From Phaeodactylum tricornutum CCAP 1055/1 (taxonomy: Eukaryota; Bacillariophyta; Bacillariophyceae; Surirellales; Neidiaceae): a DNA stretch of 64,000 nt. Positions 1-64,000 of this stretch are shown piece after piece. The notes under the pieces were generated by a model. The model was not told where the DNA came from. It saw nothing but the letters and a program-made list of their open reading frames with translations, and ran no database searches. Both the position numbers and the translations under genes were made by a program. The stretch is from assembly GCF_000150955.2 (NCBI RefSeq), contig NC_011675.1, positions 860,650-924,649 of the forward strand. Reading direction: 5' to 3'. Every line of letters starts with the position of its first letter. Positions within the stretch are counted from its first letter, which is position 1.

Positions 1-1590
1 GATCTGTTTTGGCGCAAAGGTGTTGACATTGTGTTGAATGCACTTGACAACATGGAAGCTCGCTTTTTTACAGACAGACAATGTGTTGCCAATGGCAAAC
101 CTTTGATTGACTCCGGAACGCTTGGTCCGAAGGGAAATGTCCAAGTCGTTATTCCCCATAAAAGCGAATCGTATTCGTCGAGTGCTGACCCGCCCGATCC
201 TGCGATAGCGGTGTGTACGCTTAAGAACTTCCCTTATGCCATTTCCCACACTATTCAATGGGGACGTGATCTATTTGAGGACGTGTTTTCGAGGAGACCA
301 TCTCAAGTCAATGACGCAAGGGACTCTTTGTCCTCAACCTGCGTCGAAGCCTTCGTTTCAAGATTGATTCAGGAACGAGGAGAGAATGGATTTCAACAAT
401 TTGCTGCGGAACTGAAGGAAGATGTGAGTCCCGATCTCGAGTCGTCAGATATACGGGCGCACTCGTTAGAGTGGGCTGCGTCTACTGCAGTCAAACTTTT
501 TCGGGATTCTATAGAGACGCTTCTTCTGAAACATCCCCCGGGAAGTTTGGACGATGATGGCGAACCCTTTTGGAGTGGAACACGGCGACAGCCACGTGTT
601 TTATCGTTCTCTGGTTCCGTACCTCTTGATGCGATGCAGTCAAGTGTTAACGAGAATCTCATCGACTTTGTGAGGTATGCCGCTCGGTTGCGGGCAGAGA
701 TGTACGCTAGCAAGCCTATTCGTGACCCTTTTGAATTCTCACGAAATGATGCTGAGGCAAGTTTAAACAGTGCAGAGCAGGCTCAACCATCTGACAAAGA
801 AGTGATGGACACAGACACAGTCAATGTTCTTATTGATTCTCTCAGGCGACTATCATCTTTTTCAAAACCCCTAAATACCGCCGAGTTTGAGAAAGATGAC
901 GATTCCAATGGACACATTGCGTTTGTTACTGCTGCTAGCAATCTTCGAGCCATGAGCTATGGAATTCCGCCTGTAAATAGATTGCAAACAAGGCGAATAG
1001 CGGGGAACATTGTTCCTGCTGTAATCTCGACAACTGCAGCCGTCTCAGCTCTTTCATGCATTGAACTCGTCAAGCTTGCGCAGGGAGCGCAATTGAAATT
1101 ACACAGGAATGCCTTCATGAATCTGGCACTACCGTTTTTCGCTTTCACTTCCCCACTTCCTGCGGAGGTAATGCCGGGCCTGCAAGGTCGTCAGTACACA
1201 ATATGGGATCGTTTGAAGGTGCGGGAAAGCAAGAAGGCCCTGGCAAAGGGTGGAATATCCCTAAGGAAGCTTATTCGTCGAATAAAACAACTAGCTTCTA
1301 CGAACCCCAAAAAAGTGTCAGTTTTGTCCATATCTTTTGGTCCCTACCTCCTGTATGCAAGCTTCCTCCACGATGATGACAAAAATCATCTCAAGTCCTC
1401 CTTGTGGAACATTCTTGAAGAATTGACCGAAGTCGACGACGACTTTGTATCTACTCGAAGCAACGACAACAGGTCAACTGAATATTCGCCGACACAGAAA
1501 TTTGTGGATTTATCGGTCATCGTTGAAGATCCCGACAATGGCAGTGAATGCGAGTTGCCATTGGTGAGGGTGTTTCGGAGATTTCTATAA
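1..1590 (+). CDS. UBA1: Ubiquitin-activating enzyme E1, C-terminal part (5' end outside window)
   Basis: The frame is open from base 1, so the true start lies upstream and about half of the enzyme is visible. E1 adenylates ubiquitin, takes it on a catalytic cysteine as a thioester and hands it to E2 enzymes in cytosol and nucleus. The visible part starts in the adenylation domain (NALDN, then SGTLGPKGNVQVVIP). The catalytic Cys lies in AVCTLKNFP at visible residue 72 (bases 214-216), followed by the catalytic-cysteine half-domain. The second adenylation block includes ASNLRAMSYGIP and TRRIAGNIVPAVISTTAAV. The C-terminal ubiquitin-fold domain ends in VRVFRRFL. I cannot separate UBA1 from UBA6-type E1s on this fragment. 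No intron is needed in the visible part. Confidence 0.93.
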   Translation, partial: DLFWRKGVDIVLNALDNMEARFFTDRQCVANGKPLIDSGTLGPKGNVQVVIPHKSESYSSSADPPDPAIAVCTLKNFPYAISHTIQWGRDLFEDVFSRRPSQVNDARDSLSSTCVEAFVSRLIQERGENGFQQFAAELKEDVSPDLESSDIRAHSLEWAASTAVKLFRDSIETLLLKHPPGSLDDDGEPFWSGTRRQPRVLSFSGSVPLDAMQSSVNENLIDFVRYAARLRAEMYASKPIRDPFEFSRNDAEASLNSAEQAQPSDKEVMDTDTVNVLIDSLRRLSSFSKPLNTAEFEKDDDSNGHIAFVTAASNLRAMSYGIPPVNRLQTRRIAGNIVPAVISTTAAVSALSCIELVKLAQGAQLKLHRNAFMNLALPFFAFTSPLPAEVMPGLQGRQYTIWDRLKVRESKKALAKGGISLRKLIRRIKQLASTNPKKVSVLSISFGPYLLYASFLHDDDKNHLKSSLWNILEELTEVDDDFVSTRSNDNRSTEYSPTQKFVDLSVIVEDPDNGSECELPLVRVFRRFL

Positions 1591-2037
1591 CAAGATTGTT
1601 ACACCTCTATGTTATTTCCCACACCTACTAACCTATAAATGCGCTATCTAGAGAAGCGTCGCTTCATTTATGATTGACAATGTACCACCGTCTATTCAAG
1701 TTTGCTTGTGTGCAATATTGACCATGCTTGCTATGGCTGCACAAGCTTGTAAAAGGTACATAGTTTTGAAGGTTCGCGCTAGTTCTTAAAGCAGAGCACA
1801 GGCGCCCAAATTTCTATTTGATCCAAATATCCAACAGTATTCACAGACCAACTCACAGTCAGCCATAAACACACACGTAAGCGCATGTCAGCCGATTGTG
1901 AGACAAACCAACATCACGAGTTTTATAATCAGCAGCCTACTTTACAAAGAGATACTACCAAACAACCAAAGCTGTCCATTTTGGTGTGACTTCTTTTTAT
2001 TTCCGCTACAATTCATGCATCGTTGTTGCCTTCGAAC
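1591..2037. other. Intergenic, 3' of E1 and upstream of plastid-targeted protein
   Basis: No convincing gene. It contains TCACAGTCA at 1853-1861, 176 nt before the next start codon, a motif seen repeatedly in this window. Confidence 0.6.
1853..1861 (+). promoter_or_regulatory. TCACAGTCA promoter-proximal motif
   Basis: Exact TCACAGTCA in coding orientation, 176 nt upstream of the ATG at 2038. The same word stands at a similar distance before three other genes here. Function as a core-promoter element is inference. Confidence 0.35.
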
Positions 2038-2487
2038 ATGATCCGACTCCTTCTTCTTTGCTATTTCGTGCAAGCTTGGAGCTACGCTTTCACAGGGAAA
2101 AATCCGATTTCGACGAGAGCTGGCTCCGCTCTCGGCAATGTTGCCAGACCATCCTTGGCCCTAAATTTGGAACTGGATCAGCAGGTCTTGCAAGGGATTG
2201 GGATTGGCGTGGCCGGATTGGCGGCCGGGGTCGGTCTCGTAGCCTTTACGGAAGCACAAGGTGAGCGTGCGAAGGAACGAGGAGGGGGTTTGTCCGAGGG
2301 TATGAGCACTCGAATTACTGGAGGACTTTTGGAAGATGTTGAGGTGTCTTCGGTAGAAGATCTAGGCTCATTAACGAGCCAGCTAGAAAAAGCACTGAGA
2401 GAATCAGGAGGAGCAAAAGATGAAGTGTTCGAAATGACAGAAGAGGAAAAGAAACGTATCCAAGATGAAGCCGACGATGGATGGTAA
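2038..2487 (+). CDS. Small plastid-targeted protein of unknown function
   Basis: 149 residues. The first ATG in the frame is at 2038. The N-terminus is a hydrophobic signal peptide (MIRLLLLCYFVQAWSYA) followed directly by F, the hallmark of the diatom bipartite plastid presequence (cleavage A|F, then a Ser/Arg-rich transit region to about residue 40). The mature part has one Gly/Ala/Val-rich hydrophobic stretch (around residues 52-70, GIGIGVAGLAAGVGLVAF), which could be a single membrane helix. An acidic, Glu/Lys-rich C-terminal half ends in DDGW. I recognise no family. A plastid membrane location, perhaps thylakoid or inner envelope, is inferred from the presequence and hydrophobic stretch only. 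Confidence 0.7.
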   Translation: MIRLLLLCYFVQAWSYAFTGKNPISTRAGSALGNVARPSLALNLELDQQVLQGIGIGVAGLAAGVGLVAFTEAQGERAKERGGGLSEGMSTRITGGLLEDVEVSSVEDLGSLTSQLEKALRESGGAKDEVFEMTEEEKKRIQDEADDGW

Positions 2488-3325
2488 GGTGTCGGCACTA
2501 TTCATCGTATTAACCACCTGGCATTCTTTTTGAGTGTACACACCATTTAAAAATCGTATAATGTAAGCCATAAATTCTGCGATTATAAACTAACAGTAAG
2601 CTTTTTCGCGGTTGTCACCCGCTAGCGCTACATTGCAATATGTTACCGTCAACGACTTGTGATTGAACAACTTCTCGAAGTTGTTACTAACTGACTGTAA
2701 GATCTATCAATCTGAACACACAGCTCATCAATTATTACTGACATGAGTTCGTTTACTGCATCCAAAGCTTTGATGATTCATTGAATGGTCTCGTGCCGCA
2801 GCTATGGCTAATCACATTCGTACTCAAAATTGCAATTTAGATCGTTAGCGCCTCTAGAGCAATTCACAGTACGCAATAGTATTTGCACAACATCACGGAG
2901 GTTACAGCTACGATCATAGCAGAGCTCTCTGATATGAAATAGGCACGAAATAAGTAGACAGTCGTTGCTGGAGTACCATCGTAACCGTGTGCTAACTGTA
3001 AATCAACGAGCAACATATTTACGGACTTAGAAACTAACCCGGACATACATCTGTGGGAAGGCTTTTGCGGATACGCAGCGAAGTGAGGTGGGTGGGTGGT
3101 CTAGAGGGACTGTGCGGTCAATTCGTTCACAGCAAAAGCGATGTAAAATGCATTGTTGACGATTAATTGTACATCGCCACATTGAAAATGCTGCGGCATG
3201 GTCAAAGGAGAAGTACATACTTGCTGAAATAAAAGGTTAACTTTGACTTGGATTCAGATACAGATTGCCAAAGCGATAGACGACCTTGTCTTCCAGATTT
3301 TTGATTACGGAGCGAGCGAGTAGCG
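2488..3325. other. Intergenic region
   Basis: 838 nt without a supportable gene. It holds ACTGTAA/TTCACAGT words at 2691-2700 and 2861-2870. Short open frames on the minus strand overlap the next gene and have no family features. Confidence 0.55.
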
Positions 3326-3805
3326 ATGGACGCTGCTTCTATAAACGCCAAGATGGCCAAGTTTGTCCCGGAACTCGTATCGGCATATGCGTTGTACCCA
3401 ATGAAACGAGTTCGGTGGCTGGATCCTAAGGAGATTGGACCCAGGGGGGAGCCGTGTTTTATAGCTACGTCTACCAATGCTGGAGTAAAGCCGAACTATG
3501 TGTATGGGAGGGGACCATGCGGTACCGGCTACTACAGCTTGATGACTAGAGTTCCGTATGTTAATATATACTCCAGGTTGCAAAATCAGCCTCCGGTGAG
3601 ATGCTGCGCTTTGTCAAAGGAAGCAAGAAATGAGATGGATGAGTTTGATGATGTAAGGCGCATTGTGTATAATCGAAGTGTTTCGACGAGGCCGGACGAT
3701 GTCGTTGCCGCGGGCGATGCCATTGCCAAAGCGCGCGGTGACGCACAGGAAGGGTTCCGATTGGGACAGCTTTCTCAGTTGGTAGGAACACCCAGTGCAT
3801 TTTGA
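3326..3805 (+). CDS. Conserved-looking protein of unknown function
   Basis: 159 residues from ATG 3326 to TGA 3805, intronless. The first two thirds look like a compact globular domain rich in Tyr, Gly, Pro and Cys (for example VRWLDPKEIGPRGEPC, and GRGPCGTGYYSLMTRVPYVN). The C-terminal third is polar and helical (DDVVAAGDAIAKARGDAQEG). There is no signal peptide, membrane helix or motif I recognise. The low-complexity-free composition and clean frame argue for a real protein, but I cannot name it. No targeting signal is seen, so it is probably cytosolic or nuclear. Confidence 0.6.
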   Translation: MDAASINAKMAKFVPELVSAYALYPMKRVRWLDPKEIGPRGEPCFIATSTNAGVKPNYVYGRGPCGTGYYSLMTRVPYVNIYSRLQNQPPVRCCALSKEARNEMDEFDDVRRIVYNRSVSTRPDDVVAAGDAIAKARGDAQEGFRLGQLSQLVGTPSAF

Positions 3806-4590
3806 GTCAACTCTCGTTTAGGCAATGGATCCCACCTCGGTGATTGAATGTGTTTGGAGACATCTTCAAAAGATTTTCCACGACGACATCATTCCCTCTT
3901 CATTCCGGAAGTATTTGTTGGGAGAAATGTTAGCGCGCATGAGGGGCCTCGTAGGTCCATTTGTTGATATCGTAAGAAAATACTTTACTTTTTTGTGAGG
4001 TAAATTGTGAAGCTTGCTTTGGAGCTATTACAGTCCAGAGCACTCAACTAGAATAACTCTTTGTGAGTTCATAGTTTCACCGGCTTCGGTGAAGGTAGTC
4101 CTGTTGGGGGGAGAGGCATTGGCACAGTACATGACCGTTTTGTGGTGTGAGGCATTTTGGAAGAAGTAACCTGTTTCCGACTTCCGGACGGCAAACTGAC
4201 AGAGAACGTTTAGTATGAGTACATCATGACATGAATCCAAGAGTGAATGTAAGCAAGTCTGCAATGTTTTATTTCCGGGTCTTTTCGATATTATTTAACA
4301 TAATCAAATGACTATTCAAAACCGCTACGGTGTTGGTATGGTTTCAATACATCTGACATTGGACAGCGCAACAAGTCAAAGTACATCTCGCATACGTCGA
4401 CAGCACCCAAAGCCAGACAGGCCTGACGACATGAAAAGGGTGTTTCAATATAGATTGTAAGGGGTCTCGGCCAACGTAAAAAAAAAGCAAAAAGCGAGAA
4501 TTTTCGTAGCAGCGGAAGGAACATCCCCTTACTTGGCAACAACGGCCCAACCAAGAGCGGCCGAAAACGCCCTTGACCTTTGATTGGAAA
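3806..4590. other. Intergenic, upstream of HSF
   Basis: 785 nt without a gene I can support. Minus-strand open frames here run into the HSF coding region and look like shadows. It contains TTACAGTC at 4028-4035 and a heat-shock-element-like inverted pair at 4498-4505. Confidence 0.5.
4498..4505. promoter_or_regulatory. Heat-shock-element-like GAA-nn-TTC pair
   Basis: GAATTTTC, flanked as aGAAttTTCg, matches the minimal inverted nGAAnnTTCn pair. It sits 85 nt before the HSF start codon. A functional HSE usually needs three or more units, and only two are clear here. Confidence 0.3.
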
Positions 4591-6246
4591 ATGAATGCGT
4601 CTTCCAATCAAACACTCGCACCGAAAAGTGTTGTGACTAACACTGAGTCTAATCAAGCGATGCTGATCCAGCCTGCAAATACCGGAGGATCAACGACTTC
4701 GAACGAGAAAGGCCCGCTTGTTGCCGATCTCGATATTGCTATAGGACGCAACGCTATGCCTGATTTTCTTGGACAGGATTTTCAGGACCGCAATGGACAG
4801 CACCATCCGATTGCGGAGTTCCTTTATCAACTGACTAAAATGCTGACGGATGAAAACTCAGAAATTATCGAATGGTCGGACGGGAGGATCAAGGTTCACT
4901 ATCCTGAACGACTGGAAGGTGAGGTCTTGCAGAAGTACTTTCGCCACTCCAAATTTGCATCTTTTCAGCGCCAGCTGAACTACTTTGGCTTCCGCAAAAT
5001 CGCGGGGAAAGGGAAGATGTCCCCATGCTCCTACGTCAATGAAGCAGCGACGTCCGATATCCGTAGTCTACTTCTTATTAAACGAAAAACCAATGGTTCC
5101 GCTGCTCGAAAAGCTGCGATGCAACAACATTCCCTTGGGTTGCCCGCCTACGACCCGAACTCTACAGCTTCAAGCGGAATGAACTTTCCCGGTCTCTCAA
5201 TGGCCACTGGTAGTTCACATCAGCAGATGTCCCTTCTCAATGGACAGCAGTCCATTGCTAACGCCATGGCTTTGCTCTCGGAAAACGCCCTTCGAGCTGG
5301 CCTTGGTCAATATCAGATGTTGCAACAACAGCAACAGCAGTCAGGAGATAGCTTGGGGAATCACCAGCTTAATCTTTTTGCCCTTCAGCAGCAACAACAA
5401 CAACAACAACAAAGATCCCAGCATCAATTTTTAAGTCTCCAACAGGCACAGCAAGAGCTTCAGCAGCAGCAACAAACATCGAGTTCAAACCAGCGCCTTC
5501 AAGAGCAAAATCAACTTGGGAGCAACCCCCAGTTTGGACAGCATGCTCTCCAACATTTATCGATAGCTCAAGGTCAGCAACACAATGGGTCACAGGTAAC
5601 CAGTAACAACGCTTCGCAGAACATCCCCTCGCTTGAGCAGCTACGTGCCCAACTGGCAGCGAGCTTAGCTAGCCAGCATGGGTCCTTTAATGCCAGTCTG
5701 CTGAACTCTGGTCTGAATATTGCGAACAACCCTGTAGTTGCGGGAGTCAAACTAAATGCATCGCATCAAACTACTAGTGCGAACCCTGCTTCAGCAGCTC
5801 TCAAAGCTTTAACCGCTCAGACTCCTGCTATGCCTGCGACCGCAGCAATGGATGCGGCATCAGCCACTGCTCAGACCAACAGCAATCTGTTTGATTCTGC
5901 AGCCAATCTGAAATCCTTACTGGGTGAACACAGCTCTAACCAGGATGCTCGTCCTAGTGTACCAACGAACTCAACCCCACACGTTTCCAGTGCCTTGTTG
6001 AACCGACTGCCCTCATCAAGTACCATCTTTCCAGAGCTGAGCACGGCCAGTTTTGGGAACCTTCTGGCCAGCTCGAACCGATTGAACTCATTGCTGAGCT
6101 TGAACAGCTTTTTGGGATCTAGAGAACCATCGTTGGCAGATTTTGCGGCTGCCAACAATATGAGCGCTCATCAACTGGCGGCCAATGCCGCAAACGGCAT
6201 GTCTCATTTTGCTTCAGATGCTTCCAAATTTCGAAGCAACCATTAG
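4591..6246 (+). CDS. Heat-shock transcription factor (intronless, glutamine-rich)
   Basis: 551 residues. The first ATG of the frame is 4591. The HSF DNA-binding domain covers about residues 70-170: [20 protein letters not shown], then the recognition-helix region [20 protein letters not shown] and [12 protein letters not shown]. It would bind nGAAn repeats in the nucleus. The domain is followed by a long Gln/Asn/Ser/Ala-rich region with a pure run of nine Gln, typical of an activation domain. A clear leucine-zipper trimerisation repeat is not obvious. There is no intron, unlike the second HSF at 7906-9598, which interrupts the same domain twice. A HSE-like pair upstream could allow autoregulation. 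Diatoms have many HSFs, so the exact paralogue is undetermined. Confidence 0.9.
5386..5412 (+). repeat. CAG/CAA microsatellite encoding nine Gln
   Basis: Two CAG followed by seven CAA codons within the HSF activation region. Other shorter CAG/CAA clusters lie at about 5320-5345 and 5460-5480. Confidence 0.8.
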
Positions 6247-6512
6247 GTTTCTGTATTGTTGCTCATAGATGGGGTTGATAAACTACTCTTTATTTGAGAT
6301 GAATGTATAATAAAAGAATAGACAGAACGTCTTTTCTCGACAATACCAATGGATTTCATGACCTATTCTCCACTTCGGTAGTGGAGAGCTAATTCTAAAA
6401 GGAATAAAACGGCTCGTCTGTCTGCGCACTCGACAGCGAACCTAAAATAAGCCGCCAGCCTCTATTCGGTATATCTCACACCCCATATTTCACTTTCTGC
6501 GATCTCTTCATA

Positions 6513-7766
6513 ATGGCCGAGGCAGCATCAATAGGAGATGCTTTACAGATTCTCGGTGACCCGTCGGGGAGGCAAGACTCTGACTACTGGAACGCTTGGT
6601 TCAAGGCGGTTTGCCTGAATCCCGAACATCGAGTATTCGAGTGGTACTGCAGTACCAATGAGGTCATCCGAGTGTTGTCCAACTACATTGGAGATGCTAA
6701 CATCCTTTCAGACAGACACAGGATAATGCATCCAGGATCGGGAACGTCGCTGCTTCCAGTAAGACTGTCGCAGATCTACCCGTATCGAAATGTGGTAGTG
6801 GACGTATCCGAAGTCGCGATCGACGAGATGAAACAACTCCACCGGATGCAATTCGAAGGTGTTAACCAAGGAACAAAGGCAGCTTCAGTCGAGTACCGTG
6901 TCGCCAATCTTCTAGAGCCGGCACTCGATTTCGAGGCAAACTCCTTTCATTTTTGGATCGATAAAGGTTTCGTCGATGCTGTTTTTTCAAAGGAAGGAAA
7001 AGAAGTGAACCGCTCACAAGAAGATCATCTTTTTCTTGAAATAAATCGTGTTCTTACGTCGGAAGGCGGAACTGCGCTTATTGTTTCTCTGGCGGAAGAT
7101 CACTCTCTTCAATTAATTGTCAACAATTGGCTGCGGGAGTGTATCGCTTGGAAAGACCGTCTTGATGTTTGGGAGCTCACGCCTGTGAGTGGAGATATGC
7201 CACCGTTCTGCTTCGTGCTGGCGAAAGCCTCTGGCAATGCCGCAAAAAATGGAAGACGCGTAAATTTTCATTACATACACAGTAAAAGCCCCGAAGAGAT
7301 ATATGTGAACAATGCGGAAGAAGGTATTGCGAAAATCGGTTTTCATATTTCACAGTCCAGAGCGGCATTTGCGCAACGCTTGAGTTCTCCCAACAAGCCA
7401 AAGATATCAATTCGAAGGATTTTGGCAATCCTGGAAATTAAGCCGTACGACGCCGATATGGATTTAAAAGTGTTGGCGAACGTCATACAATCTACAGTTT
7501 GGAAAATGGCAGACAAACTAACAATCCTGCCGCAGTGGTATCCCTTTCCAGGTGGAGATCTGCAGAAGATTGTTCCCGTTGCTTACGGCATTTCCAAACT
7601 CCAACTCAAGTGCATTATTCCTGAGGACGATATCGACAAACTTGTTGAAGCAATCAATGAGTGGGAAGGGAATGATCAGTTTAGCGATGGTGTGCAATCG
7701 GTGGACGTGGACTGGGCCAATACAGTGCCTGTTGGCGACGCAATTGAGATTTTACGCAATCGATAG
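6513..7766 (+). CDS. METTL13-like methyltransferase fused to an eEF1B guanine-exchange (EF1-GNE) domain
   Basis: 417 residues in one uninterrupted exon. Residues about 20-235 are a seven-beta-strand SAM methyltransferase of the METTL13/eEF1A-lysine-methyltransferase type: DYWNAWF and FEWY at the N-terminus, motif I HPGSGTSLLP (about 73-82), DVSEVAIDEM (about 97-106) and DKGFVDAVF (about 150-158, DKGTLDA in the family). After a linker, residues about 298-405 match the C-terminal exchange domain of eEF1B beta/delta: ILAILEIKPYD, then IVPVAYGISKLQLKC and VQSVDVDW. The first domain family methylates eEF1A and the second binds eEF1A, so a self-targeting eEF1A modifier is a natural inference. The near-terminal catalytic Lys of eEF1B aligns with Thr, and about 13 extra residues follow, so exchange activity is doubtful. 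It is convergent with HSF at 7906-9598. Confidence 0.85.
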   Translation: MAEAASIGDALQILGDPSGRQDSDYWNAWFKAVCLNPEHRVFEWYCSTNEVIRVLSNYIGDANILSDRHRIMHPGSGTSLLPVRLSQIYPYRNVVVDVSEVAIDEMKQLHRMQFEGVNQGTKAASVEYRVANLLEPALDFEANSFHFWIDKGFVDAVFSKEGKEVNRSQEDHLFLEINRVLTSEGGTALIVSLAEDHSLQLIVNNWLRECIAWKDRLDVWELTPVSGDMPPFCFVLAKASGNAAKNGRRVNFHYIHSKSPEEIYVNNAEEGIAKIGFHISQSRAAFAQRLSSPNKPKISIRRILAILEIKPYDADMDLKVLANVIQSTVWKMADKLTILPQWYPFPGGDLQKIVPVAYGISKLQLKCIIPEDDIDKLVEAINEWEGNDQFSDGVQSVDVDWANTVPVGDAIEILRNR

Positions 7767-7905
7767 GGTATGACAATGCACAGACAGAACATTGCTTTGC
7801 ATAATAGCTTTTGGCCGCAGGAATGAAGCAAATGAAGGTTTATTACAAGGGGTAATGGGATTTAGAGAAATATGGTAATACAGGCATTGAGAGAAGTGGC
7901 AAAGT

Positions 7906-9598
7906 CTATTTTGACGCAGATTCTCCCTGTTCGTCAGCACTGTTCCCTGTAGCGACTGACGAAGAACTCGGATGTACTTCAGGATTGGGAAAGTCAACGA
8001 AGCTTAATCCGTAAGAGTTTGTATCCGTACTTGGCTGCAAATCCTCATCAATCCCAGGTATCATCGCTAGATCGACCAATGAAGAATTGCGACTCAAGAA
8101 GCAGACGTAGTTGTTATGTGATCCGCTAGGAGAAGTAGTCCGAGATCGTAGTTGCTCCAAGGGCGTAGGCTCTGCCTCAACCTCCACGTCATTGGATTGG
8201 CCTCCGGTCAAAGTATTCTGATAATTACTAGCGAGCTGTGATAGACTGTCTACTGTGGATTCAGGAAAAGTAAATGATGAATGGTTCAAGGCAGCCGAGG
8301 CTAAATCAGATTGGCTGGAGGAGGCAGAAGCGGATGTCATCGCTTCTGCCTTGGAGTTAGTCGAAAGAGCTTGCCTTGGAACACTTTTGCCACATGACGC
8401 TGCAGTATACCCGTGTCGAATTCCACGGCCCACCGCGGTTTGTGCCAAAGCTTGATGTGATGACCCGGGCTTGATATTGGATTGAGAAAGGACGGAAGGT
8501 CTGAGCTTTGCCGTGTCTGGCAGCAAACCAGCTGGTGCGGATGACGCTCCCTTTGATCGATATAGAATACCAGCTAGTACTGGATTGACTAAAGGTGGGT
8601 CATTCGAGGTCGGTTGGATTTTTGGCGACTTGCTGGTAGGGGCATCCCGTTTCTTCCCACTCAGCTTGTCTTTATCTTTTAGCGAAATCGACGCTGTTGT
8701 TTTGCGCTGTAACAAGGGAAAAGGATCGATGTATGTAAGACGGCGTTGCCATGGTCCTTATCGCTCTTTGGTATTCTCTCGCAAATCTTACCTTGATTAG
8801 CAACAGGCTTCCAATGTCCCCTTTGGAATCCTCGTTGACGTACGAACACGGAGCCATCTTGCCTTTGCCCGCCAATTTACGAAAACCAAAATAATTGAGC
8901 TGTCTTTGAAAAGATGCGAACTTGGAATGCCGAAAGTACTTATGTAATACTTGCGCTTCCAGTTTGTGAGGACTGTGTACTTCAATCTTGCCTGTACATC
9001 ACCAAGTCAAAAAAGTTCGAAACCGGGTCAGCAACCTCCTGATTTCTGTTTGAACGTCGCTCTAGGTACGTGATGCTAAGATAGCATGCCGAAACACTGC
9101 CAACTTACCATTTGTCCATTCAATAATATCTCGGTTGTTATCCGTCAGCATCTTTGTTAGCTGATAGAGGAACTCTGGTATCGAGTTGTTCCCTGGAGTC
9201 CCTGGTATTGGTACATTGCCTGCAGCGGTAGACAACATCGGTACCTGTGCTGAAGGTAGCATCAAGGGATTCAAAATCGAAAGTTGATGCCCTGCCGGCA
9301 TTGGTTGCGTGGTGGCCGGCGAGATAACGGAGCTAGTGCTGCTCAGTCCAGCGGAAGAGTGCGGTATGTATTGTTGCGTGGTTGTATCCGTCGGCTCCGA
9401 AGCCGTCTCTGAAGTCGCGTTCATGGTAAAATCCAACGTGTGTTCGTATGCCGGACTTCCGGTATCAGCAATTGGACTAGTCCCACTAGCAAAGTTCGTG
9501 GCGAAAAAGCTATCGAGCGACGAAGTGGAAGATACGGCAACCGGTTTTAGACTGCTTTGACCCGTTCCCTCTGATGCAGTCGTAGAGTTCGCCTCCAT
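7906..9598 (-). CDS. Heat-shock transcription factor (three exons)
   Basis: Exons on the minus strand are 9598-9109, 8991-8792 and 8706-7906, giving 496 residues. Introns of 117 and 85 nt have GTAAGT/GTAAGA donors and CAG acceptors. The splice restores the HSF domain: exon 1 ends with [16 protein letters not shown] and IIEWTNG, exon 2 gives [20 protein letters not shown] plus [12 protein letters not shown], and exon 3 starts RKTTASIS. The N-terminal 120 residues are Ser/Thr/Pro-rich. The C-terminal region is Ser/Gln-rich with acidic ends and probably activates transcription. It has closely the same DNA-binding domain as the HSF at 4591-6246, which lacks both introns. It shares an upstream region with the divergent glutamate-cysteine ligase gene. 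Confidence 0.88.
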
Positions 9599-9719
9599 GC
9601 TACGAAACTATCGTGGGAACGGTGCTGTCTTCCAGTTTGAGAGTCACACCGAGTCTCAGTCAAAATGTGAGGATGAAGATACAATAAAGGATTCCTAGCA
9701 GGGATCTGGTAGCTTTTGT

Positions 9720-9728
9720 TGACTGTGA
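9720..9728 (-). promoter_or_regulatory. TCACAGTCA promoter-proximal motif (minus strand)
   Basis: TGACTGTGA on the plus strand, so TCACAGTCA in the direction of the HSF gene, 121 nt before its ATG at 9598. Confidence 0.35.
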
Positions 9729-10054
9729 TTAAATAGAGAAGTCGGTCGTCTCGCAGTCAGTGACTCCGGTGCTGAGCGGATCGTGAGGATAGGGAGGAGC
9801 CAACGTCGGAACCTTCCTGGATGACTGTCGCTCTCGATCCTGATATTCTCACTTCGTCCTGACTCTGATTCACTTTTTCCAACACATCAAAACACGCGGT
9901 CTACTGGGTTTCCTCGTCTATACTAGCGTACAATCGTTTCGTGTGTGACCCCCATCGCAGAATCCCGGTCTGGCTCATCAAGATGATGCAGATTGCAGCT
10001 GAGCTGTCAATTTAGTTAAGGATTCATTACGTGGTGCTGACGTGTCGCATTTTG

Positions 10055-10062
10055 TGACGTCA
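10055..10062. promoter_or_regulatory. CRE palindrome TGACGTCA
   Basis: Perfect 8-bp palindrome, a bZIP-type cAMP-response element. TGACGT-type elements are known to mediate CO2/cAMP control of carbonic anhydrase genes in Phaeodactylum. Function here is inferred. Confidence 0.5.
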
Positions 10063-10154
10063 TTAGGACAGTGGGGTTTGCTGACTACTTTCCGACTGAC
10101 TTGGCATTTGTTTGGCGCGAATTTGTCGAGTCAATCTGCTTCGTGAAGAAGCAA

Positions 10155-10162
10155 TGACGTCA
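10155..10162. promoter_or_regulatory. Second CRE palindrome TGACGTCA
   Basis: Identical palindrome exactly 100 bp after the first, 517 nt upstream of the GCL start codon. Confidence 0.5.
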
Positions 10163-10679
10163 TGTATTTCACCTGGACGTCGACCGTAATGGCGCTCGAA
10201 TTTGTACTAGATTCGGGTTCTTTCGGAGGGTTGGGCGCACGCACGGATTCACCGTTGGATGCCCCCGCGTCCAGAAAAACGCCGTTCCCACTTGGGTGCT
10301 CGGGTCTCTTCGGGTGTCGATGGGAAACTGTGCTTTTCCATCACGCATCACCTCCACCCACTGTTTCGTTCTTTTTTATCCCTCGATCTTTTCTGTTCCT
10401 CGGAAGTCAGCTCAACTTTCTGCCTGGGCAGCCAGTTTTTTGCGGCACTCGATTTCAGACTTTCATCGTGAGGGTGAAAATACCAAGAATTGCCATTTCT
10501 TGTGTCACCATCGTCTTTCCAATCCCTTGCTTCGGAATGTCATGCGCAGAAGCCAGTGTATTGTCAGTAGCAACAAGAAAACTACTGGTATAAAGACACT
10601 GCTGCCGCGCTTCCAAGCCTTCTTGTGGTGTCTCGTCTTTTCATCTCGATTTCTTTCGGCTGAAGGACTCGCCATCTTC

Positions 10680-13616
10680 ATGGGTCTCCTTAAAGTCGGC
10701 GTTCCCAAATCCTGGGACGATTCGAAGAAAGATCTCGATTACATTCGCAAGGCTGGTGTTCGGCAATTCGTTTCTACCTATAATCGTGTGAAGGACTTTA
10801 AAGGCGATGAACTCTTGTGGGGAGATGAAATAGAGTACGGTATCTTTCACATGGATCACAATGCTAAGAAAGTGCGCTTGTCGTTGCGAGCCAAAGAAGT
10901 AAGTATTGACGAATGTGGACCGGAATTTTTCAGTGTGGCAGATCAACGAGCAAAGCTCTAATTCTTCCTTTGGCCTGCTGCACAGATCATGGACGAACTG
11001 AATCGCAAAGAGACCCTTCATTCCCAAATCGTGGAAGGCTGCAACTGGGTACCAGAATACGGAGCGTGGATGGTGGAGGCCACACCCGACCGTCCTTACA
11101 CGGGTTACACGACCGATCTACTACGAGTCGAACGTAACATGCGGCTCCGCCGCAAGCGTATGCTCACGGTATTGTCGGAAGAGGAAGTGGCTCCAACGAT
11201 CAGCTCATTTTTCATGCTCGGCGCGCAAGGGGATGACGGGACGATCCCCTCTACAACCGTCGGCGGACCTGTCACCGAAAGTGAGTATATCAGTGACGGG
11301 ATAATTAATCCTCACCCGCGTTTCGGAACGCTGACGGCCAATATTCGCCAACGCCGCGGTTCCAAAGTCAACATACGAGTGCCGCTATTTCGGGATACCC
11401 GCACACCAGAATACATTGATTTTGAGCCACCCAAGGGCAGCGTCGATGGCTGCTGTGGTAGTGACAGCCAGCAGCTGTGGCGGTACGGCAAAGGAGATGT
11501 GTCTATGGAAAAGCACGGAATGAACTACGTTATTGTGGGTTGCTCTAAATCCTCCACGGACGAAGAGTTTGATGATCACGCGATAGATCAAGGTGCTACC
11601 TTGCAAAAATGGTTGGTTGACGTAAATTGTGCGGGCTGCAAAGGTTTGTTTTATCGTCGTGCACCTAACGAGATTGTGCCGGATTCGGACTGGCCTCGCA
11701 ATGGTGATATTGTAGTTGGCTTGGAACTTCAGGAACCAGCTGGATGGGTGCGCTTGCAGAACGGCTACTATCTACCCATGCATAGTGACGATGGGGAAGT
11801 AGCCTTTTTGCACAAGGTTTCCTCGCGAACGCAGCCTTCCAATTCGGAGTTGAAGCGCATCGGATCCAATACACCCTTGTTTCGTGGGGCAGTTGAGAAA
11901 ACGGATGTCTCATCTTTGTTGAACGGAAGGATTGAACTTTCACCCGAATCCGCCACAGCCACCGCAACATTAACCAAGGAAATTCCCGAAGAAATGCGAA
12001 GTGACGAAACGTGCCGGGCTTCTATTCATATGGACGCGATGGCCTTTGGGATGGGCTGCTGCTGTCTCCAAATTACTTTCCAGGCCAAGGATATTGAAGA
12101 AAGCCGATTCATATATGATCAGCTTGCAGTTATGGCGCCCATTATGATGGCGCTGACGGCTTCGACTCCGATCCTGAAGGGTCGCTTGGCGGATACGGAT
12201 GCCCGGTGGGGCATCATCAGCGAAAGTGTCGATTGCAGGACACTGGCGGAACGCGGCCGAGAGGATCCTGATGCTCCGTACGAAGATTACAATCGTAAGG
12301 GCCAGAGACGAATTTACAAGAGCCGGTACGATTCTATCAGCACCTACATTTACCAGGGCGTTTTGTCGTTGAAGGACGAAAAAAGTACTGGGCTAGCCAA
12401 TCGTGTGTTGAATATTTACAACGACATTCCGGTCCCTATTGACGAAGACAGCTATAAGCAACTTCGTGATGCTGGTATTGATCCAGCGTTGGCGCAGCAC
12501 GTTGCACATCTCTTTATTCGTGACCCACTCGTAGTCTTCAATGGCGCGGTCGAGGAGGTGGACGACGATACTCAGACCGAGCATTGGGAAAGCATTCAGA
12601 GTACCAATTGGTGAGTTGACTTCCCGTGATTTCAGAGGAATATATGCAGTGAAATATCTTACACATCTCGCAACAGGCAAAGTGTCCGGTGGAAGCCTCC
12701 GCCGCCACGCAACAGTCCTAATGACCCCCATATTGGCTGGCGTACCGAATTTCGTAGTATGGAATTGCAGTTGACGGATTTTGAAAATGCTGCATTCACG
12801 GCGTTTATTGTGCTCTTAACCCGGGTTATTTTGACGTTTGATCTGAACCTATACATTCCGATGAGCAGAGTTGATGCAAATATGCAACGAGCGCATAGTA
12901 GGAATTCAGCTGCCAAGGGAAAGTTTTTCTTTCGGCGTCACATGGCGCCCTTGCAGGAAGGTGATGATGGATATGGCGTCAAGTTTACTTCCATGTTCGC
13001 TCAAGCAAAGCGAGGAGACGACCCTCTAATGAGTCCTATACAGGACGTCAACGGTCATGTAGGCGTCGAAGAAGTGGATGACGTCGTAAGTGACCAACGC
13101 CGCAAGTCCCCTTATGCTCCCGGAAGTTCTGAAGAAAATTCGTTTGAAGAAATGACGATGAACGAAATTATGAATGGCAAGGGAGATCACTTTCCTGGTC
13201 TGATTGTGCTGATTCTGGCGTATTTGGATCACATCAACTGCGATAAGGTCACGCTCAAGCGCTTAGAAAACTATCTGACGTTTATTGCCAAGCGCGCAAC
13301 GGGTGAACTCGTCACACCTGCGACCTGGATGAGGAATTTTGTCCGGAATCATCCTGCATACGAACAAGATTCGATTCTATCAGATGAAATCGCCTACGAC
13401 CTCATGATTGCCTGCCGTGACATCGGCCAAGGGAAATTGCACGTTCCCGAATTATTGGGAGACAACATTATTGATCCAATTACAAGTGAAGGTGCTTACG
13501 ATGTCAAACTTGACTCGAAGCGCGTCCAAAACGATCGCATTCTTGATTTATTGCGACAATACACGAAGCGCAAATCCTTTTCGGCGCATGGCGCGATGAA
13601 TGTCGGTGACGCGTGA
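10680..13616 (+). CDS. GCLC: Glutamate-cysteine ligase catalytic subunit with large internal insertion
   Basis: Exons 10680-10898, 10986-12610 and 12677-13616 give 927 residues (animal enzymes have about 640). It makes gamma-glutamylcysteine from Glu, Cys and ATP, the committed step of glutathione synthesis. The start MGLLKVG matches the family's MGLL. Conserved blocks are GDEIEY, KHPRF-like NPHPRFGTLTANIRQRRG, MDAMAFGMGCCCLQITF, DARWGIISESVD, then across intron 2 IQSTNWQSVRWKPPPP and MELQLTDFENAAF. Residues about 223-415 are an insertion between TRTPEYIDFEPP and the MDAMAFGMG block. It contains a small module with GLFYRRAP, NGDIVVG and GWVRLQNGYYLPM. The open frame continues upstream of 10680, but that part lacks family similarity. 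The promoter carries two CRE palindromes. Confidence 0.92.
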
Positions 13617-13811
13617 GAGACAATTGTATGATGATGTTGTGCGTCTTTTCTGTAGTGGGCTGATTTTTGAGTCCGATCAGTTTCACTACACTCCACCGCT
13701 ATTATCGAAGAATTTTGGTTGCAGCGCAGTGGACCTAAACTAGAATATGTTTTCAATTGTCATTTAACACGCAATGCCACTTAACTTCAATTTTTCATTA
13801 AGCAGCAATGA

Positions 13812-15206
13812 TTAGACCCGACTTTTGGTGGTTGCAGTATTATTACGATGGTGAATAGGTAAAACGGGTCTTCGCCGCGTTTTGCGTGTCCGGGTCTCGG
13901 GTGAGCTGTACATAACGGTGGCCGTGACCACCAGGCTCGCGCCGACGAGAAAGGATACGGACGGATGAAAGTCGAACAGGAACGCCGACACGATGCAGCT
14001 CACGACGATACTAAAGCTGGTAGCAAAGACTTTGAGTACGTTGTCGGCGTACTTGACGACGGTAGCCACGATGAGGCCGCCGACGGCTTGGACCGTGACG
14101 ACGGTCCACACGAGAGTGTTGTAGCCGCCCCAGAAACCTTGCGTCCGAATGGCCTCGGCATCCTTGACGTAAACCGTCAAGTACGCAATTACGATGGAGG
14201 ACAATCCCATTTGGACGTTGCGGATCCAGAGAGACGTCCGGGATCCTTTAAGGATTTTTTCAAAGTAGACGCCAGAAAAGCCTGAGGTACATGCCGCGCA
14301 CAGTACGGCCACGAGTCCCACCCAACGCGTGTGGGCCGCCGCGGTTCCATTAGTATCATCGACAGCGTCAGTCGCGGCCTTGCTGTCTTGTTCCGAATGT
14401 TGGTCACCGCTGCCGGAAAGCTGAACGATAGCAACTCCAATCGTAAGAACAACCAGCGACAACCACTTCATGGTGGAGAACTTGCGTTGCAAGAGAAGCG
14501 CACTGAAGAGAGCCGTGGTAAGAATTTTGAGTTGGTAGCACACTTGGTACGTAGCCGCGTCCAAGTTCGTCAGCGCCAGATATAGTAGATTATTCTGTAC
14601 GGTATACAGCAAGGAGGGCACGGTCAGTTTGAGCAGTTCCAAAGGGGATCCGATGGTGTGAGTGTAGAGTTCGTGCAGCACCCCCGATTTAGTCTGGACG
14701 GCAATGACACCGACACAAATAACGAGTTTCATAACTTCCATAAGAAAGACCGCAGTGGATGCCAAGTAGAGCGGTTGAGTATCGTCATGTTGGGTGCGGG
14801 AGTAGCGCATGAGTAGGACGAGCCCTACCATTTGGGCGACGAGGAGAAAGAGCGCGGCGTACTTGATGACGCGGTCGCGGGGATTTTCTTCCGATCGGGA
14901 TTTGGTCGTATCCGACGTCCGCGATTTGCGCTTGGCGCCGCTCGCGAGCATACTCGACGAACCCCCGCTACCGTCCGCGGAGGATCGTTTGACGCGGCGT
15001 TTGGTGGACCCGCTGTCGTCTTGACTCGGATGACCCGTGGGAATCAAGAGACTCTGTGCTTCGGCGTTGCTGGTACTCTCACTGTTGTCGTTGTTGTTGT
15101 TGTTGTTGGTCCCGTCCGTACCCGCGTGGTTAACGGTGAGTTCCACATTATGGTGTTCGTGATCCTGACCATGAATGCCGTCGTTGGTGTCGGTCGATTG
15201 CATCAT
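13812..15206 (-). CDS. Nucleotide-sugar transporter (SLC35A / UDP-galactose or UDP-GlcNAc transporter type)
   Basis: 464 residues, one exon, start ATG 15206. A cytosolic hydrophilic N-terminus of about 110 residues contains an Asn run and basic stretches. It is followed by about ten membrane helices of the DMT superfamily. Family-typical blocks are PSLLYTVQNNLLYLALTNLD and ATYQVCYQLKILTTALFSA, then SGFSGVYFEKILK and RNVQMGLSSI, and near the end KYADNVLKVFATS. These match the SLC35A (CMP-sialic acid/UDP-Gal/UDP-GlcNAc) group, which exchanges nucleotide sugars for the monophosphate in the Golgi membrane. The substrate cannot be assigned from sequence. An acidic/Asp-Asn loop interrupts the region after helix 5. 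Confidence 0.9.
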   Translation of the reverse strand: MMQSTDTNDGIHGQDHEHHNVELTVNHAGTDGTNNNNNNDNSESTSNAEAQSLLIPTGHPSQDDSGSTKRRVKRSSADGSGGSSSMLASGAKRKSRTSDTTKSRSEENPRDRVIKYAALFLLVAQMVGLVLLMRYSRTQHDDTQPLYLASTAVFLMEVMKLVICVGVIAVQTKSGVLHELYTHTIGSPLELLKLTVPSLLYTVQNNLLYLALTNLDAATYQVCYQLKILTTALFSALLLQRKFSTMKWLSLVVLTIGVAIVQLSGSGDQHSEQDSKAATDAVDDTNGTAAAHTRWVGLVAVLCAACTSGFSGVYFEKILKGSRTSLWIRNVQMGLSSIVIAYLTVYVKDAEAIRTQGFWGGYNTLVWTVVTVQAVGGLIVATVVKYADNVLKVFATSFSIVVSCIVSAFLFDFHPSVSFLVGASLVVTATVMYSSPETRTRKTRRRPVLPIHHRNNTATTKSRV

Positions 15207-15910
15207 TGTGGACGGCGGAGTGTTTGGTACCGTCTGTTGGTTTTCGTTTATGTATTCAGGAATGAGGATCGATGCGTGGTGCGCGAATTCCAGCTCGAAT
15301 TGACCGTGATGAAGTATATATTACACAGTAATCACAGTAAGGAGACTGTCTGGAGCACCCGAGAGGAATAGGAGAGCGATTTGCGAAAAGCTTGTGGTAG
15401 GCCATGGCATGTTGCATTGCATTACATTCCATTCCAGTTCGTAGAGTTCATCATCCCGGGCCAGAAACGAACGACTCACGGTCTTACAACGCGATATCGT
15501 TCGAAAGGTACGGAACGGTGAAAGTCATTGTCGGCAATGACTTCGTTGATTTGTTTGAATTTAAATACATTCGAGTTTTGATTGTAAGTCGATTTTCTTC
15601 CTTGAGTCACGGACGGTTTCCAGTTGGCTAGTCTTGCATGAGTCTGGCCGCTTGTCCTACCAACGACGTCGCCCCAAACATATTATTTGATAATTACAGT
15701 GAACAACATCGAGAAAGGAAAACCATTTTGGTTTCTAACTCGCAATTGACTGACTGTGAACGCAAGATTGAAGGAGTGTGCCAACAGTTTTTTTTTGGTC
15801 GTTCTCTTGACCTAGCCACTGCTCTTGCTACTGCTCCAGCTGTTGCTGTTGTGTCCAAGCGCTGTTCTCGTCACGTCATTACCATTGTTCGACAAGCGTG
15901 TTTGAGAAAA
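15207..15910. other. Divergent promoter region and PUS3 5' region
   Basis: It holds TCACAGTAA (15332-15340), 125 nt from the transporter ATG, plus TTACAGTGA (15694-15702) and TGACTGTGA (15751-15759) before the pseudouridine synthase. The synthase frame is open back to an ATG at 15638, but that part has no family similarity and carries the promoter-like words. Confidence 0.5.
15332..15340 (-). promoter_or_regulatory. TTACTGTGA promoter-proximal motif (minus strand)
   Basis: Variant of the recurring motif, 125 nt before the transporter start codon at 15206. Confidence 0.25.
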
Positions 15911-17692
15911 ATGAACATGCCGCCGTCGCCCAGCAACCCGACCGCATCCGCGCAAAAGGTGCTGATAGCTTGCAACCTCCTTAAATCCAATTCCAAGCGC
16001 GACCGTCGACGCCCGCCGCGAGCCATTGACATCCTCCAGTACCTTTTGGAACACGACCAGATTCAACCCGACGACGTCGAAAAGGCGTACCGAGACATTC
16101 AAAGTGACGACGCTGACTATCACCGACGCGAAGAGCCTACGCCACCACCAGTGTCGGCCCTCGCATCCATCGACGCTTCATCGGACAATACCGTCGCCTG
16201 GGACCAAGCGCATAATTGTCGCCGTCGACACGTGGCCTTACGGATCTACTACGACGGTCAGAAGTATTCCGGACTGGCCGAAAGCGTCGGCAGTGATCAC
16301 GACGCCTCGGTCGAAAAAGCCCTCTTCCGGGCCCTCCGCACGTCCCGCCTCGTCGAATCCCGCGCTTCCTCGGGATACTCACGTTGCGGGCGTACCGACA
16401 AGGGTGTCAGCGCCGCCGGACAAGTCGTGGCTCTAAGGCTCAAGAGCGCGTACGCGCTGGACGCCTCCTGGGACGCTGCGGGACAGGATCTGGTTGCCGA
16501 AAACGAACTACCCAAAAACGCATACACTCCGTTGTCGGTATACGTCACTCCACGACCGCGATCTACCAAAAAACAACGCAAAAAGCACACTGTAGACGTT
16601 CAAAACAGCCAAAATGGCAACCAGCAGACTGATCCTCCCCTTCGCCAACAACGGGCACTGCGCGAACACGCGTACGACAAAATTCTGAACAACTTGTTGC
16701 CCGATGACATTCGGGTCCTGGGTTGGATACCAGTATCCGACGACTTTTCGGCACGCTTTTCCGCCACTTCGCGGACCTACCGGTACTTTTTCCGCCGCCG
16801 TCGGACTTTGGATGTCGAAGCTATGCGCCAAGGCCTCCATCGGATGCAAGGGACACACGACTTTCGCAATTTCTGCAAAATGGATGTCGAAAAGGTCTAC
16901 AACTTTGAACGCCGAATCGATAAGGCTGAAATAGTCAATATGGAGCGAGACACCGGCGTCTCCTACTTTTTAATTGTCGGCCAGGCATTCTTGTGGCATC
17001 AAATTCGTTACATGGCGAGTATTTTGTTCGCCATCGGTCAAGGCTTGGAAACGCCTGAGTTGGTCACGGCCATGCTGGATATCGCGCAGAATCCGGGTAA
17101 GCCAGCCTATCCTTTGGCGGATGAGCAACCGCTAGTGCTGCACGATTGTGGCTATCCCCGTCTGCGCATGGGATACGCGGTGGAGAATCTGTGGCACATC
17201 TTTACCCACCAAGAGTCGCAGTGGGAAGCGCATATTTTGGCGGAGGCCCAAATCAGAAGCAATTTGGAAAGTTTGAAAACGATGAACGTGGCAGTGTCAA
17301 ATCTAAAAGAGTTTGTCGTCGGGAAATTGAAAGAGCAGCAAGTCCAAACCAGCTTATCTTTGGAGGAGTACGTGGACACGGCGATAGCCACACTTTGGAA
17401 TACTGTCGACGACAGTACCTCCTCTGCGAATGTGACGTGGGGCAAGGCATTGATGTGGATGGAAAGTGTGTTGGGATTGGTAGCAGAGCCCCCCAGTCTG
17501 CACTCGCCGGTGCACGTGCCGATCCTCCGTCGAGGCCGGGGCACTACTTACGAAGAAAAACTGGCCTCGCTGCAGAATTCCGCCAGAAGATGCCAGCGAT
17601 ACAATGAAAATATTGTGAAAAAGCGCAAAAGCAAAGAAGAAGACGCCGCGTTTTACAGACATATGACGAGCCAAGGCGGCTCGGCGGATTAG
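15911..17692 (+). CDS. PUS3: tRNA pseudouridine synthase, TruA family (PUS3/Deg1-like)
   Basis: 593 residues from ATG 15911. An upstream in-frame ATG at 15638 would add 91 residues without recognisable content. It converts uridine to pseudouridine in tRNA (positions 38/39 for PUS3-type enzymes). The core begins at VALRIYYDGQKYSGLA. The catalytic Asp is residue 163 in SRCGRTDKGVSAAGQVVALR. Later blocks include DFSARFSATSRTYRYFF, GTHDFRNFCKMD and QAFLWHQIRYMASILFAIGQG, which match the PUS3 subgroup. The C-terminus is a basic, helical extension (KKRKSKEED), probably involved in RNA binding or nuclear import. The stop codon lies only 8 nt from the convergent NDUFAF5-like stop. Confidence 0.9.
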   Translation: MNMPPSPSNPTASAQKVLIACNLLKSNSKRDRRRPPRAIDILQYLLEHDQIQPDDVEKAYRDIQSDDADYHRREEPTPPPVSALASIDASSDNTVAWDQAHNCRRRHVALRIYYDGQKYSGLAESVGSDHDASVEKALFRALRTSRLVESRASSGYSRCGRTDKGVSAAGQVVALRLKSAYALDASWDAAGQDLVAENELPKNAYTPLSVYVTPRPRSTKKQRKKHTVDVQNSQNGNQQTDPPLRQQRALREHAYDKILNNLLPDDIRVLGWIPVSDDFSARFSATSRTYRYFFRRRRTLDVEAMRQGLHRMQGTHDFRNFCKMDVEKVYNFERRIDKAEIVNMERDTGVSYFLIVGQAFLWHQIRYMASILFAIGQGLETPELVTAMLDIAQNPGKPAYPLADEQPLVLHDCGYPRLRMGYAVENLWHIFTHQESQWEAHILAEAQIRSNLESLKTMNVAVSNLKEFVVGKLKEQQVQTSLSLEEYVDTAIATLWNTVDDSTSSANVTWGKALMWMESVLGLVAEPPSLHSPVHVPILRRGRGTTYEEKLASLQNSARRCQRYNENIVKKRKSKEEDAAFYRHMTSQGGSAD

Positions 17693-17700
17693 ATGCTACC

Positions 17701-18855
17701 TTAAGGATTTGTCTGGTGTTTTTCAACAATGTCGCCCACTTTGTGAGTAGCAGTACCCCGTTCCAGCGGTGCCGGCTGAGATACGTGAGGTGTCCATCCA
17801 ATGGCGTAGATCACTTGAACCGATGCCTCCACTGCTGGCTCCCCTCCGTCGTCATGTCCTTCTAAAGGAAACATTTCGTCGTAGAGACATGCCGTTGCTA
17901 AAAACGTATCCAGTCCAATACGTTCTCTTCGTTTAATACAAGCATTGCTCTCCCCCATACGTTGCAAGTGCTCCATCAGGACGGCTGCGTTGGGAAACGC
18001 GATCTTCATGGAATCCACGTCGATTGTGGGCAACGCAAAGCCTGCACGTTGTAAAAGAGCGCCCACGTCCGAAAGCTCTACAAATGGTCCGACGTGCGGA
18101 CTGACTCCGCCTTCGCGCTCGATCTCTGCCATCACCATTGCAGCTCGCAGCTCGGGTAACGTAGTACCACCAATCATGGCAAACATAAAGCAGCCATCCG
18201 GTTTCAACACCCTCCGAATTTCTTTGAAAAGTTTCGGTAATTGATTGACCCAATGCATCGACGTTGAGCTAATAACTAGATCGAAAGTCCCATCCGGAAA
18301 CGGCAAAATGGCTTCTTCGTCCAATTCCAGACGGTAAGAATCGCAGCGTTCACTGCCGGGCACGAGGAGATCGGCATCGCGGTACAACATTTCCCCAGCG
18401 GAATCCAGTTGAACTAATTTCCTGACGCCACCCACGCCCCCTTCACCTTGAAGGGCCTCATCGGCACAGATTGCTTTGTAAACATAACCAGGACCGGATC
18501 CCACGTCGAGCGCTAGCGGAAATCCCTCGTCGCGCTTAATGTCGTCTAGGCGATCAATCAAGCGCGAGGCGATTTCTTCCCGAACGTAGTCGTAGTTTGC
18601 GGCATCATCCGACGCATTTCGCCAAGATTGCTGCATCCGGGCTGCATTATTACGCTGTAGTCGCTTGAAACCACGGTCAAACGCATGCGTGGCGCTGGCT
18701 TCGGCGTTCTGGCTACCGTCGCGAGGAACACCGCTGCTACGGCGCCTCGAGATGACAAAGGCACTGGCAGGGGTGGAGAGCAGCAAATCAGCAGAAACAG
18801 CGGCCTTCGATCGATTCCGTATCAGCAAATTTCGAGCTAAAGAAACGAGCGACAT
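17701..18855 (-). CDS. NDUFAF5: NDUFAF5-like mitochondrial methyltransferase-fold protein
   Basis: 384 residues, single exon. The Arg/Ser-rich N-terminus (MSLVSLARNLLIRNRSKAAV) fits a mitochondrial presequence. The SAM-binding fold shows motif I LALDVGSGPGYVY, DLVISSTSMHWVNQLP and IRRVLKPDGCFMFAMIGG, then TLPELRAAM and HVGPFVELSDVG. These are the signature blocks of the NDUFAF5 family, which hydroxylates an arginine of NDUFS7 during complex I assembly in the mitochondrial matrix. FDRGFKRLQRNNAA at about residues 57-70 also matches. Biotin-pathway BioC is a relative, but the HW-N-LP and C-terminal blocks favour NDUFAF5. It is convergent with PUS3. Confidence 0.88.
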   Translation of the reverse strand: MSLVSLARNLLIRNRSKAAVSADLLLSTPASAFVISRRRSSGVPRDGSQNAEASATHAFDRGFKRLQRNNAARMQQSWRNASDDAANYDYVREEIASRLIDRLDDIKRDEGFPLALDVGSGPGYVYKAICADEALQGEGGVGGVRKLVQLDSAGEMLYRDADLLVPGSERCDSYRLELDEEAILPFPDGTFDLVISSTSMHWVNQLPKLFKEIRRVLKPDGCFMFAMIGGTTLPELRAAMVMAEIEREGGVSPHVGPFVELSDVGALLQRAGFALPTIDVDSMKIAFPNAAVLMEHLQRMGESNACIKRRERIGLDTFLATACLYDEMFPLEGHDDGGEPAVEASVQVIYAIGWTPHVSQPAPLERGTATHKVGDIVEKHQTNP

Positions 18856-19301
18856 GGTCAGAAAGCAGGAAGGCTCTGAATCTAGGGAGAATTTTTGTAA
18901 GGACTAGAATTGAGTCCGCAGGACTCCCTAATCTTACAGCGTGCGCTATCATGCTTGTACAATCAAACCATCGCGACGACAAAGAGAAAGTCGACTATTC
19001 CGAGAGCGAGAGTTAGTGTAAGGAACCAGGAGCTGTGAATACAGGAACACAGAGACATAATGTTCTCCGATTTCTGCCTGGTATGGTGGTAGGATCGTGT
19101 CTGATGGACATATAAAATGTCTGTCATTTTCCAGCAACCTAACGTTATCTCCGTGGCCGTGGATTTCTTGATGTGAGACATCAGTTGTGGATGCTTCATT
19201 CCATAGGCAACGTAGAATACCAATTCTCAGGAACTGCATATCAAAACAGATGTATGCTTTTGACACGGTAACATAGTACGGATGTTCAGAGTTGTGCTAG
19301 A
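18856..19301. other. Divergent intergenic region
   Basis: 446 nt between the NDUFAF5-like gene and the RluA-family gene. Minus-strand open frames have no recognisable features. I see no clear regulatory element. Confidence 0.5.
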
Positions 19302-20237
19302 ATGGCGCTGATCGCAACAAACGTGTACACAAAAGCAACTGGAACCATGCAACCTACCAATAGACCAAATATATCTATTGGAATGCTGGAGATCATCTGT
19401 TGGGCTGCCGCCGCCACAACCGCCGCGGCACTATTAGTTTGCGGAGCCACTTCTTGCGCTTCTCGCGCAAGCTTTGGTGCATTACATACATCCACTATTG
19501 CAAACGCATTATCAATCCAGTGGCAAGGCGGCAATCACGTGGAACCAACATTTATTCACGGAAACGTAACCATACTAGCGCGGACGGATCGGTACGTGGT
19601 AGTGGCAAAGCCTCCCACTGTGGTATGCCACCATTCGGAGTGGACGGGTTCCCGTTCCGATCCTTTCCAGATCCCCATGCTCCAGCGCACACGGGAAGCA
19701 ATGGGTGGCAATTGCGTCAATCTCGTGCACCGACTCAATTGGGGTTGTAGTGGCTGTTTGCTCCTGACCTACGCCGCGGATACCGCTGATGCTGAAATCT
19801 ACATACCGAACACCACGGCAACTCTGATAGCTTCCATGAAAGAGACTGCGAGTTTAAAGACATATTTGGCTTTAGTGCGAGGCGAAGGTTTACTACAAGG
19901 ACGGGATTTCAAACAGGAGGGTTGGTTCAAGGTAGATCGACCAATCAAAAACGAAAAGGGTATTTTAAACAATGCTACAACTTGGTTCCGCTTCGTGGCG
20001 GGCCAAGATAACGATAGTGGTAGAATCAATCAGCCACGGGCGTCGCTTGTGCTCGCAAGACCAGAAACGGGACGGTGGCACCAAATTCGCCGACACTTGA
20101 ACGGTCTGTCTCATCCTATTTTGGGCGACACTTCGCACGGCAACAGTCATGTCAATCGAGAGTGGCGAGATCTCCGGGGCATGCCTGCCCAGCGGACTTG
20201 CCTGCATCTTGCTCGTTTGCAGCTTGGACCAAATTAA
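19302..20237 (+). CDS. RluA/TruC-family pseudouridine synthase-like protein, catalytic Asp replaced, early stop
   Basis: 311 residues to a TAA. The fold of RluA-type synthases is clear: YVVVAKPP, then VHRL, SLKTYLALVRGEG, RPETGRWHQIRRHL and HPILGDTSHGN. The invariant catalytic Asp of HRLD is Asn here (VHRLNWGCSG, around residues 146-155), so ordinary uridine isomerisation is not expected. The N-terminal 60 residues hold a hydrophobic Ala-rich segment (MLEIICWAAAATTAAALLVC) of uncertain role, possibly targeting. The TAA at 20235-20237 falls in the last conserved block, and the same frame then continues for 58 codons with family-like sequence. The gene may be a pseudo-enzyme, a decaying gene, or one using stop readthrough. 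Confidence 0.75.
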   Translation: MALIATNVYTKATGTMQPTNRPNISIGMLEIICWAAAATTAAALLVCGATSCASRASFGALHTSTIANALSIQWQGGNHVEPTFIHGNVTILARTDRYVVVAKPPTVVCHHSEWTGSRSDPFQIPMLQRTREAMGGNCVNLVHRLNWGCSGCLLLTYAADTADAEIYIPNTTATLIASMKETASLKTYLALVRGEGLLQGRDFKQEGWFKVDRPIKNEKGILNNATTWFRFVAGQDNDSGRINQPRASLVLARPETGRWHQIRRHLNGLSHPILGDTSHGNSHVNREWRDLRGMPAQRTCLHLARLQLGPN

Positions 20238-20414
20238 GTCTCTCCGAATGGAATAGATGTCACGTGTCCGCTCGAGTGGGACATGCTCCACATGCTCAAA
20301 GAACACTTGCCCAATGTCTTGGAACGAGCGCTGCCGATCCTTCGACAGGAAGGTATCGAACTGGAATCAAGTGGTCCATTGACGATCTTACCATTCAAAT
20401 TGAAGCTAATGTGA
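20238..20414 (+). other. In-frame continuation of the RluA-like gene after a TAA
   Basis: 58 codons without a stop in the same frame, ending at TGA 20412-20414. The translation starts VSPNGIDVTCPLEWDMLHML and resembles the C-terminal end of the family (aPLP-D-type motif). With the stop read through, the product would have 370 residues. Confidence 0.55.
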
Positions 20415-20609
20415 AAATACATAATGTGAGTTAATTCAGTTGATACAACGTAAAAGATTGTACTAATCACGATACATAATTTCGCTGTGAGAGATGGTTG
20501 AAAGAGTACATATTATCTTACTGTTAATTTAAATAAAAGTCCAATGTAAAAAGAATAAAGTCATATATGGGTTCCCAGTGAGACATTGCAGAAAACACTG
20601 ATCGGTTTC

Positions 20610-23600
20610 TCACGCAACAATTTCCAATGAAAGCCATATGAACACGACAACTGCCAAAAAGTATTCTTTGCCCCCAAAAATGTAAAGCACTAATCCCAAA
20701 TAAATGGAGTATTTCAGCAATAAATGCTGTTGCATGAGTAAATCATTGACTTTGTGTTTCACCTCTTTGGCTTGCTCCAAATTAAGAAGGCGAGACTCAA
20801 CTTCAGTATTCAAATCAAGCAGCTCTTCGTTTTGGCACCGGGCGGACTTGAGGTTGTCGAAAAGTGATTCGACCAAGTTATCCGTCGTTTCTAGCTTGCC
20901 TTCCAAAAACTTGGCACGTTCCTCGGCTTCTTCAAGGCGCGTTGCAGCATCGGCATCATGTATGCGGGGCGCGGTGACCATAATTACAACTTCCGATACA
21001 GGTGGGGGCACGAAGTCCGTAAAGGAAGAAGGCGGTTCGGAAATAGATACCGACTTTTGGGGCTCGGAAGTGAAAGCTGACTTCTGCCATTCGGACCGAC
21101 TGGGCGATAGCGTAATGGATTTCTGGCACAACAAGGTTTGTGAGCTCTCAGATTGTCGACGAAAAGTGTCTGACAAACGAAACTCGTCTACAAGGACTGC
21201 TTCCGAAGGTGACTCGCTGTCATTGTCATGATCGACATGGTAGCAGTAGGTTGTCATGGCGGATCTAGGGGACGAGGGCTCATGATACAAATTGTCCTGC
21301 GACAACGAACGTTTCTCGTCCATAGGTGTGGTTTCCGCCATATCTGACTGTTCAGATGTGTTGGAACTCTCTACGGCGGACACTGCTTCCCCCGCCACAC
21401 AACCTCTTTGATTTGCTGCGTCCAATTGTGCTTGCAATGATTGCAGCGCCGCTCTAGACTCTGTCAATTCCTTTCTAAGACTGTCAATCAGAGAGGCTTG
21501 GGAAACGACTTGCACATTGACAGTGGGTTGTACCACTATGGTCTTTGCGCTTGCCGCAAACTTTAGTGTAGATCGGGTTTCTTCTACGGACATACGCGAG
21601 GCGGACGCGCAGCACAGAATCGCGGTACAAGCATTTCCTTCCAGGCTTGATTGCAAAATTCGAGTCAGTTTGGAATCTCGAAACCCAATGTGCTTGGGTT
21701 GTTTCTTTGATGGTAAGCTTAAAGAGTGAATAACACGTGATAGTGACAGAAGACTTCCAAAGATGAAGAAAGGCATATTAGTAAGTCTTCCAAAAATTGT
21801 CAACCGCCAAAGCACTACTACACAACATATACTGAAGAAGTACGCACCTTTGGTTTATTTTTCCACCTTCACGTTTTCTCAATCCGCTCGTGTTGGACTT
21901 GGAGGCGTTTTCTGATCCAGCTAGATCCACTAGGTTGAGCATTGCGGTCGTAGTAGCGGTGGTGACTGCATCAGTGGGACAGTTTGATCGTTGCGGTACA
22001 TGTACATGGAGTCGAAATATTGCGTGGGAACGGGACGATTCCTTATTAACGTCGGTGGTACCGCAAGCACGGCGGCGGTTGCCGTATGCAAGCAAACTTG
22101 CAACATCATTGACGGTGTGCATGTCGTGATACGAAGCATTAACTTGAACGTCTCCCGACAAGTTTTCCTGAACGCTGACGACGCGGCGATTGTTTTTAGA
22201 AATGTGACCTGCCGCTTTCCTGCCGTGAGCCAAGTCAAGCACGGTTTCATTGTAGATTTCGAAATATTGAGCACGGATCAAGCCCCCGGGGGGAAGCTGT
22301 TCAAACAAATCGGTGGCAGCCTGTGGTATCACTCCACCCTGCATTGTGTACGTCTTACCAGATCCGGTGGGACCGTAGGCAAAGACTGTACCGTGACGAC
22401 CCGTGAGTACGGCCTGGACAATCGGTTGAACGAAGACCTTGTACACCTGGTTAGACGTAGTGCTTTCGTCGAAGACGTCGAAGACGTGGTCAAGAGCGAA
22501 AGCCGTGCGTCCGGGGATGTTCCGTGCAGATTTTTTTTGCAACAGTGTAGCCAACAGGGCATTACTACTGTTGTCGGACAACAGCGTCCATGCGTGGGCA
22601 TCTTCTTGTGAGCTATCGATATCAGTAGCACAACTGCCAGACCGACCGTGGTTCTGGCGCGAGCGAAACTGAGATAGACGTTTTGTGGGACTCGTGCAGA
22701 GGAGTTCACGAGGTTGCAGCGGTCGCAAACGGATGGCAACTGTAGTGCAAGTATAGAAAGGATATCGAACATGAGAAAAAAGTCTTGAAAAGAAAGATCA
22801 CAACCATAGTGTATGCATAACTGGACACGTACCTTGAATGTGATCGGCCACGAATGGTTCCATTGGACTAGTAACGGCCGTTACTACGGACGCCAGTTCT
22901 TGAGTTTTTGACGTTAACGACGACAATAAGAGTGAGGTCGGTGGGCGATACGAAAGAGGCGAGGGTGCCGCTGAAAACTCTGGTCGCCTCAAACACGACG
23001 AATCTCTAGGCGAAACAGGCTGCAGTGGTATCATAGCGGGGGACTTTATTGAACTGCAAAGTCGTGACGGCGAAATTGTGGATACAACAGAACTCGTCTT
23101 CGACACAGAGCTGGAATGCTTTGGATTGCTGGTATAGATATTGTTGGCGCCTCGAGAATGCCTGCTATGGCGGGTAGTCGTCGAAGTCTTCAAAGAATCG
23201 TCGTCGTCATCATCGCGATTGCAGTTCGGCTGAACTGTGATTTCTTGGATATATGCGTCCAACTTCGAGGTGCGTCTGGATGACGACAACGTCACCGAAC
23301 GGCGCGGGGTCAACGTAGAAGAGCTCCTTGTCTCAGTGGTAGGCAAGTAGTAATATGGATCATGCTCAGCATGGTAGTGAGAACCCTTTTTCTCTTGCAA
23401 ATCCACTTTTGTCGGCAAGTTGAAGGACCCCACTGTAGCTTTCGATTCCACTTGCGGTGGCGACAAAAGTTTCTTCATTGAGCGGCTACTATGAGATTTC
23501 GTACGATTCTTTGACGGTGTTTCCTTCACTGGCTTGGCTTGTTTGAATTTTGCAAGAAAGTTATTACAAGCTGCTCGACGTCTTTGTTGTTGCTGCAGCG

Positions 23601-23889
23601 AATGGTTCCTGGGAGGACTGGTGCTCGCGACAGTGCTACTGCAAGTTACGGAGGTACCTGAGGTAATGACAGTACCGGAGGAAGAAGACGGCCCGAGGAT
23701 GTGTTTGGGGGGAATCTCGCGCAAATGTGTCGAACCGGTCCGGCGATTCGGCTTGGATACTACCGGTACCTTCCTGCGATTTGTGTTAGACATTACAAAT
23801 TGCGCCGGCAAATCCTTGTAGTACTTCTCGTAAGATCCCAAACTAATGGCATCGTCCGGGGATTGCATGGGTTGTTTGATGATGTCCAT
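20610..23889 (-). CDS. Kinesin, kinesin-7/CENP-E-like motor with long N-terminal extension and C-terminal hydrophobic anchor
   Basis: Exons 23889-22833, 22739-21848 and 21753-20610 give 1030 residues; phases fit exactly. Residues 1-352 are Ser/Thr/basic, disordered. The motor starts right after intron 1 with VAIRLRPLQPRE. It then shows P-loop GPTGSGKT (about 475-482), switch I NKESSRSHAIF, switch II DLAGSE and, across intron 2, KINQSLLSLSRVIHSLS with HIGFRDSKLTRILQ. A coiled coil follows (SLIDSLRKELTESRAALQSL), then a Ser-rich linker, a second coiled coil and, at the very end, two hydrophobic segments (YSIYLGLVLYIFGG and YFLAVVVFIWLSLEIVA). The internal motor and hydrophobic tail are unusual. 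Membrane-cargo transport along microtubules is inferred. The CENP-E/kinesin-7 assignment rests on motor similarity only. Confidence 0.87.
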
Positions 23890-24828
23890 GATGCTGCGGT
23901 ATCGAAGATATTCGGCTACGGTAGTCTGGCGAGAAGACTTTTAGTTTGGATATCGAGAGAGAAAGAAGTGAGCAGAAGATTATTACTTCGCTGTTTCGCG
24001 GACAAGTTTAGGCGATTCCTGCAGAAGGGCATCTGTCTCAATATCACCTAAGATACGACTTTCAATAGGGCAACGTGGCCGGAAACGTCTTCAACTTGGA
24101 CAGATGCGTATTGTAATGGAACAAAGAGAGTAGGCCTCGAGGAGTTTAGATTTAAAGGGTGTGACGACAATCTTGTCATAGACTCGGTTATATATGAAGT
24201 TGGCGTTCCTGCCGATTTAAAAAAACAAGTGACGAACGTAAGATGCAATCATGATTTATATACAGTCATGACAACGTATTTCATTGTTATCGAAGAAACC
24301 CGGAAAAGTTAAAAAATCGGGTGCTGGAGCTCCAAATCTCTTCTTAAAGTTCAGGCGCCTTTCATTGGACAACATCCTGAATGTGAATCCGCGCCCGAAC
24401 CAACAACGACATTTCTGTGGACGCTCTCGTTCCAACTTCATTACAATCACACTGGCGTCGGCATTTTTGGCAGTTCTCTCTGGGAAGGACCCCTGCGATC
24501 TTGACGTGCTAGGACCTCCCTTCATTCCTGAACACGCCAAAAAGCGGCTCCTCTATCCTCTCAGTATTACGAAAGTCATAAAACACACACGCTGTGTGGA
24601 TTCTACCCACTGCGTGATTGTGATTTATAGCGGTACCAGGTAGACCAGCAAAGGTCTCCATAGCCATCGCTGGACCGCATGGAATGCTAGAAACTAGTGG
24701 CAGCAACATCAACTGACTGCAAGCAATCAGCCAATCGAGGTGAAAGCAATTCTCTTCCTTACGCAGATCGGCTCTGGTACACTTCATAAAAGCCACACTC
24801 GGTTCGCTATCCGCACATCACCAGCGTC
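23890..24828. other. Divergent promoter region between kinesin and DNA2
   Basis: 939 nt. Overlapping open frames exist on both strands at 24256-24643 (94 and 119 codons), but neither has a recognisable domain, so I do not call them. Confidence 0.45.
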
Positions 24829-27800
24829 ATGGAAAGCGATCGCGTTCAGCTATCTCGAGATGATGAACAGGTCAATGGCGGGATGGACGATTGTCACGCA
24901 GATGGGGAGGAGCAACATACGCTCCAGAGGCAGGACTTCCCGTCGTTGACCCAGGACTGTGTCGCCTGGGACGAAAGCAATAACTTGGACTTGCGCGACA
25001 TAGTATCGCCGCCGGAACGTAATCGTTTACGAGATGATGAGGAAAGTACACCCAGGACAACCGTCTCCAGGAAACAGCGTGAGAGAAAATGGAGACGACG
25101 CCGTAAGTCATCTCTATCCAGCGTTACGAAAGTGCTGCCCTCCACAATAACGATCGCAAAATCTCCGCAACAATTACGACGCGACGCGGAAACAGAAATT
25201 GGCGCCATCTTTTCACGTTTGCAAGACGAACACATTGACGGTACGGCTGATTTAAACGAACCGACACAGGAAGCAAGTAACACAGCGCAGAATGCTTCAT
25301 TCTCCCGTAACATGGATTCTAAGCATATAGTGGATCATAGCCTTCCTGTTCAGCCTCGGCGAAGACACACTGGGGATAGTATCCACGAAGACTGGAAGCG
25401 TCCAAAAGTTACGCCAACAATAGTACCAGGTGCTACAAGGTCATTGGGAAACGGACCTTCTCCAGAGTTCTTGCGGACGTTCGGAACGCCAAAGACGGGT
25501 AATGATGGACTTGCGCTCTTGGAGAATTTGTTGCAGCAGGTCCAAACTCCTTCCCCCAACAACAGTAGTAGCATCACGGTCAACGTTCCATGCACCATCG
25601 GCACCAGCAATAAGGCTAATGATTCCGCCCCCGTACCGGCTGAACCAAAATCTCAAACTCGAGATGCGATATCAAGTAGCTCGATTCCTTCGCAGCCAAA
25701 TACATCGATCAGCTCAAATGTAGCATATGAGGCTAGCACTACTGCTACTTCGAAGATCAACTGTGGGACACCGTCAGATGAATTTGGCGATCTTGATTTG
25801 AATTTGATAGATGCCCTTATGTCAGATTCGTTGTCAACGAAACCAATTTTGACGTTACAGAAGGAGGCGCTTGAACCCGAAAATGCTGCTCATTCCACTT
25901 CTGCTCCATTGCAAGTTTCCGCCTCGGGAGCTTCCATTCCCACAGTCACCACCAAAGAGACTCATGTATCTCCCAAAGATTCCATCCTAACAAATTCCGA
26001 AAAGGCCATTCCAAACTGCAATACTGCCGACCAGCATCCAGTTAAGACGAAGATGTCAGTACCGCCAGAAACAGCAGTACAACAGATTAACAAATTCGAA
26101 TTCTGCGACGAATTTGGAGACTGGAATATGAGCGTAGAGGATATGGATGAAATTGAGTCCATAATGCTGGCTGGTACGCAAGCCCCATTTGACTGCAGGC
26201 CTCTGCGACAGGGTGTGCCTATGAATGGCATGTCAGCGAAAATTCTTCCGAGGCCTGAACAGTTGGCTGAAAATGTTGCTAAGGACATCGATACTGATCC
26301 GTTCGGTGATTTTCCCGAGGTTGACTTTGAAGAACTCGACAAGTCAATAGCTGCGCATCAGACTCATTCCCAGCCGACCAACTTGACTTTGCACACGTGT
26401 GTCAAGGTCCAGTCACTGACGCTGTACGACCAGCATCCTCACTCGCGGCCAGCGATTGCCCCCGTGATTAATCCTCTATCCATAACCCAAGAAGCGCCAG
26501 GAGAACTTCACCACTTATCATTTACACGCTACAAGGTCCTTCAAGTTTTCGAGGACACCACAACTTTCACTAAAACCTTATCTTTGGCCAGTTGGCAGAC
26601 TAGCATGCTAAGGGAAGACATCCGTCGCACTTGGCATCTTGATGATCGATGTACTTCAGACGCAGCGTGGCCCGAGGCCGGACTGGTTCATTTGCGGGGC
26701 GAATGGTATCATACAAGAATCACAACTGGAGATGTGATCCACATATGTTCGTTGACAGGGCGCTTTCGAACGGACACTTTACCATTGATCCTGCACACAT
26801 GTCCTCCACCGGGGAGCGTCGAAGACGATCTCGTAATCGTGGTGCATCCGGATATGCTCTTGACTCCAACTTGTATTAGTGAGACAGTGAGCTGCACACG
26901 GCGTGCCGTGCTGAAATCGCGGTTGGGATCTTCGGGACTGACTGGTACGTACCGACCGAGTGTATAAGGTGTAAGCTTTGAAATTGCGATTTACGGTTAG
27001 CGATTCTTTTGTTGCTTATAGCCAAGGCACCGTTGTTTGGTACGATGCGCCATGAGCTGTTTGAAGAGTCCATGAGAAAGCGAGATTTTTCCGTCTCGAC
27101 TGCCCAAGATTCTCTGCATACAATTGTTCGTCAAAACGCGGAAGGTATTCTTGCGTGCTCAACCTCGTCGAGAGAATGTGAGCGCGAGGTTATCAAATTT
27201 GCGTCACAGTTGCAGCGCTTTGCGAATCAGTATACCGCTTTTGGTGAACGTAAAAAAGATAAGCAAGCAGAGCATTATCCATGGCTCGAAAGTGACGGAA
27301 AAGAATCCTCGAAGAAGTTTTTGGCGACCTCGGTCGAGTGCATTGAGGAACCCATCATATCACCCGAGCTTGGCCTAAAAGGGAACGTTGACATGATTGT
27401 TAACGCTTCAACAGTCAGTAAAGATCCATCCGGAAAGCCCTCGCCCTCAATTGTTGGTATCGAGCTCAAAACTGGTCATAACCAAAGGACGCAGAACGCT
27501 CACATGGCTCAGCTGGCTCTGTACACTTTGATGCTAAAGACGAAGTACGGAACAAAAGGCGATCAATCAAGCCAAGCCAACGGCAGTACCGACACAGGTG
27601 TACTCTTGTACATGAATGGAGATTCCTTCCGTGCAGTGCACGTTGCGCCGAGACTTGGAGAAATCAAAAGCCTTGTCGGTCAACGAAACGTTGTAGCAAA
27701 TGAAACCCGAAGAGTATCAAGGCCTCGCGGTGTCGTTCTCAATTACGAAGACAAGAACCTCCAGAACAATCAATCTTCCAGGCAAGTAAACAAACGACCA

Positions 27801-30431
27801 GGTAAAAGACGAATCAGCTTTTTTGAAAGCTTGTCTAAATGTTTTTCCTTTTTTGCTCTTGTAGTGTGACATTGCTTGACCCTCCGCCTGCTGCACTACC
27901 TAACTTGCTTCCAAGTTCGCACTCCTGTACCAAATGCTTTACAAATCGAGAATGCATGATGTACGAACGAGCATCCCTCAGCTCAATGGAGACGGGCAGT
28001 GTTCTTCAGGCCCACTCACACAAGGAACTTTTGAGAACGTTCACTGGTCACTTGAGCAACTGTGACTTTGCCTATTTTCAGAAATGGGATCGACTTATTG
28101 ATCTGGAGGCAGACATAGGGCTCTCTTCTGTTGCCGAGTCATGGTTGATTCCATCTTCCGTGCGTGAAAAAGTCACGGGGAAGTGTATGTCAGGCATGTG
28201 TTTCAATGGGATTCATTCGCTTAAAGATTCAACAAGTACAAGAGAATCCTCCACAATGTTCCTATTGGCCTTCAAACGAAGTTCCGGAGCAAGAGAGTGC
28301 AGCCCTCTGGATAGCCTTGCATTTGAACCAGGATGTCATGTCATTGTAAGTATCGATTGTACGAGCCTGGAATCGAGATTTGTTGGTCCACGAAATGCTC
28401 GTCGACAGATGCACATTGTCCGAGGATTCCTGAGCCAAGCAACTGAAAGCCTCGTCCTTCTTCGTGCCGGCAAAGATGATTATGATCGCCTGCGACTGAT
28501 AATAGGAAATACTTGTGATCAAGATAGCGGTGTTTTGTTTCGTTTGGATCGAGACGATGTTGCTACAGGCATCGGAACTCTACGCCAGAATCTTGTAAAA
28601 CTCTTTGTCGGAGATGCAGTCGAAGCTGACCAAGATGAAAATGCTTCTCTTAGCGCCAGACTTGTACGTCTGCGTAAATCCATTGTTGCGCTTCGCCCAC
28701 CAACCTTTAACAAGTCGAGAGTCAGCTCGGTGTTTTCGCCGACTCCTGGAACGACAGAAGAAATAGTACCTGGTTGCGATGTCATGGATCTCGTCCTCGA
28801 ATTTGCTGAGCTAAACCAAGACCAGCGAGCGGCCGTCGAACAGGTGAGTTTACCTTGCTGATTTTCGCAGCTGCTTCGTTACTCTCGTACACTCAATCAA
28901 CATTTTAGATTTTCTCCGCCAACGATTTTTCTCTCATTCAGGGTTTGCCCGGCACTGGCAAAACTTCGACAATAGCTTTTGTTGTACGCCTTCTCGTTGC
29001 ACACGGAAAGCGAGTTCTAGTTACGTCGTATACGCACGCTGCCGTCGATAATATACTTTTGAAGCTGTTGGACACAGGAATGGCTGAAACGACTGCGTCC
29101 CGACCGTCCCCAGCGATTGTCCGCGTGGGGCAACTCACCTCGTGCCACGCAGAGGTCCGGTCAATCATGGTGGGCGAGGTCGCAAGGGGCCTCGAGCAGT
29201 CAATCAGTAATGGGCCATTACACTCCTCACCGTCTGCGGAGTCGCTTCGTCAAGTTGTTTCATCTGCTGCCGTTGTTGGTGCGACAGCTTTATCAGCACC
29301 CCGATCGCCTCTTCTTGTAGGAGAACATTTCGATATTGTTATTGTTGACGAAGCTGGTCAAATAAGCCAGCCAGCAATAATCGGGGCTCTTCTTACAGCG
29401 GACTCATTTGTTCTAGTGGGAGATCACATGCAGCTGCCGCCTCTTGTGAGCAGTGATCTTGCGGATATGGGAGGTAGGTTGCGCTTTTTGGTGTTTTCCA
29501 CCAAATATGGTAGACGTCTCTAATGCATCTTTGCCTTTTTTCGAAAAGGATTCGGGGAGTCGATGTTAAAGCGTCTTGCTGAAAAGCACCCAGATTCGGT
29601 TTGTCAGCTTACTTTCCAATATCGAATGCATGAGGACATCTGTCAGCTTAGCAATGATATTGTGTACGCAGGGAGTCTCAAATGTGGAAACGATGATGTT
29701 AGGTATCGTAAGTTAGATTTACCTGGTTTCCCGGAAAACATGGGGAATATCGGCGACGTTGCAACTAATGCATGGCTAATGCGCTCGGTGGACCCTGATT
29801 TTCCTGTTGTCTTTCTGGATACGGACAAAATTCGACTGGACCTATCGTCAAAAGGCGAAGGATTGGAAGCGCTCGAACGGACGTTACGCAACAGAGATGG
29901 GGGCAGCATTGTCAACTACGTCGAGGCCCGTATCGTCCAGTTGATTGTTGAAGGTTTTCTTTCCTGTGGTATTGAGGCTCAGGCAGTGGGAGTGATTTGT
30001 CCGTTCCGGGCTCAGGTCAGTAGAAGCGTACAGTATGCCGAAACCAACGCAATCCCTTTAATTAACAGTCATGTTTGTTGCGAATATTTCAGCTCCGTGT
30101 CATGGACGAGTGTGCTTCCCTGGCAAGCTGGAAGAGCAAAGGTCTTGAAATGAGCACTATCGATCGATATCAAGGCCGAGACAAGCCAGTCGTTGTAGTC
30201 TCATTTGTTCGAAGCAACGAGAAAGGCCGAGTCGGTCGCCTTCTACAAGACTTCAGGCGTCTGAATGTGGCCATAACACGAGCAAAGTGCAAGCTTGTGA
30301 TGGTGGGGTCGTTTACTACATTGTATGCTGGAAGCAACGTTTTAAAGCCCGTTTTGAACCGTATGCGAAACAAAGACAATGTTGTTTCGTTGTCACCTAA
30401 TGTCTTCACCACTAATATTGACAGTCAGTGA
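24829..30431 (+). CDS. DNA2: DNA2 nuclease-helicase
   Basis: Exons 24829-26944, 27022-27781, 27865-28843, 28909-29473, 29549-30015 and 30093-30431 give 1741 residues. DNA2 trims long flaps of Okazaki fragments and resects breaks in the nucleus. A disordered N-terminus of about 560 residues carries three acidic FGD motifs. The nuclease core has GLKGNVDMIV (about 823-832) and GIELKTG (about 850-856). The Fe-S cysteines are CTRR before intron 1 and CTKCFTNREC (about 978-987). The SF1B helicase has Walker A GLPGTGKTS (about 1297), VDEAGQ, VGDHMQLPPL, QYRMHEDI, DRYQGRDKPVVVVSFVR and NVAITRAKCKL. Intron 2 appears to use a GC donor (AG|GCAAGT). It is convergent with the Obg gene, with 55 nt between stops. 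Confidence 0.93.
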
Positions 30432-30486
30432 TACCGCTGGTTTCATGAAATTAAGCGTTCCCGTTCCAAAAAGCTATCTAAAATCA

Positions 30487-32136
30487 TTATGTAGTAAGGA
30501 TCTGGTCATTTTGTTCGAATTCGTACTGCCGATCTGCCTCACTTTTCGTTACAATATTCCTGATTTCCCGAGAGAGTTGTCCGAGCCCTTGTCCAGATAC
30601 TCCAGCACTAATACCGAAGACATTCTGCTCACAATTGATTCCGGCCTCTTTTGCAGCTTGCCCGACCGCTTCGAGAATCTCGAAGGCTTGTTCTTCCGTC
30701 AAAAGATCCAGCTTGTTGGCAACCACTAGCGCACGTCGTTCCAGAAGGCTTCCGTCACCGTAAGATTCCAACTCTTTCGCTAAGATTTTCAAATCTTCCG
30801 CTGGATCCCGAAAGTCTGTACCTGCTGCATCGACAATGTACAAGAGTGCCTTCGTTCGTTCAATGTGGCGCAAAAAGGCGTGTCCACAACCTCTGCCTTC
30901 AGATGCGCCTTCGATCAAACCTGGAATGTCAGCCGCTCGGATCCTGTATCCATCCTGATATTCAATACATCCAATAAGGGGATGCAGTGTGGTAAACGGA
31001 TAGGGAGCAATCTCGGGCGAAGCTCGGCTCATAGCGTGTAGGAGACTGGACTTACCAGCGTTGGGGAAACCAACTAGCCCGATGTCTGCGATGAGCTTGA
31101 GCTCCAGCTCCAGAAAGGCAATTTCACCAGGTTCTGGTTTGGCCTTACGAATCAAGATTTTCGCATCAGGAGTAGGTCCCTGTGCACTCGCATAGTAAGA
31201 CGAGCCAATTCCTCCTTGGCCGCCCCGTGCCACCAAAGCATAGGAACCAGGTTCATCCAAATCCGCAATCACCACGGTGCGTCGTACTGAATCGGTAAGA
31301 CTTTCTTCATTCCCAGCTAGTTCGTCTGCTGAGCCGTCTGGAGTAACCTCAATCTCGAAGCCTTGCTGGAGTAAGCGAAGATCGCGCTCCCCTTCTTCAT
31401 CATCGTCATCCTCACTATCGGACAAATCACCGTTTTCACTCTCGCGTTTTGTACCCGCTTCATCCCATACCCTTGAGTCTTTCTCTTCCTCCACCATATT
31501 GGCCTGTTGGACACTACTCCACGACGGCCGGTTCACCAGTTTTCTCTCTTCGTCCCATTCATCTCCTGGATCCAATATCCGTTTCACTACAACTCCACAG
31601 GGAACTCGTATAATCAGGTTTTCCCCTTTCCGTCCGGAACATTCCTTGCTCGACCCGTTGGTGCCCTTTTCCGCTTGCGCGTGTGGATGCGTCCACGACA
31701 GCGTTTGCTCCCTCGGATCGGCGACGAGGAAGACCTGACCTCCATGACCACCGTGCCCACCATCCGGCCGTAAATGATGTCGGCGGCGCATTTGTTCGGA
31801 GGAAAGGGACCCCTTTCCCCCGGCACCTCCCGAAACCTGGACCCTGACCCGATCCACGAAGCGGTAGGAAGGTTTGTTGGATTTCTTGCTCTTTTCGTTT
31901 CGTTTCGGCTGCGATATGACACGAGGATCCACGAGAATATCCAGGCTATGGACAGTCGTGGTCGAGTACAACCGGATCCTATGCAAAGAAGCGCCCGTGA
32001 GCGTGGCCGAGCGCAGGTTAGCGACGAGGTGCATGTTCGGTTGAAGTCTCCGTGGTGCTGTACGAGTTGTTAGGTATTGTTGTCGCAGGACCGGACCGAG
32101 CTTTAGCGGATGCCGTGAGGGGCGTAACAAATGCAT
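30487..32136 (-). CDS. Obg/CgtA-family GTPase, organellar
   Basis: 549 residues, one exon. The N-terminal about 90 residues are basic and Thr/Leu/Arg-rich, fitting an organellar presequence (mitochondrial type preferred, no signal peptide). The glycine-rich Obg fold follows (SGGAGGKGSLSSEQ, RPDGGHGGHGGQVFL), interrupted by an acidic insertion (DSEDDDDEEGERD). The G domain has G1 GFPNAGKSS, G3 DIPGLIEGASEGRGCGHAFL, G4 NKLDLL and G5-like ISAG. Obg proteins act in assembly of the large ribosomal subunit (GTPBP5/MTG2 in mitochondria, ObgC in plastids). Which organelle is not decided by the sequence. It is convergent with DNA2. Confidence 0.9.
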   Translation of the reverse strand: MHLLRPSRHPLKLGPVLRQQYLTTRTAPRRLQPNMHLVANLRSATLTGASLHRIRLYSTTTVHSLDILVDPRVISQPKRNEKSKKSNKPSYRFVDRVRVQVSGGAGGKGSLSSEQMRRRHHLRPDGGHGGHGGQVFLVADPREQTLSWTHPHAQAEKGTNGSSKECSGRKGENLIIRVPCGVVVKRILDPGDEWDEERKLVNRPSWSSVQQANMVEEEKDSRVWDEAGTKRESENGDLSDSEDDDDEEGERDLRLLQQGFEIEVTPDGSADELAGNEESLTDSVRRTVVIADLDEPGSYALVARGGQGGIGSSYYASAQGPTPDAKILIRKAKPEPGEIAFLELELKLIADIGLVGFPNAGKSSLLHAMSRASPEIAPYPFTTLHPLIGCIEYQDGYRIRAADIPGLIEGASEGRGCGHAFLRHIERTKALLYIVDAAGTDFRDPAEDLKILAKELESYGDGSLLERRALVVANKLDLLTEEQAFEILEAVGQAAKEAGINCEQNVFGISAGVSGQGLGQLSREIRNIVTKSEADRQYEFEQNDQILTT

Positions 32137-33177
32137 TCCTCAACAAACTTCCTCTACGACTGAAAGGCTTTGCAGCGTTAGATCCTCTTAAAATATGGTA
32201 ATTGAATCCGATTTGACGTCCATGTCACAGCTTGTAGATCGATCCCATGGTCTCTAGTAGCTCGGAGAGTCAAACCATCACCTGACCATCGAGATGGGAT
32301 TTTCTTGATTTGGTCGATGTACTTTTCTACATAAAACCGAAAGTCACACCGCCTAAATTCGTCTCCTCTGTTACGAATAGATAATTGGTTTATGTTAACA
32401 GTGAATGAAAATATATAACTACCCGTAAGTTAGCAATTGAATTCTGTTCTACCAAACTATCTCTTCCTCGGCATTAATTTAGTTTATGCCTCACAAAGCT
32501 GGCTGCTAGCTGTAAAAGTAAGGGAACACTAACTTTAACACTTTCCCGGACGACCTCCCTAGCGCACTTTTCCTCGACAAAGCCAAATTCTCAACCAGGA
32601 GACGTTCGATTCTTGTTGATGTGAAATCTGCAATTGTCATGAGAAGGAAGTTTCACTCTTCACTCTTTCTCTTTCATCCATGGTTTGCTAGAGATATTGG
32701 CTAACTGTCAATGGATGTACCCGCCTCTCAAGCCGAACTTTTCGAAGCAACTTGGACTCCCAATCTTTGTTGTGTCTTCTCGGATACAATTCCTATACTA
32801 GATAATTTGGAAAGTCAATGTCATTCGGTATTTGGCCAATAATTCGGTAACCGTTCTTGTGAAATCACATTAAATGAAGAATGTTGGTATACTGTTAATC
32901 AAAATTCTGAGGAAGCCACACACGTCTTTCTCTCGTTTCACGACTGACGATGACCTGCGTCTATTTCGGCGCGTCCGCATCCTCCTGCGGGATGTTGCCG
33001 CTCCTCGCAATCCTGATATGCAGTGATAGAGTAATTAACTGTAAGGCGCCGCTGCAACTGGATTTTTTCTTTCATTTGAGCGAAGGCAGTTCCTAAAGCT
33101 CGACGATCCACAAAAAGTCATCTGAAAAACGCTTACAAGCTGTTTCACCTCTTCCGCTACGACTAGCAATAATCAGT
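32137..33177. other. Divergent promoter region between Obg and MFS transporter
   Basis: 1041 nt, AT-rich, no supportable gene. It contains AACAGTGAA (about 32399-32406) and TTAACTGTAA (about 33035-33044) words, and no other structure that I can see. Confidence 0.5.
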
Positions 33178-34851
33178 ATGCTCACAGCGGACAAGCGGCC
33201 GACGCAGCGCTACGAACAAGTCGTCACTGAGATCGATCACTGTTCAGACGCTGAGGAACAGCCGGTAGACCTTGACACAAATCACAACATTACGCATCTA
33301 CCTTCTCCATTGCCTCTGGTAGAAAATGAAGATCTGTTTTCAACCGCCCCAAATTTAAAGAGCCACAACGATAACGACTTGGAATACATTTCCACTGATG
33401 TTGCTTTGGAGAGAATCGGTATGGGAGCATTTCAAATACGTATTTTGATTGCTTCTGGACTTTGTTTTGCGGCTGATGCCATGCAGGTGATTTTACTTAG
33501 CTTCCTCTCGCTTGTCGTCCAAGACCTTTGGTCGCTCAGCAACGACTTGACAGCGATGATAACCAGTTCATTGTTCGCCGGTAGCATGTTAGGTACACTG
33601 ATTCTTGGTCCATTGGCCGATTCCTGGGGACGTCGACCCGTGTTTATGCTGGCATCTTCCATAATTTCCTTCTTTGGTTTCGCCACCTCAGCAGCGACAA
33701 ACTATGGTATGTTGACTGCCACGATTTTTGGGGTCGGGGTTGGTGTTGGCGGTTTAACCGTGCCGTTTGATATTCTTGCAGAATTTTTGCCCTCGTCGCA
33801 GCGAGGTACAAATTTGCTTAAGATTGAGTATTTTTGGACCATCGGCTGTCTTTTTGTAGTTGGTATTGCCTACATGACACTTCGTGGTGAAGTACCCCAT
33901 TGGAGATTATTTGTGGCGACTTGTTCGGTTCCTTGTCTTGTATCCCTCGTTCTTGGATACTGCTGGGTACCCGAGTCAGCGCAATGGTTATGTGCGGAAG
34001 GTCGTACAGATGAAGCCTTGGAGATTTTACGACACGCTGCCGCTCTCAATGGCCTAGAAAAGGATGAGGTGTTTCCCAGCAACACGAAGTTGTTGCAGGA
34101 CGAAGACGAAAAAGACGCTTCTTTGGCCGATCTCTTTACTCCGAAGTGGAGGGAAACAACTTTGCGATTGTGGGGTGCCTGGGGTTCGTTCGCATTTGGT
34201 TACTACGGTACGCTCCTTGCCATTACCAAGGTATTTGCGGAAGCTGAAACTATAAATCGAGTAGCGGTAGGTGACGAAGAGCCTTATAGCTTCGATTACG
34301 GCGCCATTTTTGCTAGCAGTACAGCTGAGCTGGTTGGAACCACAATGGTCATTTTTGCGGTCGACAGAATTGGCCGTATCCCCTCCCAAGTGTTCAGTTA
34401 TCTTATTGCGGGCCTCTCCGTTTGTGCGCTCTGTGTCTTCGCCTCGTGGGGATTTCCTCGGTACGCTTTGATCGGTCTGAGTTTTATAGCCCGAATCTTT
34501 GAAATGGCCGCTACGTGCGTTACATGGGTGAGTACGGCGGAAATTCTGACAACCGAAGTTCGTTCCACTGGACATTCAACGGCCAACGCCATGGCACGCT
34601 TAGGAGCCATCTTTTGTCCCTATCTGGTTCAAGGAAGTGCTTCACTTACGCAAATTGGAATCGTTATGCTGTTGGTACACTTCTTTACGGCCTTTTGTGT
34701 TTCAACATTACCGGAAACTAAAGGAAAAGGCATGGGCGCTGTATCGGAAGACCAGCCAGTGGATTCGGCCATTAATAGGCTCAACCTTTTGCCTCTAGAG
34801 ACGAACGACTGCAATGAAGACGACCTTGTCATTCAAGGCGAATTGAGTTAA
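33178..34851 (+). CDS. MFS transporter, SV2/SVOP-like (sugar/organic cation porter type)
   Basis: 557 residues, intronless, ATG 33178. After an acidic cytosolic N-terminus of about 75 residues come twelve predicted helices in two halves, with a central loop (about 285-320, acidic). The MFS signature between helices 2 and 3 reads GPLADSWGRRPVF. The helix 4-5 region GVGVGVGGLTVPFDILAEFLP and the C-terminal half (VSTAEILTTEVRSTGHSTANAMARLGAIFCPYL) resemble SV2-related and plant organic-cation/SVOP-like carriers. The substrate is unknown. No signal peptide; plasma or endomembrane location is likely. Confidence 0.88.
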   Translation: MLTADKRPTQRYEQVVTEIDHCSDAEEQPVDLDTNHNITHLPSPLPLVENEDLFSTAPNLKSHNDNDLEYISTDVALERIGMGAFQIRILIASGLCFAADAMQVILLSFLSLVVQDLWSLSNDLTAMITSSLFAGSMLGTLILGPLADSWGRRPVFMLASSIISFFGFATSAATNYGMLTATIFGVGVGVGGLTVPFDILAEFLPSSQRGTNLLKIEYFWTIGCLFVVGIAYMTLRGEVPHWRLFVATCSVPCLVSLVLGYCWVPESAQWLCAEGRTDEALEILRHAAALNGLEKDEVFPSNTKLLQDEDEKDASLADLFTPKWRETTLRLWGAWGSFAFGYYGTLLAITKVFAEAETINRVAVGDEEPYSFDYGAIFASSTAELVGTTMVIFAVDRIGRIPSQVFSYLIAGLSVCALCVFASWGFPRYALIGLSFIARIFEMAATCVTWVSTAEILTTEVRSTGHSTANAMARLGAIFCPYLVQGSASLTQIGIVMLLVHFFTAFCVSTLPETKGKGMGAVSEDQPVDSAINRLNLLPLETNDCNEDDLVIQGELS

Positions 34852-35445
34852 GCTCACCAGGAACAAAGGGTTGAGCTCGAGCATAATGTATGTACTTGCA
34901 TGAAGGCTCAAGTTCAGGAACTTGCTCTTTGCATGAAAGAAATGCAAAATTGCTATGTTTCGAAATTTTTCGCAACAAAAGTTACGAGAGAAGTCTAGGT
35001 TTGCGGTGATGCTGCTCCGCCTCCTCCTCAAGTGGAGGTAGCATTGCTCGACCGAGAATCACTTAAACGAGCTATGTTCGGAATTTTACTGTTAGGTCCG
35101 CGAATGTGATAACCGGTGGTATGGTTTCTTGAGTGTGCATAGTGTTCCCCTCGAAAAGGGTCTCCAGAAGCAGTCACGGATTGCGTTTGTTGCGGGAATC
35201 AGTCCAAGGCCTTGATTGGCCAAAGCAGGTTCGTAGACGTCAGGATAAGAACTCCGCTGTCAAGGCGGAATACTCGAAATGTAGATTTCGAACGTCAGGA
35301 ATGGAATATTGCTCAAATGTAGTATCCTTGTTTCGTTTCCTGTTGTGTTCGAAAGAAGAAATTTGTGGCTCGACACACCTATCAATATTGTGTAGTCTTT
35401 CTGTGCTTTATTGCTTCTGTCATCGAATAGGCCCGTGCATGCACC
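34852..35445. other. Intergenic, upstream of beta-galactosidase
   Basis: 594 nt. A 126-codon plus-strand frame (35133-35513) overlaps the start of the next gene and has no domain, so it is not called. Nothing else seen. Confidence 0.5.
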
Positions 35446-38394
35446 ATGAAGACTATGCCATCCCTCGAGTTTCGGCAATCTTTGAAAGGGGGACGACCAA
35501 TCCCAGCCGATGAGCTGCGTCAAAGCCTTTCACACCAAGAAGTCGAATACGGCTCTTTTCTCCCAAAATCTTCAACTTTCCATGAAACAGAATTACGGCC
35601 CTGCTCGGAATTGCAAAAACGCCGTTACCAACGAGATTTGATTTTGCTCGCATGCGCAGCACTCATCATCTTGTACGTCAGTGGTTTTCCGCCAAGAATT
35701 AAGAATGCTGGTATCTTCAAGAAAACTTCCTCAATTATTCCAGAGGGTACTACATACGCTGCAACAACAGCAGAACTGAAAAACGAGATTCCGGCCTGCG
35801 GAGACGAACCATGTTTTCATCCTGACCGCGTTCAAGTACGCCGAGATCGACCATATTTCCCATCGTTTTGGAATTACAATGGTAACCTAAGTGTTTCGTA
35901 TGATGAACGTGCAATACGTATCAATGACAAGCGTGTTTTACTCTTGTCTGGTAGCATGCATCCGGTACGCGCGACTCGCGGTACCTGGGAGCATGCTTTG
36001 GACGAAGCTGTCTACAATGGTCTCAATATGATTACGGTATATATTTTTTGGGGTGCGCATCAATCCTTTCGTGACGAACCGTTAAACTGGTCCTTGGACG
36101 GATCTAGTATAGGTCCAAAAGAATCTCAATGGGAATTGGCAGACGCTCTCCGGTCGGCGGCCAATCGAGGTCTTTTCATCCATGTTCGGATTGGACCATA
36201 CGCTTGTGGTGAATATACTTACGGAGGCATTCCCGAATGGCTCCCTTTGCAAAGTTCGACGATGCGTATGAGAAGGTTGAATCGGCCCTGGTTAGACGCT
36301 ATGGAGGGTTTCGTAGCTGCTACAATCACCTATTTGTCTTCTTTCAATCTTTGGGCTCATCAGGGAGGACCGATTCTCATCGCTCAGATTGAAAATGAAC
36401 TCGGAAGTGGCGTTGATGGCTCTGCGGCCGCAAATTACGTTGTACTTGAACGTGATGAGTTCAATGACGACAAACACGAAGACTCTCATCTTCTCCAACT
36501 TGATCGATACGGGCACATTTTGGAAAATGCATCGTCTCGCGGTATGGATTCTGAGTTGCGCAATGCAACTGTCCAGGACTATGCGGACTGGTGCGGCAAC
36601 CTAGTGGCACGATTGGCTCCGAACGTCATCTGGACAATGTGTAACGGTCTTTCGGCGGAGAACACAATTTCGACTTTCAATGGAAACAATGGGATCGACT
36701 GGTTAGAAAAATATGGAGATTCGGGTCGTATACAGGTAGACCAACCTGCGATTTGGACTGAAGATGAAGGTACGTTAATTTTTGCTACCATCAGACACTT
36801 GTACAGCTGTCGATCACACAACTACCGGTATCAGTTCTCCAACATTTTTTCTCCAATTTCAGGTGGATTTCAGCTGTGGGGTGACCAACCCTCGAAACCT
36901 AGCGATTACTTCTGGGGTCGCACATCTCGTGCCATGGCCACTGATGCTTTGCAATGGTTTGCACGCGGTGGGACGCATCTGAACTATTATATGTGGTGGG
37001 GTGGGTACAACCGCGGTCGCTCATCAGCTGCCGGGATTATGAATGCGTATGCTACGGATGCTTTCTTGTGCTCATCTGGCCAGCGGCGACATCCCAAGTA
37101 TGATCACTTTCTTGCGCTGCATTTGGTTATTGCTGACATCGCAGCAATTTTGCTACACGCCCCCACGTCATTGCTCAAAAATGCTTCGGTAGAGATAATG
37201 GACGGCGACGATTGGATTGTTGGTGACAATCAACGACAGTTCCTCTACCAAGTTCTGGACACACACGATTCGAAACAAGTAATATTTTTGGAAAACGATG
37301 CCAACACAACTGAGATGGCTCGACTCACAGGGGCGAAAGCAGACGACTCATTGGTGTTTGTAATGAAACCATACTCATCGCAAATTGTAATCGATGGCAT
37401 TGTAGCTTTCGATTCATCCACTATTTCAACTAAAGCGATGTCTTTCCGGAGGACATTGCATTATGAACCAGCAGTGCTCCTCCACCTCACATCCTGGTCG
37501 GAGCCAATTGCGGGTGCGGATACTGACCAAAATGCTCATGTCAGTACCGAGCCTCTCGAGCAAACAAATTTGAATTCAAAGGCGTCTATATCGAGTGACT
37601 ATGCATGGTATGGGACGGATGTGAAGATCGACGTCGTCCTTTCTCAGGTGAAGTTGTACATCGGTACGGAAAAGGCTACGGCACTGGCTGTCTTCATAGA
37701 TGGGGCGTTCATAGGAGAAGCAAACAATCACCAACATGCTGAAGGTCCTACTGTTTTGTCCATAGAAATCGAGTCGTTGGCAGCAGGGACGCACCGACTG
37801 GCGATTCTTTGCGAATCGCTAGGTTATCACAATCTAATTGGGCGATGGGGGGCTATCACCACAGCAAAGCCGAAAGGCATTACAGGGAATGTTCTCATCG
37901 GTTCCCCACTGCTATCGGAAAATATCAGTCTCGTCGACGGGAGACAAATGTGGTGGTCACTTCCAGGCTTATCTGTTGAACGAAAAGCTGCGAGACATGG
38001 TCTTCGTAGAGAGAGTTTTGAAGATGCTGCTCAAGCTGAAGCAGGCCTTCATCCTTTGTGGTCCTCGGTTTTGTTTACTTCGCCGCAATTCGACTCTACA
38101 GTGCACTCTTTGTTTCTTGATTTGACGTCAGGCAGAGGCCATCTTTGGTTAAATGGCAAAGATTTAGGCAGGTACTGGAACATTACCCGCGGTAATTCTT
38201 GGAACGACTACTCTCAGCGCTACTACTTTTTGCCTGCCGACTTTCTTCACCTGGATGGCCAATTGAACGAGCTTATCTTGTTCGACATGCTTGGTGGGGA
38301 TCACTCTGCCGCTAGACTTCTGCTGAGCTCCATAGAAGAGTCCGAAACGTCCAAATTTTCTGACGAAGTGGACTTTGCACTTGCGTGTATATAA
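35446..38394 (+). CDS. Glycoside hydrolase family 35 beta-galactosidase, type II membrane protein
   Basis: Exons 35446-36769 and 36863-38394 give 951 residues. The 93-nt intron is open in frame, so unspliced mRNA would encode 982. A cytosolic N-terminus of about 63 residues precedes one helix (DLILLACAALIILYVSGF, about 64-83), so the enzyme faces the ER/Golgi lumen or outside. The GH35 TIM barrel starts at RINDKRVLLLSGSMHPVR. The proton donor Glu lies in GGPILIAQIENELG (about 306-320), the nucleophile is Glu439 in IWTED, and NYYMWWGGYNRGRSS closes the barrel. C-terminal beta-sandwich domains include LWLNGKDLGRYWN and YYFLPADFL, typical of plant-like enzymes. It would remove terminal beta-galactose from glycans or polysaccharides. 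Confidence 0.9.
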   Translation: MKTMPSLEFRQSLKGGRPIPADELRQSLSHQEVEYGSFLPKSSTFHETELRPCSELQKRRYQRDLILLACAALIILYVSGFPPRIKNAGIFKKTSSIIPEGTTYAATTAELKNEIPACGDEPCFHPDRVQVRRDRPYFPSFWNYNGNLSVSYDERAIRINDKRVLLLSGSMHPVRATRGTWEHALDEAVYNGLNMITVYIFWGAHQSFRDEPLNWSLDGSSIGPKESQWELADALRSAANRGLFIHVRIGPYACGEYTYGGIPEWLPLQSSTMRMRRLNRPWLDAMEGFVAATITYLSSFNLWAHQGGPILIAQIENELGSGVDGSAAANYVVLERDEFNDDKHEDSHLLQLDRYGHILENASSRGMDSELRNATVQDYADWCGNLVARLAPNVIWTMCNGLSAENTISTFNGNNGIDWLEKYGDSGRIQVDQPAIWTEDEGTLIFATIRHLYSCRSHNYRYQFSNIFSPISGGFQLWGDQPSKPSDYFWGRTSRAMATDALQWFARGGTHLNYYMWWGGYNRGRSSAAGIMNAYATDAFLCSSGQRRHPKYDHFLALHLVIADIAAILLHAPTSLLKNASVEIMDGDDWIVGDNQRQFLYQVLDTHDSKQVIFLENDANTTEMARLTGAKADDSLVFVMKPYSSQIVIDGIVAFDSSTISTKAMSFRRTLHYEPAVLLHLTSWSEPIAGADTDQNAHVSTEPLEQTNLNSKASISSDYAWYGTDVKIDVVLSQVKLYIGTEKATALAVFIDGAFIGEANNHQHAEGPTVLSIEIESLAAGTHRLAILCESLGYHNLIGRWGAITTAKPKGITGNVLIGSPLLSENISLVDGRQMWWSLPGLSVERKAARHGLRRESFEDAAQAEAGLHPLWSSVLFTSPQFDSTVHSLFLDLTSGRGHLWLNGKDLGRYWNITRGNSWNDYSQRYYFLPADFLHLDGQLNELILFDMLGGDHSAARLLLSSIEESETSKFSDEVDFALACI
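36770..36862 (+). other. In-frame, stop-free intron (exitron-like) in the GH35 gene
   Basis: 93 nt, donor GAAG|GTACGT and acceptor TTTCAG|GTGG, length divisible by 3 and free of stops. Removal joins the nucleophile block WTEDEG directly to GFQLWGD, as expected for the family. Retention would add 31 residues. Confidence 0.7.
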
Positions 38395-38517
38395 GAAAGT
38401 GCGTCTACTAGCTCGCGAAGAAAGTACACTCTACTTTTGTTTATTAAAGAAACTACTCGGTAAGGAATTTAGATAAAGGATTGACTCTATGACACGCTCA
38501 AAGCTCGTCGTATTCTC

Positions 38518-39360
38518 CTAAACTGCAACCACAACCATGGCGGCGCGGATTAGTTGATCGTTAAGTTTGAATCCCTTCGCTAACTCTTCACAGACGATGC
38601 CCTCCTCATATTCTTCCGATGGCTTCTGCATCACGGCCTGATGAAATTCATAATCAAATTCGACTCCAACAGTTTCCACCTGTTCCACACCAAGTTTTTT
38701 GAACGTTTCGAGAATCAGGTCGTAAGCCGCTTTGTATTTCGCCTCCACTTCCTTTTCAAAATCAGACTCTGCTTCAACCGATCCAAAAGCTCGGTCAAAG
38801 TTATCTAAAGCATCTAACATATGTCTCGCGACTTGCACCGTCGCCATGCCGTCACCGTTTTTGCTTTGAGAATTCATTCGGTCTTGAATTTGTTGGTACT
38901 GCCAAAAACATCATGCAATAGAAATGAGTATTTCCTTTTTCAAAAGGCAAAAAGACCTCAATCATCATGAATCTTCGCAACTTACTTCTCGCGCCAATTC
39001 GTCAAACTGATCCCCCCATTCCGCCTTGCCTTCGTCGTATCGTTGCTTGGCATCGGCAATATCTTGTTCGGTTTTGTCGATATCACTTTTCAAGACGTCT
39101 AGCTTGCGTTTAAGAAAGGCGGGCGAATTCAAAATGTCGTCGGCAGCAGCTGCTTTGATGGCAGCTCCCTTTTCATTCTTATCTTGTGCTGCCTCGCTGG
39201 TCCCGTCTTCCGCTGCACGTAGACACGTGGAAGCGGTTCGAAAATCGTAGTGACTCGTGGAAGGGTTCGACAGCTGCGGCGCGTGGAAGGCGAACGCACC
39301 AACCGTAGACGAGGCGAGCGCTACTACGCAGGATAGACACAATACTCGTTGGAAAGTCAT
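38518..39360 (-). CDS. Plastid GrpE (nucleotide-exchange factor of plastid Hsp70)
   Basis: Exons 39360-38986 and 38898-38518 give 251 residues, with GTAAGT donor and phase 0. The first ATG is 39360. The signal peptide MTFQRVLCLSCVVALASSTVGAFA is followed by FHAP, matching the heterokont ASAFAP-type plastid motif, then a short transit region. The mature part has a long dimerising helix (KLDVLKSDIDKTEQDIADAK), the GrpE head (MLDALDNFDRAFG), VEFDYEFHQAVM and the terminal GFKLNDQLIRAAMVVVA. GrpE releases ADP from DnaK-type Hsp70. Diatoms also keep a mitochondrial GrpE; the presequence makes this the plastid copy. It is convergent with the GH35 gene. Confidence 0.9.
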
Positions 39361-39869
39361 AAGCAATTTGTGAAGTTGTTAAAATGATCTGCTTGACTCC
39401 GGTGTACCGAAAGAGAAAGCAGGTCTTTCAAAAGCCAACTGGCCGGTGCGAATGTGGCCTTTCATCCATCGACTGCTGTGAGACGATGCGATTCACAGAT
39501 CCCAGAGGAAAAATGTCAAAGGCGAGGGCGCTTCGTAGCTCTTCTCAAAATGTCTTTACAAAACTCCGTATTCTACATTCCTTTTCTCATTGAACGTTCC
39601 CTGTCAATGTCAATCTCTTTCGAAAAAAACCCTGCCCTCCAATTTGGATTTACCAATTGTGTCCAAAATCAACATAAAAATGATGGCTGGGCTGACTCAC
39701 AGTCATGTCACATCTACTAGAATCGATCATCCATCACGAAAATGGCCATTTACGAAAAGGAAAAAACACTGGTTTCTCGAGACATTCCAGTAAACAATTT
39801 TACCGTCACTACAGAATAAGGCCTGAATGCAAGGTATAGAAAAGTTGAAGCGATAAGGAGAGCCATTCA
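39361..39869. other. Divergent promoter region between GrpE and SDR
   Basis: 509 nt without a gene. TCACAGTCA at 39697-39705. Confidence 0.5.
39697..39705 (+). promoter_or_regulatory. TCACAGTCA promoter-proximal motif
   Basis: Exact word in coding orientation, 164 nt before the SDR start codon at 39870. Confidence 0.35.
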
Positions 39870-41022
39870 ATGAAGACTTTTTCCCACGTCCTCCATCGTA
39901 CATGCGTGGCAATTGCCTTGCGCACTCGAAACGTCCGAATCCTGCAACCCGCACTGTCTAGATCCTTTACATCCTCGGTGTCTACTGCGTCTTTTTCTTC
40001 CCAACGATGTGGTACTCGTCTTTTCTCTACCTTTCAACCGGCTGATCCGCCAGGAACGCACGGGACGCCCGTCTTTGCCGATATCGACTTCTCCGTCGCA
40101 TCGCAACCGTCGGCGGAATCTAAACGACGCAACCATGATCCTCACGCCGTGTTCGTCGTCACTGGTGCCTCGCGGGGAATTGGGCTTCAGTTTGTGAAGA
40201 CTTTGATCCTTCGTGCTAGGGTGCGACATCTCTTGTATTTGTGGAATGGACTCGATCTTGCCTTTTTTCCCTGTTTAGCTCACAATCTGTCTCTCGTGAT
40301 GCTTCGGCCAGGGAAGCATTGTGGCGTGTTGCCGATCTCCGGAAAAAGCTGAGCTGCTACAAGAATTTATTGCTACCTTAGAAGATCCCCGTCGCATTCG
40401 CATTGTCTCTCTCGATTTGGAAGATCAAACGTCCATTGAACGCGCTGGAGCCGAAATAAAAGAAATGTTTGGCCGAGTCGACATGCTACTCAATGTAGCG
40501 GGGCTTCTGGGTGACGCCAAAACAACGCCTGGACCGGAACGTTCGCTGGCGAAAGTTGAACGAGATTGGTTTGAAAAGACGTTGGCTATTAACACAATTG
40601 GACCAGTTATGTTGTCAAAAGAACTGTCGCCGTTGATGATGCAGCGGCGCAAGCGAAAAAGTAGTGACAACGATACTGAGACGCGAGCTGTAGCCGTCAT
40701 TGCAAGCCTAAGTGCACGGGTGGGTTCTATATCGGACAACGGTTTGGGAGGGTGGTATAGTTACCGGATGAGTAAATCGGCATTAAATCAAGCGACACGA
40801 ACAATGGCGTTGGAAATGAAGCGATGTTCAACCTGGTGTATTGCACTGCATCCCGGTACGACGGATACGGACCTGAGTAAACCATTCCAGTCTAATGTCA
40901 AGGATGGAAGTCTATTCCCCGTTGACTTTACAACGGAAAAGTTGATGAATGTCATTGACTCCATGACCGAAAACAATTCAGGCGGTCTTTATGATTGGGC
41001 CGGCCAAGCCATTTCTTTTTGA
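39870..41022 (+). CDS. Short-chain dehydrogenase/reductase, probably mitochondrial
   Basis: Exons 39870-40220 and 40312-41022 give 353 residues. The 91-nt intron (AGG|GTGCGA ... CCAG|GGA) is needed to join LILRAR to GSIVACCRSPEKAE, the second beta-strand of the Rossmann fold. Before it lies the cofactor loop VVTGASRGIGLQFVKTL. Later come NVAGLLGD, a catalytic Ser in IASLSARVGSI and YSYRMSKSAL with the Tyr-x3-Lys pair, then HPGTTDTDLSKPF. The N-terminal 60 residues are Arg/Ser/Thr-rich without acidic residues (ALRTRNVRILQPALSRSF), fitting a mitochondrial presequence. The substrate is unknown; the closest type is the classical SDR group of C-factor/sniffer-like carbonyl reductases. Confidence 0.85.
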
Positions 41023-41155
41023 ATGCTTTTGCTACAAAAAGATAGGCATCTGTTTTTCAACAATTCCTCACGGTATTCAAATTTTAGAGTGCAACGTACA
41101 TTGTAGATGATTACAGTAATTTAGATTCAATTGCCAATGTAAACGCTTTCACACA

Positions 41156-42152
41156 TTATACAATCCCTTCTTCAATAGGATGATCACTGAAGCGGCCAGC
41201 ATGGCGAACGTATTGTTCTTCCTCACTATCCGGCGCGACAATCGGTACCGTTCCTTCTGATTCGTCCTGTAAAATCATATCAAGTTCAATTTTAGAGTAA
41301 AAAGACGCGACCCCGGCTCCCAAAAAGGCGAAAATCAACCCAAAGACTAATGCGAATACTCGCAGACCCCCGTTTTCACTGCGATCGGTGCCTTCTGCTA
41401 GGCTCGAAGCTGTGGCACCAATGGCGCAAAATGTAATCGTTCCAGGTAGTAATCCAACGAGCGCTACACTGTACGAAAATAACGAGATAGACGTCACCCC
41501 ACTAATGTAGTCGAGAGCGTTGTATGGGATGAGCGGTGACAACCGGAGCAGCACCATTATTTTTAGCCCATTGTTTTCCAGCGCTCTATCAATGGCACGA
41601 AATATAGGATACGAAGAGGCCAGTCGTACTACCCATTCTCGAAACAAATATCTCCCTAAAAGAAACGAGCAGACCGATCCACAACTGGCTCCAACAAAAA
41701 CAGCCTGGCATAACGAAGAACAAATTGATGAGCAATAGTAATGTGATACCGAGACAATTGGAGAAGATACTAACCAGGGAAGAAAGCGCAAGTCCTTTAC
41801 CGAAATCATCAAAAGCGCTTCGGAATGCAAATCCAGTTCCTATCGTTAGAACGGATCCCGGCACAAAGCAAATTGTTGCCGCCGTGTAAACCAAGATCAC
41901 AGCCAGCACGCCAAGGAAAGGGTGAGATTCGATCCATGTAAAGAATGAGGCTGCTGTTCTCTCGATTCTTTTTTCCTTCATTGAATCGAAAACAACTAGA
42001 GCAAGCAAAATGCCCATAACAAAGAAAATGCAGCTTCTCAACCGAGTATGTTGATGCGGTCGTGCAGTCGCATCATCGTCGCCAGCGGGCATCTCGGGTG
42101 CTATATTAAATGCGACACTGCTCCGAAAAGGTGATGGGACCGCATTACTCAT
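41156..42152 (-). CDS. DedA/TVP38/TMEM64-family membrane protein (VTT domain)
   Basis: Exons 42152-41775 and 41704-41156 give 308 residues, with donor CTG|GTTAGT and acceptor CCAG|GCT in phase 0. A polar N-terminus of about 40 residues is followed by one helix (CIFFVMGILLALVVF). Next comes the VTT core: FVPGSVLTIGTGFAFRSAF, then across the intron LAVFVGASCGSVCSFLLGRY, and LRLSPLIPYNALDYISGV, a signature of the family, with GLLPGTITFCAIGA. The tail is acidic and cytosolic. Members act in the endomembrane system as lipid scramblases or in membrane transport; a specific role here is not readable. It is convergent with the SDR. Confidence 0.88.
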
Positions 42153-42959
42153 AACTTTCTTTGCAAGTAGCGCCTACAAGGGACGCCGGGACGCTGGCAC
42201 GCTGGCATCGCTCTCTGAGGTCTCTTCGTCGTTGAACCCTTGCAGAGCAATTTACATTTGTCTTGGGAAAATTGGAAGCTATTCCGCGCCGCTATTATGA
42301 TCGCTGGTGAGCAATAAAAAGTGCTCGGGGTGTTTTGGCTAACAGTAAAGCAGGATATTTTCCCGGTCCTTTAAATTAGTTCCAATTTCTTATTGACTGT
42401 GTGACCTGGAGTATCCCAGGCCCATAAGCTACTATAGAATACTGTTAATTGAAACGGTTAAATTTGTTCCTCAGGTTCGATCCGTAAAACGGCCCAAAAC
42501 TGTGGGACGAAGGAACTTACAGTTAGCTATCGAGAGAGAAAAAACTAAGGTCCCCAATATCTTGAAAGCGATGAGTGAGCAGAATTGACATAAAAAGATG
42601 TATTCACTGTCAAATCAGTGCAATGCTTTAAGTGTTTCCGATTACCTCGTCGTCATCTTTATAGTGCAGCAACGACCATATCCAACTGGCAAGAGCCTTG
42701 TCCTCCCGCATCCAATAGACGTTTTCTATTTCATCATTTCCCAAGAAATATGTACTCGCCTAGCTGCTGTCCGTAAGGAATTGGAAACGCTGAGAGGAAG
42801 CTCCATGATAAGGAAGTGAGTCAAAAGCTGATTTGCAGTCCACTTGACCCGAGAGGTATGTGACAATTGAAAGGATTGTGCTCCGGGACTCACTGAAAGC
42901 AAGCTGCTTGAGTTTGTGGCATTGAAAAACTTTCATGTCAGTATAACGAAAGGATACAA
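42153..42959. other. Intergenic, upstream of DedA and downstream of kinase
   Basis: 807 nt. It contains TTACAGTTA at 42518-42526 and ACTGTTAAT at 42441-42449. A 73-codon plus-strand frame at 42598 is not convincing. Confidence 0.5.
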
Positions 42960-44548
42960 TTAGATAGGATCTGTGACCTTCCACTGTGGATCCACCATCC
43001 GAAGTGCATCCTTCAAAAGAGCCTCAACCTCCCTAGCGCTGGCTCGTTTGTCTTGTTCTTCTTCATGGCACATTACCATGGTCTGTTTTAGAACTTGATC
43101 GACGGGATCAGTACTATTCCACAAATCAGCATAGACGCTGGGCCTCTCCCCTTTCTTTACTAGTTCCTGTGTTTCGTCATCATCAATTCCATGAAAGGGC
43201 ATTTCGTCCTGTAGCAAACTGTACAGCAAGTTGCCGAGTGAATAAACATCAATCTGATCGGCAAAGTTAGATGGGAAAGGGTTTGAGAAATCCATAGCAT
43301 CCATTTTTTATACCATGCATACCTTTTCGGTTTGTCCTTCGTATCTGTACTCTTCGGGCGATCGGTTCTTGCCAGGGTTATTCCCAACGTGAAAAGTGCA
43401 CATTCGGTCATGTTTTAAATTCCATCTGAGGAATCGCGCTCGATTAAAATCATTGAGCTTAAATCTTCCATTGATTTTTATAAATTGATTCAGTGAGATG
43501 TCTGCGTGTGCCACTGATGCTCTTCCTTCCCTATCGAAATTGTGCACAGCAGCAAGAGCTGACGTAATTTGTGTAGCTGAAGTGCAAAGAGCAACACAAT
43601 AAGCGCAGGACCCAAGAGGTTTGCTTCAAGAGTAGAGCAATGCTTACCAATTCGTAGCTTCTTCTTTTTGCTGAGACTATTGGTTACCCTCTTCGCTTGT
43701 TGCTTTGGCCATAGAGTATCCGAAAGATCGCCGCCGTCTGCAAACTCAAAAACTCCTGAATTTCCGCAGAAGGCGTAGATATCCACCACTAATGGAGACG
43801 ATGATAGACGTTCCATAGCCATGGCATCTCGACGGTGCCGCTCAAAATTTCGGGGAGTCATCTCATGCTCTAGGCGAATTGTTTTGAGAACGCGATACTG
43901 ATTGGTAATCTCCTCTGGAATAGACCATACGTCGCGCCAGAAGCCATTACCCACATGGCGAGCTTCGCCAATCTTCATATCCAGCGAAATTGGCTTTACC
44001 ATATCAATTTCGTGAACTGTGTTGCAGTTCACAAAAGAAGTTTTTTGCCAGTCGTATTGAGCCTTGCACTTTGATGTCTCAAAACGGTCGGCCATCCCGT
44101 GCTCAAACTCATCCGAGTCTTTGAGCCGTAACAAGTCATCGCTATTTGCCATGGGCCTCTTTATGTATCGTACAGAATTTGCAATTTTTTCTTTGGGGTT
44201 GAATTTCTTTAGAAAAATGCGGTGGTCGCTGTCGTTATCGTTGTTTGACAAGCGCACTACTCGAGGCACTTTGCGTTCAGGACTGACGAGCCGAGGCAGC
44301 ATACTGAGCAAAAACGAAGAAAGCCTGACTGGAGACCCCACCGCTGCAAGAATAGTATAACAAACACTCATTCCGGTCATTAAGAGTATCCATCTCGATG
44401 CGCCGCAATGGTGCCGATAGCGGTTGCCCTTTCGATGTTTTCGACCTGCCAGTGGTGCCGTCGTAGCCTGTGGTCGAGCGGCTTTGTCTATTGGATCTAG
44501 GCCGGCGGGCGGTTTTCTTGATCTATGGCTGATGTCCTGCGTCTTCAT
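42960..44548 (-). CDS. Membrane-anchored protein-kinase-like protein (diatom type, DFN instead of DFG)
   Basis: Exons 44548-43648, 43576-43323 and 43253-42960 give 482 residues; the second intron removes an in-frame TAA. A basic N-terminus is followed by one helix (WILLMTGMSVCYTILAAV, about 53-70). The linker has charged stretches. The kinase-like fold starts at about 195: VGNGFWRDVWSI as a poor glycine loop, then the lysine of RVLKTIRLEHE, the catalytic-loop equivalent HADISLNQFI (HRD to HAD, Asp and Asn kept) and LNDFNRARFL (DFG to DFN). SPEEY replaces the APE motif, followed across intron 2 by TEKIDVYSLGNLLYSLLQ. The altered DFG makes activity uncertain. The C-terminal lobe would lie on one side of an endomembrane or plasma membrane. 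Confidence 0.83.
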
Positions 44549-45345
44549 ACTTGCTAGCCTCTTATATATACATGCCTAAAGTCAATCTGGAATCTGAGGG
44601 AACTCGTTTACGTTTATTTCTTGGCAAAGAATGCAAGGAAAGGGGAACAATATGCGGAGCCGACTGACTGTGAAGGAATTCGCATCCGAAAAGTGAGCGT
44701 CGTTGTCTTTTTTCCAGTCAGGCACGTGTCGAATTGTTCGATAGTGTAAAAATCGGGTCACGCAAGGTAACTTATATTTTTGTCTCCAGAATCACCCTCA
44801 TACGTCATTTCGAAAAATCAATCCCGTTCACGAATGTTTCATGCCCGTTGCGAATGTTGTTTGACTGTATGTAGCTTGGACGTAAGGATAGCTAATTGAC
44901 ACGAATCAGAAACAAGCACTTCGCCAAGCTTCTGCGGCATGCTTCCAAGCATTGTATCCTTCACTGTTTCCTTAGACCAAGGACTAGAAAGATCGGCAGT
45001 GTACAAGGAGCTGGAGGCATTGGTATTCTATAAATGACAAGCACAGAAAACAACGTCCTTGTGAAAGTCCAGAAATTCTCTACTAAGTAAAGCTAGGTTT
45101 GAAGACCGATACTAGTCTACACTGTTTAAAAACAGGGTTCTATGGGAAGCCATGGCAATTGTAACCTGTTGACGCGCCCAGTAGAATTCTCCCGAATTGC
45201 ATTAACCCATGCAGCAAAAAGCACCGCATTCTCCGAGACAACGGAAAGCGAGACCTTTCGAATACTTGCGAAAATCCCAGATAGAATACATGGAAGTGGT
45301 TTTGGCGGAGAGACTTGACCGACCGATCAATGGAAGCGACAACGT
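44549..45345. other. Intergenic, upstream of kinase-like gene
   Basis: 797 nt without a gene. TGACTGTGA at 44665-44673 lies on the kinase promoter side; a TACGTCA half-CRE is near 44803. Confidence 0.5.
44665..44673 (-). promoter_or_regulatory. TCACAGTCA promoter-proximal motif (minus strand)
   Basis: TGACTGTGA on the plus strand, so TCACAGTCA towards the kinase gene, 116 nt before its ATG at 44548. Confidence 0.35.
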
Positions 45346-46549
45346 CTAGGTAAAAACACCTACAGGGTCTCCCTTTTCCCTTCGGGCAGACTTGGACCGC
45401 GATACGCTGCGTCCCTTGCTCTTCGAGCGACCGCTCTTGCTGCTCCGGCGGCTTCGATCTTCCCCACCACGCCGAGACTGTCTATATTTTCGCTGCATCA
45501 AAGCTCGTCTTCGCCGGCGGTTGGTAAACAGAATACCGGTAAACATGACAAAGGCAGCCAACAACAAAATTCCTCCAGCAACATACTTGGCTTTGGTGAG
45601 CCAGCTCTGGCTTTGGCTGAATCCTCGGTTCCGCGAAACCCGGCCTTTGCTGTAGGAGCGTCGATCTGCCATTGCAGAATTATCCATACATAGACTACTG
45701 TCCAAAGAAGAGCAACTCTCCGCATTGGATACCAGATTGTATACGAGCGAGCTTTCCGAATCATCACCGTATGAATAGGCACTGGCACAGTTTCTGTAGT
45801 TCTTGAGTTTCCTATTTACGCTCTTGAGATTGTCGTACGTCGAGCCGGTCGGGACGAGGCAATGCTGGTCACTAAAGATTTGTAGAGAAAAGGTTCCGTC
45901 GCTTGCGCATCCAACACCGACGTAGTTTCCGTTGACCTGGGCGCACATGGGCAGATTGTTGTCGTCAGAGTATGATCCATCTCCATTGTCGTCATTGGCG
46001 CTTCCGAAAGGATTGTTACTGTCGTAGCTTTTCAAATAGTATATGAATTCGGAGAGCCCACTTTTAGTAACAAACTGCGAGATAAAAAAAGATAGCATGT
46101 AAAGTCAGCATCGTGTGTACCGTTACGCAATGCGCAGCAGTCCAACGATAGGCTCTCCACAGAAGTACCGGCCGACTTACGGATTCTTTGAAATTCCCAG
46201 CGTTGCATGCGGCATTGCTGGACGAGGGATTGGCGTATACCGAAAAAACTGCTTGTGCTCGCCGGCAGTTTGCCATTTGATACCAATACGTTGTGCCGTC
46301 TTCACTAGAGTCTTCCATGCAGTAGGCGCTCTCGTTGTCTTCCACGTAACCCCAAAGACATCCTTCTAGCTTGATGGATATGCCTTTGGAGTCCGACAGC
46401 CAGTCGCGTCCTAAACTATTGCCAAACACAGAGCTAGTGGTGCTCGAGTCGCTGCCGCTGTTACTGCCTCCCCACGCCCACGCTTGCGCGACCCAAAACG
46501 GCAGCATGACGACCGCTCTTCTGCCGAAACGTTGACGTCCGAACGGCAT
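45346..46549 (-). CDS. Type I membrane protein of unknown function with Arg/Ser-rich cytosolic tail
   Basis: Exons 46549-46181 and 46074-45346 give 365 residues, with GTAAGT donor and CGCAG acceptor in phase 0. The start at 46549 is chosen because it gives a signal peptide (RRAVVMLPFWVAQAWAWG); the frame is open further upstream without content. The luminal part is rich in Ser, Asn, Tyr and Cys (at least ten Cys, for example CLWGYVEDNESAYC and CAQVNGNYVGVGC), suggesting disulfides. One helix follows (YVAGGILLLAAFVMFTGILF, about 285-304), then a tail of RRRRR and RSRRSSKSGRSKSKGRS type. I know similar diatom-only proteins by layout but no function. Plasma membrane or endomembrane is likely. 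Confidence 0.75.
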
Positions 46550-47579
46550 CTTGGTAGGTTGTGTGTGAACACGATCCAGAGTACGCGAACCGAGACTGGA
46601 GAGGTCTACCTCACCACCCAACGAGAACGATGTCTCGATCCAAAAAAGGTCCGGACAGTGTTCGACAGAAATGGTCCACGGGATTCGCGTCTTCGTGGAC
46701 TCGGGCCAGCTTCTAAACTTGCACCTAATCCGATTCCGAGTTCTACCACACCAAGTGACAGTGACCGATGAGTCCTTGGTGGACCGACCCGTTAGTCGTA
46801 TCGGGTTCGCACGCCTGTGTGGGACAAGGCACAATCACCTTGGTTGCCTTGGTAATATAGAGCGCAACGAGTATTCGTTCCACACATTGGCGTCGGCGCC
46901 TGACAAACCTGCGCGGGTAAAAGACTGTTAATTATCAAACCCTTTGGGAGCGAGCTTGGAGCGGTCATCGACCAATGAGCCAGCTCGGCTCCCTTTGGAA
47001 TCCCGCGTCAATTAATTACGCAAAAGCAACTCGCGAGAACGTTGGCACACGGCATTTTCACATACAGCTTCAAACTGAAAAAATCCACGCCAGCCAAGAT
47101 ATATTTTAACGATGTTTAAAGCTCTATAGGCGCGAAATTTAAAGTATATACGTTACCTTATACAATTTGTACCGAAGTTCTTTTGTTCGGTTGAACCGAT
47201 ACATTGCACGCGCGGTCATGGTATCCGAAATTGCCTCCATGGAAGGAGTGTTCCAACAGATGGTTTCTTGTGAAAAATTGAGAATTTATTAAAGTTACAT
47301 ATGTTTCTTAAGCGAGACATATAGCTAAATAATCTAGACCAACATCTTAAAAATCTCAATGATCTTCTACTGCCCTGATAATTACATTTAGCAATTTAGC
47401 GATCCGGTATTGGCGATTCGGGCCCGCCATCACTTTTTCGGTGCGTTGGCGTGTTTGAACGTTCCCGGGGTGCGGCGAGTAGTCCGGCAAAAAGTCACGA
47501 GGCCTCCAATCGAATTGGTTACTCTTATTGTAGACACAACGAAGTCCTTTCATTTATCATCACCCGATCCACTTTCAAC
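46550..47579. other. Divergent promoter region between membrane protein and first LRR gene
   Basis: 1030 nt. No gene supported. Overlapping plus-strand frames at 46484-46931 are shadows or UTR. AT-rich from about 47030 to 47350. Confidence 0.5.
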
Positions 47580-49944
47580 ATGCGCTTGGTGGTGTCGCTT
47601 CTTGTTTGTTCCCTCCTTTTGGCAGGAACAAGTGCTGCGGTCCCTACCGAAGTCGAAGCTCGACGCCGTAGACTGAAGCAAAAGGCAGAACAGGATAAGA
47701 TTGCTGGTGATCCCCGTGGAGCGATTCGTCAGAGCCGCATTATTGAAAGCCAGCGTATCGATGAGATCGAAGGGGTTACGGTCCGCGCTGACTACGATCG
47801 TAATCGTAGACTGGTGGATGTCAAAGCCGGAAACTTTTACCCGGAAGACGTGCAAGCAAAGCGAACCTTGAAGGTCAACAAAGACGACCTTCAGTTTTGG
47901 GAGCGATTGTTGCAGGTAGACGCGAATCCGGGTACCAGCTTGAGCGTTGCCACTGCACCTCCGTCGCCTGCTCCCGTTGCTAGCCCCATCCCGCCTTCCG
48001 TGCCTGCTCCTATTCCAGCGCCCACCGGACCGAACGCACCTCCGATTGGTGGGCTACCGTTACCGACCTCCGAGGTCGTCACCCCTACCGCAGCTCCCGT
48101 TATGCCTCCCACCGTGGCACCCACGCTAGCACCCACTCCCGCACCCGTTCCCAGTAACCCCAACGCACCTCCGATTGCGGGAATTCCCGTCAATACCGCT
48201 GCACCCGCGGGCGTGACCTCTCCCACGAGTGCCGGCGCGATTGCTCCCACCGCTGCTCCCGTTTCCGCTCCTGCCGGTGCGTTGGAATTGCCTACCGCCG
48301 CACCGACCGTGGCGGCGGCACCCGTCGCTTCCCCTACCGCGGTAACGACCCCGTCGGCCACTCCCACGTCGGTGGCACCCGTGGCCACTCCCACGTCGGT
48401 AGCACCCGTGGCCACTCCCACGTCGGTAGCACCCGTGGCCACTCCCACGGCATCGCCGGTGGCTGTTGCACCGGCGCCAGCAGCACCCGCGTCTCGCGTA
48501 GAGCAAGTGGTCCTCTCGGTTGCCTTGTCCAACGGAGCTGAATTTGTCAACCCGGAATCGTATCAGTCGAAAGCACTGGCTTGGCTGGAGGGCTCCAATA
48601 CGGACGGATTGAGTGACCAGCGTATCATCCAACGCTATTCCCTCGGATGCATCTTCTTCGCAACCAACGGTGTCCGTACCCAGTTTACAGACCAGGCGTT
48701 TGGAGAAAATGTCATTCTCAACTGGCAAAATGTATCGGGATGGGCTACCAATACGAACGAATGTGAATGGAAGGGAATCGGATGTGATAGTACCAACTCT
48801 GTCAACCTTCTTGATTTGGTATGTATATGGAGTGCTCTGTATCAAAGTGTGATTCTACGCATCAACTCATCCTTTCGTTTCTAATTTTTGATTCACAGTT
48901 CAGCAACCGCTTGACCGGCGAATTCCCCCCTGAGCTTACACTGCTAAGCCGTTCACTTGTTGTTTTTGATGTGGGTCTCAACTTCTTTTTTGCGGAGGGT
49001 AACAACTTCAACACGGTTCTCGGTAGCTTGTCGCTCCTTACGGATCTTCGATTCGACCGGACCAACATGATCAATAACGAAGGCATTCCGACAGAGATCG
49101 GTCTTCTCAAGAATCTTGAAATCTTTAACTGTGCTTCTACTTTGTACCGTGGTGCCTTGAACGCTGCCGCGTTTCAACCTGATCAGACACGTTGGAGTAA
49201 GTTTAAATGCATTGTGTGGAGAATTACGTTTTTTTTAAAATCTGATCCAACCTCATGATTTTGTTTGTATGATCCGCAGCTTATATGGAAATTGAATCCA
49301 ATGCCTTCAATTCGTCCTTGCCCTCCTCCATTGGCAACCTTCCCGCGTTGGAGCAGCTCTTCGCTCGAGACAGCTTTATTGAAGGCACTATCGATACGCT
49401 TGTGAACATGAGAAACGCCCGTAAGTCGCATTCTTATTTGTTTGATCAGCATCAAGAACCACATCCGTCACTTACAACACCCTCCTTTCATTATCAGTGG
49501 TAATTTGGGTTGACCAGAATCCTGGATTAGGTGGAACTATCCCTATCCAGTTTGGATCTTTCTCTAATCTACGGAGCTTATCCTTGACCGAGTGCGCTTT
49601 TACAGGCACACTGCCCCCTCAACTAGGCAATTTGGGTAATGATTTTTGTAAGTATTGTTAGAGAGAATCGAGAAACGTGCTACGCCCGACCTCAAAACTT
49701 ACCGACTTTCTTCCCGAATTTAGCTCAATTCTTTATCTACAGAAACCAAATGACTGGAGGCGTTCCTGATTCGTGGGCAAACTTAGGCGGTCTCGAATTT
49801 CTTGAACTTTGGGAGAACGACTTCACCGTACAGATCCCTGCCGGGGTATGCGCTTTGACCTTCTCTAGCCTCGAGCGTTTGATTGCGGACTGTTCAATCT
49901 GCCCGACAACTCCTTGCTGTGACTCATGCGTTGAAGATGTCTAG
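47580..49944 (+). CDS. Secreted leucine-rich-repeat protein with Pro/Ala/Thr stalk (paralogue A)
   Basis: Exons 47580-48818, 48899-49196, 49280-49420, 49498-49647 and 49724-49944 give 682 residues. The start at 47580 gives a signal peptide (MRLVVSLLVCSLLLAGTSAA). Next is a charged segment with WERLLQVD, then about 190 residues of Pro/Ala/Thr/Val stalk including a 27-bp tandem repeat. The conserved head begins SRVEQVVLSVAL, then RYSLGCIFFATNGVRT and NECEWKGIGCD, the LRR N-cap. The LRRs follow: FSNRLTGEFPPEL, NLPALEQLF, NPGLGGTIPIQFG, RNQMTGGVPDSW. It ends with an acidic Cys-rich cap. No membrane helix is visible. Layout suggests a cell-wall or extracellular recognition protein. Splice phases equal those of the paralogue at 56722-58934. 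Confidence 0.85.
48357..48449 (+). repeat. 27-bp tandem repeat in the LRR stalk
   Basis: About 3.4 copies of a 27-nt unit encoding TSVAPVATP; units start at 48357, 48384 and 48411, near identical, so recent expansion is likely. Confidence 0.85.
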
Positions 49945-50063
49945 ACGATTATTCCTTTCGAACGGTGTAGGGTCTACTTTGCGGATCAACGAGTATTCGA
50001 TATTCATAAATAACGTTTCATTTTATAATGACAAAATCCAAGTTTCCTTTGTTTATCATGGAT

Positions 50064-53000
50064 CTAAACTTTTGACTGAGCGTCATCATAGTCAATAAGA
50101 AAGGATATGGCAGCCTTGATTTCACGCAAAGCAATATATGAAGCCTCTTTTCTTGCCATAGTTTTTAACGTCCGACCTGTGCAGTTGCACGAATTGGCAT
50201 TGCTGTCATTGTCGAAGGTGAGGCAGGTATCGTATAGATCCAGCTTGCGGAAGCCTGGTACAAGCTGATCCGTCCTGTTTATCCGCTCTCCGGGCAGTAC
50301 AAAGCCCGCCGCACGTTTGCGAGGTGACCGTTCCTGCCTTTTCTCAAACAGCATAGACTGCTGAACGGCCTTTCCAAGAAACGAGATGCTTTCGGGCTCA
50401 GTTGCCTTTGTCGTTTGACCGGACACCATGCGTCGACCGAAGACGCTGTTTTCTATCCCCTCATCTTCCTTTCGCACATATCGTTCTTGGTCTTCTTTAG
50501 CACCCATTTCTCTTTCAAACTTTTGCCACTCTTTGGACTCTGCTGAAATGACAGCTTTCTTCATGGACTCGAAATTGTAATGCTGCTCAATCTCGTCACA
50601 CTTCGTCTCAATCGCGGCAACTGCAGAAAGCCAGCTTTCACCAAAATTGACACCCTCGCACTGCTTCAATGCCACGAGTGCGTCATATTCTCGGAAAAGC
50701 AACGAACCCAGAGCAGTAGTGCGTTTTTTCATTGGGACAACATAGAAAGGCGTTGTTTCTTTGATTTGCGGGTGCACAGAAGCGTATTTTCGACTGGAAG
50801 TGGGAAGGGATGAAGTTCCGTCGTGTTGAACTCCTCCAGTACTTTGTCTATCAAAGCATGCTGCGTTCCTGTGTGCGGCGGTAGCGTAGTCCACAGAAAC
50901 TTGTTCCATTCTCTCGCTGCAAATAAATGGTGAGAAATGAAGAATCAAATTTTATTGTACGTGGAAAATGTAATCAAACTTACAAAGTGTCGAGTAGATC
51001 ACCAGGTTCCGAAAGAAAAAGCTGTAAGCTCAAGATATCACGGCTGTCCATCAGCTTTGTTTTTTCAGAACGAGGCAATCCAAAACGAGCCAGGTGGACG
51101 CACAGATCATTTTCGTTGTAAAATGAATTTATACCAAGTATTTCCTGACCCTTTTTCACCTCAGGGAGAACGTACAAATCTTGAGGGTTGAAGCAACGCA
51201 AGCAACAACCAAGGCGATACAGTAACTGCATTGCTCGGTGGGGTGTGATAAGGTCGTATGTGTTCAACTCTCGAGAAAAACAGCTAACATCCACAATGTC
51301 ATACCGGACCCATCTCTCCACCAGTGCCTTTTCCCATTTGTCCCATTTATTACAATCCCCGCCCACGCCGAAGGCACAAAGGTGCTTACGGAAAGCCATT
51401 TCGCTATCGAACCATTCAAGGCCGTACACTCGCTGTCGGCCGCAGCTCGTCGGTCGAGCGAAAAATTTCGAAGCGAATGTATATCCGGCCTTCATCAGAA
51501 TCAACTTAACATCTTCAAACGTTGGTATCGTAAGCGCTTCACCTGTGTCATTCGGTTTCGTTAGCGACTGCCCAACACGCGTTTTGTGGCAAAATGGTGG
51601 GACAGTAATACACTGTTTTGTTCGATGCCGACGCTTTGGCTGGGAGATTTCGTTGATCGGACTATCCATCGTAATTGTATCTGAAACATTCTTTAAAACA
51701 GGGACACAGTCTTCTAGACGTGTGCGAGCAGTTCGTCGTAGGCTAACTCGACGAGGATGAGTATCACCAGTAGCTACGGCTTGATCCTCTTCAGGTGAAT
51801 ATTGGTGCTTTGTCTTTCCACCAGAGTGCTCCGATCGGGATCGTCGGTGGCTATTTCGCAGATGAGCGGTACGCCCAGCTGCCGCGGTATGCCGAGTCCT
51901 TCCTTTTTGTCCATTCGTAGAACAACTTTTTGATGTGAGTTTCGCTTCATTGATATGTGCTGATTCGAGGTCGACATACTCCGGTACATCCTTGGTGGAG
52001 CGTCCTGATGTACTGCTTGTGGACGAGGGTAATTCATGTGCAATACGCAATGACCCACCGGCAACTCGATCACTGTTTCGACGGCTATTTGTCCGTCGCA
52101 TCTTTCCCCCACTTTCACGTTGGCTATTTTTGAGTGAGTCTTTTGGAGTTGTCGAGTCGCTAGAGATTTCAGCCGAACCCTTTGTATCCAGCTCCGCGCT
52201 GTTTTCGAGAGATCGTTGGAATTCTGCTCCCATCATGCCGTGACTTTCGGAGGTAGAAGTGTTCTCTTTAGTAGGCCTCGTCGGCTTCTGCGCCACTCCC
52301 ATTGACTCTGGCATCGTATTAAGGTTCGATCGCGTGTGGGTCTCCTTCGAAACTGAGCTAGATGGACCGCCCCCAGCATGTGCTGCGGGAACGGCTACCT
52401 TTGATGCGGTGGCCGGCGATTTGGCAAATACTTGCCATAGACCACCCGGTGAGACGGCGCGCTGCAATGTGGACGAGAAAGAATGCCATTGGCGTCGTAG
52501 CTTGTTCGGTGGCAGTGTCCGTATTGATAGGGTCGTCGTTGAGGAGATCCAGGATTCCAAAACGCTCACCGGTGAGGCCACACGCTTGCGCTTGTGTGAC
52601 CGAGCGGGGTGGTAATGGGACCTTGTGGACGCCAAAGGCGTAGAAGAGGTTTCAGTTGTGATTTTCGTGGGAGTTGGCGTAGGTGTTCCGGTTAACGGCC
52701 GGTCTGGCTGTTGCTGCTGTTGGTCTGCTGGTTTCACAGTTATGGAGTGGACGTGGTTTTGGATGCTGTGACGATGACGCTGTTCGCGGACGCGACTCCA
52801 AGTTTGACGAAATTCGCGGGTGGACGGTGGCAGCACCATACCGTAACGTTTTTGGAATACTGCCTGCAGTCGTACCAAGGAAACACCACCGTTCCGACCA
52901 CATTCGGCGGATAAAATGGGGCAAGTACGGACAATACGACACCAAAAGTCGACGTCCGTCCAAAGTGTAATTGTACCACCATCGGAGCCCTCGACCGCCA

Positions 53001-53544
53001 GCCTACTCCGGTCGGAGAAAATTGTCGTAATGATGTTCGTACCAGGACCGGAGCACGTGTGCGGCTGCCAATCGACAATTTCTTGGCATTCGGTACGGTG
53101 TCGGCGAATGGGCCGAGATTCCACACAAAAGCCGCAGTCGTTTTGTGGACACGTGGCCATGATTGCACGGACTCGTGCGGTACTCTGTGCCGTTCCGGCG
53201 GTGCTCTTACAATGATGTGTCGACGAAGACAGGGATCCGTGTTCCGGCATTGCAATTTCCAATGGGGTACGATGATACAGTGCCAATGCTTCGAGACGGA
53301 ACCGCAATGCGTCACACGCCGTTGGAAAAGGAACATCGTCATTATCTCCGCGCGAACAAGTAACAGTACTACCCACAAGCGGGTAGCAGGATAAATCTTC
53401 CGGCTTTCGGTGCAACCCTAGTAAGGTACGCAGAGCGGAATCCTGGGCGTCGGGTGATTGCCGTGGGAATTGTTCTCGTTGTTTTCCGCGTTCACCGTCG
53501 ATGCCACGATGGGAGCGGATTGGTATGCGTCGCACCTTGACCAT
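50064..53544 (-). CDS. Large protein of unknown function with two copies of a short conserved module
   Basis: Exons 53544-50984 and 50916-50064 give 1137 residues, joined by a 67-nt intron (TT|GTAAGT ... TTTGCAG|C). The first 600 residues are Ser/Thr/Arg-rich with a Gln/Pro/Thr stretch and basic patches (HKRKRV), suggesting a nuclear protein. Residues about 665-735 (FEDVKLILMKAGYTF, YGLEWFDSEMAFRKHL) and 765-835 (HRAMQLLYRLGCCLR, YVLPEVKKG, FYNENDLCVHL) look like two copies of one module. Its pattern is helix, GY/GC turn, aromatic-Pro strand, then helix ending in L. I have the impression that such modules occur in other diatom proteins but cannot name them. The C-terminal exon is charged and helical. 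It is convergent with LRR gene A. Confidence 0.72.
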
Positions 53545-54392
53545 TATAGATTTGTCTGACGTAGGCTCTCACACACACGTACCACGCGTAATATTCCCGA
53601 GACGCGCGTGTTGCCGTCGGGAGACGACCGATGCAGGATTGGTATCAACAACGCCTTTGGTTTGAAACAAAGACACGGAGGTTGTGTGGCTGTGGCTGCG
53701 GCTGACAACAATCACTGCAGCTATGTATCTCTTCTGCGTCGCACCGCTTTCCGTGTTTTGTAAAAGGATATCCTTTCCACAGTGCTGGTGTTTTTCTTGA
53801 TTCCAACACAAGTATGTTGGTATATCGGCAGTCCCGATGGATGGTACGGTCCCCGTTCCGTCAACCAAGCTTTGGTCCATTTTCTCGCAGCGCGGGATGC
53901 CATGCGGTTTTGGGATTTCACGGACGGGGTGTCGAGAAGCCCTTCCTAAACCGAGGTGGGGTTGTGTTGCTATGTTGTCTGTTCGTCTATTAGCCCAATT
54001 CTCGTTGAAGTCTTTCCCGGCCTTGCGTGCTTGCACGACTTGACGAACAGAAAGTGGAATTGGACGACAGGATTCACATACAATTCAATCGGGACAGATA
54101 TGCCCTCGAGTCCACTGGATGTATGTGCCAAAAGACTTTCCTGGGTGTGTGTGCTCTCTTTAGCGGGATTCCCTAATTCCCTAACGGTATCGATCGATGG
54201 ATCGACGGACGGATGAATGAATAATGAATGACAGTGAATAACCTGATGTATCTGTGAATTCTGTTCAGTGTCACTTTCACACTACCCATTCGACCTGCAG
54301 GCGTGTGGTGATATTGGAGGCCTTCTGCCGACTGCCTGGTTAAAAGAGACATACGGCACCGCATACAATTCCCTTTGCCGTTGTGCCAAACC
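53545..54392. other. Divergent promoter region between the large unknown gene and TRM11
   Basis: 848 nt without a gene. It holds an imperfect GATC/TGAA-rich simple stretch at about 54189-54231 and TGACAGTGA at 54229-54237. Confidence 0.5.
54229..54237 (+). promoter_or_regulatory. TGACAGTGA promoter-proximal motif
   Basis: 155 nt before the TRM11 ATG. The identical word stands 156 nt before the ORC5 ATG in the same relative orientation. Confidence 0.3.
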
Positions 54393-56168
54393 ATGATCCC
54401 CATGGATCCTTCACGATATTATGTACTGGTCGAGTTTGCCGTCCGCCATTTGGACTTTTTAGCGGCCGAACTGGCCTCGGTTTTGCGTCTGCACGGTATC
54501 ACGTACGGAAGTCCGGATTGCCGTGTCGAGACGTTGCCCCAGCTCGGACCGCATCCTACCAACAGTACTGCGATAGAGAATTGCAGTCATGTTGACCACA
54601 AGAACACTGTGCAAGATCAACAACGACGGAACGAAAAACGGCAACGGCCGTTTTGTATACTATCCTTTCCCTTTGACGCACCCTGTGTTCCGCGTCTGGA
54701 AATGCTTGCCGACGAAGTGGACTCTGCCAAAAACCTAGCAACATCGTCAAAATCACAGACTTCATCCGAAACCATTGGGAACATTATTTTATCTCGCTGT
54801 GTTTTGGTGCGTAGTGTCATGGAATTGTGGGGCTATGGACCGAGCTTGGACGATTGCGTCGAGCAGGTTCGGCAGTGGACCGACGTAAGCAGTGGCAGTA
54901 CTACTGCAAGCACCCTCACCACTACCAATTGTCAACACTCTTATCAAAAACTTGTACGGGACCATGGTCGTAGTTGGAAACTTACCGTGCATACGCTAGG
55001 CTGCACGTATAGCCGAGAGGTGCAAGAAGCCATGAGGTCGCGGTTCCAATTTCTGGCCTTGCCCGGGCCAGTGCAAATGAATGATCCGACCGATGAATAC
55101 GTACTGATTCGGGAGACCGAACTGGACGACCACGGGAGTCCACTGCCGGGAGGAAGCATCGATAGTGCTGCATCCGGTACGAATCCACCACGGACTCGGT
55201 ATAAGCCAAACGATTCGGTGTCTTGCTGCTACTTTGGACGCGCACTGGGCGGCACACGACAAACGAAACACCGCGGCGATGTGAGTCGATTCAGTTTGAA
55301 ATCACGGGCCTATTTAGGACCAACCAGTATGGATGCTGAGCTATCCTTCGTCATGGCCAATTTGGCTGGTGTAGGCCAGTCTTCCGTTGTATTGGATCCA
55401 TTTGTTGGAACGGGTTCAATCTTGGTCAGTTGCGCCGCCCGTGGAGCATACTGTGTTGGTACTGACATTGACATTCGCGTATTGCGGGGTAAAGGTGAAA
55501 ATTCCAACGTGGTGAGCAATTTTCGTCAATTTGATCTACCGCGCCCAGAACTGATCCGATCCGACAACGCCATCTACCAACGTCACTTTCGACGTACACA
55601 CATACCCATGTACAACGCCATTGTGACGGATCCACCATACGGGATCCGGGCTGGGGCGCGGAAGAGCGGTTCTAGATTGGATCAACCTCGACCAGTGCTG
55701 GAGTCAAACCGACACAATCACATTGCCCAGACAAAGCCCTACGTCGTTTCCGATGTAATGGTAGATTTGCTGGACGTGGCTGCCCGGACGCTTGTTCTAG
55801 GTGGACGACTTGTGTACGTGATTCCTTCTTTTCGAGATTTTGAGCCGGAAAGTGATTTACCACGCCACGAATGCTTAAAAACCGTACACATTTGTTATCA
55901 GCCTTTGTCGGCTGAGTTGGGTCGTCGCGTTGTAGTCATGCAAAAGCAAAGTGAGTATGATCCAACTCAGCGAAAAACCTACCTAGCGAAGAGTTGGAAA
56001 AACGGTGCGAAATCAGCAGAGAGGTGCGCGAACATTCGCGACAAAATTATGGAAGCCGCCAAGCTGAAACCTAACTACCAAGAACGAGCCGCTGTCAGGA
56101 AACAAAAAAGGAAAATTCACAAGGAAGAAAAAAAACGAGTCAAGCTAGAAAAAGTAGAGATGTCCTAG
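54393..56168 (+). CDS. TRMT11: tRNA (guanine-10-N2) methyltransferase catalytic subunit TRM11
   Basis: 591 residues, intronless; the first ATG of the frame is 54393. The enzyme, with its TRM112 partner, methylates G10 of tRNA using SAM. The N-terminus YYVLVEFAVRHLDFLAAEL matches TRM11, and a THUMP-like half follows. The methyltransferase has AELSFVMANLAGVG, motif I VLDPFVGTGSILVSCAARGA, GTDIDIRVLRG and the catalytic NAIVTDPPYGIRAG (NPPY-type). Family-typical LVYVIPSFRDFEP follows. The basic C-terminus (RKQKRKIHKEEKKRVK) is probably for RNA binding or nuclear import. Two inserted low-complexity segments make it longer than the human protein (about 460). Confidence 0.93.
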   Translation: MIPMDPSRYYVLVEFAVRHLDFLAAELASVLRLHGITYGSPDCRVETLPQLGPHPTNSTAIENCSHVDHKNTVQDQQRRNEKRQRPFCILSFPFDAPCVPRLEMLADEVDSAKNLATSSKSQTSSETIGNIILSRCVLVRSVMELWGYGPSLDDCVEQVRQWTDVSSGSTTASTLTTTNCQHSYQKLVRDHGRSWKLTVHTLGCTYSREVQEAMRSRFQFLALPGPVQMNDPTDEYVLIRETELDDHGSPLPGGSIDSAASGTNPPRTRYKPNDSVSCCYFGRALGGTRQTKHRGDVSRFSLKSRAYLGPTSMDAELSFVMANLAGVGQSSVVLDPFVGTGSILVSCAARGAYCVGTDIDIRVLRGKGENSNVVSNFRQFDLPRPELIRSDNAIYQRHFRRTHIPMYNAIVTDPPYGIRAGARKSGSRLDQPRPVLESNRHNHIAQTKPYVVSDVMVDLLDVAARTLVLGGRLVYVIPSFRDFEPESDLPRHECLKTVHICYQPLSAELGRRVVVMQKQSEYDPTQRKTYLAKSWKNGAKSAERCANIRDKIMEAAKLKPNYQERAAVRKQKRKIHKEEKKRVKLEKVEMS

Positions 56169-56721
56169 AGAAACCTTGATCCATTTTCAAATGATAGGTG
56201 GCACAAATTCACAGTTTACAATGTATGGCATCCATTTAGACTTTTGCATATTTACAATCAAAATCCTTCGACTGTGAATACGGAATGCTGCAAGGCGGGT
56301 CAGCACAAATTATTTACAGTAATAGTAAATCTGAAACCGAGCACAGTATAGCCAATTCTTAGGAGTATTGTTTTTGCAGTTAGGCTGGTTCGCGATCAGT
56401 CCAGTCCGCGAATGCAACTGAAATTTAACTTATATAGACTTATACTAAAATATTTTGTCCCATTCGACCAACGTTCGAATTTTCCTTATAAATGATCGAA
56501 AAATATGTCATAAGTAGATTGGAATCGTCACAACGTGCTTTTGCAACTTGTTGTCAGTTATTATAGTATCACCGCCCTCCTCATTTCACTGCTCACTTTT
56601 TCAGTACTTATCTTTGACAGGCATATTTTGTCATCATTCGTCATTCTAGTTTGTTGTTGTTGTTGGAATTGCACCTTAACTTGGTTTGGGAATTCGTTCG
56701 AGAAAAAAAGATATTCAAAAA
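56169..56721. other. Intergenic, upstream of second LRR gene
   Basis: 553 nt without a gene. Contains TTCACAGT (56208-56215), GACTGTGAA (56270-56278) and TTACAGTAA (56314-56322). Confidence 0.5.
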
Positions 56722-58934
56722 ATGCGATTTGCCGGTACTTTAACAATAGCTTGCAGCATCTTTGTTGCAGCGGCATCCCACGAATCTGATGCGCAAGTGC
56801 GTACTTTAAAGCAAAGGATCGAGGAAGAGAGGCTGGCGCGAAGTCCTCGCGGTGATAGACGACGACAGCGTATGCACGAAAGTCGACGTCTCGCTCTTGA
56901 ACAAGACGTGCATATTCATCCAGATTATGACAAACGACGAAAGGCGTACGACGTAGGCTCCGGAATATTTTCCCCTCAGGACAGCACATCGAAGCCGGCT
57001 GAAATTGGTACCAGCGAAGATATGCAATTTTGGGGAAGACTGCTGCAGATCGATTCCGACATTTCGATGAGCATCGCACCCAGTCCAAGCCCCTTGGCGT
57101 CACCGATAGCCTCTCCTTCAGGTAGCTTGGCGACTCCAACCATGATGCCGCAAAAAGACCCTGCAACGGATAGTCCTATACTTAGTCCAACGCCCCTACC
57201 GACAAGATTCGCAACTAGTATGCCACAAGGAGTATCAATGACTGTACCCCCGACTCTTCTCCCAACTTCCACGCCACAAGAAGGGTCCCCGACTGTACGC
57301 CCGACTCGTCTCCCAACTTCCACGCCACAAGAAGGGTCTCCGCCTGTACGCCCCACTCCTATGCCACAAGTAGTGTCTACCACTTCAGCGCCGACTCGTC
57401 GCCCAACTTTTATGCCCACCTCGTCGCCATCAGCGGCTCCTACGCAAAGCCCATCTCGAAACCCAACCCCTGCTCCGACGCCGTCTAGGGTGGAGCAAAT
57501 CGTGCTTTCCGTGGCCTTGCTTGGAGGTGCTGAGTTCCTTGATACAAATTCGTATCAGTCCAGAGCACTGTCCTGGTTAGATAGATTTTCGGATACTTCA
57601 GGATTGAGTGATGCCAGAATTGTTCAACGTTATTCGCTGGCCTGCATTTTCTATGCCACAAACGCCGTCCGTACGGTTTTCACCGATATGGCATTTGATT
57701 CATCTCAACCTCTTCCTCAGTGGCAGAATCGGGAAAATTGGCTTACGGATACAAACGAGTGCAACTGGTATGCCATAGAGCAATGCGATTCAAGCAACAT
57801 GGTCGTGGAACTAGATCTGGTAAGAAAATCATTTTACATGGCCCTACATTCACCTTTCCTGTGCTTATTCTAATCGTTGTCTCAATCTCCGTGTAGTTCA
57901 GCAATTTACTGACGGGAGAATTCCCACCTGAAATAGTTTTACTTAAAGCAAGCATCGAAGTCCTTGACCTCGGACGAAACTTATTCTTCACGGAAGGAGT
58001 AAATTTCAACACAGTCCTTGGACAACTGACGAAACTAAAATTCCTTTTGTTTGATCAAACGAATATGATCAATTTAAATGGAATCCCGACTGAGATTGGA
58101 AATTTGAAAAGCTTGGAGTCCTTCAATTGCGTCGCAACGAGATATGGAGGCGCTTTAAACGGCGATGCATTTCAGCCGGACCAGATCAATTGGAGTAAGT
58201 GAAATTTCGCTTTTCTCGATAGCACAGGCTTCCCACAACTGACAACTTGTTTTTGTTAATACCATCAGCGATATTGGAAATAGAAGAGAACGCTTTCAAC
58301 TCAGCCATTCCTTCCGCAATCGCCAACCTTCCTGCCTTGGAACAGTTTTTTGGAAGAGACTGCGGCTTGCAAGGCACACTGGAACCTCTCCGGAATATGG
58401 ACAATGCAGGTGAGTTAAGCCATTGCCTCTTGTTGTGACACCAATTTTCAGCACACTCCACAATGGACTTACACGCGGCTCATCCCATCATGTAGTTGTT
58501 CTGTGGGTTGATATGAATCCTCTTTTAGGGGGCCCAATTCCAACTGAATTTGGTAATTTTCAGCAATTGCGGAGTTTATCTCTAACAGAGTGCGATTTCA
58601 CCGGTACATTTCCAAGTGAGCTGGGCACTGTGAGCTCTTTGTGTAAGTCTCAACTGGTGCTCGAAGGAATCCTTTCGCGCGTGATAGCTTACCCTACTTG
58701 CACACTTGGTTTTCAGCGCAATTGTTTTTGTTTCGAAACAGACTTGATGGAACGATACCAAGCGAACTGGCGGAGCTTCAAGATCTATCAATCCTGGAAA
58801 TTTGGGAAAACAATTTCACTGGCATCATCCCTCCTCTTGTTTGCCAGTTGACCTTTTCGGACCTAACTCGTTTGATTGCCGATTGTGAAAACTGCCCAAC
58901 AGCAGGTTTCTGCTGTGATTCGTGTGTAGGCTAA
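56722..58934 (+). CDS. Secreted leucine-rich-repeat protein with Ser/Pro/Thr stalk (paralogue B)
   Basis: Exons 56722-57819, 57897-58194, 58269-58409, 58496-58642 and 58717-58934 give 633 residues. The first ATG after an open frame is 56722, giving a signal peptide (MRFAGTLTIACSIFVAAASH). A basic/acidic segment (RSPRGDRRRQRMHESRR, FWGRLLQID) matches paralogue A. The Ser/Pro/Thr stalk of about 140 residues contains a 51-bp tandem repeat. The head starts SRVEQIVLSVALLGGAEFLD, with NECNWYAIEQCD as N-cap, then LRRs FSNLLTGEFPPEI, NLKSLESFNC, NPLLGGPIPTEFG and RNRLDGTIPSELAEL, and a Cys-rich end. Internal exons 2 and 3 have the same lengths (298, 141 nt) as in paralogue A. Secreted or wall-bound; ligand unknown. 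Confidence 0.85.
57240..57380 (+). repeat. 51-bp tandem repeat in the LRR stalk
   Basis: Units at 57240-57290 and 57291-57341 are nearly identical, with a shortened third unit to about 57380. Encodes Pro/Thr/Ser-rich TVRPTRLPTSTPQEGSP-type sequence, different from the repeat of paralogue A. Confidence 0.85.
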
Positions 58935-59037
58935 TTTTTATTTAAAGAAGATGTGGTTGTTACGTGGACTTCGCCTGAAGTAAATCTGACAAACCCATTC
59001 ATCTCTTTTCGGCAGTTTTTGTCCTAAAAGCTGTCGA

Positions 59038-61607
59038 TCAATGTAAGAGATATCGATCCAAATCGAAGCCATTTGCGTTCGCTATATATCTCGCTTCTCC
59101 TTCCGTTGTGGAGCATACAAATCGAGGCTCAACCATTTGGGCATGATCATAGGGAGATCGTGCCGGCTGCTCAAGGATGGCATTCATTTCTTTCAAATGA
59201 GACGTGGCCATTACCAAGGACAAAGTACCCAGCGCATTTGAGCTTTCCTCGGCATCAAAGCCAGATAAAGCCTGGTGAAGACTTTCACAATTTAACCCCA
59301 GCAAACTTACGAATATACTTAACAGCCGCTCCTGCGGAAAGGACCTCAGTCGCACGTTGTTGCACTGTTGACTGGACGAGCCAAATGCCAAGTCTTCAGC
59401 GTTAGCATTTTCAGTAGTCGCTTTCTTACGACGGCGTCCATTTCGCTCAACACTGAACACGTGTCTGTCACGATCAGGGCGATTGGTTTGGCAAATAAAC
59501 CCCGACAGAAGAAGATACCTCGCGGCGAGGGGCATGTCATAGACATTTTCTCCCAACGACCCTGTTCTAGATTCCAAAGAGTTTCTGCCTGGAGCAAGGT
59601 CATATTCAACGCCTTCCATAAAATTTCGTGCATGAGCAAGAATAGCCGTTCCGAGGTAGTCAAGTACGCTAGAGTGAGAGCTTTGACAGCGCCATTCCTG
59701 GAGTTTTTCCTGGGACCCATGAATTTCCAGAAGCGTTCGTTCCAAATTTTCTGCTCGAAGAGGGTCAGTAAATTTTGGCCAGATCAGTCGTCCTACACGA
59801 ACAAAGTCGGTTATGCACACGGTAGATTCATGAAGGAGTTGTACTAGCGTCCCGAGAAAGGCGTTGAATAGGGCCTTGCCAAACGAGGATTCGACTGGAT
59901 CTTTACATTTTCCCGGTCCGCCTCCGACAATGTAGTATTGTAATTTGTGTGAAGACAAAATCTTTGAGGTTGTAAGGATTGCACGGTTCGTGATAACTGA
60001 GAGACGATCCAGTAGGACGACAACCAACTTACCTCTTTGAGTACTTGCTTTTTTTTGTAGGCAGGAAATTGGACGCGAACAAATTGCGCACTAGCTTTCA
60101 GGCCACCTATTGACCTCTGGAGTGAACTCACCATGTTCAAACCTAGAAGAATAGATGGTAAGATAACAAGTCACATGGGAAGCTTCATTACGGTACGTTC
60201 AACTTACGAGCATGTTCCAGTAGAATGCTACTTGAAATCAAAACGATAGTCAAATTGATATTGATGCACTTCGAAAGTTGCAAGAGCTGCCCCAGGAGAT
60301 TGCTGCTTTTGGCAGAACTTTTACGCGGGGGCAGGTTCAAGGTCCGTTCGGCGGCATCCAAGACCAAAACTGCAGGCCGCCCGCGTAGCAGCGTCTTAAG
60401 TAATCGTCCAAACGTCAGCACCGTCGTATGAACGCCCTGAGATGTCTCCAGCGAGTTGCCACCATCATCTTTGATCTCGCTGTGCTTTCGGGAAACAAGG
60501 CGCTCTGTCCGCGACCGAACTCCACGGCTGCGATATTTTTCAACACGATCTTCGTCAAAATCATCTTCCATACCGACCGGCTTTGTTTGCTTTTCCGACA
60601 ATTTTTCTACAAAGGACGCCCCGTAGGTGTTCAAATTTTTAGTGTGGTTCGAACGTGAAACTAGCAAATGATACGAAACCCTTCCACTTACTGTCATTTG
60701 TCCTTGATCGTCTCCGACTGCGAGTAGAGATGGCTCGAGTTGGGAACACCTGCTCCTCCCACTGCGCATATGCTGCTTGTAGAACCTGTTCCGCAGACTT
60801 TTCGTCAAGTGCTGCACAATCCACGTAAGCGGTGTACATGCAATTGGATAGCAGAGTAGACGTCTTCCGAATATACTTCAGGACATCTAGCACAATACTC
60901 GTCTTACCGGTGCCACTTGGCCCCGTGACGAGAATAGGAGCTGGAACAAAGCTAGGAACATCTACTCCAGAACCGTAACTCGCCAGGGGCCTAGATTTAT
61001 GCGGGGCTGTTGCTGCCGCAGCCGACAAGAGGCCGACGAGTTTGCGAATCTGTCGTTGACGATGGGGATACATGGACTTCAAAGATTGGAGCGTATAGGC
61101 TGTTGTGGCGGTAGCATCGGAATGCGGTTCCGGGCCGTTATTCAAATGCTGGTTTCTGTGCCGCATGCGATCATGCAGCAGCATGCCGCGCTTGGTACTT
61201 GGTTGGATCTGCTCAGGCTCGGTGTCTCGTGGACGTTTTCGAGTCAACGATGGTTTGTCACGACGAGCCAATCCCAACATGACGAGGCGTTGCTGATTTC
61301 GCTCAATCCGACGTGCACGTCGTTCCAGATACGAGAGTTGTTCCTCTTGGTCTTCGGCTTCCGAGGAACTACTAGTACTGGTACTACCACCGCCCAAAGT
61401 AGCACCGTCATCATGTGGTGAACGCAGACTAGAAGAGCTTATGCCAGGACCCAGAAGAGCCCCACCTGGCTGGGAAGAAGTGGTTGTTGTACCGTGCAGT
61501 CCTAATCCTTCATGAATGTCCTTACCAAAGGCTCCTGTCCGCTTCAGTGAATCCTGGGTGGCGAAACTCAGAGCATCCTCATTTCTACCCTCATCGGTAT
61601 CCACCAT
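59038..61607 (-). CDS. ORC5: Origin recognition complex subunit 5
   Basis: Exons 61607-60692, 60606-60208, 60142-60033 and 59961-59038 give 782 residues. The frame is open upstream of 61607 but lacks an ATG. ORC5 is a subunit of the complex that marks replication origins. A disordered N-terminus of about 180 residues precedes YPHRQRQIRKLVGLL, as in ORC5. Walker A is GPSGTGKTS (about 225-233) and Walker B is AVLVLDAAE (about 380). VRVQFPAYKKKQVLKEILSS spans intron 3 and matches the family's FPDY-ELQKILS. The C-terminal winged-helix region has ARYLLLSGFICQTNRP and FPQERLLSIFVSLLGL, ending VCSTTEGEARYIANANGFDLDRYL. Intron 1 has two possible acceptors (60607 or 60661); the 85-nt choice is used. 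Residues between the Walker motifs are longer than in animals. Confidence 0.88.
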
Positions 61608-62094
61608 TTCCGGCAGACTATCGGCGACCACGTGCAATTGTTTACTCCTCGTGAACTTTCTACTCGAGAAACCCGCCTTTCCTTTTTTGCGTTGAGGTAA
61701 AGACGTTTGGACAGAGAGCAGCTTTTGGAATACGGTATGGCGCAACCCTCACTCCCACCATGGTCACTGTCAATTACTTTCTCAGAAGCACAGCTTCCCA
61801 ATTGTAAAACTATCCCCAAAACTACCGTCCGTCGAAATTTGAGTCGGCCGATGTGGCCTACTCACGAGTGGAAATAGAAAAATGGATAATTGTAATGCAA
61901 ATGTGACAATCAACGAATACCGGATACGAACGCAAACATCACATCCGGTCAAAAAGGATGGTGCGATTGTTCCCTCGATTCTTTTGTGTCGATCCACAGC
62001 GGAATCTTCGAAGGGGGAGGAGGAGAACAACTCTACGTATATCCTTGATTTGCTTCTATTGTTCTTTGTTTCCCGAATAGAATAGTGTACAACA
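61608..62094. other. Divergent promoter region between ORC5 and plastid Fe-S protein
   Basis: 487 nt. TGACAGTGA in the ORC5 direction at 61764-61772. No other gene supported. Confidence 0.5.
61764..61772 (-). promoter_or_regulatory. TGACAGTGA promoter-proximal motif (minus strand)
   Basis: TCACTGTCA on the plus strand, 156 nt before the ORC5 ATG at 61607; matches the TRM11 motif in word, orientation and distance. Confidence 0.3.
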
Positions 62095-63937
62095 ATGAGA
62101 GATGGGGCAACGTTAATAGCGTTTCTATTCGCGAGCGTCTTCTCGGCAAGTACCATCTCGGCTTGGATTCCCCTGCGTATATGCACAAGATCTCGTGTCC
62201 GCAGTCGCAACGTCCTTGCGGCGTCGTCGGAATGGTCCGCCACGGACGATTGGAACAACCTTTCGTCCGAAAATCCGGACAATGGACGACAGGATTACGC
62301 CGTCGATCAGGATTTTGCACAGCGCGAGGCGATTAGGATGCAGAATTGGGATCTGGATAGCCTCGACCCAACGGCACTATCCCCGGAAGACGCTTGGTTG
62401 CAGGACGCGATTGAAACCGTTTTATTGGACAGCACGATTACTCCAGAGGAGCGCTTGGATACCCAAGACTTCTTGGAGGATATGGGTAGAGAAATAGCTT
62501 TACTCGTTCGTTGCAACCAAAGTCCGCAAGAAATGCTTATCGCTGCAGGTAAGGCCTTACCCATCTTGACGACCGAAGACAAGCACAACCCACGACAACT
62601 TGTGCGATTGGAACCCTCCAACCAGAACGAGGAGACGGAAGGGGAAGTCGTGGTTTGGGCCGCTACCGATTTCTTGAAAACCGCCACGCGTGTCATGTTC
62701 GAACAACACGCTCACAACGCGAAGACCGGCGCGGGGGACACGAAGGCCATTTTGGATCCGCGTGGCGTCGCATCGTGGATGAAAAAGAGCTTGCGGGAAG
62801 GCGCGATTGGACCGCACGATCCTCGTGTAATGTTCATCATCTCCAAGTTTGGAACCTACGGGACCGGAACCTTGCAGTACGAAGACTTTCTGAATCTCTA
62901 CGTTTCCACCATTTGTGGAAGCTCCCCTAGTCGTTGGAAACAGCTCGAGTACCGTAGCGAGGAAATTGAAGCCGTCTGGCGAGATCTTCGCAATCACGAC
63001 ATTGTTTCTCCCGTGGAGCAGGAGCGGGTAGCCCTCTTGCAAAAAATGAAGGAGAAATACGAAGAGAGCTTTTCACACGTCACGGACGAGACATTGCTGG
63101 ACGAGTGTGAGATTATTGACGATAAAGTCGCCTCATGGGAGGAGACTTCCCAGGGCCAATGGCGGCAGACTGGCAAAAGCAGCCACGAGCTAGTCGAATT
63201 GGCGTACGATGGCAAAACACCCCTGCGTCTCAAAGACGGTGAATTTGTCTTTATCGACGAGGATTCGTGTATTGGATGCAAGCAGTGCGCCTCGGCATCT
63301 CCAGCATCTTTTCATATGCTGGACGACGGTCGGGCCCGTACGTTTGCACAGCGCAATAGCCTTGATGTCAAGGCTGCTGTTGCGGTGTGCCCTGTCAGCT
63401 GCATGCACTATGTGGGTTTTGACCGTCTCAAAGAGTTAGAGACTTCGCGTGATTCGCCAGATGGCGATGGTCGGACGGATCACCGCCATTTTGGACAAAA
63501 CCATCGAAACGGAGGCTATATTGCGAGAGCGCCGCTGCAGTAAGTTTTGTCATCGAACCTTAAATCTATTTTGATTATTTTTAAAATCTTACACCATTTC
63601 TTTTTATGATTGGTAGTTTGACGAGAAGAGACAGCGACGCTAACCACAAGAGCTCCTGGTATCATTACTTGGTGAACAAGTGCTATTGTAAGTGTCGAGT
63701 CCGACGGAAAATTGGACTTTCCCTTCAATACGTATTCTAACCCTTCTGTTGATATTGTCTACAACAGTATCATCCGATTGTCCTCAGAGGGGCTGTTTTG
63801 ACTGTCCTCAATTTCGCACCCAGCCAGGTAGCAACCCGAGTTGCCAATCGAAAATGAAAGACGCACTGCACATCAAGGCGGAACATTTTATCCAAACCGG
63901 AGAAGCTAATCTTTACCGTAAATCGGCCGACCTCTGA
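62095..63937 (+). CDS. Plastid-targeted [4Fe-4S] ferredoxin-like protein (DJC76-type Fer4 domain without J domain)
   Basis: Exons 62095-63539, 63617-63687 and 63768-63937 give 561 residues with GTAAGT donors. The signal peptide (ATLIAFLFASVFSASTISA) is followed by W at the cleavage site, an accepted variant of the plastid motif, and a basic transit region. Residues about 60-350 are acidic and helical, with an EF-hand-like stretch (FGTYGTGTLQYEDFLNLY). The Fer4 domain starts at about 385: FIDEDSCIGCKQCASASP, then GRARTFAQ and VAVCPVSCMHYVGFDRL. This closely resembles the ferredoxin domain of plant plastid DnaJ proteins such as DJC76/77, but no HPD-bearing J domain is present. The last exons add CPQRGCFDCPQF, a second Cys cluster. 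A plastid electron-transfer or Fe-S sensor role is inferred. Confidence 0.85.
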
Positions 63938-64000
63938 AAATGAGAAAGATACTCAGCCGGAAACATATAGACGCTTTGTTTTGATTAGATGTAGGTATCT

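Follow-up and report, generated by a model that had tools for sequence, protein, structure and literature searches.

In the 64,000-nucleotide stretch of Phaeodactylum tricornutum DNA analyzed here (hereafter, the window), one reading frame encodes a seven-beta-strand methyltransferase with intact AdoMet motifs followed by an EF1-GNE fold, a pair that has been kept through deep divergence. We consider this fusion to be probably a lysine methyltransferase of the eEF1A type whose retained exchange-factor domain serves to dock it on eEF1A. The parts of the gene are collected in Table 1.

Table 1. Features of the fusion gene, with positions in the window and residues of the encoded protein
Feature	Position	Strand	Remarks
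Whole gene	6513..7766	+	Single intronless frame running from ATG to a TAG stop and encoding 417 aa
Seven-beta-strand methyltransferase domain, residues ~20-240	6570..7232	+	
AdoMet motif I, H73-P-G-S-G-T-S79	6729..6749	+	H73, G75, G77 and S79 each in 56/56 rows
Family motif D150-K-G-F-V-D-A156	6960..6980	+	D150, K151, D155 and A156 each in 57/57 rows
Linker, residues ~241-301	7233..7415	+	Two strands and a 24-residue helix (268-291) in the AlphaFold2 model
EF1-GNE domain, residues ~302-400	7416..7712	+	
Tyr358, counterpart of yeast eEF1B-alpha Phe163	7584..7586	+	Tyr/Phe in 68/68 GNE-bearing clusters
Replaced C-terminal tail, residues 400-417 (DWxxTxPV...)	7710..7763	+	

Conservation and joint descent of the two domains

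The full-length search returned 57 protein clusters, every one of which bears PF00736, and the profile of the methyltransferase part (10 rows) produced 55 matches at E <= 1, with PF00736 in 54. When both searches were combined, 69 related clusters were obtained, 68 of which carry the methyltransferase and the GNE domain together. An earlier note on this DNA had described an intronless frame joining these domains, and had suggested profile searches for both as well as a search for the same order in other genomes; the profiles recovered a methyltransferase fold and EF1-GNE, and the order recurs across these clusters as a conserved single-frame fusion. Cluster P0001 matches the fusion protein at 100% over its whole length except at residue 267 (N here, D in P0001), and most of the other cluster rows exhibit 33-50% identity to it. 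The organism-named relatives come from the diatoms Mayamaea pseudoterrestris and Epithemia clementina. Within the searched sizes of 0.55 to 1.75 x query, no methyltransferase of this subfamily was found standing alone.

The pairwise distances of the methyltransferase and GNE halves were strongly correlated (Mantel r 0.81 over 56 of 57 rows, one being left out), a value reached by 0/2000 permutations, the largest of which gave 0.27. Because the pair is retained in nearly all clusters and the distances of the halves correlate, the two domains have descended together, most simply from one fusion. This bears on the possibility of an annotation artefact or a decaying gene, in which two neighboring genes are read as one frame or the locus is a pseudogene. 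Such an origin would fit the finding that 0/69 fusion clusters come from eukprot/mmetsp sources, against 8/120 of the listed ordinary eEF1B clusters, an absence for which lower expression may be one reading; the joint frame in 68/69 clusters, with invariant motifs in both halves, makes it negligibly probable, and we rejected it. The lone exception, P0069, is a divergent 371-aa frame (36% identity) that shares the LGDPSG...YWDEWF start and a related linker and stops in the linker region, before the GNE domain; it is perhaps an unspliced or cut gene of a more distant alga.

The pair already sits in databases under machine names, given that P0010, P0011, P0052, and P0058 are named both 'EF-1beta' and 'SAM-dependent methyltransferase' in some sources, and it is apparently undescribed as far as we found. 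Both domains are known in themselves; no description of the combination, of how it is conserved, or of the replaced tail was found in the literature searched, which left most subscription journals and preprints outside, in agreement with the earlier note, which knew of no described protein with this pair.

A divergent branch of an eEF1A-lysine methyltransferase family

Profile, Foldseek, and VIA-align searches all rank 2pxx (MGC2408), the structure of human eEF1A-KMT4, the Lys36 enzyme, first for the methyltransferase of the fusion. The sequence similarity is weak: in the comparison of the domain profile with PDB, 2pxx was matched at E 0.0079 over most of the domain with ~20% identity, closely followed by the unrelated archaeal methyltransferase 3dtn (E 0.01) over only 50 residues; with the full-length profile, no methyltransferase other than 2pxx (E 0.0031) reached E <= 0.1. 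The DKGxxDA motif is a signature of the MT13-N/eEF1A-KMT4 family, with DKGTLDA in the eEF1A-KMT4 type, and a DKG-type signature is visible both in 2pxx (EKGTLDA) and in other genes of the host genome. Its DK[GA]xxDA form was found in 69/69 clusters, and motif I is followed by an acidic residue that is Asp in 54 of 56 rows and Glu in the other 2. The fusion thus has a seven-beta-strand fold nearest to a member of the family, with AdoMet motifs and DKGxxDA intact, and it shares with eEF1A-KMT4 (2pxx) and MT13-N the YWD and FEWY-type N-terminal elements, motif I, and D/EKGxxDA, although it differs from them in its low identity to 2pxx. To our knowledge, neither eEF1A-KMT4 nor MT13-N has a GNE domain. 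By these features, the methyltransferase half resembles the eEF1A-lysine methyltransferase family of the MT13-N/eEF1A-KMT4 kind.

Within the host genome (27.45 Mb in 88 contigs), the protein search found three further methyltransferases of broadly the same kind (L016, L017, and L018), and the motif pattern, judged by eye, pointed to L011, L013, and L014; the pattern matches L010 and L012 were rejected as unrelated frames. With an E of 8.7e-32 against 2pxx, L017 lies far closer to this structure than the fusion's profile does, and is therefore more likely to be the direct counterpart of either eEF1A-KMT4 or MT13-N. Against the methyltransferase domain of the fusion, hhalign scored L018 at 95.8, L016 at 90.6, and L017 at 82.1. 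Since L017 is nearer to 2pxx and the fusion somewhat nearer to L018 and L016, the fused enzyme is, judged by these comparisons, a divergent branch whose exact target site is not readable from its sequence.

According to PMC6109062, MT13-N, eEF1A-KMT4, eEF1A-KMT2, and CS-KMT form a single family with three members that modify eEF1A; METTL13 comprises two methyltransferase domains (PMC6109062 and PMC10238732), and the eEF1A N-terminus is methylated by its MT13-C domain. The earlier note had called the enzyme METTL13-type, and the kind of methyltransferase agrees with MT13-N/eEF1A-KMT4, whereas METTL13 orthology is not supported. A plain diatom METTL13 orthologue, with an acquired GNE domain and Lys55 as its target, would belong to the same broad family and would find the Lys55 context in diatom eEF1A; we regard it as very improbable, given the single methyltransferase domain of the fusion, the much closer relation of L017 to the reference structure, and a best structure match that is 2pxx rather than METTL13, in a comparison made via 2pxx. 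The absence of METTL13 among the matches listed in the structure searches carries no weight either way. The targets named for the enzyme also lose ground: the N-terminus is the task of MT13-C in METTL13 (PMC6109062), which is not the domain fused here. For Lys55, the nearest structure, at its low identity, is that of the Lys36 enzyme, and L017 lies far closer to it.

Retained exchange-domain core and replaced tail

The C-terminal half of the fusion has the GNE fold. In yeast numbering, for which Phe163 was placed by motif, Trp153, Gly164, Lys167, Ser197, and Asp199 were kept in 67/67 aligned fusions and Lys128 in 62, the remaining 5 being gaps; P0015, in which the GNE start was not found by pattern, was left out of the alignment counts and the tree. 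At the Phe163 position, the 68 GNE-bearing clusters all have a docking aromatic, evenly divided between Tyr (34) and Phe (34).

The tail follows a different course. Lys205, near the C-terminus, is the catalytic exchange lysine of yeast eEF1B, present in human eEF1B too. In the fusions, QSVD is followed by D-W-x-x-T-x-P, and the Lys205 position, found by ungapped count from Asp199 (Thr404 in the window's protein), is occupied by Thr in 60 clusters, by Ser in 6, and by Leu and Pro in one each, so that the catalytic lysine was found there in 0/68 (the tail counts leave out P0069, which has no GNE domain). Trp is present at position 202 in 65/68 and Lys somewhere in positions 203-207 in 7/68, and the fusion tail is 5 to 28 residues longer than that of yeast. 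The claim of a complete EF1-GNE domain accordingly stands for the fold and the eEF1A-docking aromatic but not for the tail, in which the part bearing the yeast exchange lysine is replaced; in the same way, the GNE domains of eEF1B-alpha and eEF1B-delta (1f60, 1b64, and 2n51) differ from the fusion, whose N-terminal half is moreover a methyltransferase. The title of PDB entry 2b7b names a complex of the K205A mutant, eEF1A, and GDP, which shows that binding survives the loss of Lys205.

Two ordinary eEF1B genes were found in the host genome, L001 (G000 C19) and L002 (G000 C2), with GNE scores of 75 bits each. They share the GNE domain with the fusion and differ from it in having no methyltransferase, a different core, a near-invariant SMNVL-type tail, and a separate GNE-tree branch. 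Both end in SMNVL, without a lysine at the Lys205 position, and a hidden splice donor at this end is unlikely, since the copies encode Val-Leu-stop by different codons. Among the ordinary eEF1B relatives (P0070-P0189, the 120 matches listed of 438 found), a Val-Leu end occurs in 119 and a Lys-Ile or Lys-Leu end in none. Five of these clusters (P0078, P0085, P0140, P0160, and P0173) additionally carry a ribosomal P-stalk mark or name (PF00428 or RPP1/RPP2), perhaps reflecting a stalk-like N-terminal part. Given that ordinary diatom eEF1Bs also lack the lysine, its absence in the fusion is weakened as an argument and is no proof of lost exchange; exchange in diatom cells may work without a Lys205-type lysine, and must do so if the SMNVL-type eEF1Bs are working exchange factors.

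These data raise the alternative of a bifunctional protein, whose GNE half would still exchange GDP/GTP on eEF1A in a lysine-independent manner, with methylation tied to the exchange step. The fully kept GNE core, the presumably active diatom eEF1Bs that do without Lys205, and the Thr/Ser found at this position in 66/68 fusions, as if still doing something, are all consistent with it; we nevertheless think it unlikely, considering that the tail is unlike that of yeast and human, exceeds the former in length, and is unlike the Val-Leu tail of diatoms, and that two other eEF1B genes are available in the genome. As read from the sequences, the fusion carries neither the yeast/human tail nor the diatom eEF1B tail, but a third, conserved one, and loss of exchange by its GNE half is likely. 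The GNE tree comprised 52 rows, made up of 34 of the 67 aligned fusions, 15 of the 60 aligned ordinary eEF1Bs, and 3 references; in it, the fusions fell on one side with an SH-aLRT of 88, at a point where long branches meet. A derivation of the GNE half from a present diatom eEF1B is unsupported by this separate placement, itself backed by an SH-aLRT of only 88.

Proposed docking on eEF1A and its likely partner genes

For the eEF1A-docking methyltransferase that we favor, eEF1A binding, the substrate, the target site, and the lack of exchange are what we infer. The GNE half would bind the GTPase eEF1A as eEF1B-alpha does, with Tyr358 in the domain-2 pocket, and would hold it without nucleotide exchange in the yeast manner, since the tail responsible for exchange in the yeast protein has been replaced. 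The N-terminal methyltransferase would then modify a lysine of the eEF1A so bound, most likely at one of the known family sites of domain 1, Lys36 or Lys55, or at a new one. In PMC10844748, Phe163 of eEF1B-alpha is placed in the domain 2 pocket of eEF1A, with F163A raising the Kd ~6.5-fold; the methyltransferase Efm4 puts a phenylalanine in the same pocket, is thought to act via a beta-hairpin, and is inhibited by eEF1B-alpha. Efm4/eEF1A-KMT2 (METTL10) is thus like our proposal an eEF1A methyltransferase thought to use the Phe163 pocket, although a short hairpin mimics the contact there (PMC10844748), whereas a whole exchange-factor domain is attached here. The fusion would remove the yeast-type conflict between free eEF1B-alpha and Efm4 for the eEF1A pocket.

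Alternatively, the GNE domain could bring the enzyme to eEF1A while the substrate is a nearby protein or RNA (eEF1B subunits, the ribosome, tRNA, or release factor GTPases). The family has non-eEF1A members such as CS-KMT (PMC6109062), and the fusion subfamily lies far from the eEF1A-KMT4-like gene L017 of the same genome; this reading seems rather improbable to us, since three of the four named members, MT13-N, KMT4, and KMT2, methylate eEF1A (same source) and the GNE domain is a second, independent pointer to it.

A narrower form of the eEF1A-docking reading, which we advance tentatively and hold to be less probable than docking as such, is that the exchange domain has turned into a non-exchanging clamp. 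The enzyme would methylate eEF1A only in the GNE-held shape, so that marking would be confined to a single step of the GTPase cycle, and would be in direct competition for the pocket with the true exchange factor. The earlier note had likewise suggested that the fusion couples eEF1A modification to its GTPase cycle, which is a reasonable conjecture. As PMC10238732 reports, methylation of Lys36 and Lys165 needs GTP and that of Lys55 is slightly diminished by it, so that nucleotide state matters for eEF1A marks; a GNE clamp would set, or select for, that state. Apart from histone H3, no other eukaryotic protein has as many dedicated methyltransferases as eEF1A, and both the way in which each enzyme locates its site and the function of the marks are described as open (PMC10844748). 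An enzyme with its own eEF1A handle makes it testable whether a mark is tied to a GTPase-cycle step, and the fusion family would separate the docking from the exchange parts of GNE by evolution rather than mutagenesis. Phaeodactylum tricornutum is a genetically tractable model diatom.

Regarding the partner, the host genome has five PF03143 matches, two of which are near-identical eEF1A genes. Both keep the contexts of Lys36, Lys55, Lys79, and Lys318, and upstream of the first long exon both read MGKEKVHISLVVIGHVDAGK. The other three resemble, by eye, organelle EF-Tu, eRF3, and HBS1. EFL in place of eEF1A as the GTPase was considered and rejected, as none of the five matches was recognised as an EFL.

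Genomic neighborhood of the fusion gene

The genes around the fusion gene are unrelated to it. An HSF-type DNA-binding gene lies just upstream (window 4573-6246, + strand), and a ubiquitin-activating enzyme and a glutamate-cysteine ligase are found further away. Rfam gave 0 matches over the whole window, and NCBIfam no match above cut-off. Downstream, opposite-strand frames at ~7906-8875 (-) contain a KGKM.PCSYVNE stretch that resembles, by eye, one in the upstream HSF-type gene; Pfam gave no family for the frame 7906-8715, and the fusion gene may be flanked by two HSF-like genes. A second seven-beta-strand methyltransferase of the window, at 17701-18855 (-), matched Methyltransf_11 with 54.7 bits and is not obviously related to the fusion.
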